This document shows positions 1 through 64,000 of a stretch of DNA of 64,000 nt, piece after piece (the first letter of the stretch is position 1; each line of letters opens with the position of its first letter). The notes below the pieces were generated by a model, which made no database searches, was not told where the DNA came from, and saw nothing but the letters and a program-made list of their open reading frames with translations. The stretch comes from Thalassovita mediterranea (GTDB lineage Bacteria > Pseudomonadota > Alphaproteobacteria > Caulobacterales > Hyphomonadaceae), in assembly GCA_019448215.1 (NCBI GenBank), contig CP080408.1:1550001-1614000 (forward strand). The letters are read 5' to 3'. A program made the position numbers and the translations under genes.

Positions 1-242
1 ATCTCGGTCTCTTCCTTTCGCCGGTTCTGTTCTCGAAAGAGATCCTGCCAGAGGTGATCCAGACCTATTACAATCTCAATCCAATGGTGGGCGTTCTGAC
101 AGGCCTGCGCGGCGCTCTTTTTGCGCCTGAGCATGTCGACTGGGTGTCGCTCGGTATTTCGGCGATCATTGCCGTTGGCTTTACCATTGTTGGGTTATTG
201 CTTCTCGACCGGATGGCCAAAAGTTACGCTGAGCGAGTGTGA
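1..242 (+). CDS. ABC-2 type polysaccharide export permease, C-terminal end (5' truncated)
   Basis: The reading frame is open from base 3 to the TGA at 240-242, so the gene starts upstream of the window. The visible 79 residues contain a phrase typical of Wzm/KpsM/TagG permeases (SPVLFS, then a hydrophilic turn with NLNPM) followed by a last membrane segment (about residues 53-71 of the visible part) and a short basic cytoplasmic tail. Its stop overlaps the ATG of the next gene (TGATG), which encodes a Wzt-type ATPase; the two would form the exporter that carries lipid-linked polysaccharide across the inner membrane. Family assignment rests on the fragment plus this coupling. Confidence 0.8.
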   Translation, partial: LGLFLSPVLFSKEILPEVIQTYYNLNPMVGVLTGLRGALFAPEHVDWVSLGISAIIAVGFTIVGLLLLDRMAKSYAERV

Positions 243-1597
243 TGCCTGATACGCTACCCCAATCTGCGCCCGAAGCGGCGGCCGGCGATGATGAGCGCAA
301 GCTCGTCATGGATGTGCGCGGCCTGTCGAAGCGCTACAGGATGACGTCGCCTGTGACGCGGACAGACAAGGACGGTCACAGCTTCAAGGACAATTATTAT
401 CAGGCGCTCAAGGATGTGAGCTTCAAGGTCTGGTCAGGCGACCGTGTCGGCATCATGGGCCATAATGGTGCGGGCAAGTCGACCTTGTTGAAGATCCTGT
501 CCCGCGTGCTCAATCCGAGTGATGGCGAAGCCTTCATTTATGGGCGGGCGACCTCGCTCCTGGAGGTCGGTACAGGCTTCAATCCGAAGATGACCGGTCG
601 CCAGAACGTCTATCTCAACGCTGCGCTGCATGGCCTGACCCGCAAGGAAATCGACCAGCGCCTCGATGAGATCGTCGCCTTCTCCGAAATTGGCCGCTTC
701 ATTGAGGAACCGGTTGAAACCTATTCGACAGGTATGCGGGCCCGGCTCGGCTTTTCGGTTGCGGCCCACCTCGACCCGGACATCCTGATGCTGGACGAAG
801 TTCTCTCGGTTGGCGACGCGGCCTTCCAGAAGAAATGCCTGGAACGGATGGACGAGATCACCGGCCATGACCGCACACTCATCTTCGTGTCTCACTCCAC
901 CGGGGCAATCCGGCGCTTCTGCGATCGCTGCATCTGGCTCGATCATGGCGAAGTCGTCATGGACGACGATGTGATGGCCGTGACGGAGGCCTATGAGGCG
1001 CAGATGATGAATATCGCTGCGACGTATCAGGCGCCCGAGAAGAGCGACCCGAAAGCGGGCGACGAGAAAAAGAAGGGCGCCAAAGCCAAGAAGCCGGAGA
1101 CGGCTACTGTGCTGGAAGCCGACGCGGACGATGGCTCTGTCGCTGAACTCGTTACCGCGCGTGTTCTCGATGATACGGGCCAGGTTGCCCGCTCGGTGAA
1201 GATCGACACGCCAAGCGCCATCGAGATCGTCTTCGATGTGCATCAAGCGGACATGCGTGTTGAACCTGCGCTCCACGTCAAGAACGAGATCGGCGACCTG
1301 ATGTTCGTCGTCGCCTTCACCGATGGCGATTATCCAGGGGCCATCAACAAACCTGGCCGGTACAAGTGCCGCGCGCGCATTCCGGCCAACTTGCTGAATG
1401 AAGGCCTGCACTATGTGACCGTGGTGATGGTCACGGCTGATCCGCTGACGCGTCACCAGAATGTCGATAATGCCGTCGCGTTCTCGGTGTATGAGCCGCA
1501 AGGCGATGATCTTCAGCGGGCGCGCGGGCGCTATTCGCGCAACTTCCCCGGCGGTCTCAGGCCGCGCCTCGACTGGTCCACGGAGCGCGAAGGATGA
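242..1597 (+). CDS. Wzt-type polysaccharide ABC transporter ATP-binding protein with C-terminal glycan-binding domain
   Basis: 451 residues from the ATG at 242, which overlaps the permease stop; a GTG one codon upstream is also possible. Walker A GHNGAGKST is at 73-81, the YSTGMRARLGF signature near 161-171, and Walker B ILMLDE at 181-186. After the ATPase (to about 260) comes a Lys/Ala/Glu-rich linker (about 270-295) and a beta-rich C-terminal domain (about 300-440) of the Wzt_C type. In studied Wzt proteins that domain recognises the finished, capped O-polysaccharide before export. Its IPANLLN and FPGGLRPRLDW phrases recur in the sulfotransferase-like protein at 21666-22820. Role inferred: ATPase of the ABC-dependent O-antigen or capsule exporter. 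Confidence 0.93.
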   Translation: MPDTLPQSAPEAAAGDDERKLVMDVRGLSKRYRMTSPVTRTDKDGHSFKDNYYQALKDVSFKVWSGDRVGIMGHNGAGKSTLLKILSRVLNPSDGEAFIYGRATSLLEVGTGFNPKMTGRQNVYLNAALHGLTRKEIDQRLDEIVAFSEIGRFIEEPVETYSTGMRARLGFSVAAHLDPDILMLDEVLSVGDAAFQKKCLERMDEITGHDRTLIFVSHSTGAIRRFCDRCIWLDHGEVVMDDDVMAVTEAYEAQMMNIAATYQAPEKSDPKAGDEKKKGAKAKKPETATVLEADADDGSVAELVTARVLDDTGQVARSVKIDTPSAIEIVFDVHQADMRVEPALHVKNEIGDLMFVVAFTDGDYPGAINKPGRYKCRARIPANLLNEGLHYVTVVMVTADPLTRHQNVDNAVAFSVYEPQGDDLQRARGRYSRNFPGGLRPRLDWSTEREG

Positions 1598-2307
1598 CGC
1601 AAGCGCCAACCACGGCCCTGTTCGATGCCGACAATTATATCGCCATCAATGAGGCGCGCTGGACGATCGCGGACAAGGTCCTCAAAGCCCTGCGCAATTC
1701 CGGCATGACGCTGGAAACGGCCTATGATTTCGGTGCCGGGCCGGGCTGGTTCGCGCGTCGGCTTCACCATTCGAAGCTGGATGTTGTCGCCCTCGAAGGG
1801 CGCCATGATGTGGCGGAAGAAGGCCGCAAGAGAGCGCCTGATTGCAAATTCGATGTGCTTGATTTTGATAATTGCGCGACGTCAGACGCGCTTGCACCGC
1901 GCGACTTCGCTCTGTCTTTCGGAATTCTCTATCACCTCGAAAACCCGTTGCGTGCGCTGCGGATGATGGGTGCGATGACCGGTAAGGCTATGCTGCTTGA
2001 GACAATGATTGTTCCAGACAGCGATTTTGTCGGGCGGATTGCCCGCGAAAATCCGAACGCGACCCAGGGTATACAGCCACTTGCCACAATTCTGAGCCGT
2101 ACCGCGCTGGAGCGGGGTATGTGGGCGGCTGGTTTCGGCCATGTCTATGAATGCAAGCTACCGGTTGATCATGACGATTTCCGGGATCTGGAAACCCGTC
2201 ATCCGCGCCGCGGTATCTGGCTGCTGACCCGGGATGATGTCAGCGTAGAGGGCTTTGAGCCGCTGCAGATTGAGGAGCCGCGTCGTGCCAACTACTGGCG
2301 GAAATAG
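1594..2307 (+). CDS. Class I SAM-dependent methyltransferase
   Basis: 237 residues; the ATG overlaps the end of the wzt-like gene by four bases (ATGA). A SAM-binding motif I, YDFGAGPGW, sits near residues 44-52, followed by an acidic residue ending the second strand (VVALEG, about 65-70) and a motif resembling the post-II region (DFALSFGILYHLENP, about 108-122). This is the layout of small Rossmann-fold methyltransferases of the kind often found in nodulation and O-antigen loci. Its place directly behind the exporter ATPase suggests it methylates a sugar, possibly as a chain-terminating cap read by the Wzt_C domain; that is inference. No catalytic specificity can be read from the sequence. 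Confidence 0.8.
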   Translation: MTQAPTTALFDADNYIAINEARWTIADKVLKALRNSGMTLETAYDFGAGPGWFARRLHHSKLDVVALEGRHDVAEEGRKRAPDCKFDVLDFDNCATSDALAPRDFALSFGILYHLENPLRALRMMGAMTGKAMLLETMIVPDSDFVGRIARENPNATQGIQPLATILSRTALERGMWAAGFGHVYECKLPVDHDDFRDLETRHPRRGIWLLTRDDVSVEGFEPLQIEEPRRANYWRK

Positions 2308-3253
2308 CGGGTCACCCGGCCTTGTGATGATTGCCGGGGGCGGCGGTTTTCTTGGGACCGCGACGGCCCGGCTGATGGCGTCGCAGGGGTGGAACGTTGT
2401 CACGCTGGGCCTCGGCGCGCCGCAGGGCGCTTTCGTGCGCGAGGGCAATGTCCACCACGCCGAGGGACTCATCCAGCGCCAGCTTTTCCACGCGGCCATG
2501 GCCGATCATGGCAAGCCCGATGTCATCATTCATGCTGCTGGTGGGGCGTCTGTCGGCCGGTCATGGGATGATCCGCGCGGCGACTTCAACCTGTCGGTTG
2601 GCAGCACGGTCGAGATCCTCGATTTCATTCGCGAAGAAGCGCCCGAGGCGCGTCTGGTGCTCGTCTCGTCTGCGGCTGTCTATGGCAATCAGGGCAAGCA
2701 CCGCCTGTCGGAGAGCGACCCCTGCGAGGCGATGTCACCCTATGGCCTGCACAAGCATGTCTGCGAGGAGCTGGTCACCGGCGAGGCGCGCATGAACGGG
2801 CTGGATGTGTCCATCGTGCGGCTGTTCTCCATCTTTGGCGAAGGGCTTCGCAAACAGCTTCTCTGGGACATCATGCGCCGCGTGAGCGCTGACCCGGAAA
2901 CGACGCTGGACCTCTGGGGCAGCGGGGATGAGACGCGTGACTTCGTGCATGTCGATGACGCGGCCGCCATTCTTGCGACGCTATCTGCAAAGCCGGGCGG
3001 CAAGGGGACGGTGCGGCTGTTCAATGGCGGCAGTGGGACTGCAATTACTGTGCGTGAGCTGGCTTCCATGCTGGTCAAGGCTGCGGGATATGACACACCG
3101 CTGAGCTTTAACGGCAAGGCGCGCTCTGGTGATCCGGTGCATCTGGTGGCAGATGCTGCTCATCTTCGAAGCGGCCTCGGTTTCTCGCCCAAGGTGAGCC
3201 TCGAGGCGGGATTGAAACGCTATGCGGACTGGTTCAAGACACAGCAGTCCTGA
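2285..3253 (+). CDS. NAD-dependent epimerase/dehydratase (extended SDR)
   Basis: 322 residues from a GTG at 2285 preceded by GAGGAG at 2272-2277 with a 7-base spacer; this start overlaps the methyltransferase gene by 23 bases. A longer frame starts at 2255 but has no better signal. Rossmann motif GGGGFLG is at 18-24, then SSAAVYG near 128-134 and the catalytic pair Tyr153/Lys157 (YGLHK). The C-terminal half has RDFVHVDDAA, which marks nucleotide-sugar 4-epimerases and dehydratases. It probably interconverts a nucleotide sugar for the polysaccharide encoded here; the exact substrate (UDP-, dTDP- or GDP-linked) is not determined. Confidence 0.87.
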   Translation: MPTTGGNSGSPGLVMIAGGGGFLGTATARLMASQGWNVVTLGLGAPQGAFVREGNVHHAEGLIQRQLFHAAMADHGKPDVIIHAAGGASVGRSWDDPRGDFNLSVGSTVEILDFIREEAPEARLVLVSSAAVYGNQGKHRLSESDPCEAMSPYGLHKHVCEELVTGEARMNGLDVSIVRLFSIFGEGLRKQLLWDIMRRVSADPETTLDLWGSGDETRDFVHVDDAAAILATLSAKPGGKGTVRLFNGGSGTAITVRELASMLVKAAGYDTPLSFNGKARSGDPVHLVADAAHLRSGLGFSPKVSLEAGLKRYADWFKTQQS

Positions 3254-3272
3254 AAACTATGGGAATAATTGA

Positions 3273-4223
3273 ATGACGGATGCCGTTCTTTCGATCGTTG
3301 CGGGCACCTATAACCGCTGTGACCAGGTAAAAAGACTGGTCGAGTCCGTGCAGCGCGAGACCAAGCTCCCGTACATCCTGTACATCACTGATGCTGGCTC
3401 GACTGATGGCACGATCGAGTATCTGGAATCTGTCGCCAGCGACCGCGTGCGCCCGATTTTTGTCGGCAAGCTGCTGGGTCAGGCGCGCGCCTATAATGAC
3501 GTCTTCATGCAGGTCGACACGCCCTATGTCTGCTGGGTTAGCGATGACAATGAGATCGTCGATAATGGCCTCGAAAAGGCGGTTCGCATTCTTCAGGCGA
3601 ACAAGAAGATCGGCATGGTCGGCCTCAAGGTGAAGGACAAGGAAGGCCCGTTCGTGAAGGCGCCTTATATTGGCGGCGTCTCACCGATCGGGATCCTGAA
3701 CGTCAATCAGGGCATGCTGCCGACTGAGGTGATGCGCGCTGTTGGCGGCTTCAGCGAGGAATTCCGCGACTATGGCATCGACCCTGACCTGACCGCAAAA
3801 GTGCTCTTTCTTGGCCGTGATGTGGTCTACACGCGCGATGTGACGATCCATCACTATCGCAACTGGGCCGAGGACAAGGAAAGCGAAGACTATAAGAAGC
3901 TTCAGGCCAAGCATGAGCGCTTCCATGAGCTCTACAAGAAGAATTACGCCCAGTATGATGCTCCGAGCCGGACTTGGAGACTGAAAAAGCGGGCATGGGA
4001 CTGGGCGAAAGCGCGTTTGTCCAAGCGCTTTGACCTTTCGATGAACTCATCGAAGCCGATCTTCCGGAATCTGCCGCGCGATTACTACAATACGATGATG
4101 GCGAAGCATATCGGCATGTTCGATCCGATCCTGACGATGAACAAGGATTTCCACCTTCGCCAGCGCTATCGTGGCCGCAGGCCGAGCATCCAGCTGATCG
4201 GCGAACCCGGCAACAATAGCTGA
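3273..4223 (+). CDS. Family 2 glycosyltransferase
   Basis: 316 residues. The N-terminal GT-A fold shows the usual opening (LSIVAGTYNRCDQVKRLVES), a nucleotide-binding strand ending TDAGSTDGT (about 40-48) and an acidic metal-site stretch, WVSDDNE, near 86-92. FRDYGIDPDLTAKVLFLG in the middle resembles the acceptor-side helix of GT2 enzymes. The last third is basic and aromatic, without predicted membrane segments, so the enzyme is probably cytoplasmic or peripheral. It starts 19 bases after the epimerase and its TGA overlaps the next ATG (TGATG), so it belongs to the same operon. Sugar donor unknown. Confidence 0.9.
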   Translation: MTDAVLSIVAGTYNRCDQVKRLVESVQRETKLPYILYITDAGSTDGTIEYLESVASDRVRPIFVGKLLGQARAYNDVFMQVDTPYVCWVSDDNEIVDNGLEKAVRILQANKKIGMVGLKVKDKEGPFVKAPYIGGVSPIGILNVNQGMLPTEVMRAVGGFSEEFRDYGIDPDLTAKVLFLGRDVVYTRDVTIHHYRNWAEDKESEDYKKLQAKHERFHELYKKNYAQYDAPSRTWRLKKRAWDWAKARLSKRFDLSMNSSKPIFRNLPRDYYNTMMAKHIGMFDPILTMNKDFHLRQRYRGRRPSIQLIGEPGNNS

Positions 4224-5068
4224 TGAGCGCTGGGGCGGCTGACCCTCGGAGCGCCTGGCTGGCGGGGGATCAGGGCGCGAAGTCCCGCCGGAAAGTCTAT
4301 TGGCGCTCCGCGCTTGAAGCGTGTGGAAACAGGACGCCCGTCCTCCTATTCGGGGACAGCATTTTTGCCGGTGAAGTCGAATTTTCACGGTGCACTGACG
4401 GTGTACCGGCGGTGTTTCTGCCGGTGGTTTTTCCAGAGCTTGGTCTGAGCCGGCTTTTCGAGGCCGCGAACAAGCCGCTTTTTGCGATCTTCGGAGGCTC
4501 CCCGGATGACGGCGACGCGGTCGATGCGCTGATCGAAATGCTCGGCGACCGGACCGGCGCTTGTTTCGTCCTTCAGGATAGCGGACCGCACCCTTCAACT
4601 CCGGAAACGCTGGCCGCGCTCATGTCGGCAAGGCTTGGGCGGCTGGTTGATGCGGGGCTTTCGGGGCTGGTTCTGACATCGCCGACAGCCAGCGGCGTGA
4701 TGGAACGGTTCGACTGGTCAAGGCCGCTTCGCGGTGGTGGTCCGAGCGCGAATGATGTCACGGTCAGGCTCGCAAGTGAACGCGGTGTTCCGTCATTTGA
4801 TTTTGCTGGTTTGATGCGAGAGCTGGCGACCAAGGTCGGTGATGAGGCCCTGTTCCAGCCTGATGGGGTTCATCTCAGTCTGGCAGGGAGGCTGGTGCTG
4901 TTGGGGGCGGTCTATAAAGGGCTGACGGGTGAGGTTCCGGTGCTAGACGAGCTTGCCGGGGAGCTAGCGAAGGGCTGGGCTGAAGCGGGGACAGACGAGA
5001 AGGTTTCCGCATCCGGGCTGCCCGGTTTTGCCCGTCTTGTCAGGGATGCACTGGGCAGAGAGGGCTGA
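4223..5068 (+). CDS. SGNH/GDSL-like hydrolase in the glycan operon
   Basis: 281 residues, translationally coupled to the glycosyltransferase. Block I appears as GDSIF at 44-48, so Ser46 is the candidate nucleophile, and block V appears as DGVHLS at 214-219, so Asp214 and His217 are the candidate charge-relay residues. The family includes carbohydrate esterases and some O-acetyltransferase C-terminal domains. No signal peptide or membrane segment is seen, which points to a cytoplasmic role during glycan assembly rather than an exported esterase. The central region is poorly conserved relative to well-known family members. The assignment rests on the two motif blocks and context. Confidence 0.65.
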   Translation: MSAGAADPRSAWLAGDQGAKSRRKVYWRSALEACGNRTPVLLFGDSIFAGEVEFSRCTDGVPAVFLPVVFPELGLSRLFEAANKPLFAIFGGSPDDGDAVDALIEMLGDRTGACFVLQDSGPHPSTPETLAALMSARLGRLVDAGLSGLVLTSPTASGVMERFDWSRPLRGGGPSANDVTVRLASERGVPSFDFAGLMRELATKVGDEALFQPDGVHLSLAGRLVLLGAVYKGLTGEVPVLDELAGELAKGWAEAGTDEKVSASGLPGFARLVRDALGREG

Positions 5069-5131
5069 ACTTTCAGACCGTAAGTGGTGCGCGATTAGTG
5101 TCACCGCTCCAGTCAATTGCCGGAGCCCCAG

Positions 5132-6373
5132 ATGGACCAGACCCCACGTATCGGCCTTTCATATCTTTCCGCCAATCAGGCGATGAAGCATGTCACCCTG
5201 AATGAAAGCCTGCGGCGGCTGGATGCGGTTGTGCAGCTAAGCGTGGTGAGCCGGAGTGAGGCGGCCCAGCCAGAAGCGCCGCTGGCGGCGACATCCTACA
5301 TCCTGCCGACGGACAAGACCGGTGAAAACTGGGATTTCATGGCCGTTGGGGCCATTGCGAGCTTTCAGGACGGCGCCTGGTTCGAGATCGCGCCGCGCGA
5401 AGGCTGGCTTGCATGGATAGAGGACGAAGCGTCTCTTTTTGTGCTGACCGGAGACGGCTGGGAGGCTGTGCAAGGCGCCGGGAGCGGGCCTGCCCTGACG
5501 CTGGGCATCAATTCCGAGGCCGATGAGACCAACCGGCTGACTGTGCGCAGCGATGCCGAACTTCTGACCCATGACGATGTCACACCGGGGACCGGGGATG
5601 CGCGCAAGATCATCAACCGGGCGGATAGCACGAAGGTCGCGTCGGTCGTGTTCCAGACCGATTTTACCGGCGAGGCAGAGTTCGGACTGGCGGCGAATGG
5701 CGGGTTCGAGCTGCGTACCAGCGATGACGGGACGGCCTTCGACACAGCGCTGAGCGTCGACACGGCGACGGCGAATGTTGGGGTGGGTGGTGCGCCGTCC
5801 GGGCGCTTGTCGGTGATCGACCAGAGCGCCGCGACGAACGACCAGCCAACACTGAGCGTCGTGCGTGACGGCTATTTCGCGACGGCCAGCCTCGACACTT
5901 ATGCGACCCCTTCGGCCTATTCATCCTTTTCGATCCAGAAGCGGGCACGCGGAAGTCTCGATGCGCCGCTTCCGGTGCAGTTGGGCGACTGGTGCGGCGG
6001 GTTTTCGTTTCGTGGATTCACGGCTGATGAAACCTGGGCGCAGAGCGCGCTGGTCAATGCGCAGGTCGATGGGGCGGTCTCCGGCGTATCTGTGCCAATG
6101 TCGCTTGGCTTCTGGACCGGTGTTGGCGGCATCAGCGAACGTATGCGGATAACATCTTCGGGCCGGGTCGGTATCGGTACGAGCGAGCCGAGCTGCGCGC
6201 TGCATGTCGCCGGTGCTGTCAGGCTTGGCAGTTCCACCCAGGCGAGCCTCCCAAGCGCTTCGGCCGCAGGCGCGGGCGCGCTCTATTTTGTGCCGGATCT
6301 TGCCGCTGGGGCAGGCGTGATTTTCAGTGATGGGACGACCTGGAGAAGCATGACGACAGGTTCCAGCATCTAA
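5132..6373 (+). CDS. DUF2793 domain protein with tail-fibre-like C-terminus
   Basis: 413 residues from the ATG at 5132, preceded by GGAG at 5122-5125; a TTG at 5117 would add five residues. The first 110 residues match the DUF2793 pattern (PRIGLSYLSANQAMKHVTLNE, FQDGAWFEIAPREGW). From memory, this domain is seen mainly in alphaproteobacterial prophage and gene-transfer-agent fibre proteins. The rest is Ser/Thr/Gly/Ala-rich and ends with the phrase GRVGIGTSEPSCALHVAG, common in phage tail fibres. There is no signal peptide. It lies between the SGNH gene and neuB with no phage genes nearby. It could be a virion or GTA fibre, or a domesticated surface protein. Confidence 0.75.
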   Translation: MDQTPRIGLSYLSANQAMKHVTLNESLRRLDAVVQLSVVSRSEAAQPEAPLAATSYILPTDKTGENWDFMAVGAIASFQDGAWFEIAPREGWLAWIEDEASLFVLTGDGWEAVQGAGSGPALTLGINSEADETNRLTVRSDAELLTHDDVTPGTGDARKIINRADSTKVASVVFQTDFTGEAEFGLAANGGFELRTSDDGTAFDTALSVDTATANVGVGGAPSGRLSVIDQSAATNDQPTLSVVRDGYFATASLDTYATPSAYSSFSIQKRARGSLDAPLPVQLGDWCGGFSFRGFTADETWAQSALVNAQVDGAVSGVSVPMSLGFWTGVGGISERMRITSSGRVGIGTSEPSCALHVAGAVRLGSSTQASLPSASAAGAGALYFVPDLAAGAGVIFSDGTTWRSMTTGSSI

Positions 6374-6496
6374 AGGCCGTAAACGCTGACTTATTCATGT
6401 TTGATCGATTGAAAACGCCGGGGAAACGGGCTAGCCCTTCCCGCGAACCTAGCAGGCGGGGACCGCAGTCTCCGAAGAGAGAATGAGGGTATAGTC

Positions 6497-7585
6497 ATGG
6501 CTAATCGTGAAATGGTCGTGGACGGCATCAAGATCAGCGACAATGACGATATGTATGTCATCGCCGAGATTGGCCAGAACCATGAAGGTGATGTCCAGAA
6601 GTGTAAGGACCTGTTCGATGCGGCGAAAGCTGCAGGCGCGCACTCTGTAAAGCTTCAGAAGCGCGACAATCGCTCGCTTTACACCAAGGAATACTACAAC
6701 CAGCCGTACAATTCAGAGAACGCTTACGCGCCAACCTATGGCGAGCACCGCGAAATGCTCGAATTCGACCGCGACGAGTGGATCGAACTGCGCGACCATG
6801 CCAAGAAAATCGGCATCACGCTCTTCTCCACCGCCTGGGACTATAAGAGCGCGGACTTCCTCGAAGACCTCGACATGCCGGCCTACAAGATCGCTTCGGG
6901 CGACCTGAAGACGCTGCCGCAGATCAAGTACATCGCGAAGTTCGGCAAGCCGATGTTCATCTCGACCGGCGGCGCGTCGATCGAAGACGTCCAGCGCGTC
7001 TATGACGAGATCATGCCGATCAACCCGAATATCTGCATCATGCAGTGCACCTCGGGCTATCCGCCGACCTTCGAAGAGCTGAACATCCGGGTCATTGAGA
7101 CCTATCGCGACATGTTCCCGGATATTCCGATTGGTTTCTCCAGCCACGATAGCGGTATCGCCATGGCCATGCTCGGCTATATGTGCGGCGCCCGCGTGCT
7201 CGAGAAGCACTTCACGCTGAACCGTGCCTGGAAAGGCACCGACCAGGCATTCTCGCTGGAGCCAAACGGCCTTCGCCGCCTCGTCCGCGACCTGCAGCGC
7301 GCCCGCGCCGCACTGGGCGATGGTGTGAAGCGCACCTACGACTCTGAGCACGCCCCACTGATCAAGATGGGCAAGAAGCTTTGCGCAACGAGCGACCTGC
7401 CAGCCGGTCACACGATCACCGAAGCGGACATCGCGCTGAAGTCGCCAGGCGACGGCATCGCGCCATACTTCCAGGACGTCTTTGTCGGCAAGACGCTGAA
7501 AAACGCTGTTGCCGATGATCAGGCCTTCACCTTCGAGGATATCGGCCTGACGGAAGCTGCTGCGAACGAAGCCCTCAAAGCCTGA
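6497..7585 (+). CDS. neuB: NeuB-family nonulosonic acid synthase
   Basis: 362 residues; the ATG follows GAGGG with a good spacer. NeuB enzymes condense phosphoenolpyruvate with a six-carbon N-acetyl or plain sugar (phosphate) to give a nine-carbon sialic-acid-like sugar. The TIM-barrel shows AEIGQNHEGD (about 22-31), VKLQKR (about 52-57), YKIASGD (about 130-136), CTSGYPP (about 184-190) and EKHFTLNR (about 235-242), all family hallmarks. Residues from about 290 form the C-terminal SAF (antifreeze-like) domain. The exact product (sialic, legionaminic, Kdn or other) cannot be read from sequence; the adjacent KdsC-like phosphatase fits a pathway with a phosphorylated intermediate. Confidence 0.92.
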   Translation: MANREMVVDGIKISDNDDMYVIAEIGQNHEGDVQKCKDLFDAAKAAGAHSVKLQKRDNRSLYTKEYYNQPYNSENAYAPTYGEHREMLEFDRDEWIELRDHAKKIGITLFSTAWDYKSADFLEDLDMPAYKIASGDLKTLPQIKYIAKFGKPMFISTGGASIEDVQRVYDEIMPINPNICIMQCTSGYPPTFEELNIRVIETYRDMFPDIPIGFSSHDSGIAMAMLGYMCGARVLEKHFTLNRAWKGTDQAFSLEPNGLRRLVRDLQRARAALGDGVKRTYDSEHAPLIKMGKKLCATSDLPAGHTITEADIALKSPGDGIAPYFQDVFVGKTLKNAVADDQAFTFEDIGLTEAAANEALKA

Positions 7586-7598
7586 TTGGTAAGAGGGT

Positions 7599-9323
7599 GT
7601 GGGCTCGCTTCTCAGCGACATACGCACAGCCGTAAGGCAATCTGAAGCCTATGCGCCTGTCCGGCGCTGGCGGCTTGAAAGACTGACGCGCCGGCCGGGG
7701 GTTTACCCTGACTGGCGCGTTCTGCTTTCCGGGCATGAACAGGACTGGGCCGCCGCGAGCGAAAGCGCCGATGGCAAGCGCATCCTGATCGCGACAAGTC
7801 TTGGGCTTCATTTTACCGCGAATACGGTCGACACGCTGATGGCAGCGGCGCTGACGCTGCGCGGGGCCAAGGTCGATATCGGCTATTGTGATGGCCTGCC
7901 GGCCTGTCAGGTGATCGAGCATACGCTCGCGCCCAGCCTGCCACGTATTGCCAAGGAGGGCCCGGGACCGGATTTTTGTGGGGCATGTACCAGCGCAGCA
8001 GACCGGGTGAGTTCGCCTCTGGGCCTTGATGTCCGCAGGTTCTCCGACGTTCTGAGTGAGAGTGACCGCGCCGAGGCGAAGGCCTTTGGTGAGCGCTGGC
8101 AGGGTCATCGCAGTACCGAACATGACGACCCGCGCGTCATGCACGCCTATGCCGGCGCGCTGCGCTTTTTCGGCAAGGGCGACCTTGGCGATAGCGATCT
8201 TGAAACGCAGATTTTCAGCCGCTACCTCGCGGCCGCCTCGCTGTCTGATGCGGCGGCGCGCAGGTTGATCGACGCGCATCAGTACGATGTTATCGTCGCC
8301 CACCACGGCATCTATGTGCCGCAGGGCCAGTTCGCCGAAGCGGCGCGCGATACCGACACGCGGCTTGTGACCTGGCACCCGGCCTATCGGCGCGGGCGTC
8401 TGATCTATCAACATGGTGACACGTATCACCGCGCGATGATCGACGAGCCGGAAAGCGTCTGGAACCAGCGTCCGCTGAGCGCGGCTGAGACCGCAGATCT
8501 CGACACCTATCTCGCCTCACGTGAGACCGGGGCGCAGGACTGGATCACCTTTCAGAGGCGCGACCCGGAAAGCCTGCAATCGACCTATGCCGCGCTGGAC
8601 CTCGACCCGGCAAAGGACACCTATCTGCTGGCGGCGAATGTCGTCTGGGATGCGCGGCTGAATTATGCCCAATCAGCCTATGGCCACATGATTGAATGGG
8701 CGATCGACACGGTGTCTTGGTTTGCGAAGCACCCGGATCGCCAGCTGGTCGTGCGGTGCCATCCGGGCGAAGTGATGAACAGCCCGCGCGCCTCTGACAG
8801 GCTGGACGATGCGCTCCGCGCCGCCTTCCCGGAGATGCCGGAGAATGTGCGGCTGGTCTCGCCTGAAAATGACATCAACACCTATTCGATCGCGCAGCTG
8901 TCCAAGGGCGCGCTGATCTTCAACACCAAGCTCGGCATGGAGCTGTCGGCCCGCGGCATGCCTGTGGTGGTGGCGGGCGATGCGTGGATCCGCGGGAAGG
9001 GTTTCGGGCGCGACGCCTATGACCGTGAGTCCTATTTCCGCCTGCTGGAGAGCCCGGGCACGTTCGACCCGCTGACCGAGAGCGAGATCGAGGCGGCGCG
9101 GCGCTATGTCTACCACTTCTATTTCCGCCGCTGCATTCCATTGAAGGCGCTGGACGGGTCTGCCGGGTGGCCACTGACGCAGCTGCATGCAGACGCTTTT
9201 AATCTGGCAAAGCCGGGCGTGGACCCGAATATGGACGCGATTTGCGAGGGCATTCTTGCTGGCGCGCCATTTGAGACGATAGATGATGAGAATGCGCTGG
9301 ACCGCGCGGGGGAGATGCCATGA
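7599..9323 (+). CDS. Capsule polysaccharide synthesis-like protein (KpsC/KpsS-type, candidate nonulosonate/Kdo-type transferase)
   Basis: 574 residues from a GTG 13 bases after neuB; the Shine-Dalgarno purines lie very close to it, so the start is uncertain. The C-terminal half has a GT-B-like nucleotide-sugar region: VVRCHPGE (about 382-389), a Pro/Glu/Asn stretch near 420, then FNTKLGMELSARGMPVVVAG (about 437-456), which resembles the region capsule-synthesis (Kdo transferase) proteins use to bind CMP-sugars. The N-terminal third has an FCGAC Cys pair of unknown meaning. It sits between neuB and a HAD phosphatase, overlapping the latter by 4 bases. Inference: it may transfer the nonulosonate made by this module. 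Confidence 0.65.
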   Translation: MGSLLSDIRTAVRQSEAYAPVRRWRLERLTRRPGVYPDWRVLLSGHEQDWAAASESADGKRILIATSLGLHFTANTVDTLMAAALTLRGAKVDIGYCDGLPACQVIEHTLAPSLPRIAKEGPGPDFCGACTSAADRVSSPLGLDVRRFSDVLSESDRAEAKAFGERWQGHRSTEHDDPRVMHAYAGALRFFGKGDLGDSDLETQIFSRYLAAASLSDAAARRLIDAHQYDVIVAHHGIYVPQGQFAEAARDTDTRLVTWHPAYRRGRLIYQHGDTYHRAMIDEPESVWNQRPLSAAETADLDTYLASRETGAQDWITFQRRDPESLQSTYAALDLDPAKDTYLLAANVVWDARLNYAQSAYGHMIEWAIDTVSWFAKHPDRQLVVRCHPGEVMNSPRASDRLDDALRAAFPEMPENVRLVSPENDINTYSIAQLSKGALIFNTKLGMELSARGMPVVVAGDAWIRGKGFGRDAYDRESYFRLLESPGTFDPLTESEIEAARRYVYHFYFRRCIPLKALDGSAGWPLTQLHADAFNLAKPGVDPNMDAICEGILAGAPFETIDDENALDRAGEMP

Positions 9324-9838
9324 TCAGGTCGCTGGACGATCCGGAATTTGCCGCGCGGGCGCGCGATGTCGAGATACTCGGCATCGATTTCGACGGGGTG
9401 ATGACCGACAACAAGGTCTACGTTTTCGAGGATGGCCGCGAGGCTGTGGTCTGCTCGCGTCTTGAGGGCTATGGCCTGCGCGCGGCGGCGGCGACGGGCG
9501 TCTATTGCTTCATCATGTCGACCGAGGAGAACCCCGTCGTCACGGCGCGGGCGAAGAAGCTGAAGATCGACTGCCAGCAGAATATTCCTGACAAGGTGGC
9601 GGCGTTCACCAAAGTGCTGGAAGAGCGCGGCCTCAGCTTTGCTCAGGCGGCTTTCATCGGCAACGACACCAATGACAAGGGCGTGCTGGAGCTGGTGCAC
9701 CTGCCGATCTCTGTTAGCGATTCACACGAAGTGCTCGACACGATTGAGACATTCAGGACAAAGCGCCTCGGCGGCAATGGCGCGGTGCGCGAAGCCTGCG
9801 ACGCGATTGCGCAGGCGCGCTCAGGCAAAAAAGGATAG
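9320..9838 (+). CDS. KdsC-like HAD phosphatase (candidate nonulosonate 9-phosphatase)
   Basis: 172 residues, the normal length for C0-type HAD phosphatases without a cap domain. HAD motif I DFDGVMTD is at 23-30 with nucleophile Asp23 and Asp25; motif III/IV is GNDTND near 112-117; GGNGAVREACD near the C-terminus is shared with KdsC. The phrase STEENPVV (about 64-71) resembles the HAD domains found fused to acylneuraminate cytidylyltransferases more than KdsC itself (this comparison is from memory). It overlaps the preceding gene by ATGA and is followed after 5 bases by an SDR gene. A role as Kdo-8-phosphate phosphatase for the kdsA gene at 31268 remains possible. Confidence 0.82.
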   Translation: MIRSLDDPEFAARARDVEILGIDFDGVMTDNKVYVFEDGREAVVCSRLEGYGLRAAAATGVYCFIMSTEENPVVTARAKKLKIDCQQNIPDKVAAFTKVLEERGLSFAQAAFIGNDTNDKGVLELVHLPISVSDSHEVLDTIETFRTKRLGGNGAVREACDAIAQARSGKKG

Positions 9839-9843
9839 GCAAG

Positions 9844-10686
9844 ATGCTGGACAAACTTTTCGGACTGTATGGACGCACCATCGTGGTGACGGGCGGCTAT
9901 GGCCAGATCGGGCGCGCCATGGCGAACGGCCTTGTCGGCTGCGGCGCGAATGTCGCTATCGTTGAGCCAAATGCCAGCGATGAGGCGACCGCGAAGACGT
10001 TTCCGGACGCGCCGGATGATGTGATCAAGGCATTCTCTGCCGATGTGACGGACCGGGCTTCGCTCGAGGCCGCGCTTGAGGCGATCACCAAACACTTCGG
10101 CACGCCGTCCGGCCTTGTGAACAATGCCGCGCTCGACAGCCCGCCAAACTCCACGGCGGCAGAGAATGGTCCGTTCGAGGACTATCCGGCCGCGAGCTGG
10201 GAGCGGATCATGGACGTCAATGTGAAGGGCGTCTTCCAGTGCTGTCAGGTGTTCGGCAAGGCGATGGCCGATGCGGGCAAGGGCTCGATCGCCAATGTCG
10301 CCTCCATCTATGGCACCGTGTCGCCGGACCAGTCGCTCTATCAGTATCGCCGTGACCGGGGTGAGACCTTCTACAAGCCGGTCGCGTATAGCGCGTCGAA
10401 ATCGGCGCTCTACAATCTGACGCGCTATCTGGCGGTCTATTGGGGGCCGAAGGGCGTGCGCACCAATACGCTGACCTTTGCCGGTGTCTTCAACAATCAG
10501 GATGGCGAGTTCCTCGACAATTACGAGAAGAAGATCCCGCTTCGCCGGGGCGGCGATTATGACCGCCTGCGGGGCATGGCACTCGCCGAAGACTATGTCG
10601 GGCCGACGGCCTTCCTGATGTCGGACGCCTCATCCTATGCCAATGGTGCAGACTTCCGCATCGATGGCGGTTTCCTGGCGATGTAG
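9844..10686 (+). CDS. PtmA-like short-chain dehydrogenase/reductase
   Basis: 280 residues. Cofactor motif TGGYGQIG is at 16-23, NNAA at 93-96, Ser154 and the catalytic Tyr182/Lys186 (YSASK) are in place, and the C-terminus ends with NGADFRIDGGF, a classical SDR layout. The stretch around residues 205-220 (RTNTLTFAGVFNNQDGEFL) and the SSYANG segment resemble PtmA, an SDR of Campylobacter flagellin-glycan (legionaminic acid) clusters, as I recall that sequence. It follows the HAD gene by five bases, so it likely serves the same nonulosonic-acid pathway, reducing or oxidising a sugar intermediate; the substrate is unknown. Confidence 0.85.
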   Translation: MLDKLFGLYGRTIVVTGGYGQIGRAMANGLVGCGANVAIVEPNASDEATAKTFPDAPDDVIKAFSADVTDRASLEAALEAITKHFGTPSGLVNNAALDSPPNSTAAENGPFEDYPAASWERIMDVNVKGVFQCCQVFGKAMADAGKGSIANVASIYGTVSPDQSLYQYRRDRGETFYKPVAYSASKSALYNLTRYLAVYWGPKGVRTNTLTFAGVFNNQDGEFLDNYEKKIPLRRGGDYDRLRGMALAEDYVGPTAFLMSDASSYANGADFRIDGGFLAM

Positions 10687-10699
10687 GGAGGCAATCGGG

Positions 10700-11788
10700 G
10701 TGGGGGTCATCAGGTTTCTTCTGGCGATGACCGTCGTGGTCGATCACTATGGCGGTGTCCTTGGCTATCAGATGGGGTCAGGCTCTGTCGCGGTAGAGGC
10801 CTTTTTCATCATCTCTGGCTTCTACATGGCGCTTGTGCTGCAGGACCGGTATGCCGGGCGCCTGAAGCTGTTCTACACCAATCGGTACTTGCGGCTATTC
10901 CCGTCCTATTTCGCGATCCTGCTGCTGACGCTGATCGTCGGCATTGCGACCGGCGCCCATAGCCGGTTCACGCTGCCCATGGATGAGCTCGGTGCCGTCT
11001 TCATGGCGGGAGATTTCTGGACGAAGGCGTATATCGTCGTTTCCAATCTCGGCATCGTGTTGCTGGATGCGGCGCTTTTCCTGTCCTTTGATGGCGAGAG
11101 TCTGAGCCTGACGACCGATTTCACGGACTCTGCCGTGCCGGTTTATCAGTTCCTGCTGATCCCGCAGGGATGGTCGTTGGGGCTTGAGATCTATTTCTAC
11201 GCGCTGGCACCATTTCTTCTTGTGAAGGGATGGCGTGTCGCGGCGGGGTTGGCCTTGTCGCTTGGTGTGTTCATCGCCCTGTCGATGACGGCGCTGCCAA
11301 GCGATCCGTGGACGCATCGCTTCTTCCCATCGATCCTTTTCATGTTCCTGGCGGGGTCACTGTCCTGGAAGCTGTTGCGTCACAAACTCGATGCGCCGTG
11401 GATGAAGAAGCTGGGGCTTGTGCTGCTTATCCTGACGGTGGTCGTTATCCTTGCCCTGAATGCCAGCCCTTTTGATAGGGAAATTACGCGCTTTCTCTTG
11501 CTTACACTTATCGCCATAAGTGTCGGGCCGGTGTTCGCGCTGGTGAAGGACAACAGGTATGATCGCGCCTTGGGCGACCTGTCGTATCCGATCTATGTCG
11601 CGCACCTGCTTGCCTTTATTATCGCAGGTGAGATCTATGCCGAGGGGCAGGCCCTGCTTGGCACGGTGCTGACCATCCTGATCAGCCTGGCGCTGGTCTA
11701 TGCAATCGAGCGCCCGCTGGACCGCTACAGACATGCGCGTCTGAAGCGCCGCAAAGATACAAAGGCGGATGAGGTAGCCAGCAGCTAA
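10700..11788 (+). CDS. Acyltransferase family 3 membrane protein (OafA-like)
   Basis: 362 residues from a GTG at 10700 with GGGAGG at 10686-10691; a longer frame from 10637 would overlap the SDR gene heavily. The opening (IRFLLAMTVVVDHYGG, with His17 in the segment typical of the catalytic His, then AVEAFFIISGFYMAL) and about ten hydrophobic segments match integral-membrane acyltransferases that O-acetylate O-antigen, peptidoglycan or other surface sugars. The Arg/Lys-rich C-terminal tail is cytoplasmic in such proteins. It is the last gene of the rightward unit that begins with the exporter and would add acyl groups to the glycan before export. Confidence 0.87.
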   Translation: MGVIRFLLAMTVVVDHYGGVLGYQMGSGSVAVEAFFIISGFYMALVLQDRYAGRLKLFYTNRYLRLFPSYFAILLLTLIVGIATGAHSRFTLPMDELGAVFMAGDFWTKAYIVVSNLGIVLLDAALFLSFDGESLSLTTDFTDSAVPVYQFLLIPQGWSLGLEIYFYALAPFLLVKGWRVAAGLALSLGVFIALSMTALPSDPWTHRFFPSILFMFLAGSLSWKLLRHKLDAPWMKKLGLVLLILTVVVILALNASPFDREITRFLLLTLIAISVGPVFALVKDNRYDRALGDLSYPIYVAHLLAFIIAGEIYAEGQALLGTVLTILISLALVYAIERPLDRYRHARLKRRKDTKADEVASS

Positions 11789-11793
11789 TTCGC

Positions 11794-14109
11794 TTATGGG
11801 CGCCGGCGCAGGTGCTTGCCGAGGCCGATCTCGTGCAGGGCTTCGCGCTGCTGCAGGATGCGGACGAGGGCACGCTTCTCGTCGATCTCAGCCTGAAGCA
11901 CCTGCTTCTCGACTGCGAGCGCCTCGATCTCTGCTTCAAGCGCGGCTTGGCTCGCGGCGGCTTCGTCGAGTTCCCGGCGCTGATCAGCGCGCAGCTCACG
12001 GCTGACCTCAAGATGCTTGCGGGTTTCCTTGTGCGCCGCGCGCTCCTGTGAGAGCAGCATTTTCAGGTCACGGTGGGTCTTCTCGTGAGCGGCCTTCTCG
12101 CGTTTGAGGGCGTTGCGCTCCTCTGAAATGATATATTTCAGATCGCGGTGCGTTTTCTCATGCACGGCTTTCTCTTTGGCGAGCTCTGCGCTGGTCTGTT
12201 TGTGCGCATTTCGCTCCTCAGAGAGGATTTGCTTGAGGTCCTGGTGGGTCTTCTCGTGCGCGGCCTTTTCCTTGGCGAGCTCCGCTTCCAGGCGCGCGCG
12301 CGTCTGCTCGTGAGCGGCTTTCTCTTTCGAGATCAGAACATCGAAATCCCGGCGGGCCGATTCCTGCGCTGCCTTCGCCGCTTCGAGCTTCTGTTGCAGA
12401 TCATTCGACAGGTTGCGGAAGGCTTCCATGCGCTCATTGAGCGAGTCACGCGCGGCGAGGACCGTCTGGAGCTTGCCTTCGAGATCGGTGCTGCGAGCTT
12501 CGGCGTGTGTGAGTAGCCGCTTCGTTGCGCTGAATTCCTGCTTCGACGCCTTCAGGGCCTCATCGGCCTGCGCAAGCTGGTTTTCGAGATCCTTGCGGGC
12601 GGTCATCGACTCCAGCAGCGACTTCTTCATCTCCTCTGCCCGCTCATATTGGCGGTCGAAGGAGGTGCGGATGTCGGCGATCTTCTGGGCGTGCTCGTCC
12701 TCGCGGACTTTCAGTTTCTCATGGAGTGAATCGGTGACCTTCTGGAAGGCCTCGATGCGTTCCTTGTATTTCTCGACAGTTTCGCCGAGCTGGTCGGATT
12801 TCAGACGCAGGCGCTTTCTGTCCGCGTCGGCCTTGTCGTAATGGCCCTGAAGCCCGTTGCGATAGGCTTCTGCGCGCTCGATCTCTGTGCGAAGGCGGCT
12901 GACTTCGTTCTGGATGCGCTTGGAAAGCGGTGTCTTCCCGCCTGTCGAGGGGAACTCTGCCTCGAGCCGTTCGACGTCAGCGATCTTGTTCCGGACATTG
13001 CCGAACTCTCGCAGGATGAGGTCTGCGGCGTTTTCCAATGGAGCCGATTTGGCGGCCTCGACCTCATTATTCAGGGCGGCAAAGAAGTCGCTCGCCCAGG
13101 CGCAGGTCTCGCCCGTGAGGAATACGGTGCCGGATGTGTCGGCAGGGATGTCGCTTGCCTTCTTGAGCTTCACCAGTGTCTGGCTGCCATCATAAAGCTG
13201 GGCCTCGAAGCCCGCGCTGATGAGGGGCTGAAGCTCCTCAATGAGGTTGGCGCGTGCGTCCTCGGTGAGATTCTTGTGGCTGTATTCAAGCATGACGAGC
13301 GCCGACTTGCAGCGCTCCAGCGTCTTGTGGGCGCCGGCCAGGACTTCTGCCTCATGACCTTCGGTGTCGATCTTCAGGAAGTCGATCCGGTCCAGGGCGG
13401 TGACCGGCGCGCATTTATCGAGCGCGACCATGTCGACGGTTGCGGTCTCGAGCACAGGCGAGCGGCCCGTGTCACGCAGGCCGCTGAAAGCCCCGTCGGT
13501 CGCGACGAAAAACTCAGCCTTGCCGCCCTTTTTGGAGGCAGCGGCATTGATCGCTTCAACGCGGCCTGAAAGCCCATTCTGGCTGATATTTTTCTTCAGC
13601 AGATCGAATGCTGATGGAAGCGGCTCAAGCGCGATGACCTTGCCCTTTTGGGCGATATGGCCCGCATGGACACCGAACAGTCCGAAATTGGCGCCGATAT
13701 CAACGGTAGTGGCAGCTTTGGGAAGGGTGGCATTGAGCGCGTTCAGGACGTCGGCTTCATTCATGTTGCCGATGAAAAACTCGGCACCAAAGAGGTCCCC
13801 AAGGTCGACATCGAAACGCAGTCCGTTTTTCAGCTCGGCGGTGCCTGTCTCGCCGGATCCGGCCGGATACAGCGAACGGAGCCTCGTGCGGATCAGACCA
13901 CTCAACTCGATGCGCGATTTGGCGTCCCGGAGCGTCGTGAGGAGGCGGAAAAGCGATAGAAGGTCCGGCTCTGGCGACTTGCCCTTCAGAAGATAGGGCG
14001 CCCGGCGATCAGCTGGCGCAGCCGCGGGCGCAGACGCTGCGGCCTTTTTAGCCGGCGTCTTCTTCGCTGCAGTCTTCTTTTTGTTTTGTGCCTGCGCCAT
14101 GCCTGTCAT
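11794..14109 (-). CDS. FkbM-type methyltransferase with a very long coiled-coil tail
   Basis: 771 residues; an internal ATG three codons in (14100) is an equal start. The N-terminus is Lys/Ala-rich (residues 5-30). Residues about 100-320 form an FkbM methyltransferase: TTVDIGANFGLFGVHAG (SAM motif I, about 134-150), ALEPLPSAFDLLKKN, and FLKIDTEGHEAEVLAGA (about 242-258). From about 370 to 765 the protein is one highly charged coiled coil, with near-identical repeats containing EKAAHEKTHRDLK, encoded around 12060-12335. FkbM enzymes usually have about 250 residues, so the tail is exceptional. It is convergent with the acyltransferase gene (5-base gap). Substrate: probably a glycan hydroxyl; not proven. 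Confidence 0.87.
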   Translation of the reverse strand: MTGMAQAQNKKKTAAKKTPAKKAAASAPAAAPADRRAPYLLKGKSPEPDLLSLFRLLTTLRDAKSRIELSGLIRTRLRSLYPAGSGETGTAELKNGLRFDVDLGDLFGAEFFIGNMNEADVLNALNATLPKAATTVDIGANFGLFGVHAGHIAQKGKVIALEPLPSAFDLLKKNISQNGLSGRVEAINAAASKKGGKAEFFVATDGAFSGLRDTGRSPVLETATVDMVALDKCAPVTALDRIDFLKIDTEGHEAEVLAGAHKTLERCKSALVMLEYSHKNLTEDARANLIEELQPLISAGFEAQLYDGSQTLVKLKKASDIPADTSGTVFLTGETCAWASDFFAALNNEVEAAKSAPLENAADLILREFGNVRNKIADVERLEAEFPSTGGKTPLSKRIQNEVSRLRTEIERAEAYRNGLQGHYDKADADRKRLRLKSDQLGETVEKYKERIEAFQKVTDSLHEKLKVREDEHAQKIADIRTSFDRQYERAEEMKKSLLESMTARKDLENQLAQADEALKASKQEFSATKRLLTHAEARSTDLEGKLQTVLAARDSLNERMEAFRNLSNDLQQKLEAAKAAQESARRDFDVLISKEKAAHEQTRARLEAELAKEKAAHEKTHQDLKQILSEERNAHKQTSAELAKEKAVHEKTHRDLKYIISEERNALKREKAAHEKTHRDLKMLLSQERAAHKETRKHLEVSRELRADQRRELDEAAASQAALEAEIEALAVEKQVLQAEIDEKRALVRILQQREALHEIGLGKHLRRRP
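12060..12335 (-). repeat. Tandem coding repeats in the FkbM coiled-coil tail
   Basis: Four imperfect copies of a unit containing (A/V)HEKTH(R/Q)DLK, or a shortened HEQTRARL form, separated by SEERNA(H/L)K-type linkers, lie in this stretch on the minus strand. At the DNA level the segment GTGGGTCTTCTCGTG and close variants recur near 12073, 12149, 12243 and 12301. The repeats are in phase with the heptad pattern, so the tail length could vary between strains by slipped replication or recombination; that variability is inference. Confidence 0.7.
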
Positions 14110-14156
14110 CTGTCTACGGATAGTCGAACCTCAGACCGGATCGCCTGATCTGGTGT

Positions 14157-15218
14157 CTATTTCAAGTTTGGATTTCGTTTCTTGGCAGCGCGCTCTTCCT
14201 GCCGGTAGAGCCTCGTCCACGCCTTGTCCGCTTCATCGCCGGGCGGTTCGTCGAGATAGATCTTACCCATTTTCCTCACGCCCTCATCCGTCACAAGGTC
14301 GGGCCAGTATTGCTTCATCTGCGCCCGGTCATAGGACATGAGCGCCGTGTTACCGGCCCGAAGCTCTTCTTCTATGCCCACATAGTGTTCACAAATTGAC
14401 CGGGGTGCATCGATGATGGCGTAGCCGCTGTCCCAGATCTTGAGAGAGAGGTCCGTGTCAGACTTGTAGAAGACATAGTCGTCTTCATTGGCGTACTGGG
14501 CCGCTTCAAGCGCTTCACGGGTATAGATGCCATGGTTGAGCATCAGATTGCCGCCAATAGTGCGCTGGACGTAGTACCGTTTCTGCTTTGGCCAGTCGCG
14601 GAAATAGAAGGCGCAGGCCCCAACGGGCACGCCCGCCTTCTTTGCCGATTCAATCTGCTCGATGCCATTACGGATTGCGCCGGGCATGAGCAGGCAGTCG
14701 TCCGAGATCATCAGGATGTAATCGGCAGAAGCGGCGCGGAAGCCCATATTCATGAAGCCGCCCCAGCTGCGCCGGCGCATGGAGGTCTCGCCATCCTTGT
14801 AGCGATTGTACTGGAGGATGGTGATCACATCCTCCTGCTTGGTCAGCCACGGGATCGTACGGTCGTCTGACCCGCCATCGATGACAATGATTTCGCCGTC
14901 CAGGCCTTCGAGTTCCCGTCGCACGGAGGCGAGGCATTTTTCGAGAAGCTTGCGCCGGTTGAGTGTGCCGAGGACGACGCTGACGCTTGGGCGCGGGTCA
15001 AGACAGTCATGCCGGGGCCGCGGCTTGCCGGCCCGCTCCAGATTTGGACGGATCGGGTCGACCGTATGATCGACCACATAGCCGCGCTGCTCGGCATTTA
15101 GAGAGTTGTGCCACTGGTTCCTGACAGCGTTTTGAGGCGTTTGAGGTGTTGGCGCGCTCTTTCGGCCTCCACGGATGACTGAACTCGCGGCGCGGCGCGC
15201 GCGTCTGGCCCACTCCAT
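14157..15218 (-). CDS. Family 2 glycosyltransferase
   Basis: 353 residues. After a basic N-terminal leader of about 75 residues comes the GT-A core: VSVVLGTLNRRKLLEKCLASV (about 78-98), IIVIDGGSDDRTI (about 108-120) and LMISDDCLLMPG (about 166-177), whose Asp pair is the candidate metal site. NEDDYVFYKSDTDLSLKIWDSG further on resembles the acceptor-binding region. The 66-residue leader before the core is unusual; internal starts are possible but none has a clearly better ribosome site. It lies 47 bases upstream of the FkbM/coiled-coil gene and is transcribed with it, in a group of glycan-modifying genes. Confidence 0.88.
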   Translation of the reverse strand: MEWARRARRAASSVIRGGRKSAPTPQTPQNAVRNQWHNSLNAEQRGYVVDHTVDPIRPNLERAGKPRPRHDCLDPRPSVSVVLGTLNRRKLLEKCLASVRRELEGLDGEIIVIDGGSDDRTIPWLTKQEDVITILQYNRYKDGETSMRRRSWGGFMNMGFRAASADYILMISDDCLLMPGAIRNGIEQIESAKKAGVPVGACAFYFRDWPKQKRYYVQRTIGGNLMLNHGIYTREALEAAQYANEDDYVFYKSDTDLSLKIWDSGYAIIDAPRSICEHYVGIEEELRAGNTALMSYDRAQMKQYWPDLVTDEGVRKMGKIYLDEPPGDEADKAWTRLYRQEERAAKKRNPNLK

Positions 15219-15348
15219 TTCCTGCTCCTGCTAATTTCCTGCCGGTCGATTTACCGATCTCAGCACGCCGTCACACTTGCAAGGCCTATACCCAGCACGC
15301 CTTAAAATGTCTGCCATTCGAGGGAGCGCGGTTTGTCTATTCAGTCGC

Positions 15349-16044
15349 TCAGGAAGCTGCCGGGGCGCCCGTGCCATACGAGTTGCGCTGCCAGATCGGA
15401 TGATCGTCCCTGATGAAGATGAGGTGCATCTGCCAGAGCGCGTGGTCGCCGGGCCGGTAGAGCGGATCGCACATGTCCACACAGCGGAAGCCGAGTGATT
15501 TCATGTGGAGCGACATCTCATCGAAAGTGAGGTTCTTGCGATCAACGAAATTCAGCTTGAAGTTATAAACCTCCATCATGATGAGGCTCGTATTCTTCAG
15601 CGTCTCTTCGCAGCCGGCAAGGATGTCGAGTTCGACACCGTGCGTGTCGAACTTCATGAAGTAAGGCCCCGGCATGTCGAACTCTTTGACCAGCGTGTCG
15701 ATCTTGCGGAGCGGGGTGGTGTGCACGTTTTCGCCGCTTGCCACTTTGGAGAGCGCGCCGCCGACATCGTTGGATTTCAGGAACTGGCCTTCGCCATCTT
15801 CGGATGACGCGCCGCACACGACATATTTGGTGCCTTCGTGCGTCGCAGCGAGCTGCTCCCAGATCTCCAGGAAGCGCGGGTCCATGTCGATGAGGAGGGT
15901 CTGCATGTCGGGCCAATGGGACTTGTAGAAGCCCAGATCATCGCCGCGGCCGGACCCGATATTAATCAAGCTGCCAACCTCGATTTTCTTTTCTGCGATC
16001 CTGGCAAACGCGTCTGCGATATGGGCGGAATTCTCAATTGGCAT
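15349..16044 (-). CDS. FkbM family methyltransferase (short)
   Basis: 231 residues from the ATG at 16044, which has GAGGA about 8 bases upstream; the open frame extends to a GTG at 16086 without a ribosome site. SAM motif I is INIGSGRGDD (about 28-37) and the later strand LIDMDPRFLEIW carries the acidic ribose-binding residue. FMKFDTHGVELDILAGCE (about 135-152) is the FkbM hallmark, here with Thr-His-Gly in place of the common Thr-Glu-Gly/His. C-terminal YGTGAPAAS is short with no coiled coil. It is transcribed divergently from the PhyH pair. Probably methylates a sugar of the surface glycan. Confidence 0.85.
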   Translation of the reverse strand: MPIENSAHIADAFARIAEKKIEVGSLINIGSGRGDDLGFYKSHWPDMQTLLIDMDPRFLEIWEQLAATHEGTKYVVCGASSEDGEGQFLKSNDVGGALSKVASGENVHTTPLRKIDTLVKEFDMPGPYFMKFDTHGVELDILAGCEETLKNTSLIMMEVYNFKLNFVDRKNLTFDEMSLHMKSLGFRCVDMCDPLYRPGDHALWQMHLIFIRDDHPIWQRNSYGTGAPAAS

Positions 16045-16127
16045 GCGGCAGTCCTCAAGCGTCGAAAGTCGAACCCGTGTAGCCACAATTGCGCCGACAG
16101 AGCAAGCGGTGTGCGGATGTTACGTAG

Positions 16128-16156
16128 TTGACATTTTCACGCTGTGAGAGATTCTC
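16128..16156 (+). promoter_or_regulatory. Candidate sigma-70-type promoter for the PhyH pair
   Basis: A perfect -35 hexamer TTGACA at 16128-16133 is followed after 17 bases by ATTCTC at 16151-16156, a weak -10. It lies 29 bases before the ATG at 16185 in the 140-base divergent gap between the FkbM gene and the first oxygenase gene. Only the -35 and the spacing are convincing. Confidence 0.4.
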
Positions 16157-16184
16157 CCGCCAAGTGGGCTGGAGTTAACAAAGT

Positions 16185-17246
16185 ATGTCAGTTGTCAAAG
16201 AAAATGACCGTAACGGGGATGTGGGCGAAGCAGTGGCGTCGCCGTCCCGCGACTACGAGTCCGAGATTGCGGCACTGAAAAGTGACCGCAACCGCTGGAA
16301 GAGCGAGGCTCAACAGCTTGCCGAGCAATTCCAGAACATGCCCACGATCGATCGTACGTACCTTATGACGAAGGGAACGATGCGCCAGCGGCAGACCTAT
16401 CACATGCTCGCGCGCGAGGTTAAGGCGGCTGAGATCCAGCGACGCCGTGAACTGGGCCAGAAATACCTGGCCGAACAGAAGCTGGACCCGGAGACGGCGA
16501 AGCTGGTCGTGCTGCAGAAGGATGGCTTTGCCTCTCTCGACCTCAGCCATCACCCACTGGTTCAAGACGCCGTCAAGGAATGCCTTGATACTTACCAGGA
16601 GGCGATCGATTCCGGCAAAGAGCTTCTGTCCAAGGACAGCCTGGAATTTGTCGGGGATGCCGGTTGGCCATTCATCGCGAGCGGCGGTGTCTACAAGCTG
16701 GCGACAAGCCCGCTGCTTCTGGCGCCTGTCATCCGCTATTTCGGCATGATGCCGATCATGACGGGCTTTGGCCTGCTGTCAGCGCGCAATGAAGAGTTCT
16801 ATCCGCATTCGTCCCAGCGCCTGCACTTCGATCCGGAAGACCGCACGCAGCTGAAGGTTTTCTTCTACATCACGGATGTGGACGAGAAGTCCGGTCCGTT
16901 CATGGCCGTTCCGGCCGAGGACAGCGCCGTCCTCTACAATGACCCGGATTTCAGACTGGCCCGTCAGGATGACAGCGCCGTTCGGGAAGGATCTATCCGC
17001 ACCTTTACCGGCCCGGCTGGTACGGCGATTTTCTGTGATACGTGCCGCTGCCTGCATGCAGGTGCACGGCCTGGTGACAAGAAGCGTCTTATGCTGAGCA
17101 TCGAGTACAATATGCCAACGCATCTCGCCTCCAAGCTTTGGGACGGCGACCCGGTGCCTGAGCGTCGCTGCCGGACGCTGAAGGTCAGGGACTATAATCT
17201 GAACGAGTACACCGAAGCCTTGTTGGCGCACCCCAAGCCCGTGTAG
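16185..17246 (+). CDS. Phytanoyl-CoA dioxygenase (PhyH)-like Fe(II)/2-oxoglutarate oxygenase, copy 1
   Basis: 353 residues. A charged N-terminal coiled coil (about 22-50) precedes a double-stranded beta-helix oxygenase. Iron-binding candidates are His214 and Asp216 (RLHFDPED) and His291 (CRCLHAGA), with Arg301 placed to bind 2-oxoglutarate. SGPFMAVP (about 236-243) and GPAGTAIFCDT (about 276-286) are the loop phrases expected in PhyH proteins. Such enzymes hydroxylate small molecules or lipids; some act in secondary metabolism and sugar pathways. A close paralogue follows 56 bases downstream. The substrate is unknown; the context suggests a glycan or its lipid carrier. Confidence 0.8.
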   Translation: MSVVKENDRNGDVGEAVASPSRDYESEIAALKSDRNRWKSEAQQLAEQFQNMPTIDRTYLMTKGTMRQRQTYHMLAREVKAAEIQRRRELGQKYLAEQKLDPETAKLVVLQKDGFASLDLSHHPLVQDAVKECLDTYQEAIDSGKELLSKDSLEFVGDAGWPFIASGGVYKLATSPLLLAPVIRYFGMMPIMTGFGLLSARNEEFYPHSSQRLHFDPEDRTQLKVFFYITDVDEKSGPFMAVPAEDSAVLYNDPDFRLARQDDSAVREGSIRTFTGPAGTAIFCDTCRCLHAGARPGDKKRLMLSIEYNMPTHLASKLWDGDPVPERRCRTLKVRDYNLNEYTEALLAHPKPV

Positions 17247-17302
17247 AGCTCGCTGAACCATCGGTTCGAACGCACTGACACAATAGGGAAGCGGGTAAGC
17301 TC

Positions 17303-18307
17303 ATGCCTGAGACAATGCAGGACGTGAACGTCGACAAAATCGTCGGCGAGCGTGACTTCTGGCGAAACAAGGCCGAGCAGTTCATGGCGGTCTCGCGCTC
17401 TGCAGCCGTGTTCGAGCGCGATTTCGTGATCAGGCAAGGCAGCATGAAGCAGCGCAAGCAATATCATGAGCTTGCCCGCTTTATCAAAAGCGAGGAGATC
17501 GCGCGCCGCGAAGAACTGGGGTGCCGCTATTTGGCTGAACAGTCGCTCGCGCCTGAGACGTCGGCGTTCGAAATACCGAAAGATATCGCGCACGCGTCCA
17601 TCAATCTCAGCCACGACCCGCTGGTGCAGGGGGCCATCGCAGAGGGGCTGAAGTCCTATGAGGATGCGGTCGCGTCCGGCCGGGAGTTCCTGTCAAAGGA
17701 CAGCCTTCAATTCCTTGGGTCGGCGGGCAAGCCATTCGGCGCCGACAGCGCAATCTTCAAACTGGCGACCAGCCCGCTCCTGCTCGCGCCGGTTATCCGC
17801 TATTTCGGCATGTTCCCGATCATGACCGGTTTCGGTGTGACGCTGGCAAAGAATGAGGAGTTTCATCGCAAATCCTCGCAACGTCTCCACTTCGACCCGG
17901 AAGACCGCGCCCAGCTGAAGGTGTTCCTCTACATCACCGATGTCGATGCCAATTCCGGCCCGTTCATGGCGGCCGCGGCAAAGGATTGCGAGTTCCTGTT
18001 CGAGCGCCCCGACTTCGTTCTCGACCGGCAGGAAGACAGCGTTCTGCCTGAGGGCGCTCTGCACGAATATCACGGGCCCGCCGGCACGATCATCTTCACC
18101 GATACGTGCCGGTGCCTGCATGGCGGCGGGCGTCCCGGCAATCGTGAGCGCCTGATGCTGAGCATGGAATACAATATGCCAACCTATCTTGGCTCAAAGC
18201 TCTGGGAAGGCGACCCGGAACCCGAACGCTGCCGGACGGAGAATATCAGGGTTGAGAACCCTGATGAGTTCATGAAAGCCCTGCTCGCGCACCCGGCGGC
18301 TGGCTAG
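17303..18307 (+). CDS. PhyH-like Fe(II)/2-oxoglutarate oxygenase, copy 2
   Basis: 334 residues, colinear with the preceding protein and sharing long identical stretches (FKLATSPLLLAPVIRYFGM, SQRLHFDPEDR). All candidate active-site residues are kept: His196, Asp198, His273 and Arg283. The N-terminal coiled segment is shorter than in copy 1 and begins with RDFWRNKAEQF. Differences cluster in the N-terminal third and in the segment between Asp198 and His273, which lines the substrate pocket in related enzymes. This suggests an old duplication with different substrates or sequential hydroxylations. AGGGA precedes the ATG. The pair and the downstream sulfotransferase appear to form one operon. Confidence 0.8.
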   Translation: MPETMQDVNVDKIVGERDFWRNKAEQFMAVSRSAAVFERDFVIRQGSMKQRKQYHELARFIKSEEIARREELGCRYLAEQSLAPETSAFEIPKDIAHASINLSHDPLVQGAIAEGLKSYEDAVASGREFLSKDSLQFLGSAGKPFGADSAIFKLATSPLLLAPVIRYFGMFPIMTGFGVTLAKNEEFHRKSSQRLHFDPEDRAQLKVFLYITDVDANSGPFMAAAAKDCEFLFERPDFVLDRQEDSVLPEGALHEYHGPAGTIIFTDTCRCLHGGGRPGNRERLMLSMEYNMPTYLGSKLWEGDPEPERCRTENIRVENPDEFMKALLAHPAAG

Positions 18308-18347
18308 TCCCGGTTTCCCTGTCTAAGAGACTGCTTGCGGTGCTTCT

Positions 18348-18363
18348 GAGCGAGCGCTCTTTT
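18348..18363 (+). terminator. Weak hairpin with T tract after the second oxygenase gene
   Basis: GAGCGAGCGCTC can fold with a 4-bp stem and 4-base loop and is followed by TTTT. The stem is short, so it may only attenuate transcription into the sulfotransferase gene, which starts 28 bases later. Confidence 0.25.
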
Positions 18364-18390
18364 ATCCCGGTGTCATGATTTAGGGGTCTG

Positions 18391-19530
18391 ATGCTCGTAC
18401 ACTTTCACATACCGAAGACGGCGGGCACCAGCACAAAGCGCGTCATCGAGAGCTGGTATCAGCTCTGCCGGGTTGAGCAACTTCCGGACGTGGAGCAGCT
18501 TCGGGGCCGCTCGGACAGGGACATATGCGTTTCGAGCCATTTCTCATCGGCCATCTTCGGTGAGGACGGCGCGCTGACGGATGCGCTGCCTGAGATGGTG
18601 GGCAATCCGGACTATAAGGTCTTTACCCTCCTGCGTGATCCCTTGGATCAGCTCGTCTCGTCCTATTACCATTTCCGCAGCAAGAGCGATAAGAACATCC
18701 CGTCGGATATCGTTTCATTCGCGGAGTTTCCGAGCCGCTTTCTCTACAGAAATTCGATGTCCGCCTATGATGAGAAGGCGCGGGACGATGTGATCGGCTC
18801 GTTCTATTTCATTGGAGATACATCAGACATTGATGGCTCGATGAAGTATCTGGCAGAGCTTCTGGGCAAGCCTCCGGTCAATGTGCCGAAGGAGAATGTC
18901 GGAGATCGCGACGAGCTCATCCTGCAGCTCACATCAAGGCAGCGCTCACGCATCGAACGCGCCCTTGCGCCGGAATACGAGCTGTTCGAAACGGTGCGCG
19001 ATATGCTGCGGGAGCGCAGCTTCACCGGGAGCGCTGAGACGCGCGCGGACCAGTTCGAGTTTACAAGGAAACTGGAACGGCGAATTCGAGCGCCGCAGCT
19101 TCCCGGCTTGGACGGCGCTGAAGAGGCTGATCTGCAGTCAGATATCCGCGAGCGCGAAGAAAACTATAATCAGATCATCTCATCGAAATCGGCGCGCATT
19201 GAAGAACTTGAGGTGCGCGAAGCGAGCCTCAGCGATCAGCTTAGTGATGAGCGAGACCGCAGGAATGCGGCGGAGACAGAAGCCCGGGCGATCAAGCGCC
19301 TGCTCGAGAAAGAGCAGCAGCTGAGAGCTGAGCAATACGCGCTTCTGGAAGAAACCATGCTGGAAGTGAAAGTCTGGCAGCGCAGATTGAATGAGCGCGG
19401 GAGCGTCCGCGCGATCATCGCCGCAAAGATCAAGCGGGTGCTACGTGAATTCTGGGCATGGTCCAAGGCAGGCCATGTCGTGGCGCACATCCGGAATATC
19501 GCAAACGGCGTCGCGAAGCGCTTTCGCTAG
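18391..19530 (+). CDS. Sulfotransferase-like protein with C-terminal coiled coil
   Basis: 379 residues; GGGG precedes the ATG. The N-terminus shows the PAPS 5'-phosphosulfate loop HIPKTAGTS (6-14) and the 3'-phosphate motif LRDPLDQLVSSYYHFR (81-96, with Arg82 and Ser90), typical of sulfotransferase family 2 and heparan-type enzymes. The catalytic domain runs to about 225; residues about 245-330 form a Glu/Arg-rich coiled coil and the last 50 residues are strongly basic, as if for membrane or scaffold attachment. It is likely to sulfate a surface glycan using PAPS. A second protein with the same start motif is encoded at 21666-22820. The acceptor is unknown. Confidence 0.8.
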   Translation: MLVHFHIPKTAGTSTKRVIESWYQLCRVEQLPDVEQLRGRSDRDICVSSHFSSAIFGEDGALTDALPEMVGNPDYKVFTLLRDPLDQLVSSYYHFRSKSDKNIPSDIVSFAEFPSRFLYRNSMSAYDEKARDDVIGSFYFIGDTSDIDGSMKYLAELLGKPPVNVPKENVGDRDELILQLTSRQRSRIERALAPEYELFETVRDMLRERSFTGSAETRADQFEFTRKLERRIRAPQLPGLDGAEEADLQSDIREREENYNQIISSKSARIEELEVREASLSDQLSDERDRRNAAETEARAIKRLLEKEQQLRAEQYALLEETMLEVKVWQRRLNERGSVRAIIAAKIKRVLREFWAWSKAGHVVAHIRNIANGVAKRFR

Positions 19531-19546
19531 CAGGCTGAGACTGGCC

Positions 19547-20485
19547 TCAGTCCTCGCTCACATTGTCGAGATACCACTGATAGGTCGACGCAATGCCATC
19601 GCGAAGGCTGATCGACGGCTCCCAGCCCATTTCACGCAGGCGCGCCGCTGACATCAGCTTGCGCGGCGTACCGTCCGGCTTGGTCTCATCCTTGACGATC
19701 TTGCCGTCGAAGCCGACCACGTCTGCGACCATTTCCATGAGTTCGAGAATGGTGACGTCCGTACCGGAGCCGACATTCACATGCTCATAGCCGGAATAGT
19801 TCTTAAGCAGGAAGACGAGCGCATCGGCGCAGTCATCGCAGTGGAGGAATTCGCGGCGCGGCGTGCCGGTGCCCCAGATCTCGATCTCGCTTGCGCCTGC
19901 TTTCTTGGCCTCATGCGCCTTGCGGATGAGGGCGGGCAGGACGTGGCTGGATTTCAGGTCGAAATTGTCGCCGGGACCGTAGAGATTGGTCGGCATGGCG
20001 GAGACATAGTCGCGGCCATACTGCTTGCGATAGGCCTGTGCGAGCTTGATGCCTGCGATCTTGGCGATCGCATACCATTCATTGGTCGGCTCAAGCGGGC
20101 CGGTCAGCAGGCTTTCCTCGACGATCGGCTGGTCGGCGAACTTTGGATAGATGCAGCTGGAGCCAAGGAAGAGGATGCGGTCGACATCGCTCTTGTGGGC
20201 GGCATTGATGATGTTCGCCTCGATCATGAGGTTGTCGTAGAGAAAGTCCGCCGGATAGGTGTCGTTGGCGAGGATGCCGCCGACCTTGGCGGCTGCAACG
20301 ACGATGGCGTCCGGCTTCATGTCGGCCAGAAGCTTTTCGGTTTCATCCTGGCGGATGAGATTGGCCCTGTCGCGGCCGGCGATGATCACCTCGCAGTTTT
20401 CCTGCTCCAGACGGCGCACGGTTGCGGCGCCGACCATCCCGCGATGGCCGGCAACCCACACCCGTTTTCCAGCGAGGTCATACAT
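19547..20485 (-). CDS. fcl: GDP-L-fucose synthase
   Basis: 312 residues, the usual length. It epimerises and reduces GDP-4-keto-6-deoxy-mannose to GDP-L-fucose with NADPH. GHRGMVGAA at 13-21 is the cofactor loop; GSSCIYPK (108-115) and Tyr138/Lys142 (YAIAK) carry the catalytic residues; NLYGPGDNF follows. Its ATG lies two bases before the stop of gmd on the same strand, so the two are co-transcribed. The C-terminal GWEPSISLRDGIASTYQWY is also typical of the family. With manC at 26541 and gmd this supplies GDP-L-fucose for the polysaccharide locus. Confidence 0.95.
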   Translation of the reverse strand: MYDLAGKRVWVAGHRGMVGAATVRRLEQENCEVIIAGRDRANLIRQDETEKLLADMKPDAIVVAAAKVGGILANDTYPADFLYDNLMIEANIINAAHKSDVDRILFLGSSCIYPKFADQPIVEESLLTGPLEPTNEWYAIAKIAGIKLAQAYRKQYGRDYVSAMPTNLYGPGDNFDLKSSHVLPALIRKAHEAKKAGASEIEIWGTGTPRREFLHCDDCADALVFLLKNYSGYEHVNVGSGTDVTILELMEMVADVVGFDGKIVKDETKPDGTPRKLMSAARLREMGWEPSISLRDGIASTYQWYLDNVSED

Positions 20486-20487
20486 GA

Positions 20488-21558
20488 TCAGGCGTCCTTC
20501 CAGACCGGGTCGCGCTGCATGACTTTGAGGTCGGACTGGACCATCTCACGGGCAAGATCGCGCGGTGAGGTCTCGTGGCTCCAGCCGAGCTGCTTCTTCG
20601 CCTTGGCCGGATCGCCGAGCAGAAGCTCAACCTCGGTCGGGCGGAAGTAGCGTGGGTCGACCTCAACGAGGCATTTGCCGGTCTCGGAGCAATAGCCCTT
20701 TTCGTCGACGCCCTTGCCCTTCCATTCGAGCTTGATGCCAACATCTTCGAAGGCCCACTCGACGAACTGGCGCACATGGGTCGTCTCACCGGTGGCGAGG
20801 ACATAGTCGTCCGCCTTGTCCTGCTGCAGCATGAGCCACATGCCGCGGACGTACTCACGGGCATGGCCCCAGTCGCGCTGGGCGTCGAGGTTACCGAGAT
20901 AGAGCTTTTCCTGACGGCCAAGCTTGATGGCGGCAGCGGCGCGCGTGATCTTGCGGGTCACGAAGGTTTCACCGCGCAGCGGGCTCTCATGGTTGAAGAG
21001 GATGCCGTTGGAGGCGTGCATGCCATAGGCTTCGCGGTAGTTCACCACGATCCAGTAAGCATAGAGCTTGGCGGCAGCGTAGGGGCTGCGCGGGTAGAAG
21101 GGGGTGGTTTCCTTCTGTGGCACTTCCTGAACGAGGCCGTAAAGCTCCGAGGTGGACGCCTGATAGAAACGGGTCTTGTCTTCCATGCCGAGGATACGGA
21201 TCGCCTCGAGCAGGCGAAGCGCGCCCACGGCGTCGGCGTTCGCGGTGTACTCAGGCGTCTCGAACGAGACCTGGACGTGGCTCTGTGCGGCGAGGTTGTA
21301 AATCTCGTCTGGCTGGGACTCCTGGACGATCCGGATGAGGTTCGTCGAATCGGTCATGTCGCCATAGTGGAGGATCAGGCGCGGGTCATCGACATGCGGG
21401 TCCTGATAGAGATGCTCGATACGCCCAGTATTGAACGAGGAAGACCGGCGCTTCACGCCATGGACCGTATAGCCCTTCTCCAGAAGGAGTTCGACCAGAT
21501 ACGCCCCATCCTGTCCCGTCACGCCAGTGACCAGCGCTGTCTTGTTTTTCGATGTCAT
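20488..21558 (-). CDS. gmd: GDP-mannose 4,6-dehydratase
   Basis: 356 residues. It converts GDP-D-mannose to GDP-4-keto-6-deoxy-D-mannose. [16 protein letters not shown] (about 10-25) is the NADP-binding loop; [44 protein letters not shown] (about 130-139, Ser/Thr of the triad) and [10 protein letters not shown] (catalytic Tyr/Lys) are all present, as is [19 protein letters not shown]. The family assignment is unambiguous. A short gap separates it from the sulfotransferase-like gene upstream. No strong ribosome site is visible. Confidence 0.96.
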
Positions 21559-21665
21559 TGAAACAGTCCCGTAACTAAACTTTTGGGCACAGAATGTGCG
21601 CCGCCCCGAAGTCCATTAGCGAAGGGCTGGCAACTGCTCAACCGCTTCACCCACAAAGTGCTTAT

Positions 21666-22820
21666 TTATTGAGGTCTGGCGCTCTTTTGCCACTCAAGAA
21701 GGGGCCTGATTGGTCCCGGAAAAGGCGACTGCCAGTCGCCCGCGGCCGACATGCTGTCCGGTGCCGGAGGAGCGATCTCAGCTGTGACCAGCGATTCGCT
21801 GACATCCCAGCGCTGGACGGGGTCGGGGTCGCAAAGCGACGCCTCGAATTCATAGCGGCTGATATTCAGGAGATTGGGAGGGATCGATGCCGATACGCTA
21901 TGCACACCGTTTGTAAATCTGTCGGATCCATCGTCAGGCGTGTAGGCAATCGTGAAGATCGTCTGCTCATTCCATAGCACCCGAAAAGCAGGCTGAACGC
22001 GTTGGGAAGCGTCATGCACAGTAAACTTGAGATGAAGAAATAGCGGCTCGTCGCAAGCGAACGGCCCATTTATATTCGTCTCACCGCCCGAGAGGTAGAA
22101 TTCGTTGATGGACGCTACGGGCGTTTCGTTCTTACCGATCGATCTTTGCGGATTGGTAGTCTGGCGTGAGATATCGAGAAACTGGTCGGCGCCTTTCCAG
22201 TGGAGAGGTGCCTGGCCTGAGATCGATGCTCGCACGCGCTCGTAGATTTTTCTGTCTAGTGCGAACTTTTTTGTCAGCATCTCGATATCTGTATCTGACA
22301 GGGTCGCGATCTGTTCATCGCGGATGCCAATCCGCTCCTTCGGGACCTCAACTACTGGCTTGCCGACCCGGTTTGCCAGAATGGCGATACTTGTCTGGAT
22401 ACTCTCGGTCAGTCCGACAAAGAAGAAGTTCGACAGTCTCGCCTCGATCTCTTCCTCGCGCTTGATCTGGAGAGCCCTGGACAGGCTAAATTCGAAGGGG
22501 CGCTGGGCATATTGTGCCAGGCTCAGCGTTAAATTGCTGTGGCGCATCTGGTGGTAATAGTAGGAAACGAAGTGCTCGACGGGGTCTCTTACGAAGGTAA
22601 GGACCTTGAGCTCCGGATTCCCAGCCAGACCTGGTTCTCTCTTGAGCAATGACGCGCTCGTGCCGACCAACCTGCCGCCGTAGTGGCCAGTCGTGCACTC
22701 CGGTTCACGAAACGGACCAAACTGCTTGGCAGAATCTCTCTGCAGCTTGAACCATTTTTCAAGAACGCGCTTCACGCTCGTCCCGGCGGTCTTCGGGATG
22801 TGATAGAAAACGTATGCCAA
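21666..22820 (-). CDS. Sulfotransferase-like enzyme fused to a Wzt_C-like glycan-binding domain
   Basis: 384 residues if started at the TTG at 22820 (AAGG 5 bases upstream); the open frame runs to 22934 but the family start motif begins right after this TTG. PAPS loop HIPKTAGTS is at 7-15 and VRDPVEHFVSYYYH is the 3'-phosphate motif. The catalytic part ends near 245. The C-terminal 125 residues resemble the Wzt_C domain of the transporter ATPase at 242-1597: VQPAF versus VEPAL, IPPNLLN versus IPANLLN, and FPGPIRPLLEW versus FPGGLRPRLDW. This suggests binding to the exported glycan. I know of no described enzyme with this architecture, but cannot search. Confidence 0.78.
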   Translation of the reverse strand: MAYVFYHIPKTAGTSVKRVLEKWFKLQRDSAKQFGPFREPECTTGHYGGRLVGTSASLLKREPGLAGNPELKVLTFVRDPVEHFVSYYYHQMRHSNLTLSLAQYAQRPFEFSLSRALQIKREEEIEARLSNFFFVGLTESIQTSIAILANRVGKPVVEVPKERIGIRDEQIATLSDTDIEMLTKKFALDRKIYERVRASISGQAPLHWKGADQFLDISRQTTNPQRSIGKNETPVASINEFYLSGGETNINGPFACDEPLFLHLKFTVHDASQRVQPAFRVLWNEQTIFTIAYTPDDGSDRFTNGVHSVSASIPPNLLNISRYEFEASLCDPDPVQRWDVSESLVTAEIAPPAPDSMSAAGDWQSPFPGPIRPLLEWQKSARPQ

Positions 22821-22953
22821 TGTAACCTTGCTCCCCACATTCTGTTGGGCATTGAGAGACCGGCCAGTGGCGTGGACTCCTGAGCATTGGCTTATTGAGG
22901 CATGAGGCGCATGGCCAGTCCGTACAGCACCCACGGTCTGGCATCGTGCCCCT

Positions 22954-23970
22954 TTATCGGGTTTTCAGCGGCTTCCACCACCACTCATTCTCGATGAACC
23001 AGTCGATGGTACGGGCGAGGCCTTCCTCAAATGTGACCGAGGATTTCCAGGCGAGTTCGCTCTCGATCTTGCTGGCATCAATGGCGTAGCGAAGATCGTG
23101 GCCGGGGCGGTCCGTTACAAATTGGATAAGGTCGCGGCGCGGCTTGTCTGCGGGGCGGCGGGCATCGATGAGGTCGCAAATCGCCTCGACGACCTGCAGG
23201 TTCGTGCGTTCTGAATTGCTGCCGATATTGTAGGTTTCGCCCGGCGCGCCCTTCAGCGCCACGGTGGCGAGCGCATTGGCGTGATCTTCGACAAAGAGCC
23301 AGTCGCGGACATTCTCGCCTTTGCCGTAGACGGGTAGCGGCTTCATCGCGAGCGCGTTCAGGATCACAAGCGGGATCAGCTTTTCCGGGAAGTGGTAGGG
23401 CCCGTAATTGTTCGAACAGTTCGTCACGATGACTGGCAGGCCATAGGTGCGGCCCCAGGCGCGGGCGAGGTGATCGGATGAGGCTTTCGAAGCCGCATAG
23501 GGGGAGGACGGCTCGTAGCGGGAGTCTTCGGTAAAGATGCCGGAATCGAGCGGCAGGTCGCCGTAGACTTCATCGGTCGACACATGGACGAAGCGGAAGC
23601 TGTCGGACTTGTTCAGGTCTTCATCCCAATAGCGACGCGCCGCCTGCAGCATGGTGCTGGTGCCTACGATATTGGTCTGGATGAACTCACCCGGCCCTGT
23701 GATCGAGCGGTCGACATGGCTCTCGGCAGCGAGGTGAAGGACCGCATCGATCCTGTTCTCGACCAGAAGACGGTAGACGAGCGCCTCGTCGCAGATGTCG
23801 CCCTGAACGAAGCGGTAATTATCGAGGTCCTCGATTGGCTTCAGCGAGCTGAGGTTGGCAGCATAGGTCAGCTTGTCGAGATTGGTCACGTTGTGACCGA
23901 GGTCGCCAGCCAGGTGCCGGCAGACAGCTGAACCAATAAAGCCAGCGCCGCCCGTTACGAGAAAATTCAT
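22954..23970 (-). CDS. rfbB: dTDP-glucose 4,6-dehydratase
   Basis: 338 residues from the ATG at 23970; the open frame continues upstream but the family start ([14 protein letters not shown]) is here. It catalyses the second step of dTDP-L-rhamnose synthesis. NAD loop [11 protein letters not shown] is at 6-16; [12 protein letters not shown] (about 82-93), [13 protein letters not shown] and [11 protein letters not shown] (catalytic Tyr/Lys) are hallmarks, as is [19 protein letters not shown]. It is divergent from rfbA with a 146-base gap, unlike the usual co-directional rfbBDAC order. Length agrees with RmlB proteins. Confidence 0.96.
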
Positions 23971-24116
23971 GTCGCGTCCGTGTGCAGTCCATCCTGATCG
24001 TGCGGGGCTGGCGCCGGTGTGGCCAGCTTGACGATGCTCAAGGCCGGATGTCATAGAACGCCCCTCAAGTCGAGGCCAGTACGGCCACAGATGATTGGTA
24101 GAGCAGGGGATTTGGT

Positions 24117-24989
24117 ATGAAGGGCATCGTTCTGGCCGGGGGAACCGGTTCACGCCTGTTCCCGATGACGATGGCAGCATCGAAACAGCTGCTGCCTGTG
24201 TTCGACAAGCCAATGGTCTTTTACCCGATCAGCGTCCTCATGCTTGCGGGTATCAAGGACATCATCATCATCACGACACCCCACGACCAACCTGCATTCG
24301 AGCGGCTGCTGGGTGATGGAAGCCGCTTTGGTGTGAACTTTACCTTCCGCGTCCAGCCTGAACCGAAAGGCATCGCGCAGGCCTTCACGATCGCCGAAGA
24401 CATCATCGACGGGGAGCCCTGCGCCCTCGTTCTGGGCGACAATATTTTCTATGGCGGCGGACTTGGCGGCCTTCTGCTCAAGGCGGCAGCGATCAGTGAC
24501 GGCGCAACCGTCTTCTCCTATCCGGTCAGCGACCCGGAACGCTATGGCGTTGTGGAGTTCGGCGCGGACGGGCGCGCGGTCTCCATCGAAGAAAAGCCGG
24601 AGCAGCCAAAGTCGAACCATGCGGTCACCGGCCTCTATTTCTACGACGCCAGCGTGTGCGAGCGGGCCAAGGCTCTCAAGCCATCGAAACGCGGCGAGCT
24701 CGAGATCACCGACCTCAACCGGACCTATATGGAAGAGGGCAAATTGTCGGTGCAGCCGCTTGGGCGCGGGTTTGCCTGGCTCGATACGGGTACGCCTGAC
24801 AGCCTGCTTGATGCGAGCCAGTTCGTGGCGGCCATCGAGAAGCGGCAGGGCATGAAGGTTTGCTGTCCTGAAGAGATCGCCCTGCACCGCGGCTTCATCA
24901 CGCGGGCTGAGTTGGAGAAGAATGCAGACTTCTACGGCAAGTCTGAGTACGCCGCGTATCTGCGCAAGTTGCTCACTCAGAAAGGCTAG
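24117..24989 (+). CDS. rfbA: Glucose-1-phosphate thymidylyltransferase
   Basis: 290 residues. It makes dTDP-glucose from dTTP and glucose-1-phosphate, the first step of the dTDP-rhamnose pathway. [13 protein letters not shown] (6-18) is the nucleotide-binding signature; [16 protein letters not shown] (about 22-37), LGDNIFYG (about 108-115), [21 protein letters not shown] (about 157-177) and [16 protein letters not shown] match RmlA. GTATG precedes the start, with a weak ribosome site. It is the only rightward gene of the four rfb genes and ends three bases before rfbD, which converges on it. Confidence 0.96.
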
Positions 24990-24992
24990 GCA

Positions 24993-25862
24993 CTAGGCTT
25001 TTCCGAGAAAATTCTGGACGACGCTGGCGCTCATTGGCTGCCATTGGGGCATGGGCCCGAGCAGGCCGTCGGCAAGCGTGACATCCAAGACCAGACCTCT
25101 CGCTCGCTCTGCCGGGGTCGGGAAGGTGCTGCCGGGCACAGGTGTCATCTGAGGTGCTGGGCCGCCGTACTTATCCGACACATTGAAAATCTCACGGGCC
25201 CATCCGTAGCGGCTGACAGGACCGGGCGGCCCAAGGTGGAGGAGCGGCGGCACGGTCTCATTCGCGACCATCAGGTCGCTAAGCTTCAGTAGGTGGGCGG
25301 CCAGCGCATCGACATGGGTCGGGCGGCCATATTCATCATCGACGAGTTGAAGGTGATCGCGCTGCGCTGCGACAGCGAGGATCTTGCTGATGAAGCTTTC
25401 GCCTTCGCTTGAAAACAACCAGCTGACGCGCGCGGTGCACTGGCGGCCCCCTGCTGCGCGGACCGCGAGCTCCCCATTGAGCTTGCTCTGACCGTAGACA
25501 GAGTTGGGCGCGGGCTCTGCCTGCTCGGTCACGGGCTGATCCGGATTGCCCTGGCTGAACACCATGTCCGTCGAGATATGGATGAGGGGAATGTCGTCTT
25601 CTGCGCAGACCTCAGCGATGAGGCCAGCACCTTTGGCGTTTATCTCGTGGGCGCGATCAGCCTCTGCCTCAGCGCCGTCGACATTGGTATAGGCCGCGGC
25701 GTTGATGATGAGCACGGGACGCGATTGGCGAACGGCCTGCGCGATTGAGTCCCGGTTCGTTATGTCGAGCCCGTCTCGGCCCGGCGCATTGCAGCCGAGG
25801 CGGCCAAGCGCCCGGCCCAGCCGCCCGGCGCCTCCGGTGACGAGGATAGCGTTCGAGTCCAT
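24993..25862 (-). CDS. rfbD: dTDP-4-dehydrorhamnose reductase
   Basis: 289 residues. This SDR performs the last, NADPH-dependent step to dTDP-L-rhamnose. GGAGRLGRALG (about 9-19) is the Rossmann loop; NAAAYTNVDGAEAEADRAHEIN (about 54-75) is diagnostic for RmlD; STDMVFSQG (about 97-105) and YGQSKLNGE (Tyr/Lys, about 123-131) give the active site. STFPTPAERARGLVLD near residue 247 matches the conserved RP..S.L region in altered form. Its start overlaps the rfbC stop by ATGA, so rfbC and rfbD are coupled. The start of the protein is short and lacks the usual MKILVTG. Confidence 0.9.
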   Translation of the reverse strand: MDSNAILVTGGAGRLGRALGRLGCNAPGRDGLDITNRDSIAQAVRQSRPVLIINAAAYTNVDGAEAEADRAHEINAKGAGLIAEVCAEDDIPLIHISTDMVFSQGNPDQPVTEQAEPAPNSVYGQSKLNGELAVRAAGGRQCTARVSWLFSSEGESFISKILAVAAQRDHLQLVDDEYGRPTHVDALAAHLLKLSDLMVANETVPPLLHLGPPGPVSRYGWAREIFNVSDKYGGPAPQMTPVPGSTFPTPAERARGLVLDVTLADGLLGPMPQWQPMSASVVQNFLGKA

Positions 25863-26434
25863 CAGCCTGCTTGCGTGAATGGAGATTTCAGCGCGCCGAG
25901 GTCTGGCCAGTCGTGGTCGCGTCTGGAGAGGGTGACGTGTTCCCTGATTGGCCAGTCGATGCCCGAGCCGGCTCCGTTCCAGAGAAGACCGCCCTCGGTT
26001 TCCGGCGCGTAGTGATCGGTGACCTTGTAGTAGACGAGCGTATCAGGATCGAGCGTCTGGTAGCCATGGGCGAAACCGGCCGGGATGTAGAAGGCTTGCG
26101 GCTGGTCATTGCTCAGCACCAGGCAAACCGATTTGCCATAGCTCGGCGAGCCGGTGCGGATGTCGACGATCGCATCGAAGATCCTACCGCGAATGACCTG
26201 GATGAGCTTTGCCTGCGCATGGGGAGGGGCCTGGAAATGCAGCCCGCGTGTCGTGCCGATCTCGGCGGAGAAGGCGTAATTGTCCTGAACCCAGTCTTCC
26301 TTCGGCAGGCCAGCGTCTTTCCAGTCGCGGGCATTCCATGATTCGCAGAACCAGCCGCGCTCATCGCCTGCGCGTTTCAGGTTGAGCAGGGCGGGCCCGG
26401 ATATGGAAAAAGTCTCGACAGACGTGATTGGCAT
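25862..26434 (-). CDS. rfbC: dTDP-4-dehydrorhamnose 3,5-epimerase
   Basis: 190 residues, the normal RmlC length (about 185). The cupin fold is marked by RAGDERGWFCESWNARDW (about 20-37), NYAFSAEIGTTRGLHFQAPP (about 50-69, containing the catalytic His), KLIQVIRGRIFDAIVDIR (about 73-90), FYIPAGFAHGYQTLD (about 115-129) and the Tyr near VYYKVTDHYAPETEGGLLWN. The enzyme inverts C3 and C5 of the 4-keto sugar. It heads the leftward rfbC-rfbD pair and diverges from manC across 106 bases. Ribosome site weak. Confidence 0.95.
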   Translation of the reverse strand: MPITSVETFSISGPALLNLKRAGDERGWFCESWNARDWKDAGLPKEDWVQDNYAFSAEIGTTRGLHFQAPPHAQAKLIQVIRGRIFDAIVDIRTGSPSYGKSVCLVLSNDQPQAFYIPAGFAHGYQTLDPDTLVYYKVTDHYAPETEGGLLWNGAGSGIDWPIREHVTLSRRDHDWPDLGALKSPFTQAG

Positions 26435-26540
26435 GGCGCTTGATTGCCTTCACCGCAGCTAAGGTCAAGCCATCGCAGGTTGCAATCTGGGGTGTGTCAC
26501 GCCTAAAGGCTTGGGACGATTTTTGGAGGGAAACGCGTAG

Positions 26541-27569
26541 ATGACGATCTCTATCAAACCGGTGGTTTTGTGCGGGGGGAACGGGACACGGCTGTGGCCG
26601 CTGTCGACGCCGCAACATCCAAAGCAGTTTCTCAACCTGCTCGGTGCCTCATCAATGCTGGAAGTGACGCTGGCGCGGGTTCAGGGGAACCCTGTCGACG
26701 GCCTGTCCTTCACCCAGCCCATGGTGATCGGAGCTGAACGTCATGGGCAACTGATGGGCGGTCTTTCTGGCAACGCCGACATATTGATGGAGCCTGTCGG
26801 GAAGAACTCAGCTGCGCCCGTGGCGGCGGCGGCCCTTTCAGCGGACGTCGATGATCTCGTCCTCATCCTTCCGGCAGACCATGACATTGCAGACCTCAGC
26901 GCATTTCACCGCGCGATCCTTGCTGGTGCGAAAGCGGCAAAGTCGGGCAGTGTCGTGACTTTCGGGATTATCGCGGAAACGCCTGCGACCGGCTATGGCT
27001 ATATCGAAGCGGCCAGCAAATCCGGCGAGGTGATCGACGTCGTGCGCTTCGTTGAGAAGCCGGATCTCGAGACAGCCAAATCCTATATCGCTTCGGGCAA
27101 TTTCTTCTGGAATGCCGGTATCTTCCTGTTCCGTGCGGGCGACATGATAGAGGCGTTCAAGGCGCATGCGCCGGACATTCTGGACGCGGTCAGCGCCGCC
27201 ATGCCAAAATCGAAGCAGGGCACGGCCGCAAGCTTTGATACGGCTGCCTTCGAGGCATGTCGCTCACAGTCAATCGACTATGCCATCATCGAGCATCATG
27301 ACGACCTGAAAGTCGTGCCCGTCGATATGGGGTGGAGCGATATTGGTGACTTCCAGGCACTGTGGGAGCGCTCGGAGAAAGATGAGAATGGCAATGTTCT
27401 CATCGGCAATGTCAGGGCGATCGACTGCAAGAACTGCTATATCCGCGCGACCGATACCTCGATTTCGGTGGCGGGCCGCGAGAATACGGTGATCGTTGCA
27501 GCGGGCGGCGAGATGCTTGTCTGCGACATGCACACAGTCCAGTCGGTCAAGGAGCTGGCGAAGGCCTGA
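26541..27569 (+). CDS. manC: Mannose-1-phosphate guanylyltransferase (without isomerase domain)
   Basis: 342 residues. It forms GDP-mannose from mannose-1-phosphate and GTP, feeding gmd and fcl. LCGGNGTRLWPLST (about 9-22) and PKQFLNLLG are the signature; LILPADHDI (about 108-116) and FVEKPDLETAKSYI (about 174-187) follow; NFFWNAGIFLFRAG and MGWSDIGDFQALWE are conserved. The usual bifunctional ManC/AlgA has about 470 residues with a C-terminal phosphomannose isomerase; here the protein ends after the first domain, so isomerase and phosphomannomutase must be encoded elsewhere. GGAGG lies 11-16 bases upstream. Confidence 0.93.
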   Translation: MTISIKPVVLCGGNGTRLWPLSTPQHPKQFLNLLGASSMLEVTLARVQGNPVDGLSFTQPMVIGAERHGQLMGGLSGNADILMEPVGKNSAAPVAAAALSADVDDLVLILPADHDIADLSAFHRAILAGAKAAKSGSVVTFGIIAETPATGYGYIEAASKSGEVIDVVRFVEKPDLETAKSYIASGNFFWNAGIFLFRAGDMIEAFKAHAPDILDAVSAAMPKSKQGTAASFDTAAFEACRSQSIDYAIIEHHDDLKVVPVDMGWSDIGDFQALWERSEKDENGNVLIGNVRAIDCKNCYIRATDTSISVAGRENTVIVAAGGEMLVCDMHTVQSVKELAKA

Positions 27570-27596
27570 GGCTTCGGCGCCGACATTTAAAATGAG

Positions 27597-27625
27597 AAAA
27601 GGCGGACCGTGAGGCCCGCCTTTTT
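27597..27625. terminator. Rho-independent terminator, probably bidirectional
   Basis: AAAAGGCGG and CCGCCTTTTT form a strong GC stem flanked by A and T runs, between the convergent ends of manC and the first FKBP gene. The A run before the stem gives a T run on the other strand, so it should stop transcription in both directions. Confidence 0.88.
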
Positions 27626-27646
27626 CAATTCTGGTTCTGGAAGGTA

Positions 27647-28693
27647 TCAGCGTGTCGGCTGGGAGACTTCCGGATTGATCTCGATCAGGTTGACCACATA
27701 GACCAGCGACGCATCTGGCGGCACGAGGTCATCCAGGCCAGCATCGCCATAGGCGAGCGGCGGCGGGAGGTGACCGATCAAGACGTCGCCTTCCTTCATC
27801 AGGCTGAGAAGCTGGGCGAAGCCCGGGATGAGGTCACCTGCGCGCACGACGAGCGGCGTCTGACGGCCCCAGGTCGAGGCGACGAGGGCGCCGTTCTCTG
27901 CGAGGCGGGCTTCATAGTCGATGGCGACGAGGTCGTCAGCGCGTGGGTTGGGCCCGTCGCTTTCGCCGTCCTCGATCTGGAAATAGGTGAGGCCAGATGG
28001 CTGGCGCTGGATGCCTTCGCGCGAGCGGTCCCAAGGCAGGAAGTCTTCCCAGACGGCCGCCGACACGCCTGATGGCGGTGGGAGGCTTGCGACTTCCTCG
28101 GCGTTCAGGAAGCCGTCGAGGCGGATCTTGAAGACGAGGTCGGAATTTGGCGGGATGGCCGCGCTTGGTGACGCGCCGCCATAGGCAAGCTCTGCCGGGA
28201 TGTAGGTCATCCACTCATCGCCTGGCGTCATGCGCTTCAGGATTTCAGTCCAGCCAGCGATGACCTGGTCGATCACGAAGATAGCCGCTTCACCGCGGTC
28301 ATAGGAGCTGTCGAACTTGGCGCCGGTTTCTTCGAGATAGCCCTCATAGGCGACGATGACCGTTGCGCCATCGAGAGGTGGTTCGCGGTCTTCGGGGCCT
28401 TGTGCGATCTCGATCCAGCGAAGGCCTTCTTCAGTGGTCTGCAGGCCTGCGCAATTGGTCGGGAAGGGCGGCTGGAACGTGCCGGAGCCGCGGCCATAGT
28501 CAGGGCAGGGCGCGCTGGCCTTGGCTGCGCGTTTTGCGGCAAGTGCCGCTTCGCTGTCAGCCGCTGCGGCCATGGGTGTATCAGTCTGGGACGCCGGGGC
28601 GGCGGTCTCACAGGCGGTCAGTACAAAGGCTGCGGCTGCGAGTCCGGTGAGAACCCTGGCAAACTGCCCATGCTTGCGTTGCGGTTGAGCCAT
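27647..28693 (-). CDS. Double-domain FKBP-type peptidyl-prolyl isomerase, lipoprotein
   Basis: 348 residues from the ATG at 28693, preceded by GGAGG. A signal sequence ends in the lipobox LTAC (Cys near residue 28), predicting an envelope lipoprotein. Two FKBP domains follow. The first (about 125-215) has YEGYLEETGAKFDSS, VIAGWTEILKRM and AELAYGGA, all canonical. The second (about 245-345) is altered: ASTWGR replaces the FDSS-type loop and IPGFAQLLSLM replaces the Trp of the active-site floor, so it may bind rather than isomerise. It lies 45 bases from an upstream sister gene, so both are probably envelope folding chaperones from a tandem duplication. Confidence 0.85.
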   Translation of the reverse strand: MAQPQRKHGQFARVLTGLAAAAFVLTACETAAPASQTDTPMAAAADSEAALAAKRAAKASAPCPDYGRGSGTFQPPFPTNCAGLQTTEEGLRWIEIAQGPEDREPPLDGATVIVAYEGYLEETGAKFDSSYDRGEAAIFVIDQVIAGWTEILKRMTPGDEWMTYIPAELAYGGASPSAAIPPNSDLVFKIRLDGFLNAEEVASLPPPSGVSAAVWEDFLPWDRSREGIQRQPSGLTYFQIEDGESDGPNPRADDLVAIDYEARLAENGALVASTWGRQTPLVVRAGDLIPGFAQLLSLMKEGDVLIGHLPPPLAYGDAGLDDLVPPDASLVYVVNLIEINPEVSQPTR

Positions 28694-28738
28694 TGTGACG
28701 CCCCCCTCCAAGTCTATCCGCAGTCTGCCTAGCAAGAT

Positions 28739-29602
28739 TTATTCCGTTGGCAGAACATCAATCAGGTGGACCTCAAAGTTGAGGTCGGAATTTGGCGGGA
28801 TCGCGCCGGGATAGCCGCGCTCACCATAGGCAATGTCCGAAGGCACATGAATCAGCCAGCGGTCGCCCGGCTTCATCAGCGCGAGGGCTTCCTGCCAGCC
28901 GGGAATGACGCCATTCGCCTGGAACATGATGGGCTGGCCGCGCTGGTAGGCGCTGTCGAACACTTCACCGCTCTCGGCAAACCGGCCTTCGTAAAGGACG
29001 ACGACCGTATCATCCGGCTCCGGGCTGACGCCGTTTTCGGCGCCGCTTTCCAGAACGACGTATTCGAGGCCCGAGCCGGTCGACTGCACCGCTTCGTTAG
29101 AGGAGTCCCACGGCGTGTAGGTGCTCCACGCTTCTTCGTCGGCGGGGGGCGGCGCAAAGACCTGTTCCAGCGAGACGCGGAAGATGAGGTCGTCGCCCGG
29201 TTTGATGATGCCGTTCGGACGCGGCGTCTGGCCATAGGCAAGCTCAGACGGGATGTAGAAGACGTATTCGTCGCCTTCCGACATCAGCTGCAGGCCCTGC
29301 GTCCAGCCGGGAATGACCTGACCGACGCCAAAAATAGCCGGGCGGCCCTCATCGAAATTACCGTCAAACGTTGTGCCGTCAGTCAGGCGGCCCTCATAGA
29401 AGACCTGAACGGTCGAGCTGATGGTCGGCGACGCGCCATCTTCAGGCCCTTCACGGACGACCACATATTGAAGCCCAGACTCGGTCTCCTGAACGTTTTC
29501 TGCCTCTGGGTCCCATGGGAAGAACTCATCAAAGCTCTGCTCCTGTGCATTGCAGGCGGCCAGAAGGACCGCGCAAACGAGGCCAGAGAGAGGTTTCAAC
29601 AT
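28739..29602 (-). CDS. Double-domain FKBP-type peptidyl-prolyl isomerase, lipoprotein
   Basis: 287 residues from the ATG at 29602, with GGAG upstream; another ATG at 29617 adds five residues. The signal sequence ends in LLAAC (Cys at about 17), a lipobox. Both FKBP domains look intact: domain 1 YEGRLTDGTTFDGNF, VIPGWTQGLQLM and SELAYGQT; domain 2 YEGRFAESGEVFDSAY, VIPGWQEALALM and SDIAYGERGYPGAIPPNSD. Most bacterial FKBPs have one domain or one plus a chaperone insert; two complete domains are less common. It is upstream of the sister gene 27647-28693 in the same direction. Confidence 0.88.
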   Translation of the reverse strand: MLKPLSGLVCAVLLAACNAQEQSFDEFFPWDPEAENVQETESGLQYVVVREGPEDGASPTISSTVQVFYEGRLTDGTTFDGNFDEGRPAIFGVGQVIPGWTQGLQLMSEGDEYVFYIPSELAYGQTPRPNGIIKPGDDLIFRVSLEQVFAPPPADEEAWSTYTPWDSSNEAVQSTGSGLEYVVLESGAENGVSPEPDDTVVVLYEGRFAESGEVFDSAYQRGQPIMFQANGVIPGWQEALALMKPGDRWLIHVPSDIAYGERGYPGAIPPNSDLNFEVHLIDVLPTE

Positions 29603-29793
29603 ATGGGTAGTCTCCATCAGAGGCTTTTATCTGTTTGAGTTGAGGAACTTAGGCAAGCTTTGCCTGCCTGTCACCTGCGGCTTGATGGAGCGTTCGCCTA
29701 GACCGGCTTCGCTTTCAGCGGAATCGGTCGTCGGTTTGTTTGCGCTCACGCCAGCCCGCTGAAGCTTGCCACTGGCGTGGCCTTCTCCGCCTT

Positions 29794-29830
29794 CATTTGA
29801 TCCACTGGATCAAATGATCGCTGAGCGATC
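29794..29830. repeat. Adjacent perfect palindromes
   Basis: CATTTGATCC-ACT-GGATCAAATG is a perfect 10-bp inverted repeat, and GATCGCT-G-AGCGATC shares its last base. Together they would form two adjacent hairpins in RNA or a cruciform in DNA, resembling REP-type intergenic elements. Function unknown. Confidence 0.6.
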
Positions 29831-29887
29831 GGCTCCGAAGCTCCGCGGGTGCGGCGCATTCGCGCCGGGCTCGCCTTGCTCGCCTCC

Positions 29888-29912
29888 GCGTTTCCGCCGG
29901 AGTCGGAAACGC
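29888..29912 (-). terminator. Stem-loop just after ilvA
   Basis: A perfect 9-bp stem, GCGTTTCCG and CGGAAACGC with a 7-base loop, begins one base after the ilvA stop. No T tract follows on the minus strand, so it could be a Rho-dependent end or an mRNA-stabilising hairpin. Confidence 0.4.
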
Positions 29913-29913
29913 T

Positions 29914-31128
29914 TTAGCTGGAGCGGGGCGGATAACCTGCCCGGTCGAGCGCGTCGATGATGTCCTGCGTGTGCTGGGCATCGCGCGTTTCCATCAGGAT
30001 GTCGAACTCTGCGCCCTTCGCCGGCACATCGAGCGCGATCCGGTTGTGCGAGACTTCCATGATGTTTGCGCCATTGTCGCCAATAATCTTGGACACGAGC
30101 GCCAGAAGACCCGGGCGGTCATCCCCGATGATACGGATACGGGCGAGGCGCTTTTCGCGCACAAGCGCCCGCGTCAACACAGAGGCGAGGAGGCGTGTAT
30201 CGATATTGCCGCCGCAGAGAATGAGGCCGACCTTGCGTCCAGCAAACTTCTCCGGGTGAGCGAGTAGCGCGGCGAGGCCTGCAGCGCCCGCGCCTTCGGC
30301 GATCGTCTTTTCAACATCGGCGAAGAGCGTGATGGCGCGCTCGATATGCGCTTCCTCAACGAGGAGGATTTCATCGACCAGGGCCTCGACGACCTCTTTG
30401 GTGAGGTTGCCCGGTGTCTTGACCGAGATGCCCTCAGCGATGGACGCGCCGCCTGTCTTGGCTTCGCGCCCCTGAATGGCGGCCAGCATGCTGGGATACA
30501 TGGACGCCTGCACGCCAACGATCTTGGTGTCAGGCTTCAGGGCCTTTGAGACGGTCGCCATGCCAGAGATCAGGCCGCCGCCGCCGATTGGCACGACGAG
30601 CACGTCGAAGTCCGGCCCATCCTCAATCATTTCGAGGGCCGCGGTACCCTGACCCGCCATGATGAGCGGATCATCGAAGGGGTGGATCCAGGTGAGGCCT
30701 TCGCGCTCGCGGACGGATTCGGCGAAAGCTTTCGCCTCATCAAATGTCTGGCCTTCCAGAAGGACGCGGGCACCAAAGTCGCGCGTATGCTGGACCTTGT
30801 TAAAGGGCGTCGTCGTCGGCATCGCAATGGTGACGGGTATGCCAAGGCGGCGGCCATGATAGGCTACACCCTGCGCATGGTTGCCGGCAGACGCAGCGAT
30901 CACGCCGGCCTGCTTTTCCTCTTCACTGAGACGGGCGAGCTTGTTGAGCGCGCCGCGCTCCTTGAAGGCGGCGGTAAATTGCTGGTTCTCGAACTTCACC
31001 CAGACTTCCGCACCCGTAATCGCGCTGAGCGTCTTGGACATGCGCAGGGGCGTGCGCTCAATCTGTCCTTCAAGAACGCGGGCGGCGTCGCGTACATCGT
31101 CGAGGCTGATCGGAAGTTTCTTGCTCAT
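29914..31128 (-). CDS. ilvA: Threonine ammonia-lyase (threonine dehydratase) with ACT domain
   Basis: 404 residues. It deaminates threonine to 2-oxobutanoate in isoleucine synthesis. PLP lysine lies in ENQQFTAAFKERGA (about 47-60); AASAGNHAQGVAYHG (about 77-91) and VPIGGGGLISGMA (about 178-190) bind the cofactor; CGGNIDTRLL is near 305. The C-terminal 80 residues (about 325-400) form an ACT-like regulatory domain with RIIGDDRPGLLALVSKI. This is the shorter, single-ACT form of about 400 residues rather than the 500-residue two-ACT form. Divergent from kdsA. Confidence 0.92.
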   Translation of the reverse strand: MSKKLPISLDDVRDAARVLEGQIERTPLRMSKTLSAITGAEVWVKFENQQFTAAFKERGALNKLARLSEEEKQAGVIAASAGNHAQGVAYHGRRLGIPVTIAMPTTTPFNKVQHTRDFGARVLLEGQTFDEAKAFAESVREREGLTWIHPFDDPLIMAGQGTAALEMIEDGPDFDVLVVPIGGGGLISGMATVSKALKPDTKIVGVQASMYPSMLAAIQGREAKTGGASIAEGISVKTPGNLTKEVVEALVDEILLVEEAHIERAITLFADVEKTIAEGAGAAGLAALLAHPEKFAGRKVGLILCGGNIDTRLLASVLTRALVREKRLARIRIIGDDRPGLLALVSKIIGDNGANIMEVSHNRIALDVPAKGAEFDILMETRDAQHTQDIIDALDRAGYPPRSS

Positions 31129-31267
31129 GGCATCATGTCCAGTGTCAAACGCGGCGCACCCTATTGAGGGGACTGTGGCCGCGCAAGCTGCCAGAGCCGC
31201 TGTGTGTACTTGCCTGTAAATTCCCGTTTGTTTAAGCGCGAACGCAGACTGAGTGAGGAGCGCCAGA

Positions 31268-32125
31268 ATGAAAACGCTTTCCCTTCCGGGTCATGACATA
31301 ACCATTGGAGAGGGCCACCCTCTTACCGTCATGGCTGGCATGAATGTTCTTGAGAGCCGCGATCTTGCCATGAGGATCTGCGAGCATCTGAAGACCGTCT
31401 GCGAGCGGCTGGAGCTTCCCTACGTCTTCAAGGCGAGCTTCGACAAGGCGAACCGCTCTTCCATCAAGTCCTATCGTGGGCCGGGCCTCGATGAAGGCCT
31501 GCGCATCTTGTCCGACGTCAAGGAAGACTTCGGTGTCCCGGTCGTCACCGATTATCATACGCCAGAGCAGGCTGCCCCCGTTGCTGAGGTCGCAGAGATT
31601 ATCCAGATCCCGGCCTTCCTCTGCCGCCAGACGGACCTCGTCGTTGCAGGCGCGGAAGCCGTGTTGGCGAGCGGTGGTTGGCTGCATGTGAAGAAGGCGC
31701 AATTCCTGGCGCCATGGGACTGTAAGAACATCATCACCAAGATTGGCGAAGTGACGGGTGAGGCCCGCAATCCGACCATTCTGTGTGAGCGGGGTTCGAG
31801 CTTTGGCTATAATAACCTCGTTGTCGACATGCTGGGCATTCCGGCGATGAAGGCGCTTGGCGTGCCGGTGACGATTGACGCGACCCACGCTGTTCAGCTG
31901 CCGGGCGCTGATCCGCGCACATCTGGCGGGTCGACCGGTGGGCGCCGCGAAGGCGTGGCCATCATTGCGCAATCAGCGATTGCAGCCGGCGCGGATGGTG
32001 TCTTCCTGGAGTTTCACGAAGACCCCGACAAGGCGCTCTGCGATGGGCCAAGCTGTCTGGATCTGGCCGAGGCTGAGACGCTTCTTTCAAAGCTGAAAGC
32101 GATCCATTCCATCGCCGCAGGCTGA
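31268..32125 (+). CDS. kdsA: 3-deoxy-8-phosphooctulonate (Kdo-8-phosphate) synthase
   Basis: 285 residues from the ATG at 31268, with GAGGAG upstream. It condenses PEP with arabinose-5-phosphate in Kdo synthesis for the LPS core. AGMNVLESRD (about 21-30), FKASFDKANRSSIKSYRGPG (about 55-74), DYHTPEQA, IPAFLCRQTDL (about 115-125), VKKAQFLAPWD (about 140-150), RGSSFGYNNLVVDM and DATHAVQLPG are all family motifs. The N-terminal reading of GEGHPLTVMAG is slightly unlike the usual FVLIAGPC but aligned. The gene is well away from the other LPS genes at 50.9-52.9 kb. Confidence 0.95.
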   Translation: MKTLSLPGHDITIGEGHPLTVMAGMNVLESRDLAMRICEHLKTVCERLELPYVFKASFDKANRSSIKSYRGPGLDEGLRILSDVKEDFGVPVVTDYHTPEQAAPVAEVAEIIQIPAFLCRQTDLVVAGAEAVLASGGWLHVKKAQFLAPWDCKNIITKIGEVTGEARNPTILCERGSSFGYNNLVVDMLGIPAMKALGVPVTIDATHAVQLPGADPRTSGGSTGGRREGVAIIAQSAIAAGADGVFLEFHEDPDKALCDGPSCLDLAEAETLLSKLKAIHSIAAG

Positions 32126-32240
32126 TAGCTGTCACGAAATACAGCAGGGCCAATACACTATTTCTAGTAATATAGAGAATATGCACGAACGGTTAGGACT
32201 CATTGGGTAGGGCTGCCCTCGGTTTAGTTCGGGTGACCTT

Positions 32241-34619
32241 ATGTATCGTGTCCTTTCCTGTCTTCAGGACGACCACGCTTTTCTCTACGTAGCGCTTGCA
32301 GTCTTCGTTTGTACTTTGGGCGCTGTCTGCGCGCTGATTGTCTTCAACCGGGGCATTGAAAGCGATAAAGAGACGACGCGGCGGTGGTGGGCAGCTGCCG
32401 CAGGGGGTGTGACTGGCCTCGGCATCTGGGGCACGCATTTTGTCGCCATGCTGGGCTACCAGCCCGGATTTGAAGTTTCCTTCGACGGCGTTGTGACCGT
32501 TGTGTCTGCGCTGATTGCGATTGTCGGATTTGTCGGCACTTCGCAGCTTCTCATTTCAGGCTTCGGCCCTGTGCGCCGCAGCCTTAGCGCCTTCATGGCA
32601 AGCGCTACGCTCTGCATCATGCACTTCTATGGACAGAGCTCGCTGAAGGCCTCTGCGCTGATGGAATATGATGCGACCTACATTGCGGCCGCCGTTGCGA
32701 TCGGCACGATTTTCTTCGCGGTGACCTATCTCTTCGGCATCAGCCAGACGAGCAAATGGCGCAATGTCGTCGGCGTTGTGGGCACTCTGCTCGCGGTTGC
32801 CTCAGTTCACTTCGTCGGTATGGCGGCGATGAAGGTCTACCCGTTGCGCGGGCTCGCGGATTCCACCTGGACGCTGTCGCGCGGTGATCTTGCCACTTTT
32901 GTCGTGCTGGGCGTCATTGCCATTCTCGCGGCAGCGATCATCGCGGCAGGCTTTCACAAGAAAATAGCCGTTTTGCGTCAGCGTGAGACCCGCCGGATCA
33001 ACATGCTGGCAAACTCGGCCTCGGAAGGCATCCTGATTGTTGATGCGGCCGGGCTTATTGTTGAGGTCAATAAGGCTGCAGAAAAGCTTGCAGGCATTCC
33101 CCGCGACCGACTGATCGGCCAATCGGCCCTTGAACTCGTCGACATGAGCGCCTGCCCGAAAGATGAGGATAGCTATCACGAGACGGCGCTCAGAACGCTG
33201 GATGGAAGCAGCATTCCCGTAGATGTGCGCGTTCGCACGATGAATGCAGAAGGTGACCGTGAAGATGAGGGTGTGAGCATTTTCTGCATCCACGACCTGC
33301 GCGACCGTATGCGCCAGGAAGCCGAAATCCGCGAACTGGCCTTCAATGACCAGCTGAGTGGCCTCGCGAACCGGGAATCCTTCCAACGCGAGCTGGCCGC
33401 GAGCTTGGCGCGCAGCGGAGAAGAGCACACGGCCGTCATCCTTTTCGACCTTGATGAGTTCAAGGACATCAACGACCAGTTCGGTCATGATGCTGGCGAC
33501 CGCGTGATCTTTGAAACGGCGGCCCGCTTGCGGGCGCTGGTGCCTGCCGGTGGTATGGCAGCGCGACTGGGCGGCGACGAGTTTGTGCTGCTGACCGGCC
33601 CGAAGCTTCCTGTTGACCGGATCAGTGACTATGCGAGCGAATGCGTGCGCGCGCTGTCGCTTCCGGTGCAACATGATGAGATTGCCATACGCTGCGGTGC
33701 GAGTGCCGGTGCCTGTGCAATTACAGCAACGACGAAGGATGTCGGCGAGCTGTTGAAAGCCGCTGACCGGGCCCTCTATGCGGCCAAGTCAGACGGTCGC
33801 GGCAGTGCACGCCTCTATGATGCTGAGCTGCACGAGCGCTATGAAGCGCGCCGCGACGTCGAAGTGGCCCTGTCCCGCGCCGTCGAGAATGAAGAATTCG
33901 TGCTTCACTACCAGCCCAAGGTCTGTTCGCAGACGCGCAAGGTACTGTCCTACGAAGCCCTGATCCGCTGGGAACGGCCGGGGCACGGTCTCGTCATGCC
34001 GAACGATTTCATCGAGATCGCAGAGCAGAGCATGGTCGTCACCGATATCGGCCGCTGGTGCATTCGCGAGGCTTGTGAGGCCGCGTCACGCTGGGAGTCG
34101 CACCTCGGTGTCTCGGTGAACCTGTCTGCGCGCCAGTTCCTGGACCCAAAGCTGTATGGCGATGTGCGCGAGGCGCTGCGCCGGACGGGGCTCGCGCCGA
34201 ACCGCCTCGAGCTTGAGATCACCGAGACGGCGATCATTCACAATGTACAGGTGGCGGCGAACCTGCTGCAGAAATTCAAGAAACTCGGCGTGCAGATTGC
34301 GCTCGACGATTTCGGCACCGGCTACTCCTCGATGCGGTTCGTCCAGCAGCTGCCGTTTGATCGCATCAAGATCGACAAGTCCTTCGTCCTCGCCATGGAA
34401 ACGGACGCCAAATCCTTCGCCATCGTGGATGCCATCCTGCGGCTCGGGCACAGCCTGTCTATCCCGGTTGTTGCTGAAGGCGTGGAGACAGAAGCGCAGG
34501 CGATGAAACTTCTCGAGGCCAAGTGCCACGAGTTTCAGGGCTTCCTGATCAGCCATCCGCTGCCGATGCCAGCCTCCATCAAGGACCTGGTTGAAGACGA
34601 AGCACGCGGCGCAGCCTGA
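32241..34619 (+). CDS. MHYT-PAS-GGDEF-EAL cyclic-di-GMP signalling protein
   Basis: 792 residues. About seven membrane segments in residues 1-235 carry the MHYT-type motifs (THFVAML, MHFYGQS, VHFVGMAAM), thought to bind a metal or sense oxygen or NO. A PAS domain (about 250-360) precedes a GGDEF diguanylate cyclase whose signature RLGGDEF is intact near 443-448. An EAL phosphodiesterase domain follows with YEALIRW near 571, ELEITETA, DDFGTGYSS and IKIDKSFV, also intact. Both catalytic activities are therefore possible; which dominates cannot be told. It likely controls motility and surface attachment in response to a membrane signal. Confidence 0.93.
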   Translation: MYRVLSCLQDDHAFLYVALAVFVCTLGAVCALIVFNRGIESDKETTRRWWAAAAGGVTGLGIWGTHFVAMLGYQPGFEVSFDGVVTVVSALIAIVGFVGTSQLLISGFGPVRRSLSAFMASATLCIMHFYGQSSLKASALMEYDATYIAAAVAIGTIFFAVTYLFGISQTSKWRNVVGVVGTLLAVASVHFVGMAAMKVYPLRGLADSTWTLSRGDLATFVVLGVIAILAAAIIAAGFHKKIAVLRQRETRRINMLANSASEGILIVDAAGLIVEVNKAAEKLAGIPRDRLIGQSALELVDMSACPKDEDSYHETALRTLDGSSIPVDVRVRTMNAEGDREDEGVSIFCIHDLRDRMRQEAEIRELAFNDQLSGLANRESFQRELAASLARSGEEHTAVILFDLDEFKDINDQFGHDAGDRVIFETAARLRALVPAGGMAARLGGDEFVLLTGPKLPVDRISDYASECVRALSLPVQHDEIAIRCGASAGACAITATTKDVGELLKAADRALYAAKSDGRGSARLYDAELHERYEARRDVEVALSRAVENEEFVLHYQPKVCSQTRKVLSYEALIRWERPGHGLVMPNDFIEIAEQSMVVTDIGRWCIREACEAASRWESHLGVSVNLSARQFLDPKLYGDVREALRRTGLAPNRLELEITETAIIHNVQVAANLLQKFKKLGVQIALDDFGTGYSSMRFVQQLPFDRIKIDKSFVLAMETDAKSFAIVDAILRLGHSLSIPVVAEGVETEAQAMKLLEAKCHEFQGFLISHPLPMPASIKDLVEDEARGAA

Positions 34620-34627
34620 GCCTGCGT

Positions 34628-36484
34628 TCAGGCCGCTTCGGTTTTCTTCGCGTAGAGACCTTCGACGCCCTGATAGGGGTCATGCTCTGCCACCAGGTGG
34701 CCGGGCGCGACTTCGATCAGCTGCGGGTTGTACTGGTCCGCATCGGGATCATCGATCACTGCTGACTTCATGAAACGCAGCGGTGCACGGCTATCAAGCG
34801 GTGACGGCAGGTCGCCGCGCAGTTTGATGCGCTCCTTGCTGCGTTCAAACTCAGGGTCCGGCGTCGGCACAGCAGAGATAAGCGCCTTGGTATAAGGATG
34901 GCGCGCGTCTTCATAGATGGCAGTGCGGCCTGCAACTTCGACGACCTTGCCCAGGTAAAGCACCATGACGCGGTGGCTGATCTCGCGCACGACCGAGAGG
35001 TCGTGGCTGATGAAGATCATGGCGAGGCCGAACTCTTTCTGGAGGTCGATGAGCAGGTCGACGACCTGCGCCTGAACCGACACGTCGAGTGCGGACACCG
35101 CCTCGTCGCAGATGAGCAGCTTGGGCCGCAGGATCATGGCGCGGGCAATGCCGACGCGCTGGTTCTGGCCACCGGACAGCTCGTGCGGGTAGCGGTTAAT
35201 CAGGTGGGGCTCCAGACCGACGCGGGGCAGGAAGTCACGCACCATCTTCTCGCGCTCAGCCTTTGACATTTGCGGCTTGTGAACCGTCAGCGGCTCGGCG
35301 ATGGACTGGCCGATGGTCATGCGCGGGTCGAGCGAGGCGAGCGGGTCCTGGAAGACGATCTGTAGGTCCTCGCGCAAGCTGTTCATTTCCTTGCGGCCAG
35401 CCTGGGTGATGTCGCGGCCCATCCATGCGACAGTGCCGGCAGACTGCGGTACGAGCTTGAGGACAGCGCGGGCAAGCGTGGACTTGCCGCAACCGGACTC
35501 GCCGACCACGCCCAGCGTTTCGCCCGCACGCAGGTCAAACGAGACCCCGTCGACCGCTTTCAGCATCTTGGTCTTGCCGAAGAGGCCCCCGCCGACATTG
35601 ACCGGAAATTGAACCTTTACATCGCGGGCTTTCACGATTGGCTCTTCAGCCTGGGCAGGTGGCTCACCGAGTTTCGGGCGGCCTTCGCGGTTTGGCTGGT
35701 CGATGCGCGGCACGGCGTTGAGCAGCATCTTCGTATATTCGTGCTGCGGCTTGTAGAAGATGTCGTCGCTGCTGCCCGTCTCGACGATCTCGCCGTGGCG
35801 CATGACGATGACACGGTCGCACATGCGGGCGACGACGCCCATATCGTGCGTGATCAGGACGATGCCTGTGCCAGTGTCCTTCTTCAGATCGTACATCAGG
35901 TCGAGGACCTGCGCCTGTACCGTGACGTCGAGCGCGGTGGTCGGCTCGTCTGCGAGCAGGAGCTTTGGGTTGCAGAGCATGGCGATGGCGACCATCACGC
36001 GCTGGCGCATGCCGCCGGAAAGCTCATGCGGGAACTGGTCGAGGCGGCGACGGGCTTCGGGAATTCGGACCTGCTCCAGCCAGTCGACGCAGCGCTTGGT
36101 GGCTTCGTCGCCCTTCATGTTCTTGTGCAGGGCCAGCACTTCGCGCATCTGCGCGCCCACGGTGAGGTGCGGGGTGAGCGAGGTCAGCGGGTCCTGGAAG
36201 ATCATCGACATCTGCGCGCCGCGGATCTGGCGCAGTGTCTTCGCCTTCGCGCCGACCATTTCCGTGCCCTGGAAATTGATCGAGCCGGTAACGGTGCCAT
36301 TCTCTGCAATCAGGCCCATCGCGGCAAGGGCGGACTGGCTCTTGCCGGAGCCGGACTCGCCGACAATGCCGAGACATTCACCCGGCGCCACATCGAAGCT
36401 GGTCCCTTTAACGGCGTGGACAGTGCCATCCGGCGTGTCGAAATCGATCTTCAGGTCGCGAACGGAAAGGATGGGGTTGGTCAC
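34628..36484 (-). CDS. Fused dipeptide/oligopeptide ABC importer ATPase
   Basis: 618 residues with two complete ATPase halves, like YejF or GsiA. The first half (about 1-270) has Walker A GESGSGKSQSALA, signature LSGGMRQRVMVA and Walker B LLLADEPTTALD. The second (about 300-590) has GESGCGKSTLARAV, LSGGQNQRVGIARAM and LLICDEAVSALD, followed by the oligopeptide HPY-type region. The start is a GTG with a distant AAGGA; translation is probably weak. No permease or binding-protein genes are adjacent, so it is an orphan ATPase in this window. It is divergent from the alcohol dehydrogenase gene. Confidence 0.92.
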   Translation of the reverse strand: MTNPILSVRDLKIDFDTPDGTVHAVKGTSFDVAPGECLGIVGESGSGKSQSALAAMGLIAENGTVTGSINFQGTEMVGAKAKTLRQIRGAQMSMIFQDPLTSLTPHLTVGAQMREVLALHKNMKGDEATKRCVDWLEQVRIPEARRRLDQFPHELSGGMRQRVMVAIAMLCNPKLLLADEPTTALDVTVQAQVLDLMYDLKKDTGTGIVLITHDMGVVARMCDRVIVMRHGEIVETGSSDDIFYKPQHEYTKMLLNAVPRIDQPNREGRPKLGEPPAQAEEPIVKARDVKVQFPVNVGGGLFGKTKMLKAVDGVSFDLRAGETLGVVGESGCGKSTLARAVLKLVPQSAGTVAWMGRDITQAGRKEMNSLREDLQIVFQDPLASLDPRMTIGQSIAEPLTVHKPQMSKAEREKMVRDFLPRVGLEPHLINRYPHELSGGQNQRVGIARAMILRPKLLICDEAVSALDVSVQAQVVDLLIDLQKEFGLAMIFISHDLSVVREISHRVMVLYLGKVVEVAGRTAIYEDARHPYTKALISAVPTPDPEFERSKERIKLRGDLPSPLDSRAPLRFMKSAVIDDPDADQYNPQLIEVAPGHLVAEHDPYQGVEGLYAKKTEAA

Positions 36485-36702
36485 GTCGGGGGCAATCCTT
36501 CGGGTGGCAAGCGTCTTTGTTTCTCAACGGGCCCGACAGGCGGGTCCAAGTCAACAGGTTGCACCAGTTGGCGGGCGTGTTCCGGTCGCAAAAGCGCGGC
36601 GCAGGGGCAGATTGCCGCGAGACTTGTGCTTGCGTGACCGCGCCTGTCCGTCCTACCAGTGGCCGGTACTTTACCAGGACAAGAAACTCCGGAGAAAACG
36701 CC

Positions 36703-37836
36703 ATGCCCGTTATGACATTCCTGAATACCTGCATCTTTGATCATGGGGCGATCCAGAAGCTTCCCGGCGTTCTGAAGGGGCACGGCGTCTCCAAGCCATT
36801 CATCATCACTGACCCCGGTATCAAGGCAGCTGGCCTGCTCGACACGGTTCTTGGCGCACTTGGCACTGAGCCGGGCGGTATCTTCTCCGACACGGTCGCC
36901 AACCCTACGGAGAACCAGGCCATCGAGGTCACCGAGCTCTACAAGTCGGCGGGCGCGGATGGCATCATCGCGCTCGGCGGTGGCTCTTCCATGGACCTTT
37001 CCAAGGCGGTTGGCCTGCTGGCGGCGCATGGCGGGCCGCTCGAGAAGTACGCTGCCATGTCGGGCGGTTCGAAACATATCGGCAAGCTTGACCCGCTGAT
37101 CGCCATTCCGACGACGGCGGGCACCGGCTCTGAAGTGTCTGTTGGCATGATCACGACGCTGAATAATGGCCGCAAGGAAACCTTCGCTTCGCCGAACCTC
37201 ATTCCGCCTGTCGCGATCTGCGACCCGGACCTGACGCTTGGCCTGCCGAAGATGATGACGGCTGCGACCGGTATGGATGCGGTCACGCACTGCATCGAGG
37301 CGATCCTCGTGCCAGCCTCAAACCCGCCAGCCGAAGGCATCGGTTATGACGGACTGACGCGCGCTGTCGGCGATGGCTGGCTGCGCCGCGCGGTGCAGGA
37401 CGGCTCTGACAAGGAAGCGCGCTGGCACATGATGATGGCGTCCTATGAAGGCGCGCTTGCGTTTGTGAAGGGCCTTGGCTCCGTGCACGCCCTGTCGCAT
37501 GCCGCCGGCCGCCTGCATGAGAAGAAGCTGCACCACGGCACGCTGAACGCGATCTTCCTGCCGCACCTATTGCGCTTCAATGATGGCTCGGCCGACGGCA
37601 AATATGAGCGCCTGCGCTTTGCGATGGGGCTCAAGCCGGGCGCGGACCTCGCTGAAGCCATCGAGAAGCTGAACGAAGATATCGGTATTCCTTCGACGCT
37701 GAAGGAAATCGGGCTCGACGCGTCCGATGGCCCGGGTGTCGTCGAATATGCGCTGGCTGACCTTGCCCACCGCGGCAATGCCAAGACGGCCACGCAGGCC
37801 GACTACGAAAAGATATATGAACTCGCCCTTGGCTAG
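36703..37836 (+). CDS. Iron-containing alcohol dehydrogenase
   Basis: 377 residues from the ATG at 36703, preceded by GGAG (8-base spacer); longer frames upstream are not supported. FIITDPGIKAAGL (about 31-43), GIIALGGGSSMDLSKAVG (about 86-103) and PTTAGTGSEVS (about 137-147) form the NAD(P)-binding part. Metal ligands are expected at Asp near 190 and His in DAVTHCIEAIL, HALSHAAGRLHEKKLHHGT. This is the group III family that reduces or oxidises primary alcohols, lactaldehyde or similar compounds. The substrate is unknown and the neighbours give no hint. Confidence 0.9.
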   Translation: MPVMTFLNTCIFDHGAIQKLPGVLKGHGVSKPFIITDPGIKAAGLLDTVLGALGTEPGGIFSDTVANPTENQAIEVTELYKSAGADGIIALGGGSSMDLSKAVGLLAAHGGPLEKYAAMSGGSKHIGKLDPLIAIPTTAGTGSEVSVGMITTLNNGRKETFASPNLIPPVAICDPDLTLGLPKMMTAATGMDAVTHCIEAILVPASNPPAEGIGYDGLTRAVGDGWLRRAVQDGSDKEARWHMMMASYEGALAFVKGLGSVHALSHAAGRLHEKKLHHGTLNAIFLPHLLRFNDGSADGKYERLRFAMGLKPGADLAEAIEKLNEDIGIPSTLKEIGLDASDGPGVVEYALADLAHRGNAKTATQADYEKIYELALG

Positions 37837-37845
37837 GTGCTGTGC

Positions 37846-38694
37846 CTAGCGCTGGCAGTGGCCACAATAGAAGCTTGAGCGCCCCGACTGGACCATCCGT
37901 CTGATCGGGGCGTTGCAATTCTTGCAGGGCTCTCCCTCGCGGTCATAGACAGCGAAAGTGTGCTGGAAATAGCCAAGCTCTCCGCTGGCCGCCTTGAAGT
38001 CAGAAATGGATGACCCGCCTGCGGCGATGGCTTCGCGGATGACGTCATTGATGGCAATGGCAAGCCGCCCGGCGCGCACGCCTGAGACAGTCGACGCCTT
38101 GCGGCGAGGGCTGATCCCTGCCCGCCAGAGTGCCTCGCAGACATAGATATTCCCAAGCCCCGCAATCACGCGCTGATCCAGCAGGACGGACTTGATCGGC
38201 CCGGACTTGTTTCTGAGCGCCTCGCGAAGCCAGGCATGTGAGAAGCTATTGGAAAGTGGCTCAGGCCCAAAGCCTGCAAGGCGAGGATAGACATCGAGCT
38301 GCGAGAGCGGCCAAAGCTCCATGAAACCGAAGCGGCGCGGGTCGTTGTAGGTGACCGTCTCGCCGCCCTCCATCTGGAAGACGACATGGTCGTGCTTGGC
38401 GTCAGGCGTGATCTCGTGATGAAAGCTGCCCGGGCGGCCTGCGCCTGTGATCGTGAAGCGGCCTGACATGCCAAGGTGCATGATGAGCGCGTCGCCTGTC
38501 TCCAGCTCTGCCACAAGGTATTTGGCGCGGCGGCCGAGACGTTCGATCCGCTTGCCTTGCGTGCGTTCGATAAAGTCGTTCGCAAACGGGAAGCGCAGGT
38601 CAGGGCGGCGCAGCTCTGACGTGATGATGCGCCTGCCATCCATGACGGGGGCAAGGCCGCGGCGAACTGTCTCTACTTCGGGCAATTCAGGCAT
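37846..38694 (-). CDS. mutM: Formamidopyrimidine-DNA glycosylase
   Basis: 282 residues from the ATG at 38694, the family start (MPELPEVETVRRGL), where Pro1 after Met removal and Glu2 are catalytic. It excises 8-oxoguanine and formamidopyrimidines. Lys in GKRIERLGRRAKYL (about 54-67) and the helix-two-turn-helix DQRVIAGLGNIYVCEALW (about 160-178) are present. The C-terminal zinc finger C-x2-C...C-x2-C (CKNCNAPIRR and YCGHCQR) is intact. Divergent from ubiE with about 49 bases between the start codons, so the promoters overlap. Confidence 0.96.
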   Translation of the reverse strand: MPELPEVETVRRGLAPVMDGRRIITSELRRPDLRFPFANDFIERTQGKRIERLGRRAKYLVAELETGDALIMHLGMSGRFTITGAGRPGSFHHEITPDAKHDHVVFQMEGGETVTYNDPRRFGFMELWPLSQLDVYPRLAGFGPEPLSNSFSHAWLREALRNKSGPIKSVLLDQRVIAGLGNIYVCEALWRAGISPRRKASTVSGVRAGRLAIAINDVIREAIAAGGSSISDFKAASGELGYFQHTFAVYDREGEPCKNCNAPIRRMVQSGRSSFYCGHCQR

Positions 38695-38743
38695 GGAAAG
38701 CCGATATAGCGTTTCAGGGATGCTGCAACTATGGTCGCCGCGC

Positions 38744-39532
38744 ATGACAGATGATTTGAAGACAGACAAGACGGTAAGCTTCGGCTTTGAAGAAGTCTCG
38801 CCCGAGGAAAAAGTCTCGCGCGTGAAAGGCGTCTTCGCGTCGGTCGCAAGCCGCTATGACGTGATGAATGACCTCATGTCCGCGGGCGTTCACCGGCTAT
38901 GGAAGCATGACACGATTGCCAAGCTGAACCCCCAGCCCGGTGAGAAGCTGCTCGATGTGGCGGGTGGGACCGGTGACCTCGCAAAGGCCTTTATCGACCG
39001 CGCCGACAAGGCGGGGCGTCGTCGCCAGAATGACGCGCAAGCCAGCGCGATTGTCTGCGATATCAATGAAGCCATGCTGAATGCTGGCCGAGCGCGCCGC
39101 GACATGGCGGCCTATCACGATCGCCTCGACTGGGTGTGCGGTGATGCGCAGGCGCTGCCGTTCGAGGCACGCACTTTTGACGCGCTGACCATCGCTTTCG
39201 GGATCCGAAATGTTGCTGACCGGGCAGCTGCGCTGTCGGAGTTTCGCCGCGTCCTGAAACCGGGTGGGCGTCTCGCCGTGCTGGAGTTCAGCCATATGAC
39301 CGCGCCGTCACTGCAGAAGATGTATGACGCTTACAGTTTCGGCGTCATCCCGAAGCTCGGCGAGGTCGTCGCCAGCGACCGGGAGTCCTACCAGTATCTG
39401 GTTGAATCCATCCGCCGGTTTCCCAAGCAGGAAGAGTTCAGAAAAGAATTGGACACAGCCGGTTTCTCGGCTGTGTCCGTGACCAACTTTTCAGGTGGTA
39501 TCGCCGCACTCCACTACGGATGGGCGGTTTGA
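38744..39532 (+). CDS. ubiE: Ubiquinone/menaquinone biosynthesis C-methyltransferase
   Basis: 262 residues from the ATG at 38744; the open frame extends upstream, but this start matches family proteins. FGFEEVSPEEKVSRVKGVF (about 12-30), SVASRYDVMNDLMS, LLDVAGGTGDLAKA (about 67-80, SAM motif), GDAQALPFEARTFDALTIAFGIRN (about 129-152) and VLKPGGRLAVLEFSH are hallmarks of UbiE. The enzyme methylates the ring of demethylubiquinone-type intermediates. There is an insert of about ten residues (RRRQNDAQAS) near residue 95. The neighbouring mutM and ubiB are typical companions in alphaproteobacteria. Confidence 0.94.
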   Translation: MTDDLKTDKTVSFGFEEVSPEEKVSRVKGVFASVASRYDVMNDLMSAGVHRLWKHDTIAKLNPQPGEKLLDVAGGTGDLAKAFIDRADKAGRRRQNDAQASAIVCDINEAMLNAGRARRDMAAYHDRLDWVCGDAQALPFEARTFDALTIAFGIRNVADRAAALSEFRRVLKPGGRLAVLEFSHMTAPSLQKMYDAYSFGVIPKLGEVVASDRESYQYLVESIRRFPKQEEFRKELDTAGFSAVSVTNFSGGIAALHYGWAV

Positions 39533-39537
39533 TAGAT

Positions 39538-39720
39538 TTACTCGTCCGGCGTATCGACGGACATGCCGTCTTCACTGACCGAGATCGACAGGTCGGCATC
39601 GCCGCCCGCTGCGCTCGGCTGGCCAGCGAAGTACCAGACGCCGAAACCGATGACGGCCACGAGAAGTGCGCCGACCAGGAAGTAGAGAAAACCGTTACTG
39701 GATTGAGTATTATCAGCCAT
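39538..39720 (-). CDS. Small single-span membrane protein
   Basis: 60 residues from the ATG at 39720, with AAGGAG eight bases upstream; the frame continues to 39804 but no site supports that. A hydrophilic N-terminus with Gln/Ser/Asn is followed by one strong membrane helix (about 14-34) and an acidic C-terminus (DADLSISVSEDGMSVDTPDE). I do not recognise the family. It overlaps nothing on its own strand and lies opposite the intergenic gap between ubiE and ubiB, so it may be expressed from the divergent region shared with ubiB. Such small proteins often modify or stabilise membrane complexes, but no role can be assigned. Confidence 0.6.
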   Translation of the reverse strand: MADNTQSSNGFLYFLVGALLVAVIGFGVWYFAGQPSAAGGDADLSISVSEDGMSVDTPDE

Positions 39721-39791
39721 TTGCCAACTCCTTGTTGTGGCGATCAAAACGCCAGTGCACTGAATGCGTTCCCAAATATTGGAGAGACGAG

Positions 39792-41321
39792 TTGCTGAAA
39801 GCACTTGCTGATTATGGCCGGCTGATGCGCGCAGGCACGGCGCTGGTGCGCCATGACGTTATCCTGCCGGGCGAATACCAGACGCGTCTGCCGCTGCCTG
39901 CCCGTATGGCTGGGCGGGTGCTGCGGACGTTTGGAGGGCGCGCAAAGGGGCGTCCGGGCGAGCGGCTTGCGAGCGCGCTGGAAAAGCTTGGGCCGGCCTA
40001 TATCAAGCTCGGCCAGTTTCTGGCCACGCGGCCCGATGTTTTCGGCGCTGAAACGGCGCAGGACCTGTCGCGCCTCAAGGACAAGCTGGAGCCTTTCAGC
40101 ATGGCTGAGGCGCGCCGTATTCTCGCAGAAGAGTTTGGCCAGGAAGAAGCTGAAAGCCTTTTCGCAGGCCTAGGTGAGCCTGTCGCTGCTGCGTCGCTCG
40201 CGCAGGTGCACCGGCTGGAGACGTCTGACGGGCCGAAGGCAGTTAAGATCCTGCGGCCCGGCGTCGAGCAGATGATCTATCAGGAATTGCGGGCCATCCG
40301 CCGCGCGGCGCGAACGGTTGAGCGCGCATCGGTCGAGAGTCGCCGTCTTGAACCGGTCAAGTTTACCGAAACGGTCGCGACATCGATGGAAAAGGAGCTC
40401 GACTTCCGTCTGGAAGCAGGCGGCGCCGACCAGATGCGGTCAATCTCCGAGAAGGAAGACTGGTTCCGCGTGCCGGCCGTCGATTGGGACCGCACGGCCC
40501 AGCGCGTGCTGACGATTGACTGGGTTGAGGGTATCCCGCTGACCCGTCCTGAAGCGCTGGAACAGCCGGGTCTGGAGCGCGTGGCACTCGCCAACAAGAT
40601 CACGCGCGGGTTTCTCTCCCACGCCATCGGGCACGGCGTCTTTCATGCGGACATGCATGAAGGCAATATATTGATCCTGCCGGACAATGAGGTCGGCTTG
40701 GTGGACTTTGGCCTGATTGGGCGGATTGGCTTCAATGAGCGCCGCTTCCTCGCTGAAATCCTCTGGGGCTTCATCCGGCGCGATTATCAGCGCGTCGCAG
40801 AAGTTCATTTCGAGGCGGGCTATGTGCCGGCGAACCAGTCCGTCGGTGAATTTGCGCAGGCGCTGCGCTCCATCGGGGAGCCGATCCACGGCAAGCCTGC
40901 TGAAGACGTCTATATGGGCCGCATCCTGCTCCAGCTGATGGACTACACTCGCACCTTCGGCATGCGGTTACGGCCCGAGCTTGTCCTGCTGCAGAAAACC
41001 ATGGTGCAGGTCGAAGGGGTCGCGCGTTCAATCGACCCGAAGCATGACATCTGGAAAGCGGCAGAGCCGATCGTGAAGGGCTGGATCGCGCAGAATTTCG
41101 GGCCTGCCGGGGCGACGAAGCTGGCGGCGCGCCAGGCTCGTGAGGTCACGGACAGGTTGAAGCGCCTGCCGCACGTCATGGATGCCTTCGAAGACTTTCT
41201 GGAGACCGAACGGGCACGCGGCAAGGAGCCAGTGCGCGGCACGGGGCCGTCTGTCTGGTCTCTCGCAGGTCTCATTGGACTGGCTGTCATCGCAGGGTTC
41301 GCGCTCGCGCAATTCGCGTAA
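39792..41321 (+). CDS. ubiB: UbiB-type protein of ubiquinone biosynthesis
   Basis: 509 residues from a TTG at 39792 with GGAG 7 bases upstream; the frame is open to 39666, but the family N-terminus begins here. UbiB is an atypical protein kinase-like ATPase that assists ubiquinone synthesis. The KxGQ signature is in LGPAYIKLGQFLATRPD (about 68-84); AAASLAQVHRLE (about 134-145), ELDFRLEAGGADQM (about 203-216), FHADMHEGNILILPD (about 284-298) and GLVDFGLIGRIG are present. A C-terminal membrane helix (about 488-508) anchors it. The TTG start suggests modest translation. Downstream is the UrcA-domain gene, after a CtrA box. Confidence 0.93.
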   Translation: MLKALADYGRLMRAGTALVRHDVILPGEYQTRLPLPARMAGRVLRTFGGRAKGRPGERLASALEKLGPAYIKLGQFLATRPDVFGAETAQDLSRLKDKLEPFSMAEARRILAEEFGQEEAESLFAGLGEPVAAASLAQVHRLETSDGPKAVKILRPGVEQMIYQELRAIRRAARTVERASVESRRLEPVKFTETVATSMEKELDFRLEAGGADQMRSISEKEDWFRVPAVDWDRTAQRVLTIDWVEGIPLTRPEALEQPGLERVALANKITRGFLSHAIGHGVFHADMHEGNILILPDNEVGLVDFGLIGRIGFNERRFLAEILWGFIRRDYQRVAEVHFEAGYVPANQSVGEFAQALRSIGEPIHGKPAEDVYMGRILLQLMDYTRTFGMRLRPELVLLQKTMVQVEGVARSIDPKHDIWKAAEPIVKGWIAQNFGPAGATKLAARQAREVTDRLKRLPHVMDAFEDFLETERARGKEPVRGTGPSVWSLAGLIGLAVIAGFALAQFA

Positions 41322-41360
41322 AGCGAGAATGTCCTGTGCGGTTGCCGGGTGCGTGATAGG

Positions 41361-41377
41361 TTAACGGGTACTTAACC
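41361..41377 (+). promoter_or_regulatory. Perfect CtrA-binding box
   Basis: TTAACGGGTACTTAACC matches the full CtrA recognition motif TTAA-N7-TTAACC exactly; a further TTAAC half-site lies at 41379-41383. It is 36-52 bases before the ATG at 41413, the position where CtrA normally activates or represses cell-cycle genes. Predicted, not tested. Confidence 0.82.
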
Positions 41378-41412
41378 TTAACACTGCCCGGACGACCCTG
41401 GAGGGCCACCCC

Positions 41413-42432
41413 ATGAAGTATATTGCCGCGACCGCCGCCATCTGTCTTTTCCCTGCATGGCAGGCTGCTTCCGCGCAGGGCTATGGCTGCTCTGAACTGA
41501 CCGGGGGCAGCTATGCGCACACGTGTGGCGGCTCCACTTCTGCGACGAAGATCATCCGGGTCGAGCGTCAGGCCTATGGCCAGCCGCCGTCGCCGACCAG
41601 CCATCATGGGTCGAGCGGCCATGTGAGCGGTGCGCGCGTCGGGCATCATCCGGGCGGGTATGCGCACCATTCCAACAGCTATTACGGTCACGGTGGATAC
41701 CCGGTGCGCCATGCCGACCGCGCGGCTACGAGCTATGGTTTTGAATGGTGGACCTCAGACCGGTATTACGGCCACGGCTATCGCCCGACGACCAGCTATG
41801 AGACCCACTATCCCACCCATCATGGGCGCAATATCGGCGTCTATAGCGGCACCCGCAGCTATGTGACGACTCCGGTGAGCCCGTGTGGCTACACCGCCCC
41901 GCGTGTCACGACGACCTATACCGGCTGTGGTGGCACCGTGTATTCGTCCGCGCCGCGCGTGACGACGTATACAGCGCCAACGACCTACGCAGCGCCTGTC
42001 ACCTATTCCAGCCGGACGACCTATGACAGCTATGACGCGCGTAGCGACGCCTATGCCTATGAAGAGGCGTATGACTATGACTACACGCCGGTCGTGGCCC
42101 GTGCCTCTGGCTATTGCGCCCAGGAAATCACGCCGCTTGGCGAGGATCGCCGCGGGCGTAAGCTCTATGAAGTCTGCTATCGCGACCTCTCTCCGGTGAA
42201 TGATGCCCAGGCCATTGAAATCCTTTATTCGCGTATTGCGCGAGCGGCTGACGCGGCCTGCGACGCCAATCGCGGCTCGCTATCCTATCAGCGTGAAGAG
42301 CGCCGTTGCGAGGCGAATGCCATTGAGCGGGCGGTCTATGATACGGGTATCGATGCGCTGCAGCGTCATCACCTGATCAGCACAGGGCAGGGCGCGCCGC
42401 GCGTCACGGTCGGGCCGCTGCAACGCTACTAG
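41413..42432 (+). CDS. Secreted His/Tyr/Thr-rich protein with C-terminal UrcA-like domain
   Basis: 339 residues; GGAGG lies upstream of the ATG. A signal peptide (about 1-22) ends before AQGYG. Residues 50-240 are rich in His, Tyr, Gly, Ser and Thr with short repeats such as SYYGHGGY and TTYAAPVTY. The last 95 residues (from about 245) look like an UrcA domain: KLYEVCYRDLSPVNDAQAIEILYSRIARAADAACD, with the Cys pair expected in that family. UrcA proteins are secreted, of unknown function, in caulobacterial and sphingomonad genomes. A CtrA box upstream implies expression at a set cell-cycle stage. Might be an envelope or matrix protein. Confidence 0.75.
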   Translation: MKYIAATAAICLFPAWQAASAQGYGCSELTGGSYAHTCGGSTSATKIIRVERQAYGQPPSPTSHHGSSGHVSGARVGHHPGGYAHHSNSYYGHGGYPVRHADRAATSYGFEWWTSDRYYGHGYRPTTSYETHYPTHHGRNIGVYSGTRSYVTTPVSPCGYTAPRVTTTYTGCGGTVYSSAPRVTTYTAPTTYAAPVTYSSRTTYDSYDARSDAYAYEEAYDYDYTPVVARASGYCAQEITPLGEDRRGRKLYEVCYRDLSPVNDAQAIEILYSRIARAADAACDANRGSLSYQREERRCEANAIERAVYDTGIDALQRHHLISTGQGAPRVTVGPLQRY

Positions 42433-42533
42433 GCGAGGCAGATCGACAGGCGGGCCTCGCATCGCGCAGGCTTGCCGTCGATTTGTAAACCAAATCCGTG
42501 CTAGGGAGGGACCGGGCAACCGGACACCCTGTC

Positions 42534-43766
42534 ATGAGCAGCAAGCGCATTCTTCTCATCATCGGCGGCGGCATTGCGGCATACAAGTCGCTGGAGCTGA
42601 TCCGCACGCTGGCCAAGCGCGGTATTTCCAGCCGCTGCATCCTGACGTCGGGCGGCGCGAATTTCGTGACACCGCTGTCTGTGTCAGCTTTGTCCGGAGA
42701 CAAATGCTATAGCGACCTCTTCAGCCTCGATGATGAGGCGGAGATGGGCCATATCGAGCTGTCGCGCTCGGCTGACCTGCTGGTCGTCTGCCCGGCAACG
42801 GCGGACCTGCTGGCCAAGGCGGCGAACGGCCATGCAAATGACCTGGCCTCGACCACGCTGCTCGCCACCGACAAGCCGGTCCTGATGGTGCCAGCCATGA
42901 ATGTGCGCATGTGGGAGCATGCAGCGACCAGGCGCAATGTCGAGACGCTGCGCGGTGACGGTGTCGAGGTGATGGAGCCTGATACGGGCGCCATGGCGTG
43001 CGGTGAATTCGGGCCGGGACGCCTGCCAGACGTCGAGGCGATTGCCGACCGTATTGAGAGCGCGCTTGCGCGCCAGTCCGGGCCAAAGCCACTCGAAGGC
43101 AGGCATGTCCTGCTGACGGCAGGGCCGACGCGGGAGCCGCTGGACCCTGTGCGCTATCTTTCCAATCATTCCTCCGGCAAGCAGGGCTATGAGATCGCAG
43201 GCGCTCTGGCAGAGCTCGGCGCGCGGGTGACACTGGTGTCTGGCCCGGTCGCCCTGGCACAGCCGCGCGGTGTTGATCTTGTTCGCGTCGAGACAGCCGT
43301 AGAGATGATGGAGGCCTGTGAGGCGGCGCTGCCAGCAGATGTGTTCGTATCGGTGGCAGCGGTGGCAGACTGGCGCCCCTCCACCCCGGCTGACCGCAAG
43401 CTGAAGCTCAAGGATGAGGGCAAGGGCCCGCCCGCGCTCGCCCTGTCTGAGAACCCGGACATTCTCGCGGCCATTTCGCGCCTTGTGAAAGGCCGCCCGC
43501 AACTGGTCGTCGGCTTTGCGGCGGAGACAGACGCGGTGGAGGAGAATGCGCTTCGCAAACGGGCGAGGAAGGGCTGCGACTGGATCGTCGCCAATGATGT
43601 GTCCGGCGACGTGATGGGCGGTGCAGAGAATGAGATTGCGCTTGTCACAGATGGCGGGGTCGAGAACTGGCCGCGTATGGACAAGGCGGCTGTGGCGCGC
43701 CGCCTGGCAGAGCGCATCGCTGATCATCTGTCTGGTAAGGACAAACCGCGCGTCGCTGCCGAATAA
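42534..43766 (+). CDS. coaBC: Bifunctional phosphopantothenoylcysteine decarboxylase/phosphopantothenate-cysteine ligase
   Basis: 410 residues from the ATG at 42534. It performs two steps of coenzyme A synthesis. The N-terminal CoaC half shows [17 protein letters not shown] (about 5-21), the flavin-binding MGHIELSR (about 71-78, with His) and [16 protein letters not shown] (about 120-135); the C-terminal CoaB half has [30 protein letters not shown] (about 193-222), AAVADWRP (about 280-287) and VGFAAETD. Neighbours ubiB upstream and dut downstream reproduce the usual alphaproteobacterial order. A distant GGAG is the only ribosome site. Confidence 0.95.
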
Positions 43767-43809
43767 TTTGTTGCGCCTGCGAAATGGGCACATGCCTTGC
43801 AGCGTGACC

Positions 43810-43840
43810 GGTTGATTCAACCTGAGAAATCAAATCTCAG
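43810..43840. repeat. Two adjacent inverted repeats after coaBC
   Basis: GGTTGATTCAACC (13-bp palindrome) is directly followed by CTGAGA-AATCAAA-TCTCAG, a 6-bp stem with a 7-base loop, starting 44 bases after the coaBC stop. No T tract follows. They may form a terminator-like or protein-binding structure. Confidence 0.45.
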
Positions 43841-43869
43841 CCAACTGCGCACGTGCGGAACGAATTGCA

Positions 43870-43900
43870 TTGACTCTTGTTAGCTAACCGACGTGATAAT
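43870..43900 (+). promoter_or_regulatory. Candidate promoter with internal palindrome
   Basis: TTGACT at 43870 and GATAAT at 43895-43900 are spaced by 19 bases, longer than ideal. The perfect palindrome GTTAGCTAAC at 43879-43888 sits between them, where an operator would fit. Would serve the small secreted protein that starts at 43956. Confidence 0.35.
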
Positions 43901-43955
43901 GAATTGTTGGTGATTGCGTCACTAAGCTAAAGCGTACAGTAACCCGGACAGGACC

Positions 43956-44147
43956 ATGAAGCTCATTATCGGCTATTTCACTTTGATCGTCGTCCTCCTT
44001 GCAGGTCTGTCCATCTTTGCGAATGCGCATGCCGCGAGCGAGGCGAAAGCCGAGGATGTGCCGCCGGCAGCCGAGCTTCAGCAGACGAATGGCGCCCTCC
44101 AGCCTGCCGCCTCGTTCGGCGAAGATGTGACCGCCTACGTCATCTAG
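43956..44147 (+). CDS. Small secreted protein, family not recognised
   Basis: 63 residues; AGGA lies three bases before the ATG. A strong signal sequence ([25 protein letters not shown], about 2-26) is followed by an acidic, Ala- and Gln-rich mature part of about 37 residues ending in ...DVTAYVI. It ends 47 bases before the dut ATG and may be co-transcribed with dut. Composition fits a short exported peptide or a periplasmic small protein; no Cys, no obvious repeat, no known family. Support for coding: a clear signal peptide, a start codon and a candidate promoter upstream. Confidence 0.55.
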
Positions 44148-44194
44148 GCCTTTTCAAGTTGACTCTTGCGGGCGACTCCGTCGCTTTGCCTCTC

Positions 44195-44650
44195 ATGCAA
44201 GAGATCAAAGTCGCCATCCGCACGCTGCCCCATTTCGAGGGCCTGCCATATCCGAAATATGAGACCGAAGGTGCTGCGGGCATGGACGTGCGCGCTGCCT
44301 ATGATGAGGGTGATGCGTTTGAGCTGAAGCCCGGTGAGCGGACCATGGTGCCGACCGGCATCAGCGTGGCGATCCCTGAAGGTTATGAGATCCAGATGCG
44401 GCCACGCTCAGGGCTCGCGGCAAAGCATGGTCTGACCTGCCTCAACAGCCCCGGCACGATCGACAGCGACTATCGCGGCGAGCTGAAAGTCATCCTGATC
44501 AATCATGGCAGCGAGACTTTCACGATCGCGCGGGGCGAGCGGATTGGCCAGATGGTTCTGGCGCCGGTCACGCGCCTCGTCTGGGAGGAGGTGGACAGCC
44601 TGCCTGAGACGATGCGCGGTGAAGGCGGTTTCGGGTCGACGGGGCGCTAG
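44195..44650 (+). CDS. dut: Deoxyuridine triphosphatase (dUTPase)
   Basis: 151 residues from the ATG at 44195; the frame is open to a TTG at 44159. It hydrolyses dUTP to dUMP, keeping uracil out of DNA. All five motifs are present: AAGMDVRA (about 28-35), [11 protein letters not shown] (about 69-79), [17 protein letters not shown] (about 86-102), [13 protein letters not shown] (about 112-124) and the C-terminal [10 protein letters not shown] that closes over the substrate. It follows coaBC and the small secreted gene. No clear ribosome site is visible. Confidence 0.96.
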
Positions 44651-44714
44651 ACGCCTGCTCGATATTCGAAGCCGGCCAGCCGAATTTCCTTGAATTGCCA
44701 GCGAGCAGTCCTTA

Positions 44715-44731
44715 TTATCGAATTACGATAA
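44715..44731. promoter_or_regulatory. Inverted repeat before the PspB-like gene
   Basis: TTATCG-AATTA-CGATAA is a perfect 6-bp inverted repeat 16 bases before the ATG at 44747. It overlaps the region where a promoter or operator would sit, or could be the end of dut. No bound factor is known. Confidence 0.35.
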
Positions 44732-44746
44732 GAAAAGGATCGCCAC

Positions 44747-44986
44747 ATGGAAATCACCAGCCCCTTCACAATGATCGTGTTCATTGTGCTCGTTTGCGTC
44801 GGTGCCGGCGTGATCAACAATTACATCAAGATGAAGGCTGACCGCGAGAATGGCGCCGCTAATCAGGATGAGCTGGAATCGATGCGCCGTGATATTGCGC
44901 GGTTGACAGAGCGGGTACGCGTTCTTGAAACGATCGCGACCGACAAGGATGAGCGCCTCCGCGATGAGATCCGCCGCCTGGCTTAA
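44747..44986 (+). CDS. PspB-like small membrane protein
   Basis: 79 residues; AAGGA is 8 bases upstream of the ATG. One membrane helix (about 6-25) is followed by a charged cytoplasmic segment with an alpha-helical pattern (ESMRRDIARLTERVRVLETIATDKDERLRDEI). This resembles PspB, the phage-shock-protein membrane sensor partner, in length and in the RV.VLE...D motif. No pspA, pspC or pspF gene is in the window, so it may act alone or with partners elsewhere. An inverted repeat lies just upstream. Confidence 0.6.
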   Translation: MEITSPFTMIVFIVLVCVGAGVINNYIKMKADRENGAANQDELESMRRDIARLTERVRVLETIATDKDERLRDEIRRLA

Positions 44987-44995
44987 GCGCCGGAC

Positions 44996-46345
44996 CTAGA
45001 TCAGGACGCCGTCTTCCTTGGCGAATTTTGCCAGAAGATAGGCGTCCGTCTCCTCGACCGTCTCGAGCTTGCCAAAGGCGAACGCATTGCGGTCGATCAC
45101 CATGTCGCGCGGCCGAAGCGTGCGCGATATCTCCAGCCCTTCAAGCGTGCGGGCCCGCGAGAAGGCGACATAGGCCTGTCCGTGGGCGAACATGCCCCGG
45201 TCGAAGTCGATAAACACCTTGTCCAGCGTTAGCCCCTGCGCCTTGTGGATGGTCACGGCGTAAGCGAGGCGCAGCGGCACCTGTTTGAATGTGCCGACAA
45301 CCTCGCGTGAGACTTTCTTCGTCTCCGGGTCGAGCGTGTATTTGTACTTCTCCCAGGCGGCCGGTTCGATCTCATGAATGTGGCCGTCCAGCTCCACCCA
45401 GACATTCTCGCCCTTGAAGCCCTCGACCGTGGCGAGTGATCCGTTCACCCAGCGCCCTTCAGGGTCATTCTTGATGAGCATGACCCGCGCGCCCTTCTTG
45501 AGCTCCAGGTCAGCCTCTGTTGGGAAGGACTTCTCGTCGAACTGGCCCTGAACATTGGCCTCGAATTCATGAGACTTGCCTGGCAGGTCAGCCAGCCGCG
45601 CCTGATTGATGCGGAAGGCGTTCGCATTGTTCGGCGTGAGCACGACATGAGTTTCGCTGGCTTCGACGGCCGTGCGGCCTGAAACGGCGCCCTGTAGCAG
45701 GCGCTCATCCGTTGGTGCGAGCCGCCCCTGTCTCATGGCCCCGAGCAGCGCAAGGAAGCGCGGGTCTTCCTGGCGGAAGACGTGTTTCAGCGCCAGCAGG
45801 GCAAACTCTGCCTGTTTGAAGCCGGGGGCGTTGAAGAAATAGTGCCCACCATAGCGCTCATTCAGGATTTCGGCTTCTTCACCGCGCGCGACGGGCGGCA
45901 GCTGGTGCAGGTCGCCGGACAGGATCATCCGAACCCCGCCAAAGGGGCGTTTGTTGCCGCGATTGAGCTGAAGGCTCTTGTCGATCGCATCCAGCATGTC
46001 GGCGCGGACCATCGAGATCTCGTCGATGATCATCGTCTCGATCGCCTTGATGAGACGTGCACCGCGCAGGCGCTTGATATCGGCTTCCTCGATCAGACGC
46101 GGCGGGAATTTGAAGAAGGAATGGATCGTCTGACCGCCCGCATTCATGGCGGCGACGCCAGTGGGGGCGAGTACAACCGTATTTTCGCCAGCCTCTGCCA
46201 GGAAGCGGCGTAGCATGGTGGTCTTGCCGGTGCCCGCCCGTCCCGTCAGGAAGAGATTGCCCTGCGCACCCGCGCCCCGCGCGACCCATTCGGCGGGCGC
46301 GGCATAGACCGTATCAGGCAGGGTATTTGTGTCAGACGTTTGCAT
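44996..46345 (-). CDS. PIF1-like AAA ATPase/helicase
   Basis: 449 residues from the ATG at 46345. Walker A GRAGTGKTT (about 31-39), LAPTGVAAMNAGGQTIHSFF (about 57-76), MIIDEISMVRADMLD (about 103-117, Walker B) and GDLHQLPPV (about 142-150) are typical of PIF1/RecD superfamily 1B helicases. The C-terminal half has TIHKAQGLTLDKVFIDF and AYVAFSRARTLEGLEI. PIF1 enzymes unwind G-quadruplexes and displace proteins, but this short bacterial type is less studied. It is divergent from the MoeB/ThiF gene with about 41 bases between the starts. Confidence 0.88.
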   Translation of the reverse strand: MQTSDTNTLPDTVYAAPAEWVARGAGAQGNLFLTGRAGTGKTTMLRRFLAEAGENTVVLAPTGVAAMNAGGQTIHSFFKFPPRLIEEADIKRLRGARLIKAIETMIIDEISMVRADMLDAIDKSLQLNRGNKRPFGGVRMILSGDLHQLPPVARGEEAEILNERYGGHYFFNAPGFKQAEFALLALKHVFRQEDPRFLALLGAMRQGRLAPTDERLLQGAVSGRTAVEASETHVVLTPNNANAFRINQARLADLPGKSHEFEANVQGQFDEKSFPTEADLELKKGARVMLIKNDPEGRWVNGSLATVEGFKGENVWVELDGHIHEIEPAAWEKYKYTLDPETKKVSREVVGTFKQVPLRLAYAVTIHKAQGLTLDKVFIDFDRGMFAHGQAYVAFSRARTLEGLEISRTLRPRDMVIDRNAFAFGKLETVEETDAYLLAKFAKEDGVLI

Positions 46346-46386
46346 TTCACGTAGCCTTAGACGTATCCGCCCTGCTAAGCGAGGGC

Positions 46387-47139
46387 ATGGCACTCACTCC
46401 GCAGCAGCTCGACCGTCACAAGCGCCATCTCCTGCTCAAGGAGATTGGCGGGCCGGGTGTGCAGAAGCTTATGAATGCGAAAGTCTCCATCATCGGGGCA
46501 GGCGCGCTTGGCGGGCCGTGCGCCATGTATCTGGCCGCTGCTGGCGTGGGTGAGATCGAACTTTGGGATGCCGATACGGTGGACCGGTCGAACCTGCAGA
46601 GGCAGGTCCAGTTCACCGAAGCCGATATCGGAGAGGCAAAGGTGCGCAGCCTCGCCGCACGGCTGAAGGCGGCCAATGCAGACTGCCGCATCAGCGTACA
46701 GCCGCGCCGCTGGAGTGTCGCGCAGAAGCTGTCAGGCGATATCCTGATTGATGCGACTGATAATTTCGAGACCCGGTTCGATCTGAACAGGGCCGCACAT
46801 GCGAGCGGGCGGGTTCTTGTGTCCGGGGCGGCCACGCGCTGGTCGGGGCAGGTGTCTGTGTTCGCGTCTGGCGTTAAGGCAGGCACGCCCTGCTATCAGT
46901 GCTTCGTGCCTGAAGCGCCGCCGGAGGCAGAAGCCTGCGAAGATGTCGGTGTCGTCGGCCCGGTAACAGGCATCGTCGCCTCACACATGGCGCTTGAGAC
47001 GTTGAAACTGATCACCGGGGCAGGGCAGACGCTGATTGGCAAGGTCAGCGTGCTCGATGGCTTAGGCGGGGTCACGCGCCAGATTGGTCTGCCGCGCGAC
47101 CCGGCCTGTCCGGTATGTGGGACGAAATCGGGCGCCTAG
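46387..47139 (+). CDS. MoeB/ThiF family adenylyltransferase
   Basis: 250 residues from the ATG at 46387. E1-like enzymes of this family adenylate the C-terminus of MoaD or ThiS sulfur carriers. ATP-binding IIGAGALGGPCAMYLAAAGVGEIELWDAD (about 33-61) and DRSNLQRQV (about 64-72, with the catalytic Arg) are classical, as is LIDATDNFETRFDLN. Two CxxC pairs, CYQC and CPVC, probably bind zinc. ACEDVGVVGPVTGIVASHMALE follows. The protein ends after the adenylation domain and has no rhodanese domain. MoeB or ThiF cannot be told apart here. Confidence 0.9.
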   Translation: MALTPQQLDRHKRHLLLKEIGGPGVQKLMNAKVSIIGAGALGGPCAMYLAAAGVGEIELWDADTVDRSNLQRQVQFTEADIGEAKVRSLAARLKAANADCRISVQPRRWSVAQKLSGDILIDATDNFETRFDLNRAAHASGRVLVSGAATRWSGQVSVFASGVKAGTPCYQCFVPEAPPEAEACEDVGVVGPVTGIVASHMALETLKLITGAGQTLIGKVSVLDGLGGVTRQIGLPRDPACPVCGTKSGA

Positions 47140-48077
47140 CTCGATAGGTCGGTGTAGATGAGCGCGGTAAAGCGCTCAGCATTGATGAAGCCCCAGTCCC
47201 ATTCGCCTGCCAAGGGCGCGAGCGGATTGGCGGCCTGAACGGCCTCAAGCGATGCACCGCCCGACATTTCTTCTTCGACTGCGGCCACCGCAGCGACCAT
47301 CATGTCACGCAGCGTCTTAATGTCCTCACGCGTCGATTCCGGGCCGTGGCCCGGGATGATACGGGTCTCGTCATTGGTCAGGTCGTAGAGCGTCGAGAGG
47401 GCCTTGATGTAGCCAGCAAAGGTGCCGCCGCTCCACACATCCACGAAAGGAAAGCGGCCGGAGAACATGACGTCGCCCGTGTGCAGCACATTGGCTTCTT
47501 CGAAATAGACAGCCGAGTCGCCATCGGTATGGGCATCAGGAAGGTGGATGATGTGGATCGTCTGGCCGTTCAGATGAACGCGCATCTCTTCTGAATAGGT
47601 TAGCAGTGGCCATGCGGCTTCAGGCGCAGGCGGGGTGACGCGGGTTTCGCCGTTCATCTGGCTTGAATTCTCTGTGGTGAGGCGCGTCCGGACCCCGTCA
47701 TGGGCGAGGATGGTCGCGCCGGTGTCGGCCATGGGCACGTTTCCACCCGTATGATCACCGTGCCAGTGCGTGTTTAGAAGTAAGCGCACTTCGGCTTCGC
47801 CAGAGATATCCTCGATAGCAGACAGCAGGGCAGGGGCCATGTCGGCATACTGGCTATCGATCACGAACGTGCCGTCCTCGCCGTAGAGGACGCCGATATT
47901 CCCGCCGCGGCCTGTCAGCATGTAGATGCCGTCGCCAAGGTCAGTTGTCTCGACAGGCGTCGGCGATGCGGACTGCGCCGTGTGGGTATGTGAACCGTGC
48001 GCCAGTGCAGGCGCCGCACCCGCGAGTGCAAGTGCAGCCAGCGCCGCGGTGCGTTGGGTAATAGTCTTGAATGTCAT
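47136..48077 (-). CDS. Exported metallo-beta-lactamase-fold hydrolase
   Basis: 313 residues; GGAGG precedes the ATG at 48077. A signal peptide (about 1-26, ending PALAHG) sends it to the periplasm. The metal motif HWHGDH is at about 104-109 (NTHWHGDHTGGN) and later His/Asp residues of the fold follow, LPDAHTDGDSAVYF (about 178-191) and HGPES near 250. Members include glyoxalase II, lactonases, sulfatase-like and arylsulfatase enzymes; substrate cannot be predicted. Its stop overlaps the MoeB-like stop by four bases on the opposite strand. Confidence 0.87.
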   Translation of the reverse strand: MTFKTITQRTAALAALALAGAAPALAHGSHTHTAQSASPTPVETTDLGDGIYMLTGRGGNIGVLYGEDGTFVIDSQYADMAPALLSAIEDISGEAEVRLLLNTHWHGDHTGGNVPMADTGATILAHDGVRTRLTTENSSQMNGETRVTPPAPEAAWPLLTYSEEMRVHLNGQTIHIIHLPDAHTDGDSAVYFEEANVLHTGDVMFSGRFPFVDVWSGGTFAGYIKALSTLYDLTNDETRIIPGHGPESTREDIKTLRDMMVAAVAAVEEEMSGGASLEAVQAANPLAPLAGEWDWGFINAERFTALIYTDLSS

Positions 48078-48156
48078 TTGATGCCTCCCTCAGCTTTCGG
48101 GAGAGAAGATGAGCCGGGCTCGGCGTTCGTCAATGGCGCGCAAGGCGGCCTTACGA

Positions 48157-48630
48157 TCAGGCGGCGGATGCCTTGGCGGCTTCCGGGCAGAGAATCTTGC
48201 GGATTTCCGACTTGTCTTTTGCCTTGCGGAGCGCTTCGCGGACGTTTGGCTGGCGAAGCGTACGGCTGACCTGTGCGAGGGCGCGAAGGTGATCGGCGCC
48301 GGAGCCGACGGGTGCGATCAGCATGAAGACGAGATCGCAGGGGCGCTCATCGACGGCATCAAAGTCGACACCCGATTCAAGGCGAACAAAACCGCCAATA
48401 GGCTGTGACAGACGGTCAATCCGGGCATGCGGAATGGCGACACCTTCGCCGACACCGGTAGAGCCAAGACGTTCGCGCTCCATCACGGCATCAAAGATGT
48501 CGCGTGCATCGAGCTTGGTCTTGGCCGCAAGCGCCTGGCTGAGCAGCGTCAGCGCCTGTTTGCGGCTGTCAGCCGAAGAAGGTTCAAGGATTACGCCTTC
48601 GGAAAGAAGGCTTGTAAGATCAGTCGCCAT
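48157..48630 (-). CDS. ptsN: PTS IIA-like nitrogen regulatory protein
   Basis: 157 residues from the ATG at 48630; the frame extends upstream into hpf but the family begins with MATDLTSLLSEGVILEP. The EIIA domain carries the phosphorylation site in GEGVAIPHARIDRL (His about 68). It accepts phosphate from a PtsP/NPr chain and regulates carbon/nitrogen balance, potassium transport and envelope stress in several proteobacteria. It is the last gene of the rpoN-hpf-ptsN run, the usual order. Confidence 0.94.
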   Translation of the reverse strand: MATDLTSLLSEGVILEPSSADSRKQALTLLSQALAAKTKLDARDIFDAVMERERLGSTGVGEGVAIPHARIDRLSQPIGGFVRLESGVDFDAVDERPCDLVFMLIAPVGSGADHLRALAQVSRTLRQPNVREALRKAKDKSEIRKILCPEAAKASAA

Positions 48631-48649
48631 AACGCGTCCGGATGTTCTG

Positions 48650-49246
48650 TCAGGATTTGCTGTCGGTGGCCGGGTCGACCCAGCCGATATTACCGTCCGC
48701 ACGCCTGTACACCATGTTGAGACCAGAGTGTTTAGCATTCCGGAACATGAGTGCGGGGGCGTCGGCAAGTTCAAGCTGAAGGACGGCAGCCGAGACCGTC
48801 ATCGTGCGAATTTGTGCGGCAGCTTCTGCCACAATTACAGGCGCATTGCCGTCTTCGCCGGTTTCAGCCGGATCTTCATCATCGCCCTCAGGCGTGCCCT
48901 TCAGCACGAAGGCAGAGGCAGGCTCGCTCGGGAAAGGCGACTGGCCGTTCTTGTGGTGATCCTTCAGGCGGCGCTTGTAGCGGCGCACGCGCTTCTCGAT
49001 CTTGTTGAGCGCCTCGTCGAGCGCGACGTATGGATCTTCGGCCTTGCCGGTCGATTGCAGGATGATGCCGGATGGCAAATGAATATTGCAATCGATTTCG
49101 GTTTCGTGGCCATTCGGGCTGACGGTGACGTGACCATCAAAATCCCGGTCGAAGTATTTGGTGACGGCAGCTTCCAGGCCCGTTTCGATACGAGTCTTGA
49201 GCGACTCGCCGAGGTCCATCTTCCGTCCTGCTATTTGTATCTGCAC
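48650..49246 (-). CDS. hpf: Ribosome hibernation promoting factor, long form
   Basis: 198 residues from a GTG at 49246, with GGAGAG upstream. The N-terminal domain (about 1-105) shows QIQIAGRKMDLGESLKTRIE, DCNIHLPSG and DPYVALDEALNKIEKRVRRYKRRLKDHH, which bind the small ribosomal subunit. A flexible, Gly/Asp-rich linker precedes a C-terminal dimerisation domain ending LNMVYRRADGNIGWVDP (about 176-192). This long type dimerises ribosomes in stationary phase. It lies 19 bases upstream of ptsN and is 115 bases after rpoN. Confidence 0.94.
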   Translation of the reverse strand: MQIQIAGRKMDLGESLKTRIETGLEAAVTKYFDRDFDGHVTVSPNGHETEIDCNIHLPSGIILQSTGKAEDPYVALDEALNKIEKRVRRYKRRLKDHHKNGQSPFPSEPASAFVLKGTPEGDDEDPAETGEDGNAPVIVAEAAAQIRTMTVSAAVLQLELADAPALMFRNAKHSGLNMVYRRADGNIGWVDPATDSKS

Positions 49247-49297
49247 GGAACTCTCCGGTTATGGGTTCCCAGTATAACGCCCAAAATCTTGGATTAC

Positions 49298-49310
49298 GAG
49301 GCGTCGCCTC
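49298..49310. repeat. Short palindrome between rpoN and hpf
   Basis: GAGGCG-T-CGCCTC is a perfect 6-bp stem 51 bases after the rpoN stop. It could attenuate read-through into hpf, but no T tract follows closely on the minus strand. Confidence 0.35.
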
Positions 49311-49361
49311 CATAATTTCGTGACAGGTTGAGTCAATGCGCTACACGCAGGGCATGTGCCA

Positions 49362-50873
49362 TCAGGCACTTGCACGTATCTGACGGCGCCTTTGCACGCT
49401 GGACGGGATATTCAGGCTCTCGCGGTATTTCGCGACGGTGCGGCGGGCAATTTCGATGCCGAATTCTGTGAGAATTTCGACGATTTTGTCGTCGGAGAGG
49501 ACCTTGTTGCCCTCTTCATCGATCAGTTGCTTGATCCGGTAGCGAACTGCTTCGGCAGAGTGCGCATCGCCGCCCGCCGTGCCGGGAATGGCAGCCGAGA
49601 AGAAGTATTTCAGCTCAAACAGGCCGCGCGGCGTGCCCATATATTTGTTCGAGGTCACGCGGCTGACTGTCGATTCATGCATGTCGATCGCGTCAGCGAC
49701 CTGTTTCAAGTTCAGGGGGCGCAGATGCGCAACGCCATGCGCGAAGAAGGCGTCCTGCTGGCGCACGATCTCGCTCGCGACCTTGAGGATGGTCCGGGCA
49801 CGCTGGTCGAGCGACTTGATCAGCCAGGAAGCGTTCTGCGCGCACTCTGAAATGAATTCCTTCTCGCGCTCACGCATCGGCAGAGCGCTGACCTCGGCAT
49901 AATAGGCCTTGTCCATCAGGACGCGCGGTAGCGTGTCTGAATTGAGCTCCACGGCGAACATGCCGTTTGGCATCTCGCGGACGAAAACGTCCGGGGCGAC
50001 GGCGATCGTCGTGCCGCTCGCAAAGGCGGAGCCGGGGCGCGGGGTCAGGGCGCGCAGTTCGGCAATCATGTCGAACACGTCTTCCTTGTCGACACCGCAG
50101 ATGTCGCAAAGGCTCTTGATGTCGTGCTTGGCGACAAGGTCGAGATTCTTTACCAGCGCGTGCATGGCCGGGTCGAGCCGGTCGCGATCTTTCAGCTGAA
50201 GGGCCAGGCATTCACTGACGTCGCGGGCCATGACACCAACCGGTTCAAAGCCTTGGCAGACCTTGAGGACGGCCTCGACATTTGCCGGATCGGCGCCGAG
50301 CGCGCTCGCCACTTCTTCGAGGTCGGTCTTGCAATAGCCTGCCTCATCCGTCTCATCGACAAGACGCGCAGCGATCAGCTGGTCAGCCTGAGAGAGGCCG
50401 GACATGGAGATCTGTTTGTGAAGATGCTCATGCAGCGTGGTTTCAGAGCTGAGCGAGCCTTCGAAATCATAATCGTCACCGGAGAAGCTGCCGCCAGATC
50501 CGGCCTGCGACCAGTCAGTGCGGGCGGACGGGCCGGACATTTCATTGGCCGTCGTCGCACTGTCTGACGTGGTACCGCCGTCATAGAGGTCTTCCTTGGG
50601 CGCATCCATTGCCTCGCGCGCTTCATTGAGCGCGGAATTGTCATCGAGGTTAAGCTCTTCGCGCTTGGACGCGCGCTCTGGGGCTTCGCGGTCGCTATCA
50701 TCGCGATCGCTGCTTTCGCCGTGTTCGAGCAGGGGATTGCGCTCGATCTCCGCCTCAACAAACTCAGCGAGTTCGATGTTCGAGAGCTGCAGCAGCTTGA
50801 TCGCTTGCTGCAATTGCGGGGTCATCACCAGGGACTGGCCCTGGCGCATGTCGAGACGTTGTGAAATGGCCAT
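49362..50873 (-). CDS. rpoN: RNA polymerase sigma-54 factor
   Basis: 503 residues. The N-terminal activator-interacting region has MTPQLQQAIKLLQLSNIELAEFVEAE (about 17-42), followed by an acidic linker (about 50-140). The core-binding domain, SMSGLSQADQLIAARLVDETDEAGY, and the DNA-binding part end in the RpoN box ARRTVAKYRE (about 475-484). Sigma-54 in this group drives late flagellar, stalk and nitrogen genes, and flagellar genes lie 4 kb away. It overlaps none of its neighbours and sits 5 bases after lptB. GCCATT context gives no strong ribosome site. Confidence 0.96.
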   Translation of the reverse strand: MAISQRLDMRQGQSLVMTPQLQQAIKLLQLSNIELAEFVEAEIERNPLLEHGESSDRDDSDREAPERASKREELNLDDNSALNEAREAMDAPKEDLYDGGTTSDSATTANEMSGPSARTDWSQAGSGGSFSGDDYDFEGSLSSETTLHEHLHKQISMSGLSQADQLIAARLVDETDEAGYCKTDLEEVASALGADPANVEAVLKVCQGFEPVGVMARDVSECLALQLKDRDRLDPAMHALVKNLDLVAKHDIKSLCDICGVDKEDVFDMIAELRALTPRPGSAFASGTTIAVAPDVFVREMPNGMFAVELNSDTLPRVLMDKAYYAEVSALPMREREKEFISECAQNASWLIKSLDQRARTILKVASEIVRQQDAFFAHGVAHLRPLNLKQVADAIDMHESTVSRVTSNKYMGTPRGLFELKYFFSAAIPGTAGGDAHSAEAVRYRIKQLIDEEGNKVLSDDKIVEILTEFGIEIARRTVAKYRESLNIPSSVQRRRQIRASA

Positions 50874-50878
50874 TGGCG

Positions 50879-51613
50879 TTACGCAGCAAACCGCTCGCCG
50901 AGATAGACCCTGCGCACATCCTCGTTCGACAGGACATCCTGAGGCGTACCTTCAAACAGCACGCCACCATCATAGATGATCGATGCCCGGTCCACGATCT
51001 GAAGCGTCTCTCGCACCTGGTGGTCAGTGATCAGCACGCCTAGTCCGCGTTGCTTGAGATAACCGACCAGATCGGAAATGTCCGACACGGCGAGGGGGTC
51101 GATACCGGTAAACGGTTCGTCCAGAAGCATGAAACTCGGTCTGGAAGCGAGTGCACGTGCAATCTCTACGCGGCGCCGTTCACCACCCGAAAGGGAGGTC
51201 GCAGGCTGTTCGCGAAGATGCGTGATATGCAGCTCTTCCAGGAGGGCTTCGACTTCCCGCTTGCGAGCGGCCTTGTCCTTTTCGACGAGCTCAACGACCG
51301 AGAGGATATTCTCTTCGACGCTCATCCCGCGAAAAATAGAGGCTTCCTGAGGCAGGTAACCGACACCCAGGCGTGCGCGCTGATACATGGGGAGGGTAGT
51401 TACATCCGCCCCGTCAATCTCGATCGTCCCGGCATCAGCGCCGATCAGACCCATGATCATGTAGAAACACGTCGTCTTGCCCGCGCCGTTCGGCCCGAGC
51501 AGACCCACAATCTCACCGCGTTGCAGGGAAAGGGACACGTTTCTGACGACCGTGCGCTTGCCAAAAGATTTGGCGAGCCCGTGTGCTACGAGACCTGTAG
51601 CTTCTGTCGTCAT
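50879..51613 (-). CDS. lptB: LPS export ABC transporter ATP-binding protein
   Basis: 244 residues from the second in-frame ATG at 51613, which has AAGGGA nine bases upstream; the first ATG at 51622 lies directly on those purines. LptB powers extraction of LPS from the inner membrane. Walker A LLGPNGAGKTTCF (about 36-48), signature LSGGERRRVEIARAL (about 141-155) and Walker B FMLLDEPFTGIDP (about 160-172) are intact, as is the YLPQEASIFRGMSVEENI loop typical of LptB. LptF and LptG are not in the window. rpoN follows after five bases. Confidence 0.95.
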   Translation of the reverse strand: MTTEATGLVAHGLAKSFGKRTVVRNVSLSLQRGEIVGLLGPNGAGKTTCFYMIMGLIGADAGTIEIDGADVTTLPMYQRARLGVGYLPQEASIFRGMSVEENILSVVELVEKDKAARKREVEALLEELHITHLREQPATSLSGGERRRVEIARALASRPSFMLLDEPFTGIDPLAVSDISDLVGYLKQRGLGVLITDHQVRETLQIVDRASIIYDGGVLFEGTPQDVLSNEDVRRVYLGERFAA

Positions 51614-51701
51614 AAAATTCATTCCCTTGCCCGGCGCGGAAGATTGCCGCCCGGATAAATGCTTAGGCGATCAGGCTTAATATCCGCTTAGACCGGTTCG
51701 T

Positions 51702-52250
51702 TCAATTTGAAGCTTCTTCGCTGGCGGCCTCGGCGTCTGCCTCGCCAGCCTCTCTCTCATTCGGGGTAATATTGAACTGTACCTGTCCGTCACCGCCGTC
51801 GAGCGTCGTGCGGCCTTCCTCGAGCCGCATGACGAGCCGGCGACCCGTCGCGACATCCTCGCCGCGGACAAGGACCACTTCGCCGGTCAGCGTGATCGTA
51901 TCGGTTTGTGCATCATAGGTGCCGACATCGCCGGTCGCCTTAAGGTCAGGCGTGACATAGAAGACCTCGCCCTCGGCCACCATGGACTCAATATCGCCAA
52001 AGCCGCTCATGCCAGTCGTCTGCGTTGCGCCGGTGCCGCCATAATAGATCGTCACCTTGTCAGCGCGCAGGCGGGCATTGCCCTGCATGATGTCGACATT
52101 GTCGATCAGCACGACCTGACGCTGGCGCTCCAGGACTTCGCTTGTGTCGGCATTCACCCGGATTGGCCCGCCTTCGCCGGAAATTTGCGCAAGGGCGGCC
52201 GGAGCAGCAATTGCAGCAATGGCCAGGATCGTGGTCAGACGTCTCATCAT
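51702..52250 (-). CDS. lptA: LPS transport periplasmic protein LptA (OstA-like)
   Basis: 182 residues. A signal peptide (about 1-22, ...APAALA) leads to an OstA beta-jellyroll: NADTSEVLERQRQVVLIDNVDIMQGNARLRADKVTIYY (about 33-70) and further regular strands ending in an acidic tail (EREAGEADAEAASEE). LptA bridges the periplasm to carry LPS from the inner to the outer membrane. It begins 8 bases after the lptC stop and is separated from lptB by about 88 bases. The tail makes it slightly longer than typical. Confidence 0.88.
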   Translation of the reverse strand: MMRRLTTILAIAAIAAPAALAQISGEGGPIRVNADTSEVLERQRQVVLIDNVDIMQGNARLRADKVTIYYGGTGATQTTGMSGFGDIESMVAEGEVFYVTPDLKATGDVGTYDAQTDTITLTGEVVLVRGEDVATGRRLVMRLEEGRTTLDGGDGQVQFNITPNEREAGEADAEAASEEASN

Positions 52251-52258
52251 TTCAGTAA

Positions 52259-52948
52259 TTACTCCTCATCGACGGCCGGTGGCGCCGTAGTTGCGGCCGA
52301 TGCGTTGCCTGATGCATCGCGTCCGCCAGGAAAGATCGTCATGTCGACATTGCCACGGCAACGCAGCCGTTCACCATCGTCAACAATCTCATACGTGTCA
52401 CAGGTCACATCGCCAAGGGGACCTGTCCCAACAAGTGGATCGATTCCGTCCACGCGTCCTTCGCTAATGAACATTTTCGCTGACGTGGAACGGAAATCGT
52501 AGCCCTGTGCATCTATCAAGCGCACATCTTCAAACAGGGCGAGTGTCTGCGCGGCCTGGTCATAGAGACCTGACGGTGCGTCGATCTCCGTGCCGTCCTC
52601 TGTCACGAGACGAGGGTTCTGCAAGGCAATCTGTTCGGGATTGTCGCGCTGGCGCTGGGCCGTGTCAGCCGTAATCACAATCGTACTGCCTGTCTCGTCG
52701 CGGCCGGTGAATCTGGCATTCACCATGGTAACGACTTCGTCCGATGTCAGCTGCTCGATCTTGCCGGGCCCGCTGGTTACCGCATTGGCGGCAAGGTGGC
52801 CGACCATGATGCCTGCAGCGATGGCGGCGCCCGCGGTAAAGGCAAGCCTCAGCATTGCCACGAGCGAAGACCGTTTGCGCGCCTGCGCAAGCGTCATCTG
52901 CCGCCGCGGCTCCCACAAGCTGAGGGCGCTATTTGAGTCTACAGCCAA
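52259..52948 (-). CDS. lptC: LPS export system protein LptC
   Basis: 229 residues from a TTG at 52948 with AAGG four bases upstream; the ATG at codon 18 is an alternative. A single N-terminal membrane helix (about 31-55, LVAMLRLAFTAGAAIAAGIMVGHLAANAV) anchors a periplasmic LptC/OstA-like domain (VVTMVNARFTGRDETGSTIVITADTAQR, ENPRLVTEDGTEIDAPSGLYDQAAQTLALFEDVRL). Unlike E. coli LptC, the sequence is weakly conserved, but order lptC-lptA-lptB makes the call firm. A Pro/Ala/Glu tail ends the protein. RNase D gene lies 88 bases upstream. Confidence 0.83.
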   Translation of the reverse strand: MAVDSNSALSLWEPRRQMTLAQARKRSSLVAMLRLAFTAGAAIAAGIMVGHLAANAVTSGPGKIEQLTSDEVVTMVNARFTGRDETGSTIVITADTAQRQRDNPEQIALQNPRLVTEDGTEIDAPSGLYDQAAQTLALFEDVRLIDAQGYDFRSTSAKMFISEGRVDGIDPLVGTGPLGDVTCDTYEIVDDGERLRCRGNVDMTIFPGGRDASGNASAATTAPPAVDEE

Positions 52949-53036
52949 TAGCCTTGCTTTCCATTGCTTCGTGCCATGCGAATGGCGTCCCCCTGCCAGC
53001 TAGCCTATCGTCGCTAATTGCGGCGATAGTCTGTCC

Positions 53037-53651
53037 CTAACTGTGCGCGAAAATGTCTGACTCTCCCCAACCTTCAAGGTCAAGTTGTGCACGAACTGGC
53101 AGGAAATCGAAACATGCCTGAGCGAGGGTCAGCCGGCCCTCTCTTTCGAGCATCTCTTCGAGGCCGGCCTTGATGGCGTGAAGATGGAGCACGTCATTGG
53201 CGCAGTATTGAAGCTGTGCATCCGTCAGCTCTGATGCGCCCCAGTCAGAAGACTGCTGGGCTTTCGACATATCGACGCCTGCGATCTCGCGCGCGACATC
53301 CTTCAGGCCATGACGATCCGTGTAGGTGCGGCAAAGCTTGGACGCGATCTTCGTGCACCAGACAGGCGCGCAATCGATGCCCAGCCAGTGCTTCATCATT
53401 GCGACGTCAAAACGGGCAAAGTGAAACAGCTTCAGGCTGGACGTGTCCGCCATCATCGCTTTGAGGTTCGGACAGTCGAAGCTGCGATCCAGCTGGACGA
53501 CATGTGCCGTGCCGTCGCCGCTCGACAGCTGGACGACACAGAGTGCATCCCGGAACGGGTTGAGACCCATCGCTTCGGTATCGACGGCAATCTCCCGGCC
53601 AAGGTCGAGATCGGCAGGCAGATCGCCTTTGTGTAAGGTGATTTTGTTCAT
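53037..53651 (-). CDS. rnd: Ribonuclease D-like 3'-5' exonuclease (short form)
   Basis: 204 residues from the ATG at 53651. The DEDD exonuclease shows AVDTEAMGLNPFRDALCVVQLS (about 22-43, Asp/Glu), FHFARFDVAMMKHWL (about 82-96, Asp) and SDWGASELTDAQLQYCANDVLHLHAIK (about 153-179, the Tyr/Asp site). RNase D matures tRNA 3' ends. The usual protein has about 370 residues with two HRDC domains; this one stops after the catalytic domain, as in many alphaproteobacteria. It precedes lptC and follows the motE-like gene by 58 bases. Confidence 0.9.
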   Translation of the reverse strand: MNKITLHKGDLPADLDLGREIAVDTEAMGLNPFRDALCVVQLSSGDGTAHVVQLDRSFDCPNLKAMMADTSSLKLFHFARFDVAMMKHWLGIDCAPVWCTKIASKLCRTYTDRHGLKDVAREIAGVDMSKAQQSSDWGASELTDAQLQYCANDVLHLHAIKAGLEEMLEREGRLTLAQACFDFLPVRAQLDLEGWGESDIFAHS

Positions 53652-53709
53652 GCATTGACGCCTTAGACATTCTCCTGCGGGACGCAAACCGTAAAGTCGC
53701 AGAAAAGCC

Positions 53710-54369
53710 TTACGGAGCGCGGCTCGCAGAACGAATATCGCGGTTGCGATTGGCCATCTGGACGCTTACCACATAGGCCTTGTCAGACTGCATGCTCGCC
53801 AGGATCAGACCAGCCTGATCGCTGTCCATCAGGCGCAGGAAACCTGCGGCAAAGTTCGGGTCCATCTGGTTGAAGATGGGCGCAGCCTGATCGGGCTTCA
53901 TTGCGCTGTACATTTTGGTCAGGTGTTCGAGGTCGGCTTCTGCGTTCAACGTCATCTCTTCCCAGCGCGCCTCGACGGCCTGCTGCAGGGCGGCAAGTTC
54001 TTCTGCCTTGCGTCGAAGGTCTGCTTCGCGGGCCCGAAGATCGATTTCGCGCTGCTGGAAGTCGGCGGAGCGGGCCTGAAGCACGCTCTGGTCGCTGGCG
54101 AGCGCTGCGGCGGCTTCTCCAGTCAGACAGAACTCCGATGGAAGCGCTTCCATAGGCTCGCTTGACACGGCAGGCGTGGCGGTGGCTGGTGCGGCTTCGG
54201 TCGATTGAGCAGCGGGTTGGGCAGGAGAGGCGGCCGCTTCAACGGCTGCGGCTGGCGGCGAGGTGTTCTCTGCAGACGCCAGCGTGTCGGGAAGAATGCG
54301 CACAACGCCGCCCACGGTGAAGAGGACACCGAGCGTGATCAGGACATGTGTGCGCGCTTTGCCGGCCAT
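53710..54369 (-). CDS. motE: MotE-like flagellar motor chaperone
   Basis: 219 residues. An N-terminal membrane helix (about 9-28) is followed by a Pro/Ala-rich linker and a coiled-coil segment (about 92-135, LQARSADFQQREIDLRAREADLRRKAEEL). The C-terminal part (about 140-210) resembles an MgtE-N/FliG-like fold: TKMYSAMKPDQAAPIFNQMDPNFAAGFLRLM. This is the architecture of MotE in rhizobia, a chaperone for the MotC component, and related FliK-companion proteins in other alphaproteobacteria. It is the third gene in the fliL-DUF6468 unit, supporting a motility role. Confidence 0.75.
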   Translation of the reverse strand: MAGKARTHVLITLGVLFTVGGVVRILPDTLASAENTSPPAAAVEAAASPAQPAAQSTEAAPATATPAVSSEPMEALPSEFCLTGEAAAALASDQSVLQARSADFQQREIDLRAREADLRRKAEELAALQQAVEARWEEMTLNAEADLEHLTKMYSAMKPDQAAPIFNQMDPNFAAGFLRLMDSDQAGLILASMQSDKAYVVSVQMANRNRDIRSASRAP

Positions 54370-54383
54370 ATCGTCGTCAGATC

Positions 54384-54890
54384 CTAATTATGGTTCTGGG
54401 TGACCCAGGATTCGTCATCTTCGAAAAGGAAGTCGCCATTGCGCGCGGCTCTCTTGAGCCTTTCCTGACGCGCACGCATTTCGTCGATCAATTGTTCAAG
54501 CCCGCCTTCAGACCCGGCAGGCAGCCTTGCCGGGGCCGCCTCGCGGGCTGGCTCTTCATAGGTGGTTTTTGGACGGGCCGTTGCAGGGGCAGGACGGCGC
54601 GGGGCAGAGCCTTCCGCACGCTCAACCAGCGCTTCGAGCCGGTCGCACGTCGCGTCGGCTTCTTTCATCAGCTTGCTGAGGCGGGCGGCCAGTTCACCAG
54701 CCTGGTTGCGGGTTTCCTGAGTCGCGGAGGACACGGCCGACACAGATTTGGTCATCGCCATGATGGTCGCGCCAAGCCCGTCGCGTGTGTCCTGCAGGGA
54801 TTTCAGCCTGCGTGAGAGCTGCACGCAGTAAATGCAGGCTGCGAGCGAGACGAGGAAAAGCGCAAGGTCAGTGATCTGAAATTCTGGCAT
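54384..54890 (-). CDS. DUF6468 family flagellar-operon membrane protein
   Basis: 168 residues. One N-terminal membrane helix (about 6-25, LALFLVSLAACIYCVQLSRRL) is followed by a long alpha-helical, coiled-coil-prone cytoplasmic part (about 25-95) and a Pro/Ala/Arg-rich tail. The start MPEFQITDLALFLVSLAACIYCV and RRLKSLQDTRDGLGATI fit DUF6468, a family found in alphaproteobacterial flagellar operons. Function is unknown; the position between fliL and motE suggests a role in building or positioning the flagellar motor. Confidence 0.7.
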   Translation of the reverse strand: MPEFQITDLALFLVSLAACIYCVQLSRRLKSLQDTRDGLGATIMAMTKSVSAVSSATQETRNQAGELAARLSKLMKEADATCDRLEALVERAEGSAPRRPAPATARPKTTYEEPAREAAPARLPAGSEGGLEQLIDEMRARQERLKRAARNGDFLFEDDESWVTQNHN

Positions 54891-54894
54891 GGCG

Positions 54895-55407
54895 CTACCT
54901 CAACATGAATTCGGTTATCAGGACGCCGCGGGCGCGCTCTGCGCCAAGGACGAGTTCGGCGCGCCGCGACAGCTGTTCCTTCAGGTCCGGATAGAAGGCT
55001 TCTGCCTCGAAGTCCGAAATGTCGATCGCGCGCAGATAGGTCAGGAAGGCATCCTGAAGCATTGGCGAAGCGGCCTGGACTGCCTCGACCTCGGCAGCAG
55101 GCGTCATGACAACTGCGTTGACTTTGACGTAACGCGCATTCGCGCCATCACCGACTGTAATGAGCATGTCTTCCAGCTCGACATAGCCTGTGTCGGCGCT
55201 CGCCAGCGGAGCAGGTCCGTGGGCGTCTGGAGAGACCGCGCAGGCGGCCGATTCGGTTGCGCCGGACGGGGCCAGAAAGAAGACCACACCAAAAGCGGCC
55301 GCACCGCAGATGACGGCAATAATCGCAGAGTTTACAAGGAGATTGCCGCCGCTTTCAGCGGGCGCGGCATCATCTGCGTTCGGATTGCGGGCGTTATCAG
55401 CGGCCAT
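54895..55407 (-). CDS. fliL: Flagellar basal body-associated protein FliL
   Basis: 170 residues from the ATG at 55407, with GAGAGGGG upstream; the frame continues to 55500 without a site. One membrane helix (about 26-47, LLVNSAIIAVICGAAAFGVVFFL) is followed by a periplasmic stomatin-like domain: GYVELEDMLITVG, ARYVKVNAVVMT and AVQAASPMLQDAFLTYLRAIDISDF (about 105-130). FliL stabilises the stator and, in Caulobacter, is needed for motility. It is the first gene of the leftward unit, divergent from fliF across 135 bases. Confidence 0.9.
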   Translation of the reverse strand: MAADNARNPNADDAAPAESGGNLLVNSAIIAVICGAAAFGVVFFLAPSGATESAACAVSPDAHGPAPLASADTGYVELEDMLITVGDGANARYVKVNAVVMTPAAEVEAVQAASPMLQDAFLTYLRAIDISDFEAEAFYPDLKEQLSRRAELVLGAERARGVLITEFMLR

Positions 55408-55458
55408 CTGCCCCTCTCGGCAATGCATCATTCCACACCGCTGCTTTAGTAAATCCCC

Positions 55459-55475
55459 GGTAAAGGAAGCGTTAA
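55459..55475 (-). promoter_or_regulatory. CtrA-like box in the fliL/fliF divergent region
   Basis: Read on the minus strand the site is TTAACGCTTCCTTTACC, which differs from TTAA-N7-TTAACC at one position. Further TTAA half-sites at 55472-55475 and near 55492 flank a short palindrome (ATTTCG-CC-CGAAAT). In Caulobacter fliF and fliL are CtrA-controlled class II genes, so the site fits its context. Confidence 0.6.
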
Positions 55476-55542
55476 TGATTTCGCCCGAAATATTAATCAT
55501 TCCATCTGGAGCGCTTTTCAGAACCCGGGGCTGATATCCGCT

Positions 55543-57063
55543 ATGAAATTTCTAGAGACCTTGAGATCCTTGCCGCCAAGCCGCCAGCTTGCCCTGGCGG
55601 CCGCGGTGCTTGGTGTGATCTTCGCGATGGTGTTCCTCGTCCAGGGCGCGATGAGCGAACCCAAATCGCTTCTTTACTCCAAGCTGGAACCGGCGACGGC
55701 AGGTGAGGTCATCGAGGAACTGGAACAGCGCGGCATCGACTATGAACTGCGCGGAGACTCGATCTTCATTGCGCAGAGCCAGCGCGATCAGGTCCGCTAT
55801 GCGCTCGCGCGTCAGGGCCTGCCGCAACAATCGGTGCAAGGCTATGAGCTGCTCGACGACGTCAACGGCTTCTCCGTAACTTCGGAAATGTACAATGCCG
55901 CCTACTGGCGCGCCAAGGAAGGTGAGCTGACGCGCACAATTCTGGCGATAGATGGCGTGTCGGCCGCACGAGTTCACATCGGCGCAAGCCTCGGGTCAGG
56001 TTTTGCCCGCTCGCAGACGCCGCAGACGGCATCCGTCACGCTGAGCACGGCGCATGACCTGTCACCCGGCCAGGCCGAAGCCATCCAGTTCCTGGTTGCG
56101 CTCGCTGTTGCGGGGCTTGCGCCAGAAGACGTTGCTGTCATCGACCCGGTCAAAGGCGTCATTGCAGGTCCGAATGTTGCGAAAGCCTCCCAGCCATCCA
56201 TCGCTGCCGACAATCAGGCGACCATGCTGGAAGACAAGATCATGCGGCTGATCGAGGCCCGGGTGGGCGCAGGTAATGCGCGCGTGTCCGTCAGCGTCGA
56301 TGTGAACCGCCAGCGCCAGACGATCTCGGAACGCACTGTAGACCCGGACTCACGTATCGTGCGCAGCCGCACCACTAATGATGTCAGCGAAACCAGCGCT
56401 GGTACGAGCGGCGCGCTCAGCGCAGCCAGCAATCTGCCGCAGGGCACGGGCGGCGGTGAAGGCAATTCCAGCACGATGCGCAACTCCACCGAGAGCATCA
56501 ATTACGAATTCAATGAGCGCCGCACCGAAACAGAACTTCTGCCAGGTCAGGTGGAGCGGATCTCCATCGCCGTCCTTCTCAATGAGGACGCGCTTGTTGA
56601 GGAGGGGCTCGATCCGGCTGCCGCACAGGCCGCCGCACAGGAAATCCTGAACGATTTCGAGCAGCTCATCCTTTCTGGCGCAGGTCTGAACACAGCGCGG
56701 GGCGATACGCTGACGGTGGAGCTCATGCCGTTCCAGGTCGCTGAAGTGCCTGACATGGTAACAGCGCCAACCATGGTTGAGACGCTGGTCCAGAATTATT
56801 TCTGGTCGGGTCTGCAGGCGCTGCTTCTTGGTCTGGTCGTCATCGTTCTTGGCCTCGGCGTAGTTCGCCCGCTCCTGTCTCAGAAAAAGGTGGAGACCGC
56901 CGCGCTTGAAGGTCCTGCGCCGAACGCAGCCGAGAATGCCGGCGAAGAATCGCCCGACCCGTTTGTCTATCTTTCCGACTACACCCGCGAGCGTCCGGAC
57001 GAGGCAGTCGCCCTGCTTCAGTCCTGGCTGAGCGAAGACAGAAAGGCAGCTGTGAATGAGTAG
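55543..57063 (+). CDS. fliF: Flagellar MS-ring protein FliF
   Basis: 506 residues. The first membrane helix is about 16-37 (LALAAAVLGVIFAMVFLVQGAM) and the last about 424-446 (GLQALLLGLVVIVLGLGVV). Ring-building domains lie between: YELRGDSIFIAQSQRDQVRYALARQGLP, DDVNGFSVTSEMYNAAYWRAKEGELTRTI, VLLNEDALVEEGLD. The FliG-binding tail DYTRERPDEAVALLQSWLSED closes the protein. FliF forms the base of the flagellum to which FliG and the export gate attach. It heads the unit flbE-fliN-fliP-fliG. The hydrophilic loop before the last helix is shorter than in E. coli. Confidence 0.95.
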   Translation: MKFLETLRSLPPSRQLALAAAVLGVIFAMVFLVQGAMSEPKSLLYSKLEPATAGEVIEELEQRGIDYELRGDSIFIAQSQRDQVRYALARQGLPQQSVQGYELLDDVNGFSVTSEMYNAAYWRAKEGELTRTILAIDGVSAARVHIGASLGSGFARSQTPQTASVTLSTAHDLSPGQAEAIQFLVALAVAGLAPEDVAVIDPVKGVIAGPNVAKASQPSIAADNQATMLEDKIMRLIEARVGAGNARVSVSVDVNRQRQTISERTVDPDSRIVRSRTTNDVSETSAGTSGALSAASNLPQGTGGGEGNSSTMRNSTESINYEFNERRTETELLPGQVERISIAVLLNEDALVEEGLDPAAAQAAAQEILNDFEQLILSGAGLNTARGDTLTVELMPFQVAEVPDMVTAPTMVETLVQNYFWSGLQALLLGLVVIVLGLGVVRPLLSQKKVETAALEGPAPNAAENAGEESPDPFVYLSDYTRERPDEAVALLQSWLSEDRKAAVNE

Positions 57064-57652
57064 GGCCGTCTTTTCCCGTTTTCCGAACTTCGATTCTGTT
57101 CACGCGGGCGCATCGGTCGCGGCAGCCGCACCTGCCCAGAACCCGCGCGACAGGCTGGCTGAGCTTGAGCAGGCCCATGAGCGCGAGATGGAAAAGCGCC
57201 GGCGCGAACAGGACAGCCAGTTCAGTCGGCAGATGGGTGAGGTTCAGCTCATCCTCGACTCGCTGGCTGGCAAGGTCGAGAAGATCGAGGCGGATGCACG
57301 CCGCCAGACGGCCGCGTCCATCGCTGCGATCGCAGAGCGGCTCTTCCCGAGACTTGCCCGTCGCTTCCTTGCTGAAGAAATCTCTCTCCATCTGGAAAAG
57401 ATGATCCCGCCCGGTGAGGTCTGCATTGACATAAAGGCCGAACCACATCTGGCTGAGCAGCTGTATGAGACGATCCAGCGCTCAAAGCAGCTGGCTGATA
57501 TCTGCAACGTGATCCCACAGGAAGATGCCTGCGGAAACCGCGTCGATGTCAGCTGGAAGAGCGGGGGTCTGGATTTCGATTTCGATGGTCTGCTGGAAGC
57601 CTGTATCGGGCATCTGCGCAGCGAGCGGCCGAGTGAACAGGAGACTGAGTGA
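57056..57652 (+). CDS. FlbE/FliH-like flagellar export protein
   Basis: 198 residues; its ATG overlaps the end of fliF by 8 bases. The N-terminal third is charged with helical pattern (RLAELEQAHEREMEKRRREQDSQ, about 33-55), as in FliH and FlbE, which regulate the FliI ATPase and link it to the C-ring. The C-terminal part has LDSLAGKVEKIEADARRQTAASIAAIAERLFPRL and ends in acidic residues. Identity is weak, so the call rests mostly on position between fliF and fliN, exactly as flbE in Caulobacter. Confidence 0.68.
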   Translation: MSRAVFSRFPNFDSVHAGASVAAAAPAQNPRDRLAELEQAHEREMEKRRREQDSQFSRQMGEVQLILDSLAGKVEKIEADARRQTAASIAAIAERLFPRLARRFLAEEISLHLEKMIPPGEVCIDIKAEPHLAEQLYETIQRSKQLADICNVIPQEDACGNRVDVSWKSGGLDFDFDGLLEACIGHLRSERPSEQETE

Positions 57653-57975
57653 TGGCAAATCCTGAGGTTCAGCCAAGCAGCGACGAAAGCGAAGACCGGC
57701 GAGATACCTCTCCGGTCAATCAGTTTCGCCGCGCGATTTATGGCGTGCCTGTCACCCTGACCGTGTCGGTCGGCCAGCGCCGTCTCAGCGTTCAGGAAGT
57801 GCTCGACCTCACGCCAGACTCCGTCATCGCACTCGACTCGCGCATTGAAGATCCGGTCCGCCTGATGGTCGATGACAAGCTCATCGCCCGCGGCGAGCTG
57901 GTCGAGACTGACAATGGCGGTATTGCCGTCAAGATCACTGAAATCGCGGAAGAGGCTGATGCTTCTGAAGGCTAG
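57652..57975 (+). CDS. fliN: Flagellar motor switch protein FliN
   Basis: 107 residues from the ATG at 57652, with AGGAG nine bases upstream; a GTG one codon earlier is possible. The SpoA domain is visible as YGVPVTLTVSVGQRRLSVQEVLDLTPDSVIALDSRIEDPVRLMVDDKLIARGELVETDNGGIAVKITEI (about 25-95). A short charged N-terminus precedes it. FliN forms the outer C-ring with FliM and FliG and binds the export apparatus. Its stop lies inside the start of fliP, so the two are translated together. FliM is not in the window. Confidence 0.93.
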   Translation: MANPEVQPSSDESEDRRDTSPVNQFRRAIYGVPVTLTVSVGQRRLSVQEVLDLTPDSVIALDSRIEDPVRLMVDDKLIARGELVETDNGGIAVKITEIAEEADASEG

Positions 57976-58738
57976 GGATAGTGGCCTGATCCTGCGTCTC
58001 GCCAGCCTGATTGCCTTTGCCCTTATCCTTGGCTTTGCGGCGCACGCGCAGGAAGCTGGCGATGCGGGCGCGGCGCTGGATGCTGTGCTTGGTCAGGACG
58101 GCGAAGGCGGGCTGAGCGGTACCGTCATAATCCTGTTCCTTGTCGTGACGGTGCTCAGCCTTGTGCCGGGCCTCGCCATGATGGTGACCTGCCTGCCATT
58201 CCTGGTCATCGTGTTTTCATTCATCCGGCAGGCGCTCGGCGTTCAGCAGGCCCCGCCAAACATGATGCTGATGGCGCTCGCCATCTTCCTGACCTTCTTC
58301 ATCATGGAGCCCACCTTCACCCAGGCATGGGCAAATGGTGTCTCGCCGTACATCGACGGCACGATTGATGAGGCCGTTGCCTGGCAGCAGACAACCGATC
58401 CATTCCGGACCTTCATGACCGCGCGTGTCGAACCGGGGACGCTCAGCGTGCTGGGCGATGCGCTCAACCGGCCCATCGTCGAAGGCGAGGAGCCAGCTTT
58501 CTCGATGCTGGCCACCGGGTTCATGCTTTCTGAAATTAAACATGCATTTCAGATCGGATTTGTAATCTTTCTTCCATTTCTTGTTATTGATCTCGTCGTA
58601 GCGTCTGTCCTGATGGCCGTCGGCATGATGATGGTTCCGCCAACCGTCGTGTCGCTGCCATTCAAGATCGGGTTCTTCGTGCTGGCCGATGGCTGGCTGA
58701 AGATCACCGAGGCACTGGTAAGAGGATATGCCGGATGA
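57959..58738 (+). CDS. fliP: Flagellar export gate protein FliP
   Basis: 259 residues from the ATG at 57959, which lies inside the last codons of fliN. A signal-like N-terminus (about 8-32, RLASLIAFALILGFAAHA) is followed by four membrane segments of the export gate core: IILFLVVTVLSLVPGLAMMVTCL, MMLMALAIFLTFFIMEP, FMLSEIKHAFQIGFVIFLPFLVIDLVVASVLMAVGMMM and IGFFVLADGWLKI. TSFIR-type SFIRQALGVQQAPPNM is a FliP hallmark. Insertion between fliN and fliG is unusual compared with fliF-fliG-flbE-fliN of Caulobacter. Confidence 0.95.
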   Translation: MLLKARDSGLILRLASLIAFALILGFAAHAQEAGDAGAALDAVLGQDGEGGLSGTVIILFLVVTVLSLVPGLAMMVTCLPFLVIVFSFIRQALGVQQAPPNMMLMALAIFLTFFIMEPTFTQAWANGVSPYIDGTIDEAVAWQQTTDPFRTFMTARVEPGTLSVLGDALNRPIVEGEEPAFSMLATGFMLSEIKHAFQIGFVIFLPFLVIDLVVASVLMAVGMMMVPPTVVSLPFKIGFFVLADGWLKITEALVRGYAG

Positions 58739-59838
58739 GCGAGGCTGCGACAAAGCCCGGATCGAACGTCACCCAGATGCGCGCCCGAGGCGGCGCCGCA
58801 TCCGGTAAGGTTGGCGCGATCCCGCCGGCACGGCGGGCGGCTGTCGTCATCGCCATGCTGGGCGAGCAGGCCGCGCGTCCCATCGTCGAAAAGCTGGACA
58901 ATGCTTCGCTTGCGCAGGTCGCCAATGAGCTTGAGGCGGTTTCCTATCTCGGCCGTGAAGAGCTGACCGAAATCGTCATGGACTTCCTCCAGGCGCTTCG
59001 CGCGACCAACGGCTCATTCCGGGGTGGACGTGAGCGCGCGCGGGAAATCGTTTCCAGCTTCCTTGATGAAAACCGCGCCGATATCGTTTTCGGCAATGTC
59101 GAAATGCCAAAGCCCCAGCCCGTCTCGAAGTCGAGCGATGTCTGGACGCGCCTTGAAGCGCGCAAGCCGGCGGTGGTGGCGGCCTATCTGTCGAAGCTGA
59201 CCGCGAATATCAGTGCGATCATCCTGCGTAAGCTCGACGTTGCCTTTGCCTCAGAAGTGGTCGGCCACCTTCAGGAGCCGATGCTGGACAGCACGATCGG
59301 GTATCTTGTGGGCGGCGAGGATGTCGATAGCGAGATTGAGGATGTCGTCGCCCAGATGGTCGAGATCGAGTTTCTCAATCAGGTACAGACGAATGAGGAT
59401 TCGGGCAGTGGGAACGCGGAATCCGTCGGCGAACTGCTCAGCTTGCTGCCGAACCATACGCGCGCGCGCATCATGTCCTTCATTCGCACCGAGCATGAGG
59501 ACAAGTTCGAGAGCATCGAGAAAGTCATGTTCACGATTGAAGGCCTCCCGGAAATCCTGGCACGTCAGTCGGTGCCGGTTGTCTTCAAGGAACTTGGTGA
59601 GGACGTGCTGGTGCCAGTGCTCGCGACCCTGACCGGCCCGGCCCAGCGGGTGCAGGACTATCTGCTCGAGAACATTTCCTCTCGCCTCGCGGTGCAATAC
59701 CGCGACGCACTCTCGAACCCGAACCGACCACCGGTCGAGGACCCCGAAGCAACGCAGCGCACTTTCCTGACGACGCTCATGTCGATGAAGCGCCGCGGCC
59801 TGATCACGCTGGAAAAAGCGCCTGTGAAAGCAGGTTAG
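58735..59838 (+). CDS. fliG: Flagellar motor switch protein FliG (divergent EHPQ region)
   Basis: 367 residues; the ATG overlaps the fliP stop. FliG couples stator torque to the C-ring. The N-terminal domain has AAVVIAMLGEQAARPIVEKL (about 35-54); the C-terminal torque domain has MSFIRTEHEDKFESIEKVMFTIEGLPEIL (about 242-270). The FliM-binding EHPQ motif, normally in the middle domain, is not seen where expected: the aligned segment reads RKPAVVAAYLSKL (about 142-155). That could mean a real change or that my alignment is off. It is followed by a convergent hairpin and flgI. Confidence 0.9.
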   Translation: MSEAATKPGSNVTQMRARGGAASGKVGAIPPARRAAVVIAMLGEQAARPIVEKLDNASLAQVANELEAVSYLGREELTEIVMDFLQALRATNGSFRGGRERAREIVSSFLDENRADIVFGNVEMPKPQPVSKSSDVWTRLEARKPAVVAAYLSKLTANISAIILRKLDVAFASEVVGHLQEPMLDSTIGYLVGGEDVDSEIEDVVAQMVEIEFLNQVQTNEDSGSGNAESVGELLSLLPNHTRARIMSFIRTEHEDKFESIEKVMFTIEGLPEILARQSVPVVFKELGEDVLVPVLATLTGPAQRVQDYLLENISSRLAVQYRDALSNPNRPPVEDPEATQRTFLTTLMSMKRRGLITLEKAPVKAG

Positions 59839-59844
59839 CAGAGC

Positions 59845-59864
59845 AGGGACAAAGTCCTGTCCCT
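59845..59864. terminator. Stem-loop between convergent fliG and flgI
   Basis: AGGGACA and TGTCCCT form a 7-bp stem with a 6-base loop, seven bases after the fliG stop. No T run follows on either strand, so it may be a weak or Rho-assisted terminator. Confidence 0.45.
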
Positions 59865-59886
59865 TCGCGCTCTGACCTGACTTTAC

Positions 59887-60999
59887 TTACTGGATAATCA
59901 GATCTGCGTGCAGGGCGCCTGCCGCCTTCATGGTGCGGATGATGTCGCCCATTTCCTGCGGGGACACGCCGAGCGCGTTGAGGCCTGCGATCAGCTGCGA
60001 GAGCGTCACGTTGGCGTCGAGCGTTGCGATATTGCGTGAGCCTGTCTCGCCGATCTCGATCTGCGAACGGGGCAGGGCAATCGACTCGCCATCGGCGAAG
60101 GGGTTCGGCTGCGACACAACCGGTGTCTCGGTCACCTTGATGGAAATATCGCCCTGCGCGATGGCGACGCGTGAAATGGTGACGTCCTTGCCGAGGACGA
60201 TCGTGCCAGACTGCTCGTCAATCACAATGCGGGCGGGGACAGCGACTTCGATCGGAAGGTTCTCAATGCTGGCAAGTACCCGCGAAGGGGAGCCCTGCAG
60301 GCTGCGAAGGTCGATATCGACCGTGCCCGGATCGCGTGTAAAGGCGACGGGCGAGCCGATTGCGGCGTTAATCGTGTCTTCGATGCGCGCCGCGGTCGTG
60401 AAGTCCGGCTCACGAAGGGCCAAGACCAGCGAGTTGCGGTCATTGAACTGGTAGGGGATTTCGCGCTCGACGCGCGCGCCGTTCGGGATGGCGCCCTGTG
60501 TTGGTGTCCCGCGGCGGGCGCGTGCGCCGTCTGCTTTCACATCGATGCCAGAAACAACGATACTGCCCTGGGCGACAGCATAGACTTCATTGTCGGCGCC
60601 CTTGAGTGGGGTCAGCACCAGCGTGCCGCCTTCAAGGCTCTCGGCGTCACCGATTGAGGCCACCGAGATATCCAGCGTGGAGCCGTTTCGGGCAAAAGAT
60701 GGCAGCGTCGCGGTGACAAGCACCGCTGCGACATTGTCCGGCTTGATGTCCTCACCCTGCACGTTCACGCCAAGGCGTTCGAGCATATAGGTGAGCGAAT
60801 CCTCGGTGAACGGGGAGTTTCGCACCGAGTCGCCGGTGCCGTTGAGGCCAACCACGATGCCGTAACCGATCAGATCGTTCTGGCGCACACCCTCTACGTC
60901 GACCACATCGCGGATCCGGGTCTGCGCGTCGGCCTGAAGTGCAGGCTGGGCCGTAACAGCGAGGGCTGCGAGGGCGAGAAGAGCGAGGATCGGCTTCAT
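59887..60999 (-). CDS. flgI: Flagellar P-ring protein FlgI
   Basis: 370 residues. A signal peptide (about 1-26, ending QADAQT) directs it to the periplasm. The mature protein shows TRIRDVVDVEGVRQNDLIGYGIVVGLNGTGDS (about 26-57), FTEDSLTYMLERLGV, FARNGSTLDISVASIGDAESLEGGTLVLTPLKGAD and the C-terminal LSQLIAGLNALGVSPQEMGDIIRTMKAAGALHADL. FlgI forms the ring in the peptidoglycan layer around the rod. flgH is not adjacent. It ends the leftward flgE-flgK-flgL-flgI unit. Confidence 0.96.
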   Translation of the reverse strand: MKPILALLALAALAVTAQPALQADAQTRIRDVVDVEGVRQNDLIGYGIVVGLNGTGDSVRNSPFTEDSLTYMLERLGVNVQGEDIKPDNVAAVLVTATLPSFARNGSTLDISVASIGDAESLEGGTLVLTPLKGADNEVYAVAQGSIVVSGIDVKADGARARRGTPTQGAIPNGARVEREIPYQFNDRNSLVLALREPDFTTAARIEDTINAAIGSPVAFTRDPGTVDIDLRSLQGSPSRVLASIENLPIEVAVPARIVIDEQSGTIVLGKDVTISRVAIAQGDISIKVTETPVVSQPNPFADGESIALPRSQIEIGETGSRNIATLDANVTLSQLIAGLNALGVSPQEMGDIIRTMKAAGALHADLIIQ

Positions 61000-61003
61000 C
61001 AGA

Positions 61004-61990
61004 TCACCTTAGGAAGTTCATGAGGCTGAGCTGCGAAAGTCTCGCGGTCAGCATGTAAGAGGCTTCAAGACTGGCCTCGAGGGCCTTGAGTTCGGCGGCG
61101 GCTTCGTACTGGTCGCGGGAGGTCATGCCTTCCAGCAGGTTGTTCAGTACGATTTTTTCCTTGGCGAGGCTGTCGAGTCCGGTCGCGACGCGTTCCTGAA
61201 GGATGCCATTCGCGGCGCGAAGCTGCGTGAGTGCGGCATCGGCCTGAACAAGACTGTCGGCCGACGATGAAATGGCTTCAAGCGCATCACTTCGGGGCAG
61301 GTCGTCGAGGCCGTCGCCCGGGGCAGCCATGGCGAGCACACCGAGACTGCGAAGTGTCTGGACCACAGCGGGGTCGAGCCCGGTGACGGCATCGCCGTCA
61401 GAGCTGGTCTTGGAACCGCGATAAAAGCTGTTTGCGAAGTCACCCGTGTCGAGGTCGAAATAGGCATCGAGCCTCGCGTCGAAATCTGCCTTGTCGGTGG
61501 CGGCCTCTGCGATTGCGCGCAGATCCGTCATGAAGTCTTCAGGCGAGCCGAAGGGCGCCTTGTCTGTCGCATCGCCCGAAAACAGGAAGCGTTCGCCATG
61601 ACGGGAATTGAGCGCAATCAGCGCGCCATCAAGCTGGGCCCGCGCATCGCGCGCAAGCGCGGTGCGTTCGACAGGCGAGCCAGCGCTCAGGCTGTCGAGG
61701 GCGCGTACTGAGATCTCAGCCAGCCCTTCCTGCATCCGCGAGAGGCTTTGCTGCGTGATATCAAGGCGGCTTTCGCGGATCTGAAGAAGGCTCGTGTCGC
61801 GGTCAATCTTGTTGAGCGCGTCGTTCGCCACCATGGCCCTGCCGATCTGGCCAGAGAGGTGTGCGGTCGGGTCAGACGTGCGACCAGTAACGGCCTCGCT
61901 CGAGGTCTTGTCGATCCGCTCACGGATAGACTGGATATCCCGGCTGAGCTGCGTCGTGACGGAATTGGCGAGATAGGATTTGTTGATCAT
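61004..61990 (-). CDS. flgL: Hook-filament junction protein FlgL
   Basis: 328 residues; the ATG is one base from the flgK stop. The N-terminal coiled helix (INKSYLANSVTTQLSRDIQSIRERIDKTSSEAVTGR, about 2-36) and the C-terminal helix (YEAAAELKALEASLEASYMLTARLSQLSLMNFLR) are typical of the flagellin-like FlgL. The central part is variable. It forms the second junction layer between hook and filament, together with FlgK. It is followed by flgI after 4 bases. Confidence 0.88.
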   Translation of the reverse strand: MINKSYLANSVTTQLSRDIQSIRERIDKTSSEAVTGRTSDPTAHLSGQIGRAMVANDALNKIDRDTSLLQIRESRLDITQQSLSRMQEGLAEISVRALDSLSAGSPVERTALARDARAQLDGALIALNSRHGERFLFSGDATDKAPFGSPEDFMTDLRAIAEAATDKADFDARLDAYFDLDTGDFANSFYRGSKTSSDGDAVTGLDPAVVQTLRSLGVLAMAAPGDGLDDLPRSDALEAISSSADSLVQADAALTQLRAANGILQERVATGLDSLAKEKIVLNNLLEGMTSRDQYEAAAELKALEASLEASYMLTARLSQLSLMNFLR

Positions 61991-61991
61991 C

Positions 61992-63431
61992 CTAGAGCTC
62001 CATCAATCTGAGCATCATCTGGTTGGCGACTTCAATGACGCGCGCATTCGCGGCATAGGCCTGCTCGATTTCCAAAAGTAGCTGCATCTGTGCGTCGACA
62101 TCGACGCCTGTCTGCTTCTGCTCAGCTTCGACCATGATCGAGTGCTGGGCGGCGGTTGAAGCCTGAACGGCCTCACTGGACACGCGCATCTGTCCGGTGC
62201 GTGACGCAAATCCAGCGACAAGGCCAGTTGCGGTATAGCTTCCCTGAAACCCTCCACTGCTCAGTGAGCGGTTGGAGGACATCGCGTCCAGCATCGCATT
62301 GAAGAGGCGGCCATTACCGGCATCACCAGGTGCAACGGCGTCGAGGCCATCGCGCAGCAGGCTGAGCTGACCGCCCTGAAGCGGATCAATGAGCGGATTG
62401 ATCGAAATGCGGGCGGCCACGCCGACGCCGGCACCGGGGTCAGGGTCGATCAGCAGGCTCGTATTCGCCCCGCCTGCAAGATCTGCATTATCGAGACGCG
62501 CCAGCACATCGCTGGCGACCGTATCGAGCTGGTCCTGGAAGGCGGGCAGGTCTGTATCACGAAGCGTGAAGAGCGCTCCGAAAAGCCCGCTGGAGATCGC
62601 GCCATAGGAGGCCGCACCGGGCGTGATATCCACGTTGCCGACCTTGATGCCCGAAAGAGCGCCAGTGTCGATACCGTCACCTGGGCCGACAGCTGCGGCA
62701 GGCGAGAACTCAATCTCGCGCGCGCTGCCGGCCAGAAGGAAGACACCCTCCTTGGTCATTATATCAATCGCGCCTGCAGGGCGCTGGACGGTCTGGACCG
62801 GAACGAACTCGGAGATCGTATCGACGTAGCGCTGGCGCTCATCCATCAGCGCAGCGGCCTTGGCCGATGATCTGTCAGTTCCCGAAAGTTGTGAGTTGAT
62901 GGCCTGAATCTGCCTCAGCGCATCGTTCACGGTTTCCACGCCGTTCGCGATCTCGCGGTCTGCGTCGATACGTTCAGAGGAGACAAAATCTGAAAGACTA
63001 TTGAACTCGGATGCGAGCGCGCGAACCGAGTCGACTATGGCGTTGAGATTTGCCTGGGATTCAGGTGTCGCCGCGGCATTCGCGAGCGCGGACTCAAACC
63101 CTGACATTTTGGAGAAGAGGCCCGTCCCATCGACACTGTCGCCGAGGCGCGCCGAAAGCGACGCCCAGGTTGATGCCATAACGCTGGCCTGAGCCAGATC
63201 GCTGCCGGACGCCATACGCTGCGCCGTCAGCGGATCATTCGTTGCGCGGCCGACGCCGTCCACCCGCACGCCGGATGGATTGGTCGAGGTGATCTGTTCG
63301 CTGACAAGCACCGAGCGCCGGATATAGCCCGGCGTCGTCGCGTTCGAAACGTTCGTTGCGACCATATCCGCCCGCAAGCCGGTCACTTGGAGACCGGTGC
63401 GGGCGGTATTGATGGCGTTTGACAGACTCAA
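61992..63431 (-). CDS. flgK: Hook-filament junction protein FlgK
   Basis: 479 residues from a TTG at 63431; the ribosome site is a G-run seven bases upstream. The N-terminus SLSNAINTARTGLQVTGLRADMVATNVSNATTPGYIRR (about 2-38) is the rod/hook-family motif. The C-terminal YAANARVIEVANQMMLRLMEL pairs with it. It is shorter than E. coli FlgK (547) because the central domain is reduced. It is downstream of flgE after 28 bases and upstream of flgL; the three are likely co-transcribed. TTG start may lower its level relative to the hook protein. Confidence 0.92.
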   Translation of the reverse strand: MSLSNAINTARTGLQVTGLRADMVATNVSNATTPGYIRRSVLVSEQITSTNPSGVRVDGVGRATNDPLTAQRMASGSDLAQASVMASTWASLSARLGDSVDGTGLFSKMSGFESALANAAATPESQANLNAIVDSVRALASEFNSLSDFVSSERIDADREIANGVETVNDALRQIQAINSQLSGTDRSSAKAAALMDERQRYVDTISEFVPVQTVQRPAGAIDIMTKEGVFLLAGSAREIEFSPAAAVGPGDGIDTGALSGIKVGNVDITPGAASYGAISSGLFGALFTLRDTDLPAFQDQLDTVASDVLARLDNADLAGGANTSLLIDPDPGAGVGVAARISINPLIDPLQGGQLSLLRDGLDAVAPGDAGNGRLFNAMLDAMSSNRSLSSGGFQGSYTATGLVAGFASRTGQMRVSSEAVQASTAAQHSIMVEAEQKQTGVDVDAQMQLLLEIEQAYAANARVIEVANQMMLRLMEL

Positions 63432-63459
63432 GGGTTAGCCCCCGCGCTCAGCGACTGGT

Positions 63460-64000
63460 CTAGCGCTTCAGATTGGTTGTTTCCTGAAGCATCTCATCGA
63501 CGGTCTGCACGATCTTCGCATTCGACGAATAGGCGCGCTGCGTTTCGATGAGGTCGGTCAGCTCTGCAGCGATGTCCGTGGTCGACTCCATCAGGGAGTA
63601 ACCTGCGACTTCACCGACAGGACCCGTACCTGCATCCCAGAGATAGAGGTTGCCGCTTTCAGCCGAGACGGAGAAAGCCTGACCATCCTTGGCGCGAAGA
63701 CCATTCATGTTCGGCACGTCACCGACAGGGATCTGGTAAAGCGCACGGCGATAGCCGGAGTTGTACACAGCCTGCAGGAAGCCTTTTTCATCGACTTCGA
63801 CCGACTGAAGGTCACCAATCGGTGCGCCGTCCTTGGTCACATTGGTTGGCGAGAATGGTGCGGAAAGTTGCGTCACGCCGGTCGTGCCGCCTGGCCTGCC
63901 GACCATTACGTCGACATCGCCATGAGGCAGGGTGAGCGTCATGATCCCGGTCGTCTCGTCATAGACGGTTCCGGTCGCTGCCGTGACATCCTCAAGGCGC
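63460..64000 (-). CDS. flgE: Flagellar hook protein FlgE, C-terminal part (5' truncated)
   Basis: The frame is open to the end of the window, so the gene begins beyond base 64000; 179 residues are visible. The ATG at 63942 is internal. The region has PTNVTKDGAPIGDLQSVEVDEKGFLQAVYNSGYRRALYQIPVGDVPNMNGL and ends with the flagellar C-terminal motif ...TDLIETQRAYSSNAKIVQTVDEMLQETTNLKR, which is the hook-protein terminus. FlgE polymerises into the flagellar hook. It leads the flgK-flgL-flgI unit. Confidence 0.9.
   Translation of the reverse strand, partial: RLEDVTAATGTVYDETTGIMTLTLPHGDVDVMVGRPGGTTGVTQLSAPFSPTNVTKDGAPIGDLQSVEVDEKGFLQAVYNSGYRRALYQIPVGDVPNMNGLRAKDGQAFSVSAESGNLYLWDAGTGPVGEVAGYSLMESTTDIAAELTDLIETQRAYSSNAKIVQTVDEMLQETTNLKR

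Follow-up and report, generated by a model that had tools for sequence, protein, structure and literature searches.

Gene content of the glycan export locus

The window (the whole stretch of 64,000 nucleotides that was analysed) begins within the 3′ end of the gene for a Wzm permease (1-242, plus strand), which starts outside the window and matches ABC2_membrane (L075:13407-14243). It is followed by the gene for Wzt, the ATPase of this glycan exporter, which has a C-terminal carbohydrate-binding domain (CBD; 242-1597, plus strand). The transferases encoded in the locus comprise GT2 and GT1 glycosyltransferases, an acyltransferase, two FkbM methyltransferases and two sulfotransferases (STs). 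Among the sugar genes are a NeuB-like synthase and a nonulosonate-type cytidylyltransferase, both scoring below the NCBIfam equivalog cut-offs, and the locus also codes for GDP- and dTDP-deoxysugar enzymes.

One of the STs (18391-19530, plus strand) has a coiled-coil-like tail and a basic C-terminus but no CBD. The other, encoded at 21666-22820 on the minus strand, is a fusion of an ST with a CBD. Its slot is flanked on one side by gmd, coding for GDP-mannose 4,6-dehydratase (20488-21558, minus strand), and on the other by an rmlB-like gene for a dTDP-sugar dehydratase (22954-24213, minus strand; these are the ORF limits, and the start is probably near 23957).

As cysD, cysNC and cysQ are encoded in the flanking block, PAPS can be made. 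These genes were considered as a dedicated PAPS supply of the locus, and this was rejected: cysNC occurs in all 29 Henriciella genomes (above the cut-off in 28), also in the 23 that lack this Wzt, so that its position near the locus does not indicate dedication.

Several further genes deserve mention. Two tandem genes beside the STs (16185-17246 and 17303-18307) code for similar proteins and are conserved across the syntenic loci of Henriciella. For the first, there is a weak PhyH match (E 0.1), and for the second there is none at E 1e-5, while in genome G008 both match one single place. Two proteins of 560-574 residues (7599-9323 and L075:9240-10922) both match one gene in G704 and in G308, and one of the pair has a Capsule_synth match; they may be enzymes that build the polymer where this Wzt type is encoded. 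A DUF2793 protein is encoded within the glycan locus at 5117-6373. This family is associated with phage or gene-transfer-agent proteins.

The fusion gene and its sulfotransferase half

The plus-strand frame over 21666-22820 contains several stops and the coding strand is the minus strand. When read from a TTG at 22820, which is common to all four orthologues, the gene codes for 384 residues; the open frame extends upstream as far as a GTG at 22934. The GC content of the fusion gene (0.552) is below that of the 14 other genes measured (0.573-0.639).

Residues 1-215 (22176-22820, minus strand) form a Sulfotransfer_2-type ST domain according to Pfam and fold matches. The N-terminus scores above the curated Pfam cut-off for Sulfotransfer_2 (PF03567; 25.0 bits, with a cut-off of 22), is related to the ST domain of the paralogue at 18391-19530 (35%), and takes the place of the ABC ATPase domain, which is absent from the fusion. 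The first-pass annotation had read two PAPS-binding motifs in this half, and both are present and invariant in the four fusions: HIPKTAGTS (residues 7-15; 22776-22802, minus strand), which we take to be the 5′-phosphosulfate loop, and VRDP (residues 77-80; 22581-22592, minus strand), presumably the motif of the 3′-phosphate site.

In the predicted full-length model (pLDDT 82.5, pTM 0.66), the PDB fold matches at ranks 1-16 are all Wzt chains. Sulfotransferases follow with the chain 3rnl at rank 20 (rmsd 8.1) and heparan sulfate (HS) 6-O-sulfotransferase at ranks 22 (5t05, rmsd 12.7) and 34 (5t03), so that rmsd values are between 8 and 13 when 3rnl is included. The fusion thus shares the PAPS-site motifs and, loosely, the fold of the Sulfotransfer_2 family and of HS 6-O-sulfotransferase, but it is bacterial and bears a CBD. 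According to our home-made coiled-coil score, it has no coiled-coil ruler behind the catalytic domain; the sole heptad-like stretch (residues 167-204) lies inside the ST.

The C-terminal domain is related to Wzt carbohydrate-binding domains

The CBD of the fusion comprises residues 232-384 (21669-22127, minus strand) and is supported by sequence, profile and fold comparisons. It had been proposed to be Wzt_C-like on account of two motifs shared with the exporter ATPase. Both are present in the fusion and collinear with Wzt: IPPNLLN (residues 313-319; 21864-21884, minus strand) corresponds to IPANLLN, and FPGPIRPLLEW (residues 367-377; 21690-21722, minus strand) corresponds to FPGGLRPRLDW. From the alignment, the latter is placed at the C-terminal strand that is exchanged in Wzt CBD dimers.

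The homology itself was confirmed by several approaches. Over 125 residues, the C-terminus of the fusion is 32% identical to the window Wzt (BLASTP, E 5e-14), and a search of its own genome with the fusion returned Wzt with E 1e-11. When the fusion CBD was compared by hhalign with the Wzts from loci of this type (locus-type Wzts), a match of 99.2% was obtained (E 8.4e-20 over 150 columns), and a profile built only from the nine Wzts recovers all four fusions (E 3e-17 to 8e-21).

The domain is divergent from typical Wzt_C domains. Searched with PF14524 (Wzt_C), the fusion gives no Pfam match at E up to 1, and even the C-terminus of the window Wzt stays below the cut-off (22.6 vs 30.4 bits). Compared with a profile of 22 general Wzt_C domains, a profile of the fusions alone gives a weak match (probability 11%, E 0.0027), while the joint profile, made from the fusions together with the locus-type Wzts, matches it with 95.9% (E 6e-9). 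No PDB sequence was matched at E up to 10, either by the fusion-only profile or by the profile of the nine locus-type Wzts. The tie of the fusion CBD to CBDs of solved structure thus runs via the locus-type Wzts and the fold.

A model predicted for the CBD alone (pLDDT 80.6, pTM 0.76) has nine strands, with low confidence for residues 135-137 and 139-147 of the domain, before the last strand. Its 12 best PDB fold matches are all Wzt chains (E 9.4e-6 to 9.0e-5), namely the CBD of Escherichia coli O9a and that of Aquifex aeolicus, the latter both on its own and within the transporter. The Kdo-cap reader (5hnp/5hno) is found at ranks 19, 20, 22, 23 and 39, amid NPC2, RhoGDI and GM2-activator chains. 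As the alignments used for both predictions included Wzt rows (9 of 13 for the CBD model and 6 of 22 for the full-length model), the fold match depends in part on the sequence result. With this proviso, the predicted fold is that of the Wzt CBDs (A. aeolicus 6o14/8dky, E. coli O9a 2r5o, Kdo-cap reader 5hno/5hnp), in agreement with the structural similarity that had been proposed. The Wzt CBDs sit on an ABC ATPase whereas the fusion CBD sits on a sulfotransferase.

Distribution of the fusion

The fusion is found in 4 of 29 Henriciella genomes. These are four of the six genomes with this Wzt CBD type, while it occurs in none of the 23 genomes without it; such a co-occurrence would have a chance of 15/23751 among independent genomes, but these are not independent. 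The six Henriciella loci are syntenic. In two of these genomes (G006 and G009) the fusion is absent and the gap between gmd and rmlB measures only about 160 bases, whereas the window has about 1395 there. In G004 the fusion and gmd are on either side of a contig break. The fusion is thus an accessory, dispensable gene. The paralogue at 18391-19530 was not found in G008. Over the six loci, both STs occur together in three cases, the coiled-coil-like form is found alone in two, and the CBD form alone in one.

A search for the two-domain architecture in other genomes, as had been suggested, returned the four Henriciella and none beyond. At E up to 1e-5, the fusion occurs in 4 of 105 genomes of the family, all from Henriciella; the same four were recovered from 299 genomes of the order, and only the window's own fusion from 385 genomes of the class. 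These genome sets overlap, those for order and class are samples, and in the latter two only part of each genome's candidates was scored where the first look gave many. The joint CBD profile has eight matches in 7 of the 385 class genomes, and the sole match that is not on an ABC ATPase is the window's own fusion. There was no match to an ST-CBD fusion in 72,556 plasmid records, and 81 stretches of viral contigs that matched the pattern could not be confirmed as such a fusion. A scan of genome contigs returned two Henriciella loci, the same records as G015 and G004; the contig set of that scan may omit records near the window's own.

We also surveyed 249 Pseudomonadota genomes with PF14524 and found 65 matches in 58 genomes, all of them on ABC ATPases (assigned by motif patterns, and by eye for L098 and L099). 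This survey had no match in the genome of the window (G000) and so missed the fusion itself; it bounds only typical Wzt_C domains. As a Pfam-based survey would miss a fusion this diverged, its rarity elsewhere is not proven. A published fusion of an ST with a Wzt CBD was not found in the literature searched, which was limited to openly licensed papers.

The sugar-contact pocket of the fusion differs from that of Wzt

According to the first-pass annotation, the fusion carries the same reader as the exporter. If its CBD read the same epitope as the exporter CBD, only export-ready chains would be sulfated. The two domains belong to the same family and are encoded in the same locus, and no genome searched has the fusion without this Wzt. 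We analysed the positions which, according to the available text of Spellmon et al. (PMC9445017), hold 3-O-methyl-mannose in the A. aeolicus CBD. The pocket was mapped by sequence alignment at low identity, with three MAFFT modes that agree except in the shortened trap loop, for 13 rows (four fusions and nine Wzts) at positions 299, 300, 313, 346, 348, 350, 353 and 362 (A. aeolicus numbering).

The four fusions read FRAESCDV (twice), FRGESCDI and FKAESNYL at these positions. The Henriciella Wzts read LHATVVDN, LHATAVDS, LHATVVDS (three genomes) and LHASVVDS, and the other locus-type Wzts read IHATGVDM (another genus), LHATVVDT (G704) and LHAGAEDV (G308). The class consensus is the same at only two of the eight positions, 313 (A) and 353 (D). 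The other six differ: 299 is F in the fusions but L/I in the Wzts, 300 is R/K instead of H, 346 is E instead of T/S/G, 348 is S instead of V/A/G, and 350 is C/N instead of V/E. Position 362 is V/I/L in the fusions and N/S/M/T/V in the Wzts, with V found also in the Wzt L024. None of the eight columns is identical in all 13 rows, and the pocket of the fusions is more polar than that of the Wzts. The A. aeolicus contacts I299, L300, N313, T346, A348, H350, M353, W362 and V380 are not kept in the fusions at all, while the nine locus-type Wzts retain T346 in seven cases, A348 in two and I299 in one.

There are features that both classes share, namely the consensus A313, a D-P in the trap loop, and P at the partner-chain contact 380, and most of the 22 general Wzt_C domains lack A313 and both prolines. 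However, Wzts from a different genus (IHATGVDM) and a different family (LHATVVDT) largely retain the Wzt pocket, from which the fusions depart, and the different pocket residues argue against one shared ligand of the two CBDs. The two motifs that prompted the comparison were considered as signs of a shared ligand and had to be rejected as such, because versions of them are present in other Wzts. By eye, IP-x-[NH]-[FL]-L-N is found in three of six further alphaproteobacterial Wzts, G-x-[IV]-[RHL]-P-x-L-x-W ends four of the six, and at least one of the two motifs is found in five; they are family-level motifs. We therefore do not retain the claim of a same reader and regard a common epitope as decidedly unlikely. 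The proposal that the exported glycan is sulfated with the help of a reader is supported in so far as a CBD-bearing ST is encoded inside an ABC-exporter locus, but not with respect to identical specificity.

It is the tail of the domain, not the pocket, in which fusions and Wzts are most alike (43% identity vs 26% in the body). Of the 21 tail columns, 8 are identical in all 13 rows, compared to 13 of the 124 others (Fisher p 0.003). According to the accessible part of PMC9445017, Wzt CBDs dimerise by exchange of their C-terminal strands and a CBD supplied in trans works. The fusion CBD could thus swap C-terminal strands with the Wzt CBD and place the ST on the exporter without reading any sugar. 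Against such docking, the tail is not enriched among the columns that are invariant within each class (8 of 15 vs 19 of 43, p 0.56) and the strand motif has counterparts in other Wzts, so that the conservation of the tail may merely reflect self-pairing. We consider docking alone to be unlikely.

Within the fusions, conservation of the pocket is not exceptional (3 of its 8 positions are invariant, compared to 52 of 116 positions outside pocket and tail). This is also what a lost pocket would be expected to look like, and the CBD might be a leftover or have a purely structural role in folding or dimerisation of the ST, with no glycan binding. However, the CBD is under strong purifying selection. 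For the closest pair of fusions, dN is 0.12 for the ST and 0.14 for the CBD while dS is 1.1 and 1.5, respectively. Over all six pairs (Nei-Gojobori), dN is in the range 0.12-0.45 for the ST and 0.13-0.40 for the CBD, with dS above 1 throughout (saturated in 3 of the 12 comparisons). As judged from these values, both halves are under purifying selection, the CBD to an extent comparable to the ST, although the sample of four fusions, all from one genus, is small and non-independent. Constraint is stronger on the Wzt CBD than on the fusion (dN 0.05-0.12 in six pairs). We consider it extremely improbable that the CBD is a leftover or a purely structural domain of this kind.

Candidates for the terminal modification of the glycan

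The caps named in the parts of PMC9445017 and PMC11231755 available to us are methyl, methylphosphate and Kdo, and according to the latter, terminators of ABC-exporter glycan pathways carry coiled coils. Based on this published description, the best candidate for a chain terminator in the locus is likely an FkbM methyltransferase with a long coiled-coil-like tail (11794-14109, minus strand; coiled-coil-like segments at residues 395-641 and 694-764), which would add a methyl cap. Such a cap would suit the pocket of Wzt. Relatives of its N-terminal 330 residues are encoded at eight of nine loci with this Wzt type, including the window; none was found on the 13-kb contig of G308. With the home-made score and 30 shuffles as control, the tail exceeds all shuffles at seven of the eight loci, the exception being G704 (115 heptad-like windows, with a shuffle mean of 55 and a maximum of 127).

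The ST paralogue resembles this arrangement at a smaller size. Its tail has 36 heptad-like windows in the window sequence (shuffle mean 7.5), followed by a net charge of +9 in the last 45 residues. Both this protein and the FkbM protein show the layout of a catalytic domain plus coiled-coil-like region that is known from WbdD/WbbB-type terminators as far as these are described in the text at hand, whereas the fusion has no coiled coil. This suggests a further scenario, in which sulfate itself is the export cap, with the STs of the locus writing it and the Wzt CBD reading it. Each of the six Henriciella loci, and also G063, has one or more STs of the family, and the order of catalytic domain, coiled-coil-like region and basic tail in the paralogue is as described for terminators in the portion of the literature covered. 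On the other hand, G704 and G308 have this Wzt type, and whole-genome searches at E up to 1e-5 gave no ST match in either (for G308, scoring covered 5 of 7 first-look candidates). In addition, the heptad signal of the ST paralogue exceeds all 30 shuffles in only two of six genomes (the window and G063, not G015, G004, G006 and G009). The FkbM methyltransferase is the more constant partner, which points to a methyl cap, and sulfate is not among the caps listed above. A sulfate cap read by Wzt is thus very doubtful in our view.

An elaborate version of this scenario would make sulfate an undescribed export signal, with writing and checking split between the ruler-type ST (18391-19530) and the CBD-bearing ST (21666-22820), the CBD form docking on the exporter by strand exchange. 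In view of the weak coiled-coil signal of the paralogue in most relatives, we see only a slim chance for it.

Comparison to known systems

The nearest published parallel that we found is the terminator of Klebsiella pneumoniae O7, for which the available part of PMC11231755 describes a methyltransferase-kinase-CBM-coiled coil architecture with an Ig-like carbohydrate-binding module (CBM). In that text, the function of the CBM is left aside by its discoverers. Both proteins modify a glycan of an ABC-exporter pathway, and their binding modules are likened here by description. The O7 protein is a methyltransferase-kinase with a coiled-coil ruler while the fusion is an ST without a ruler.

In Aeromonas salmonicida, ORF19 of the wbsalmo cluster codes for a stand-alone protein of 216 residues with an ST domain and adjoins wzt (PMC4483657). 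Like the fusion gene it is an ST gene in a Wzm/Wzt glycan cluster, but no CBD is described for it in the text that we could draw on, and in the same text the authors report no sulfate for the O-antigen. By analogy, an ST beside wzt in the absence of reported sulfate would count against an easy inference of sulfation.

A proposed CBD-tethered sulfotransferase

The two-domain architecture is confirmed, and it is conserved in a single genus. The interpretation that we favour, giving it about an even chance, is that the fusion is a CBD-tethered ST which sulfates the polymer of the locus prior to export, with a recognition or docking specificity of its own. It would be a cytoplasmic PAPS-dependent carbohydrate ST that has a CBD where its paralogue has a coiled-coil-like tail. 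The CBD would most likely tether the enzyme to the lipid-linked polymer made by the locus; sulfate would be added, and the chain would then be exported by Wzm/Wzt. As its pocket has diverged from that of the exporter CBD, what the fusion CBD holds is probably not the cap checked by the exporter but another terminus or repeat of the polymer. Judged by sequence comparison, the weak match of the fusion-only profile to general Wzt_C domains and the ordinary conservation of the pocket speak against this interpretation.

The CBD is known to serve as the checkpoint of the exporter in ABC-exporter glycan pathways. Here, it is found on a modifying enzyme, and the same locus holds paralogues with either a coiled-coil-like tail or a CBD. 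As there are natural genomes with one, the other, or both ST forms, what a CBD does in a modifying enzyme is directly testable.

A different combination of Wzt and enzyme may exist in another Pseudomonadota genome. An 856-residue frame (L065:178-2745, minus strand) codes for an ABC ATPase and a Wzt_C domain followed by about 420 residues, which by eye look radical-SAM-like (CxxxCxxC). This frame is possibly a Wzt fused to a modifying enzyme.
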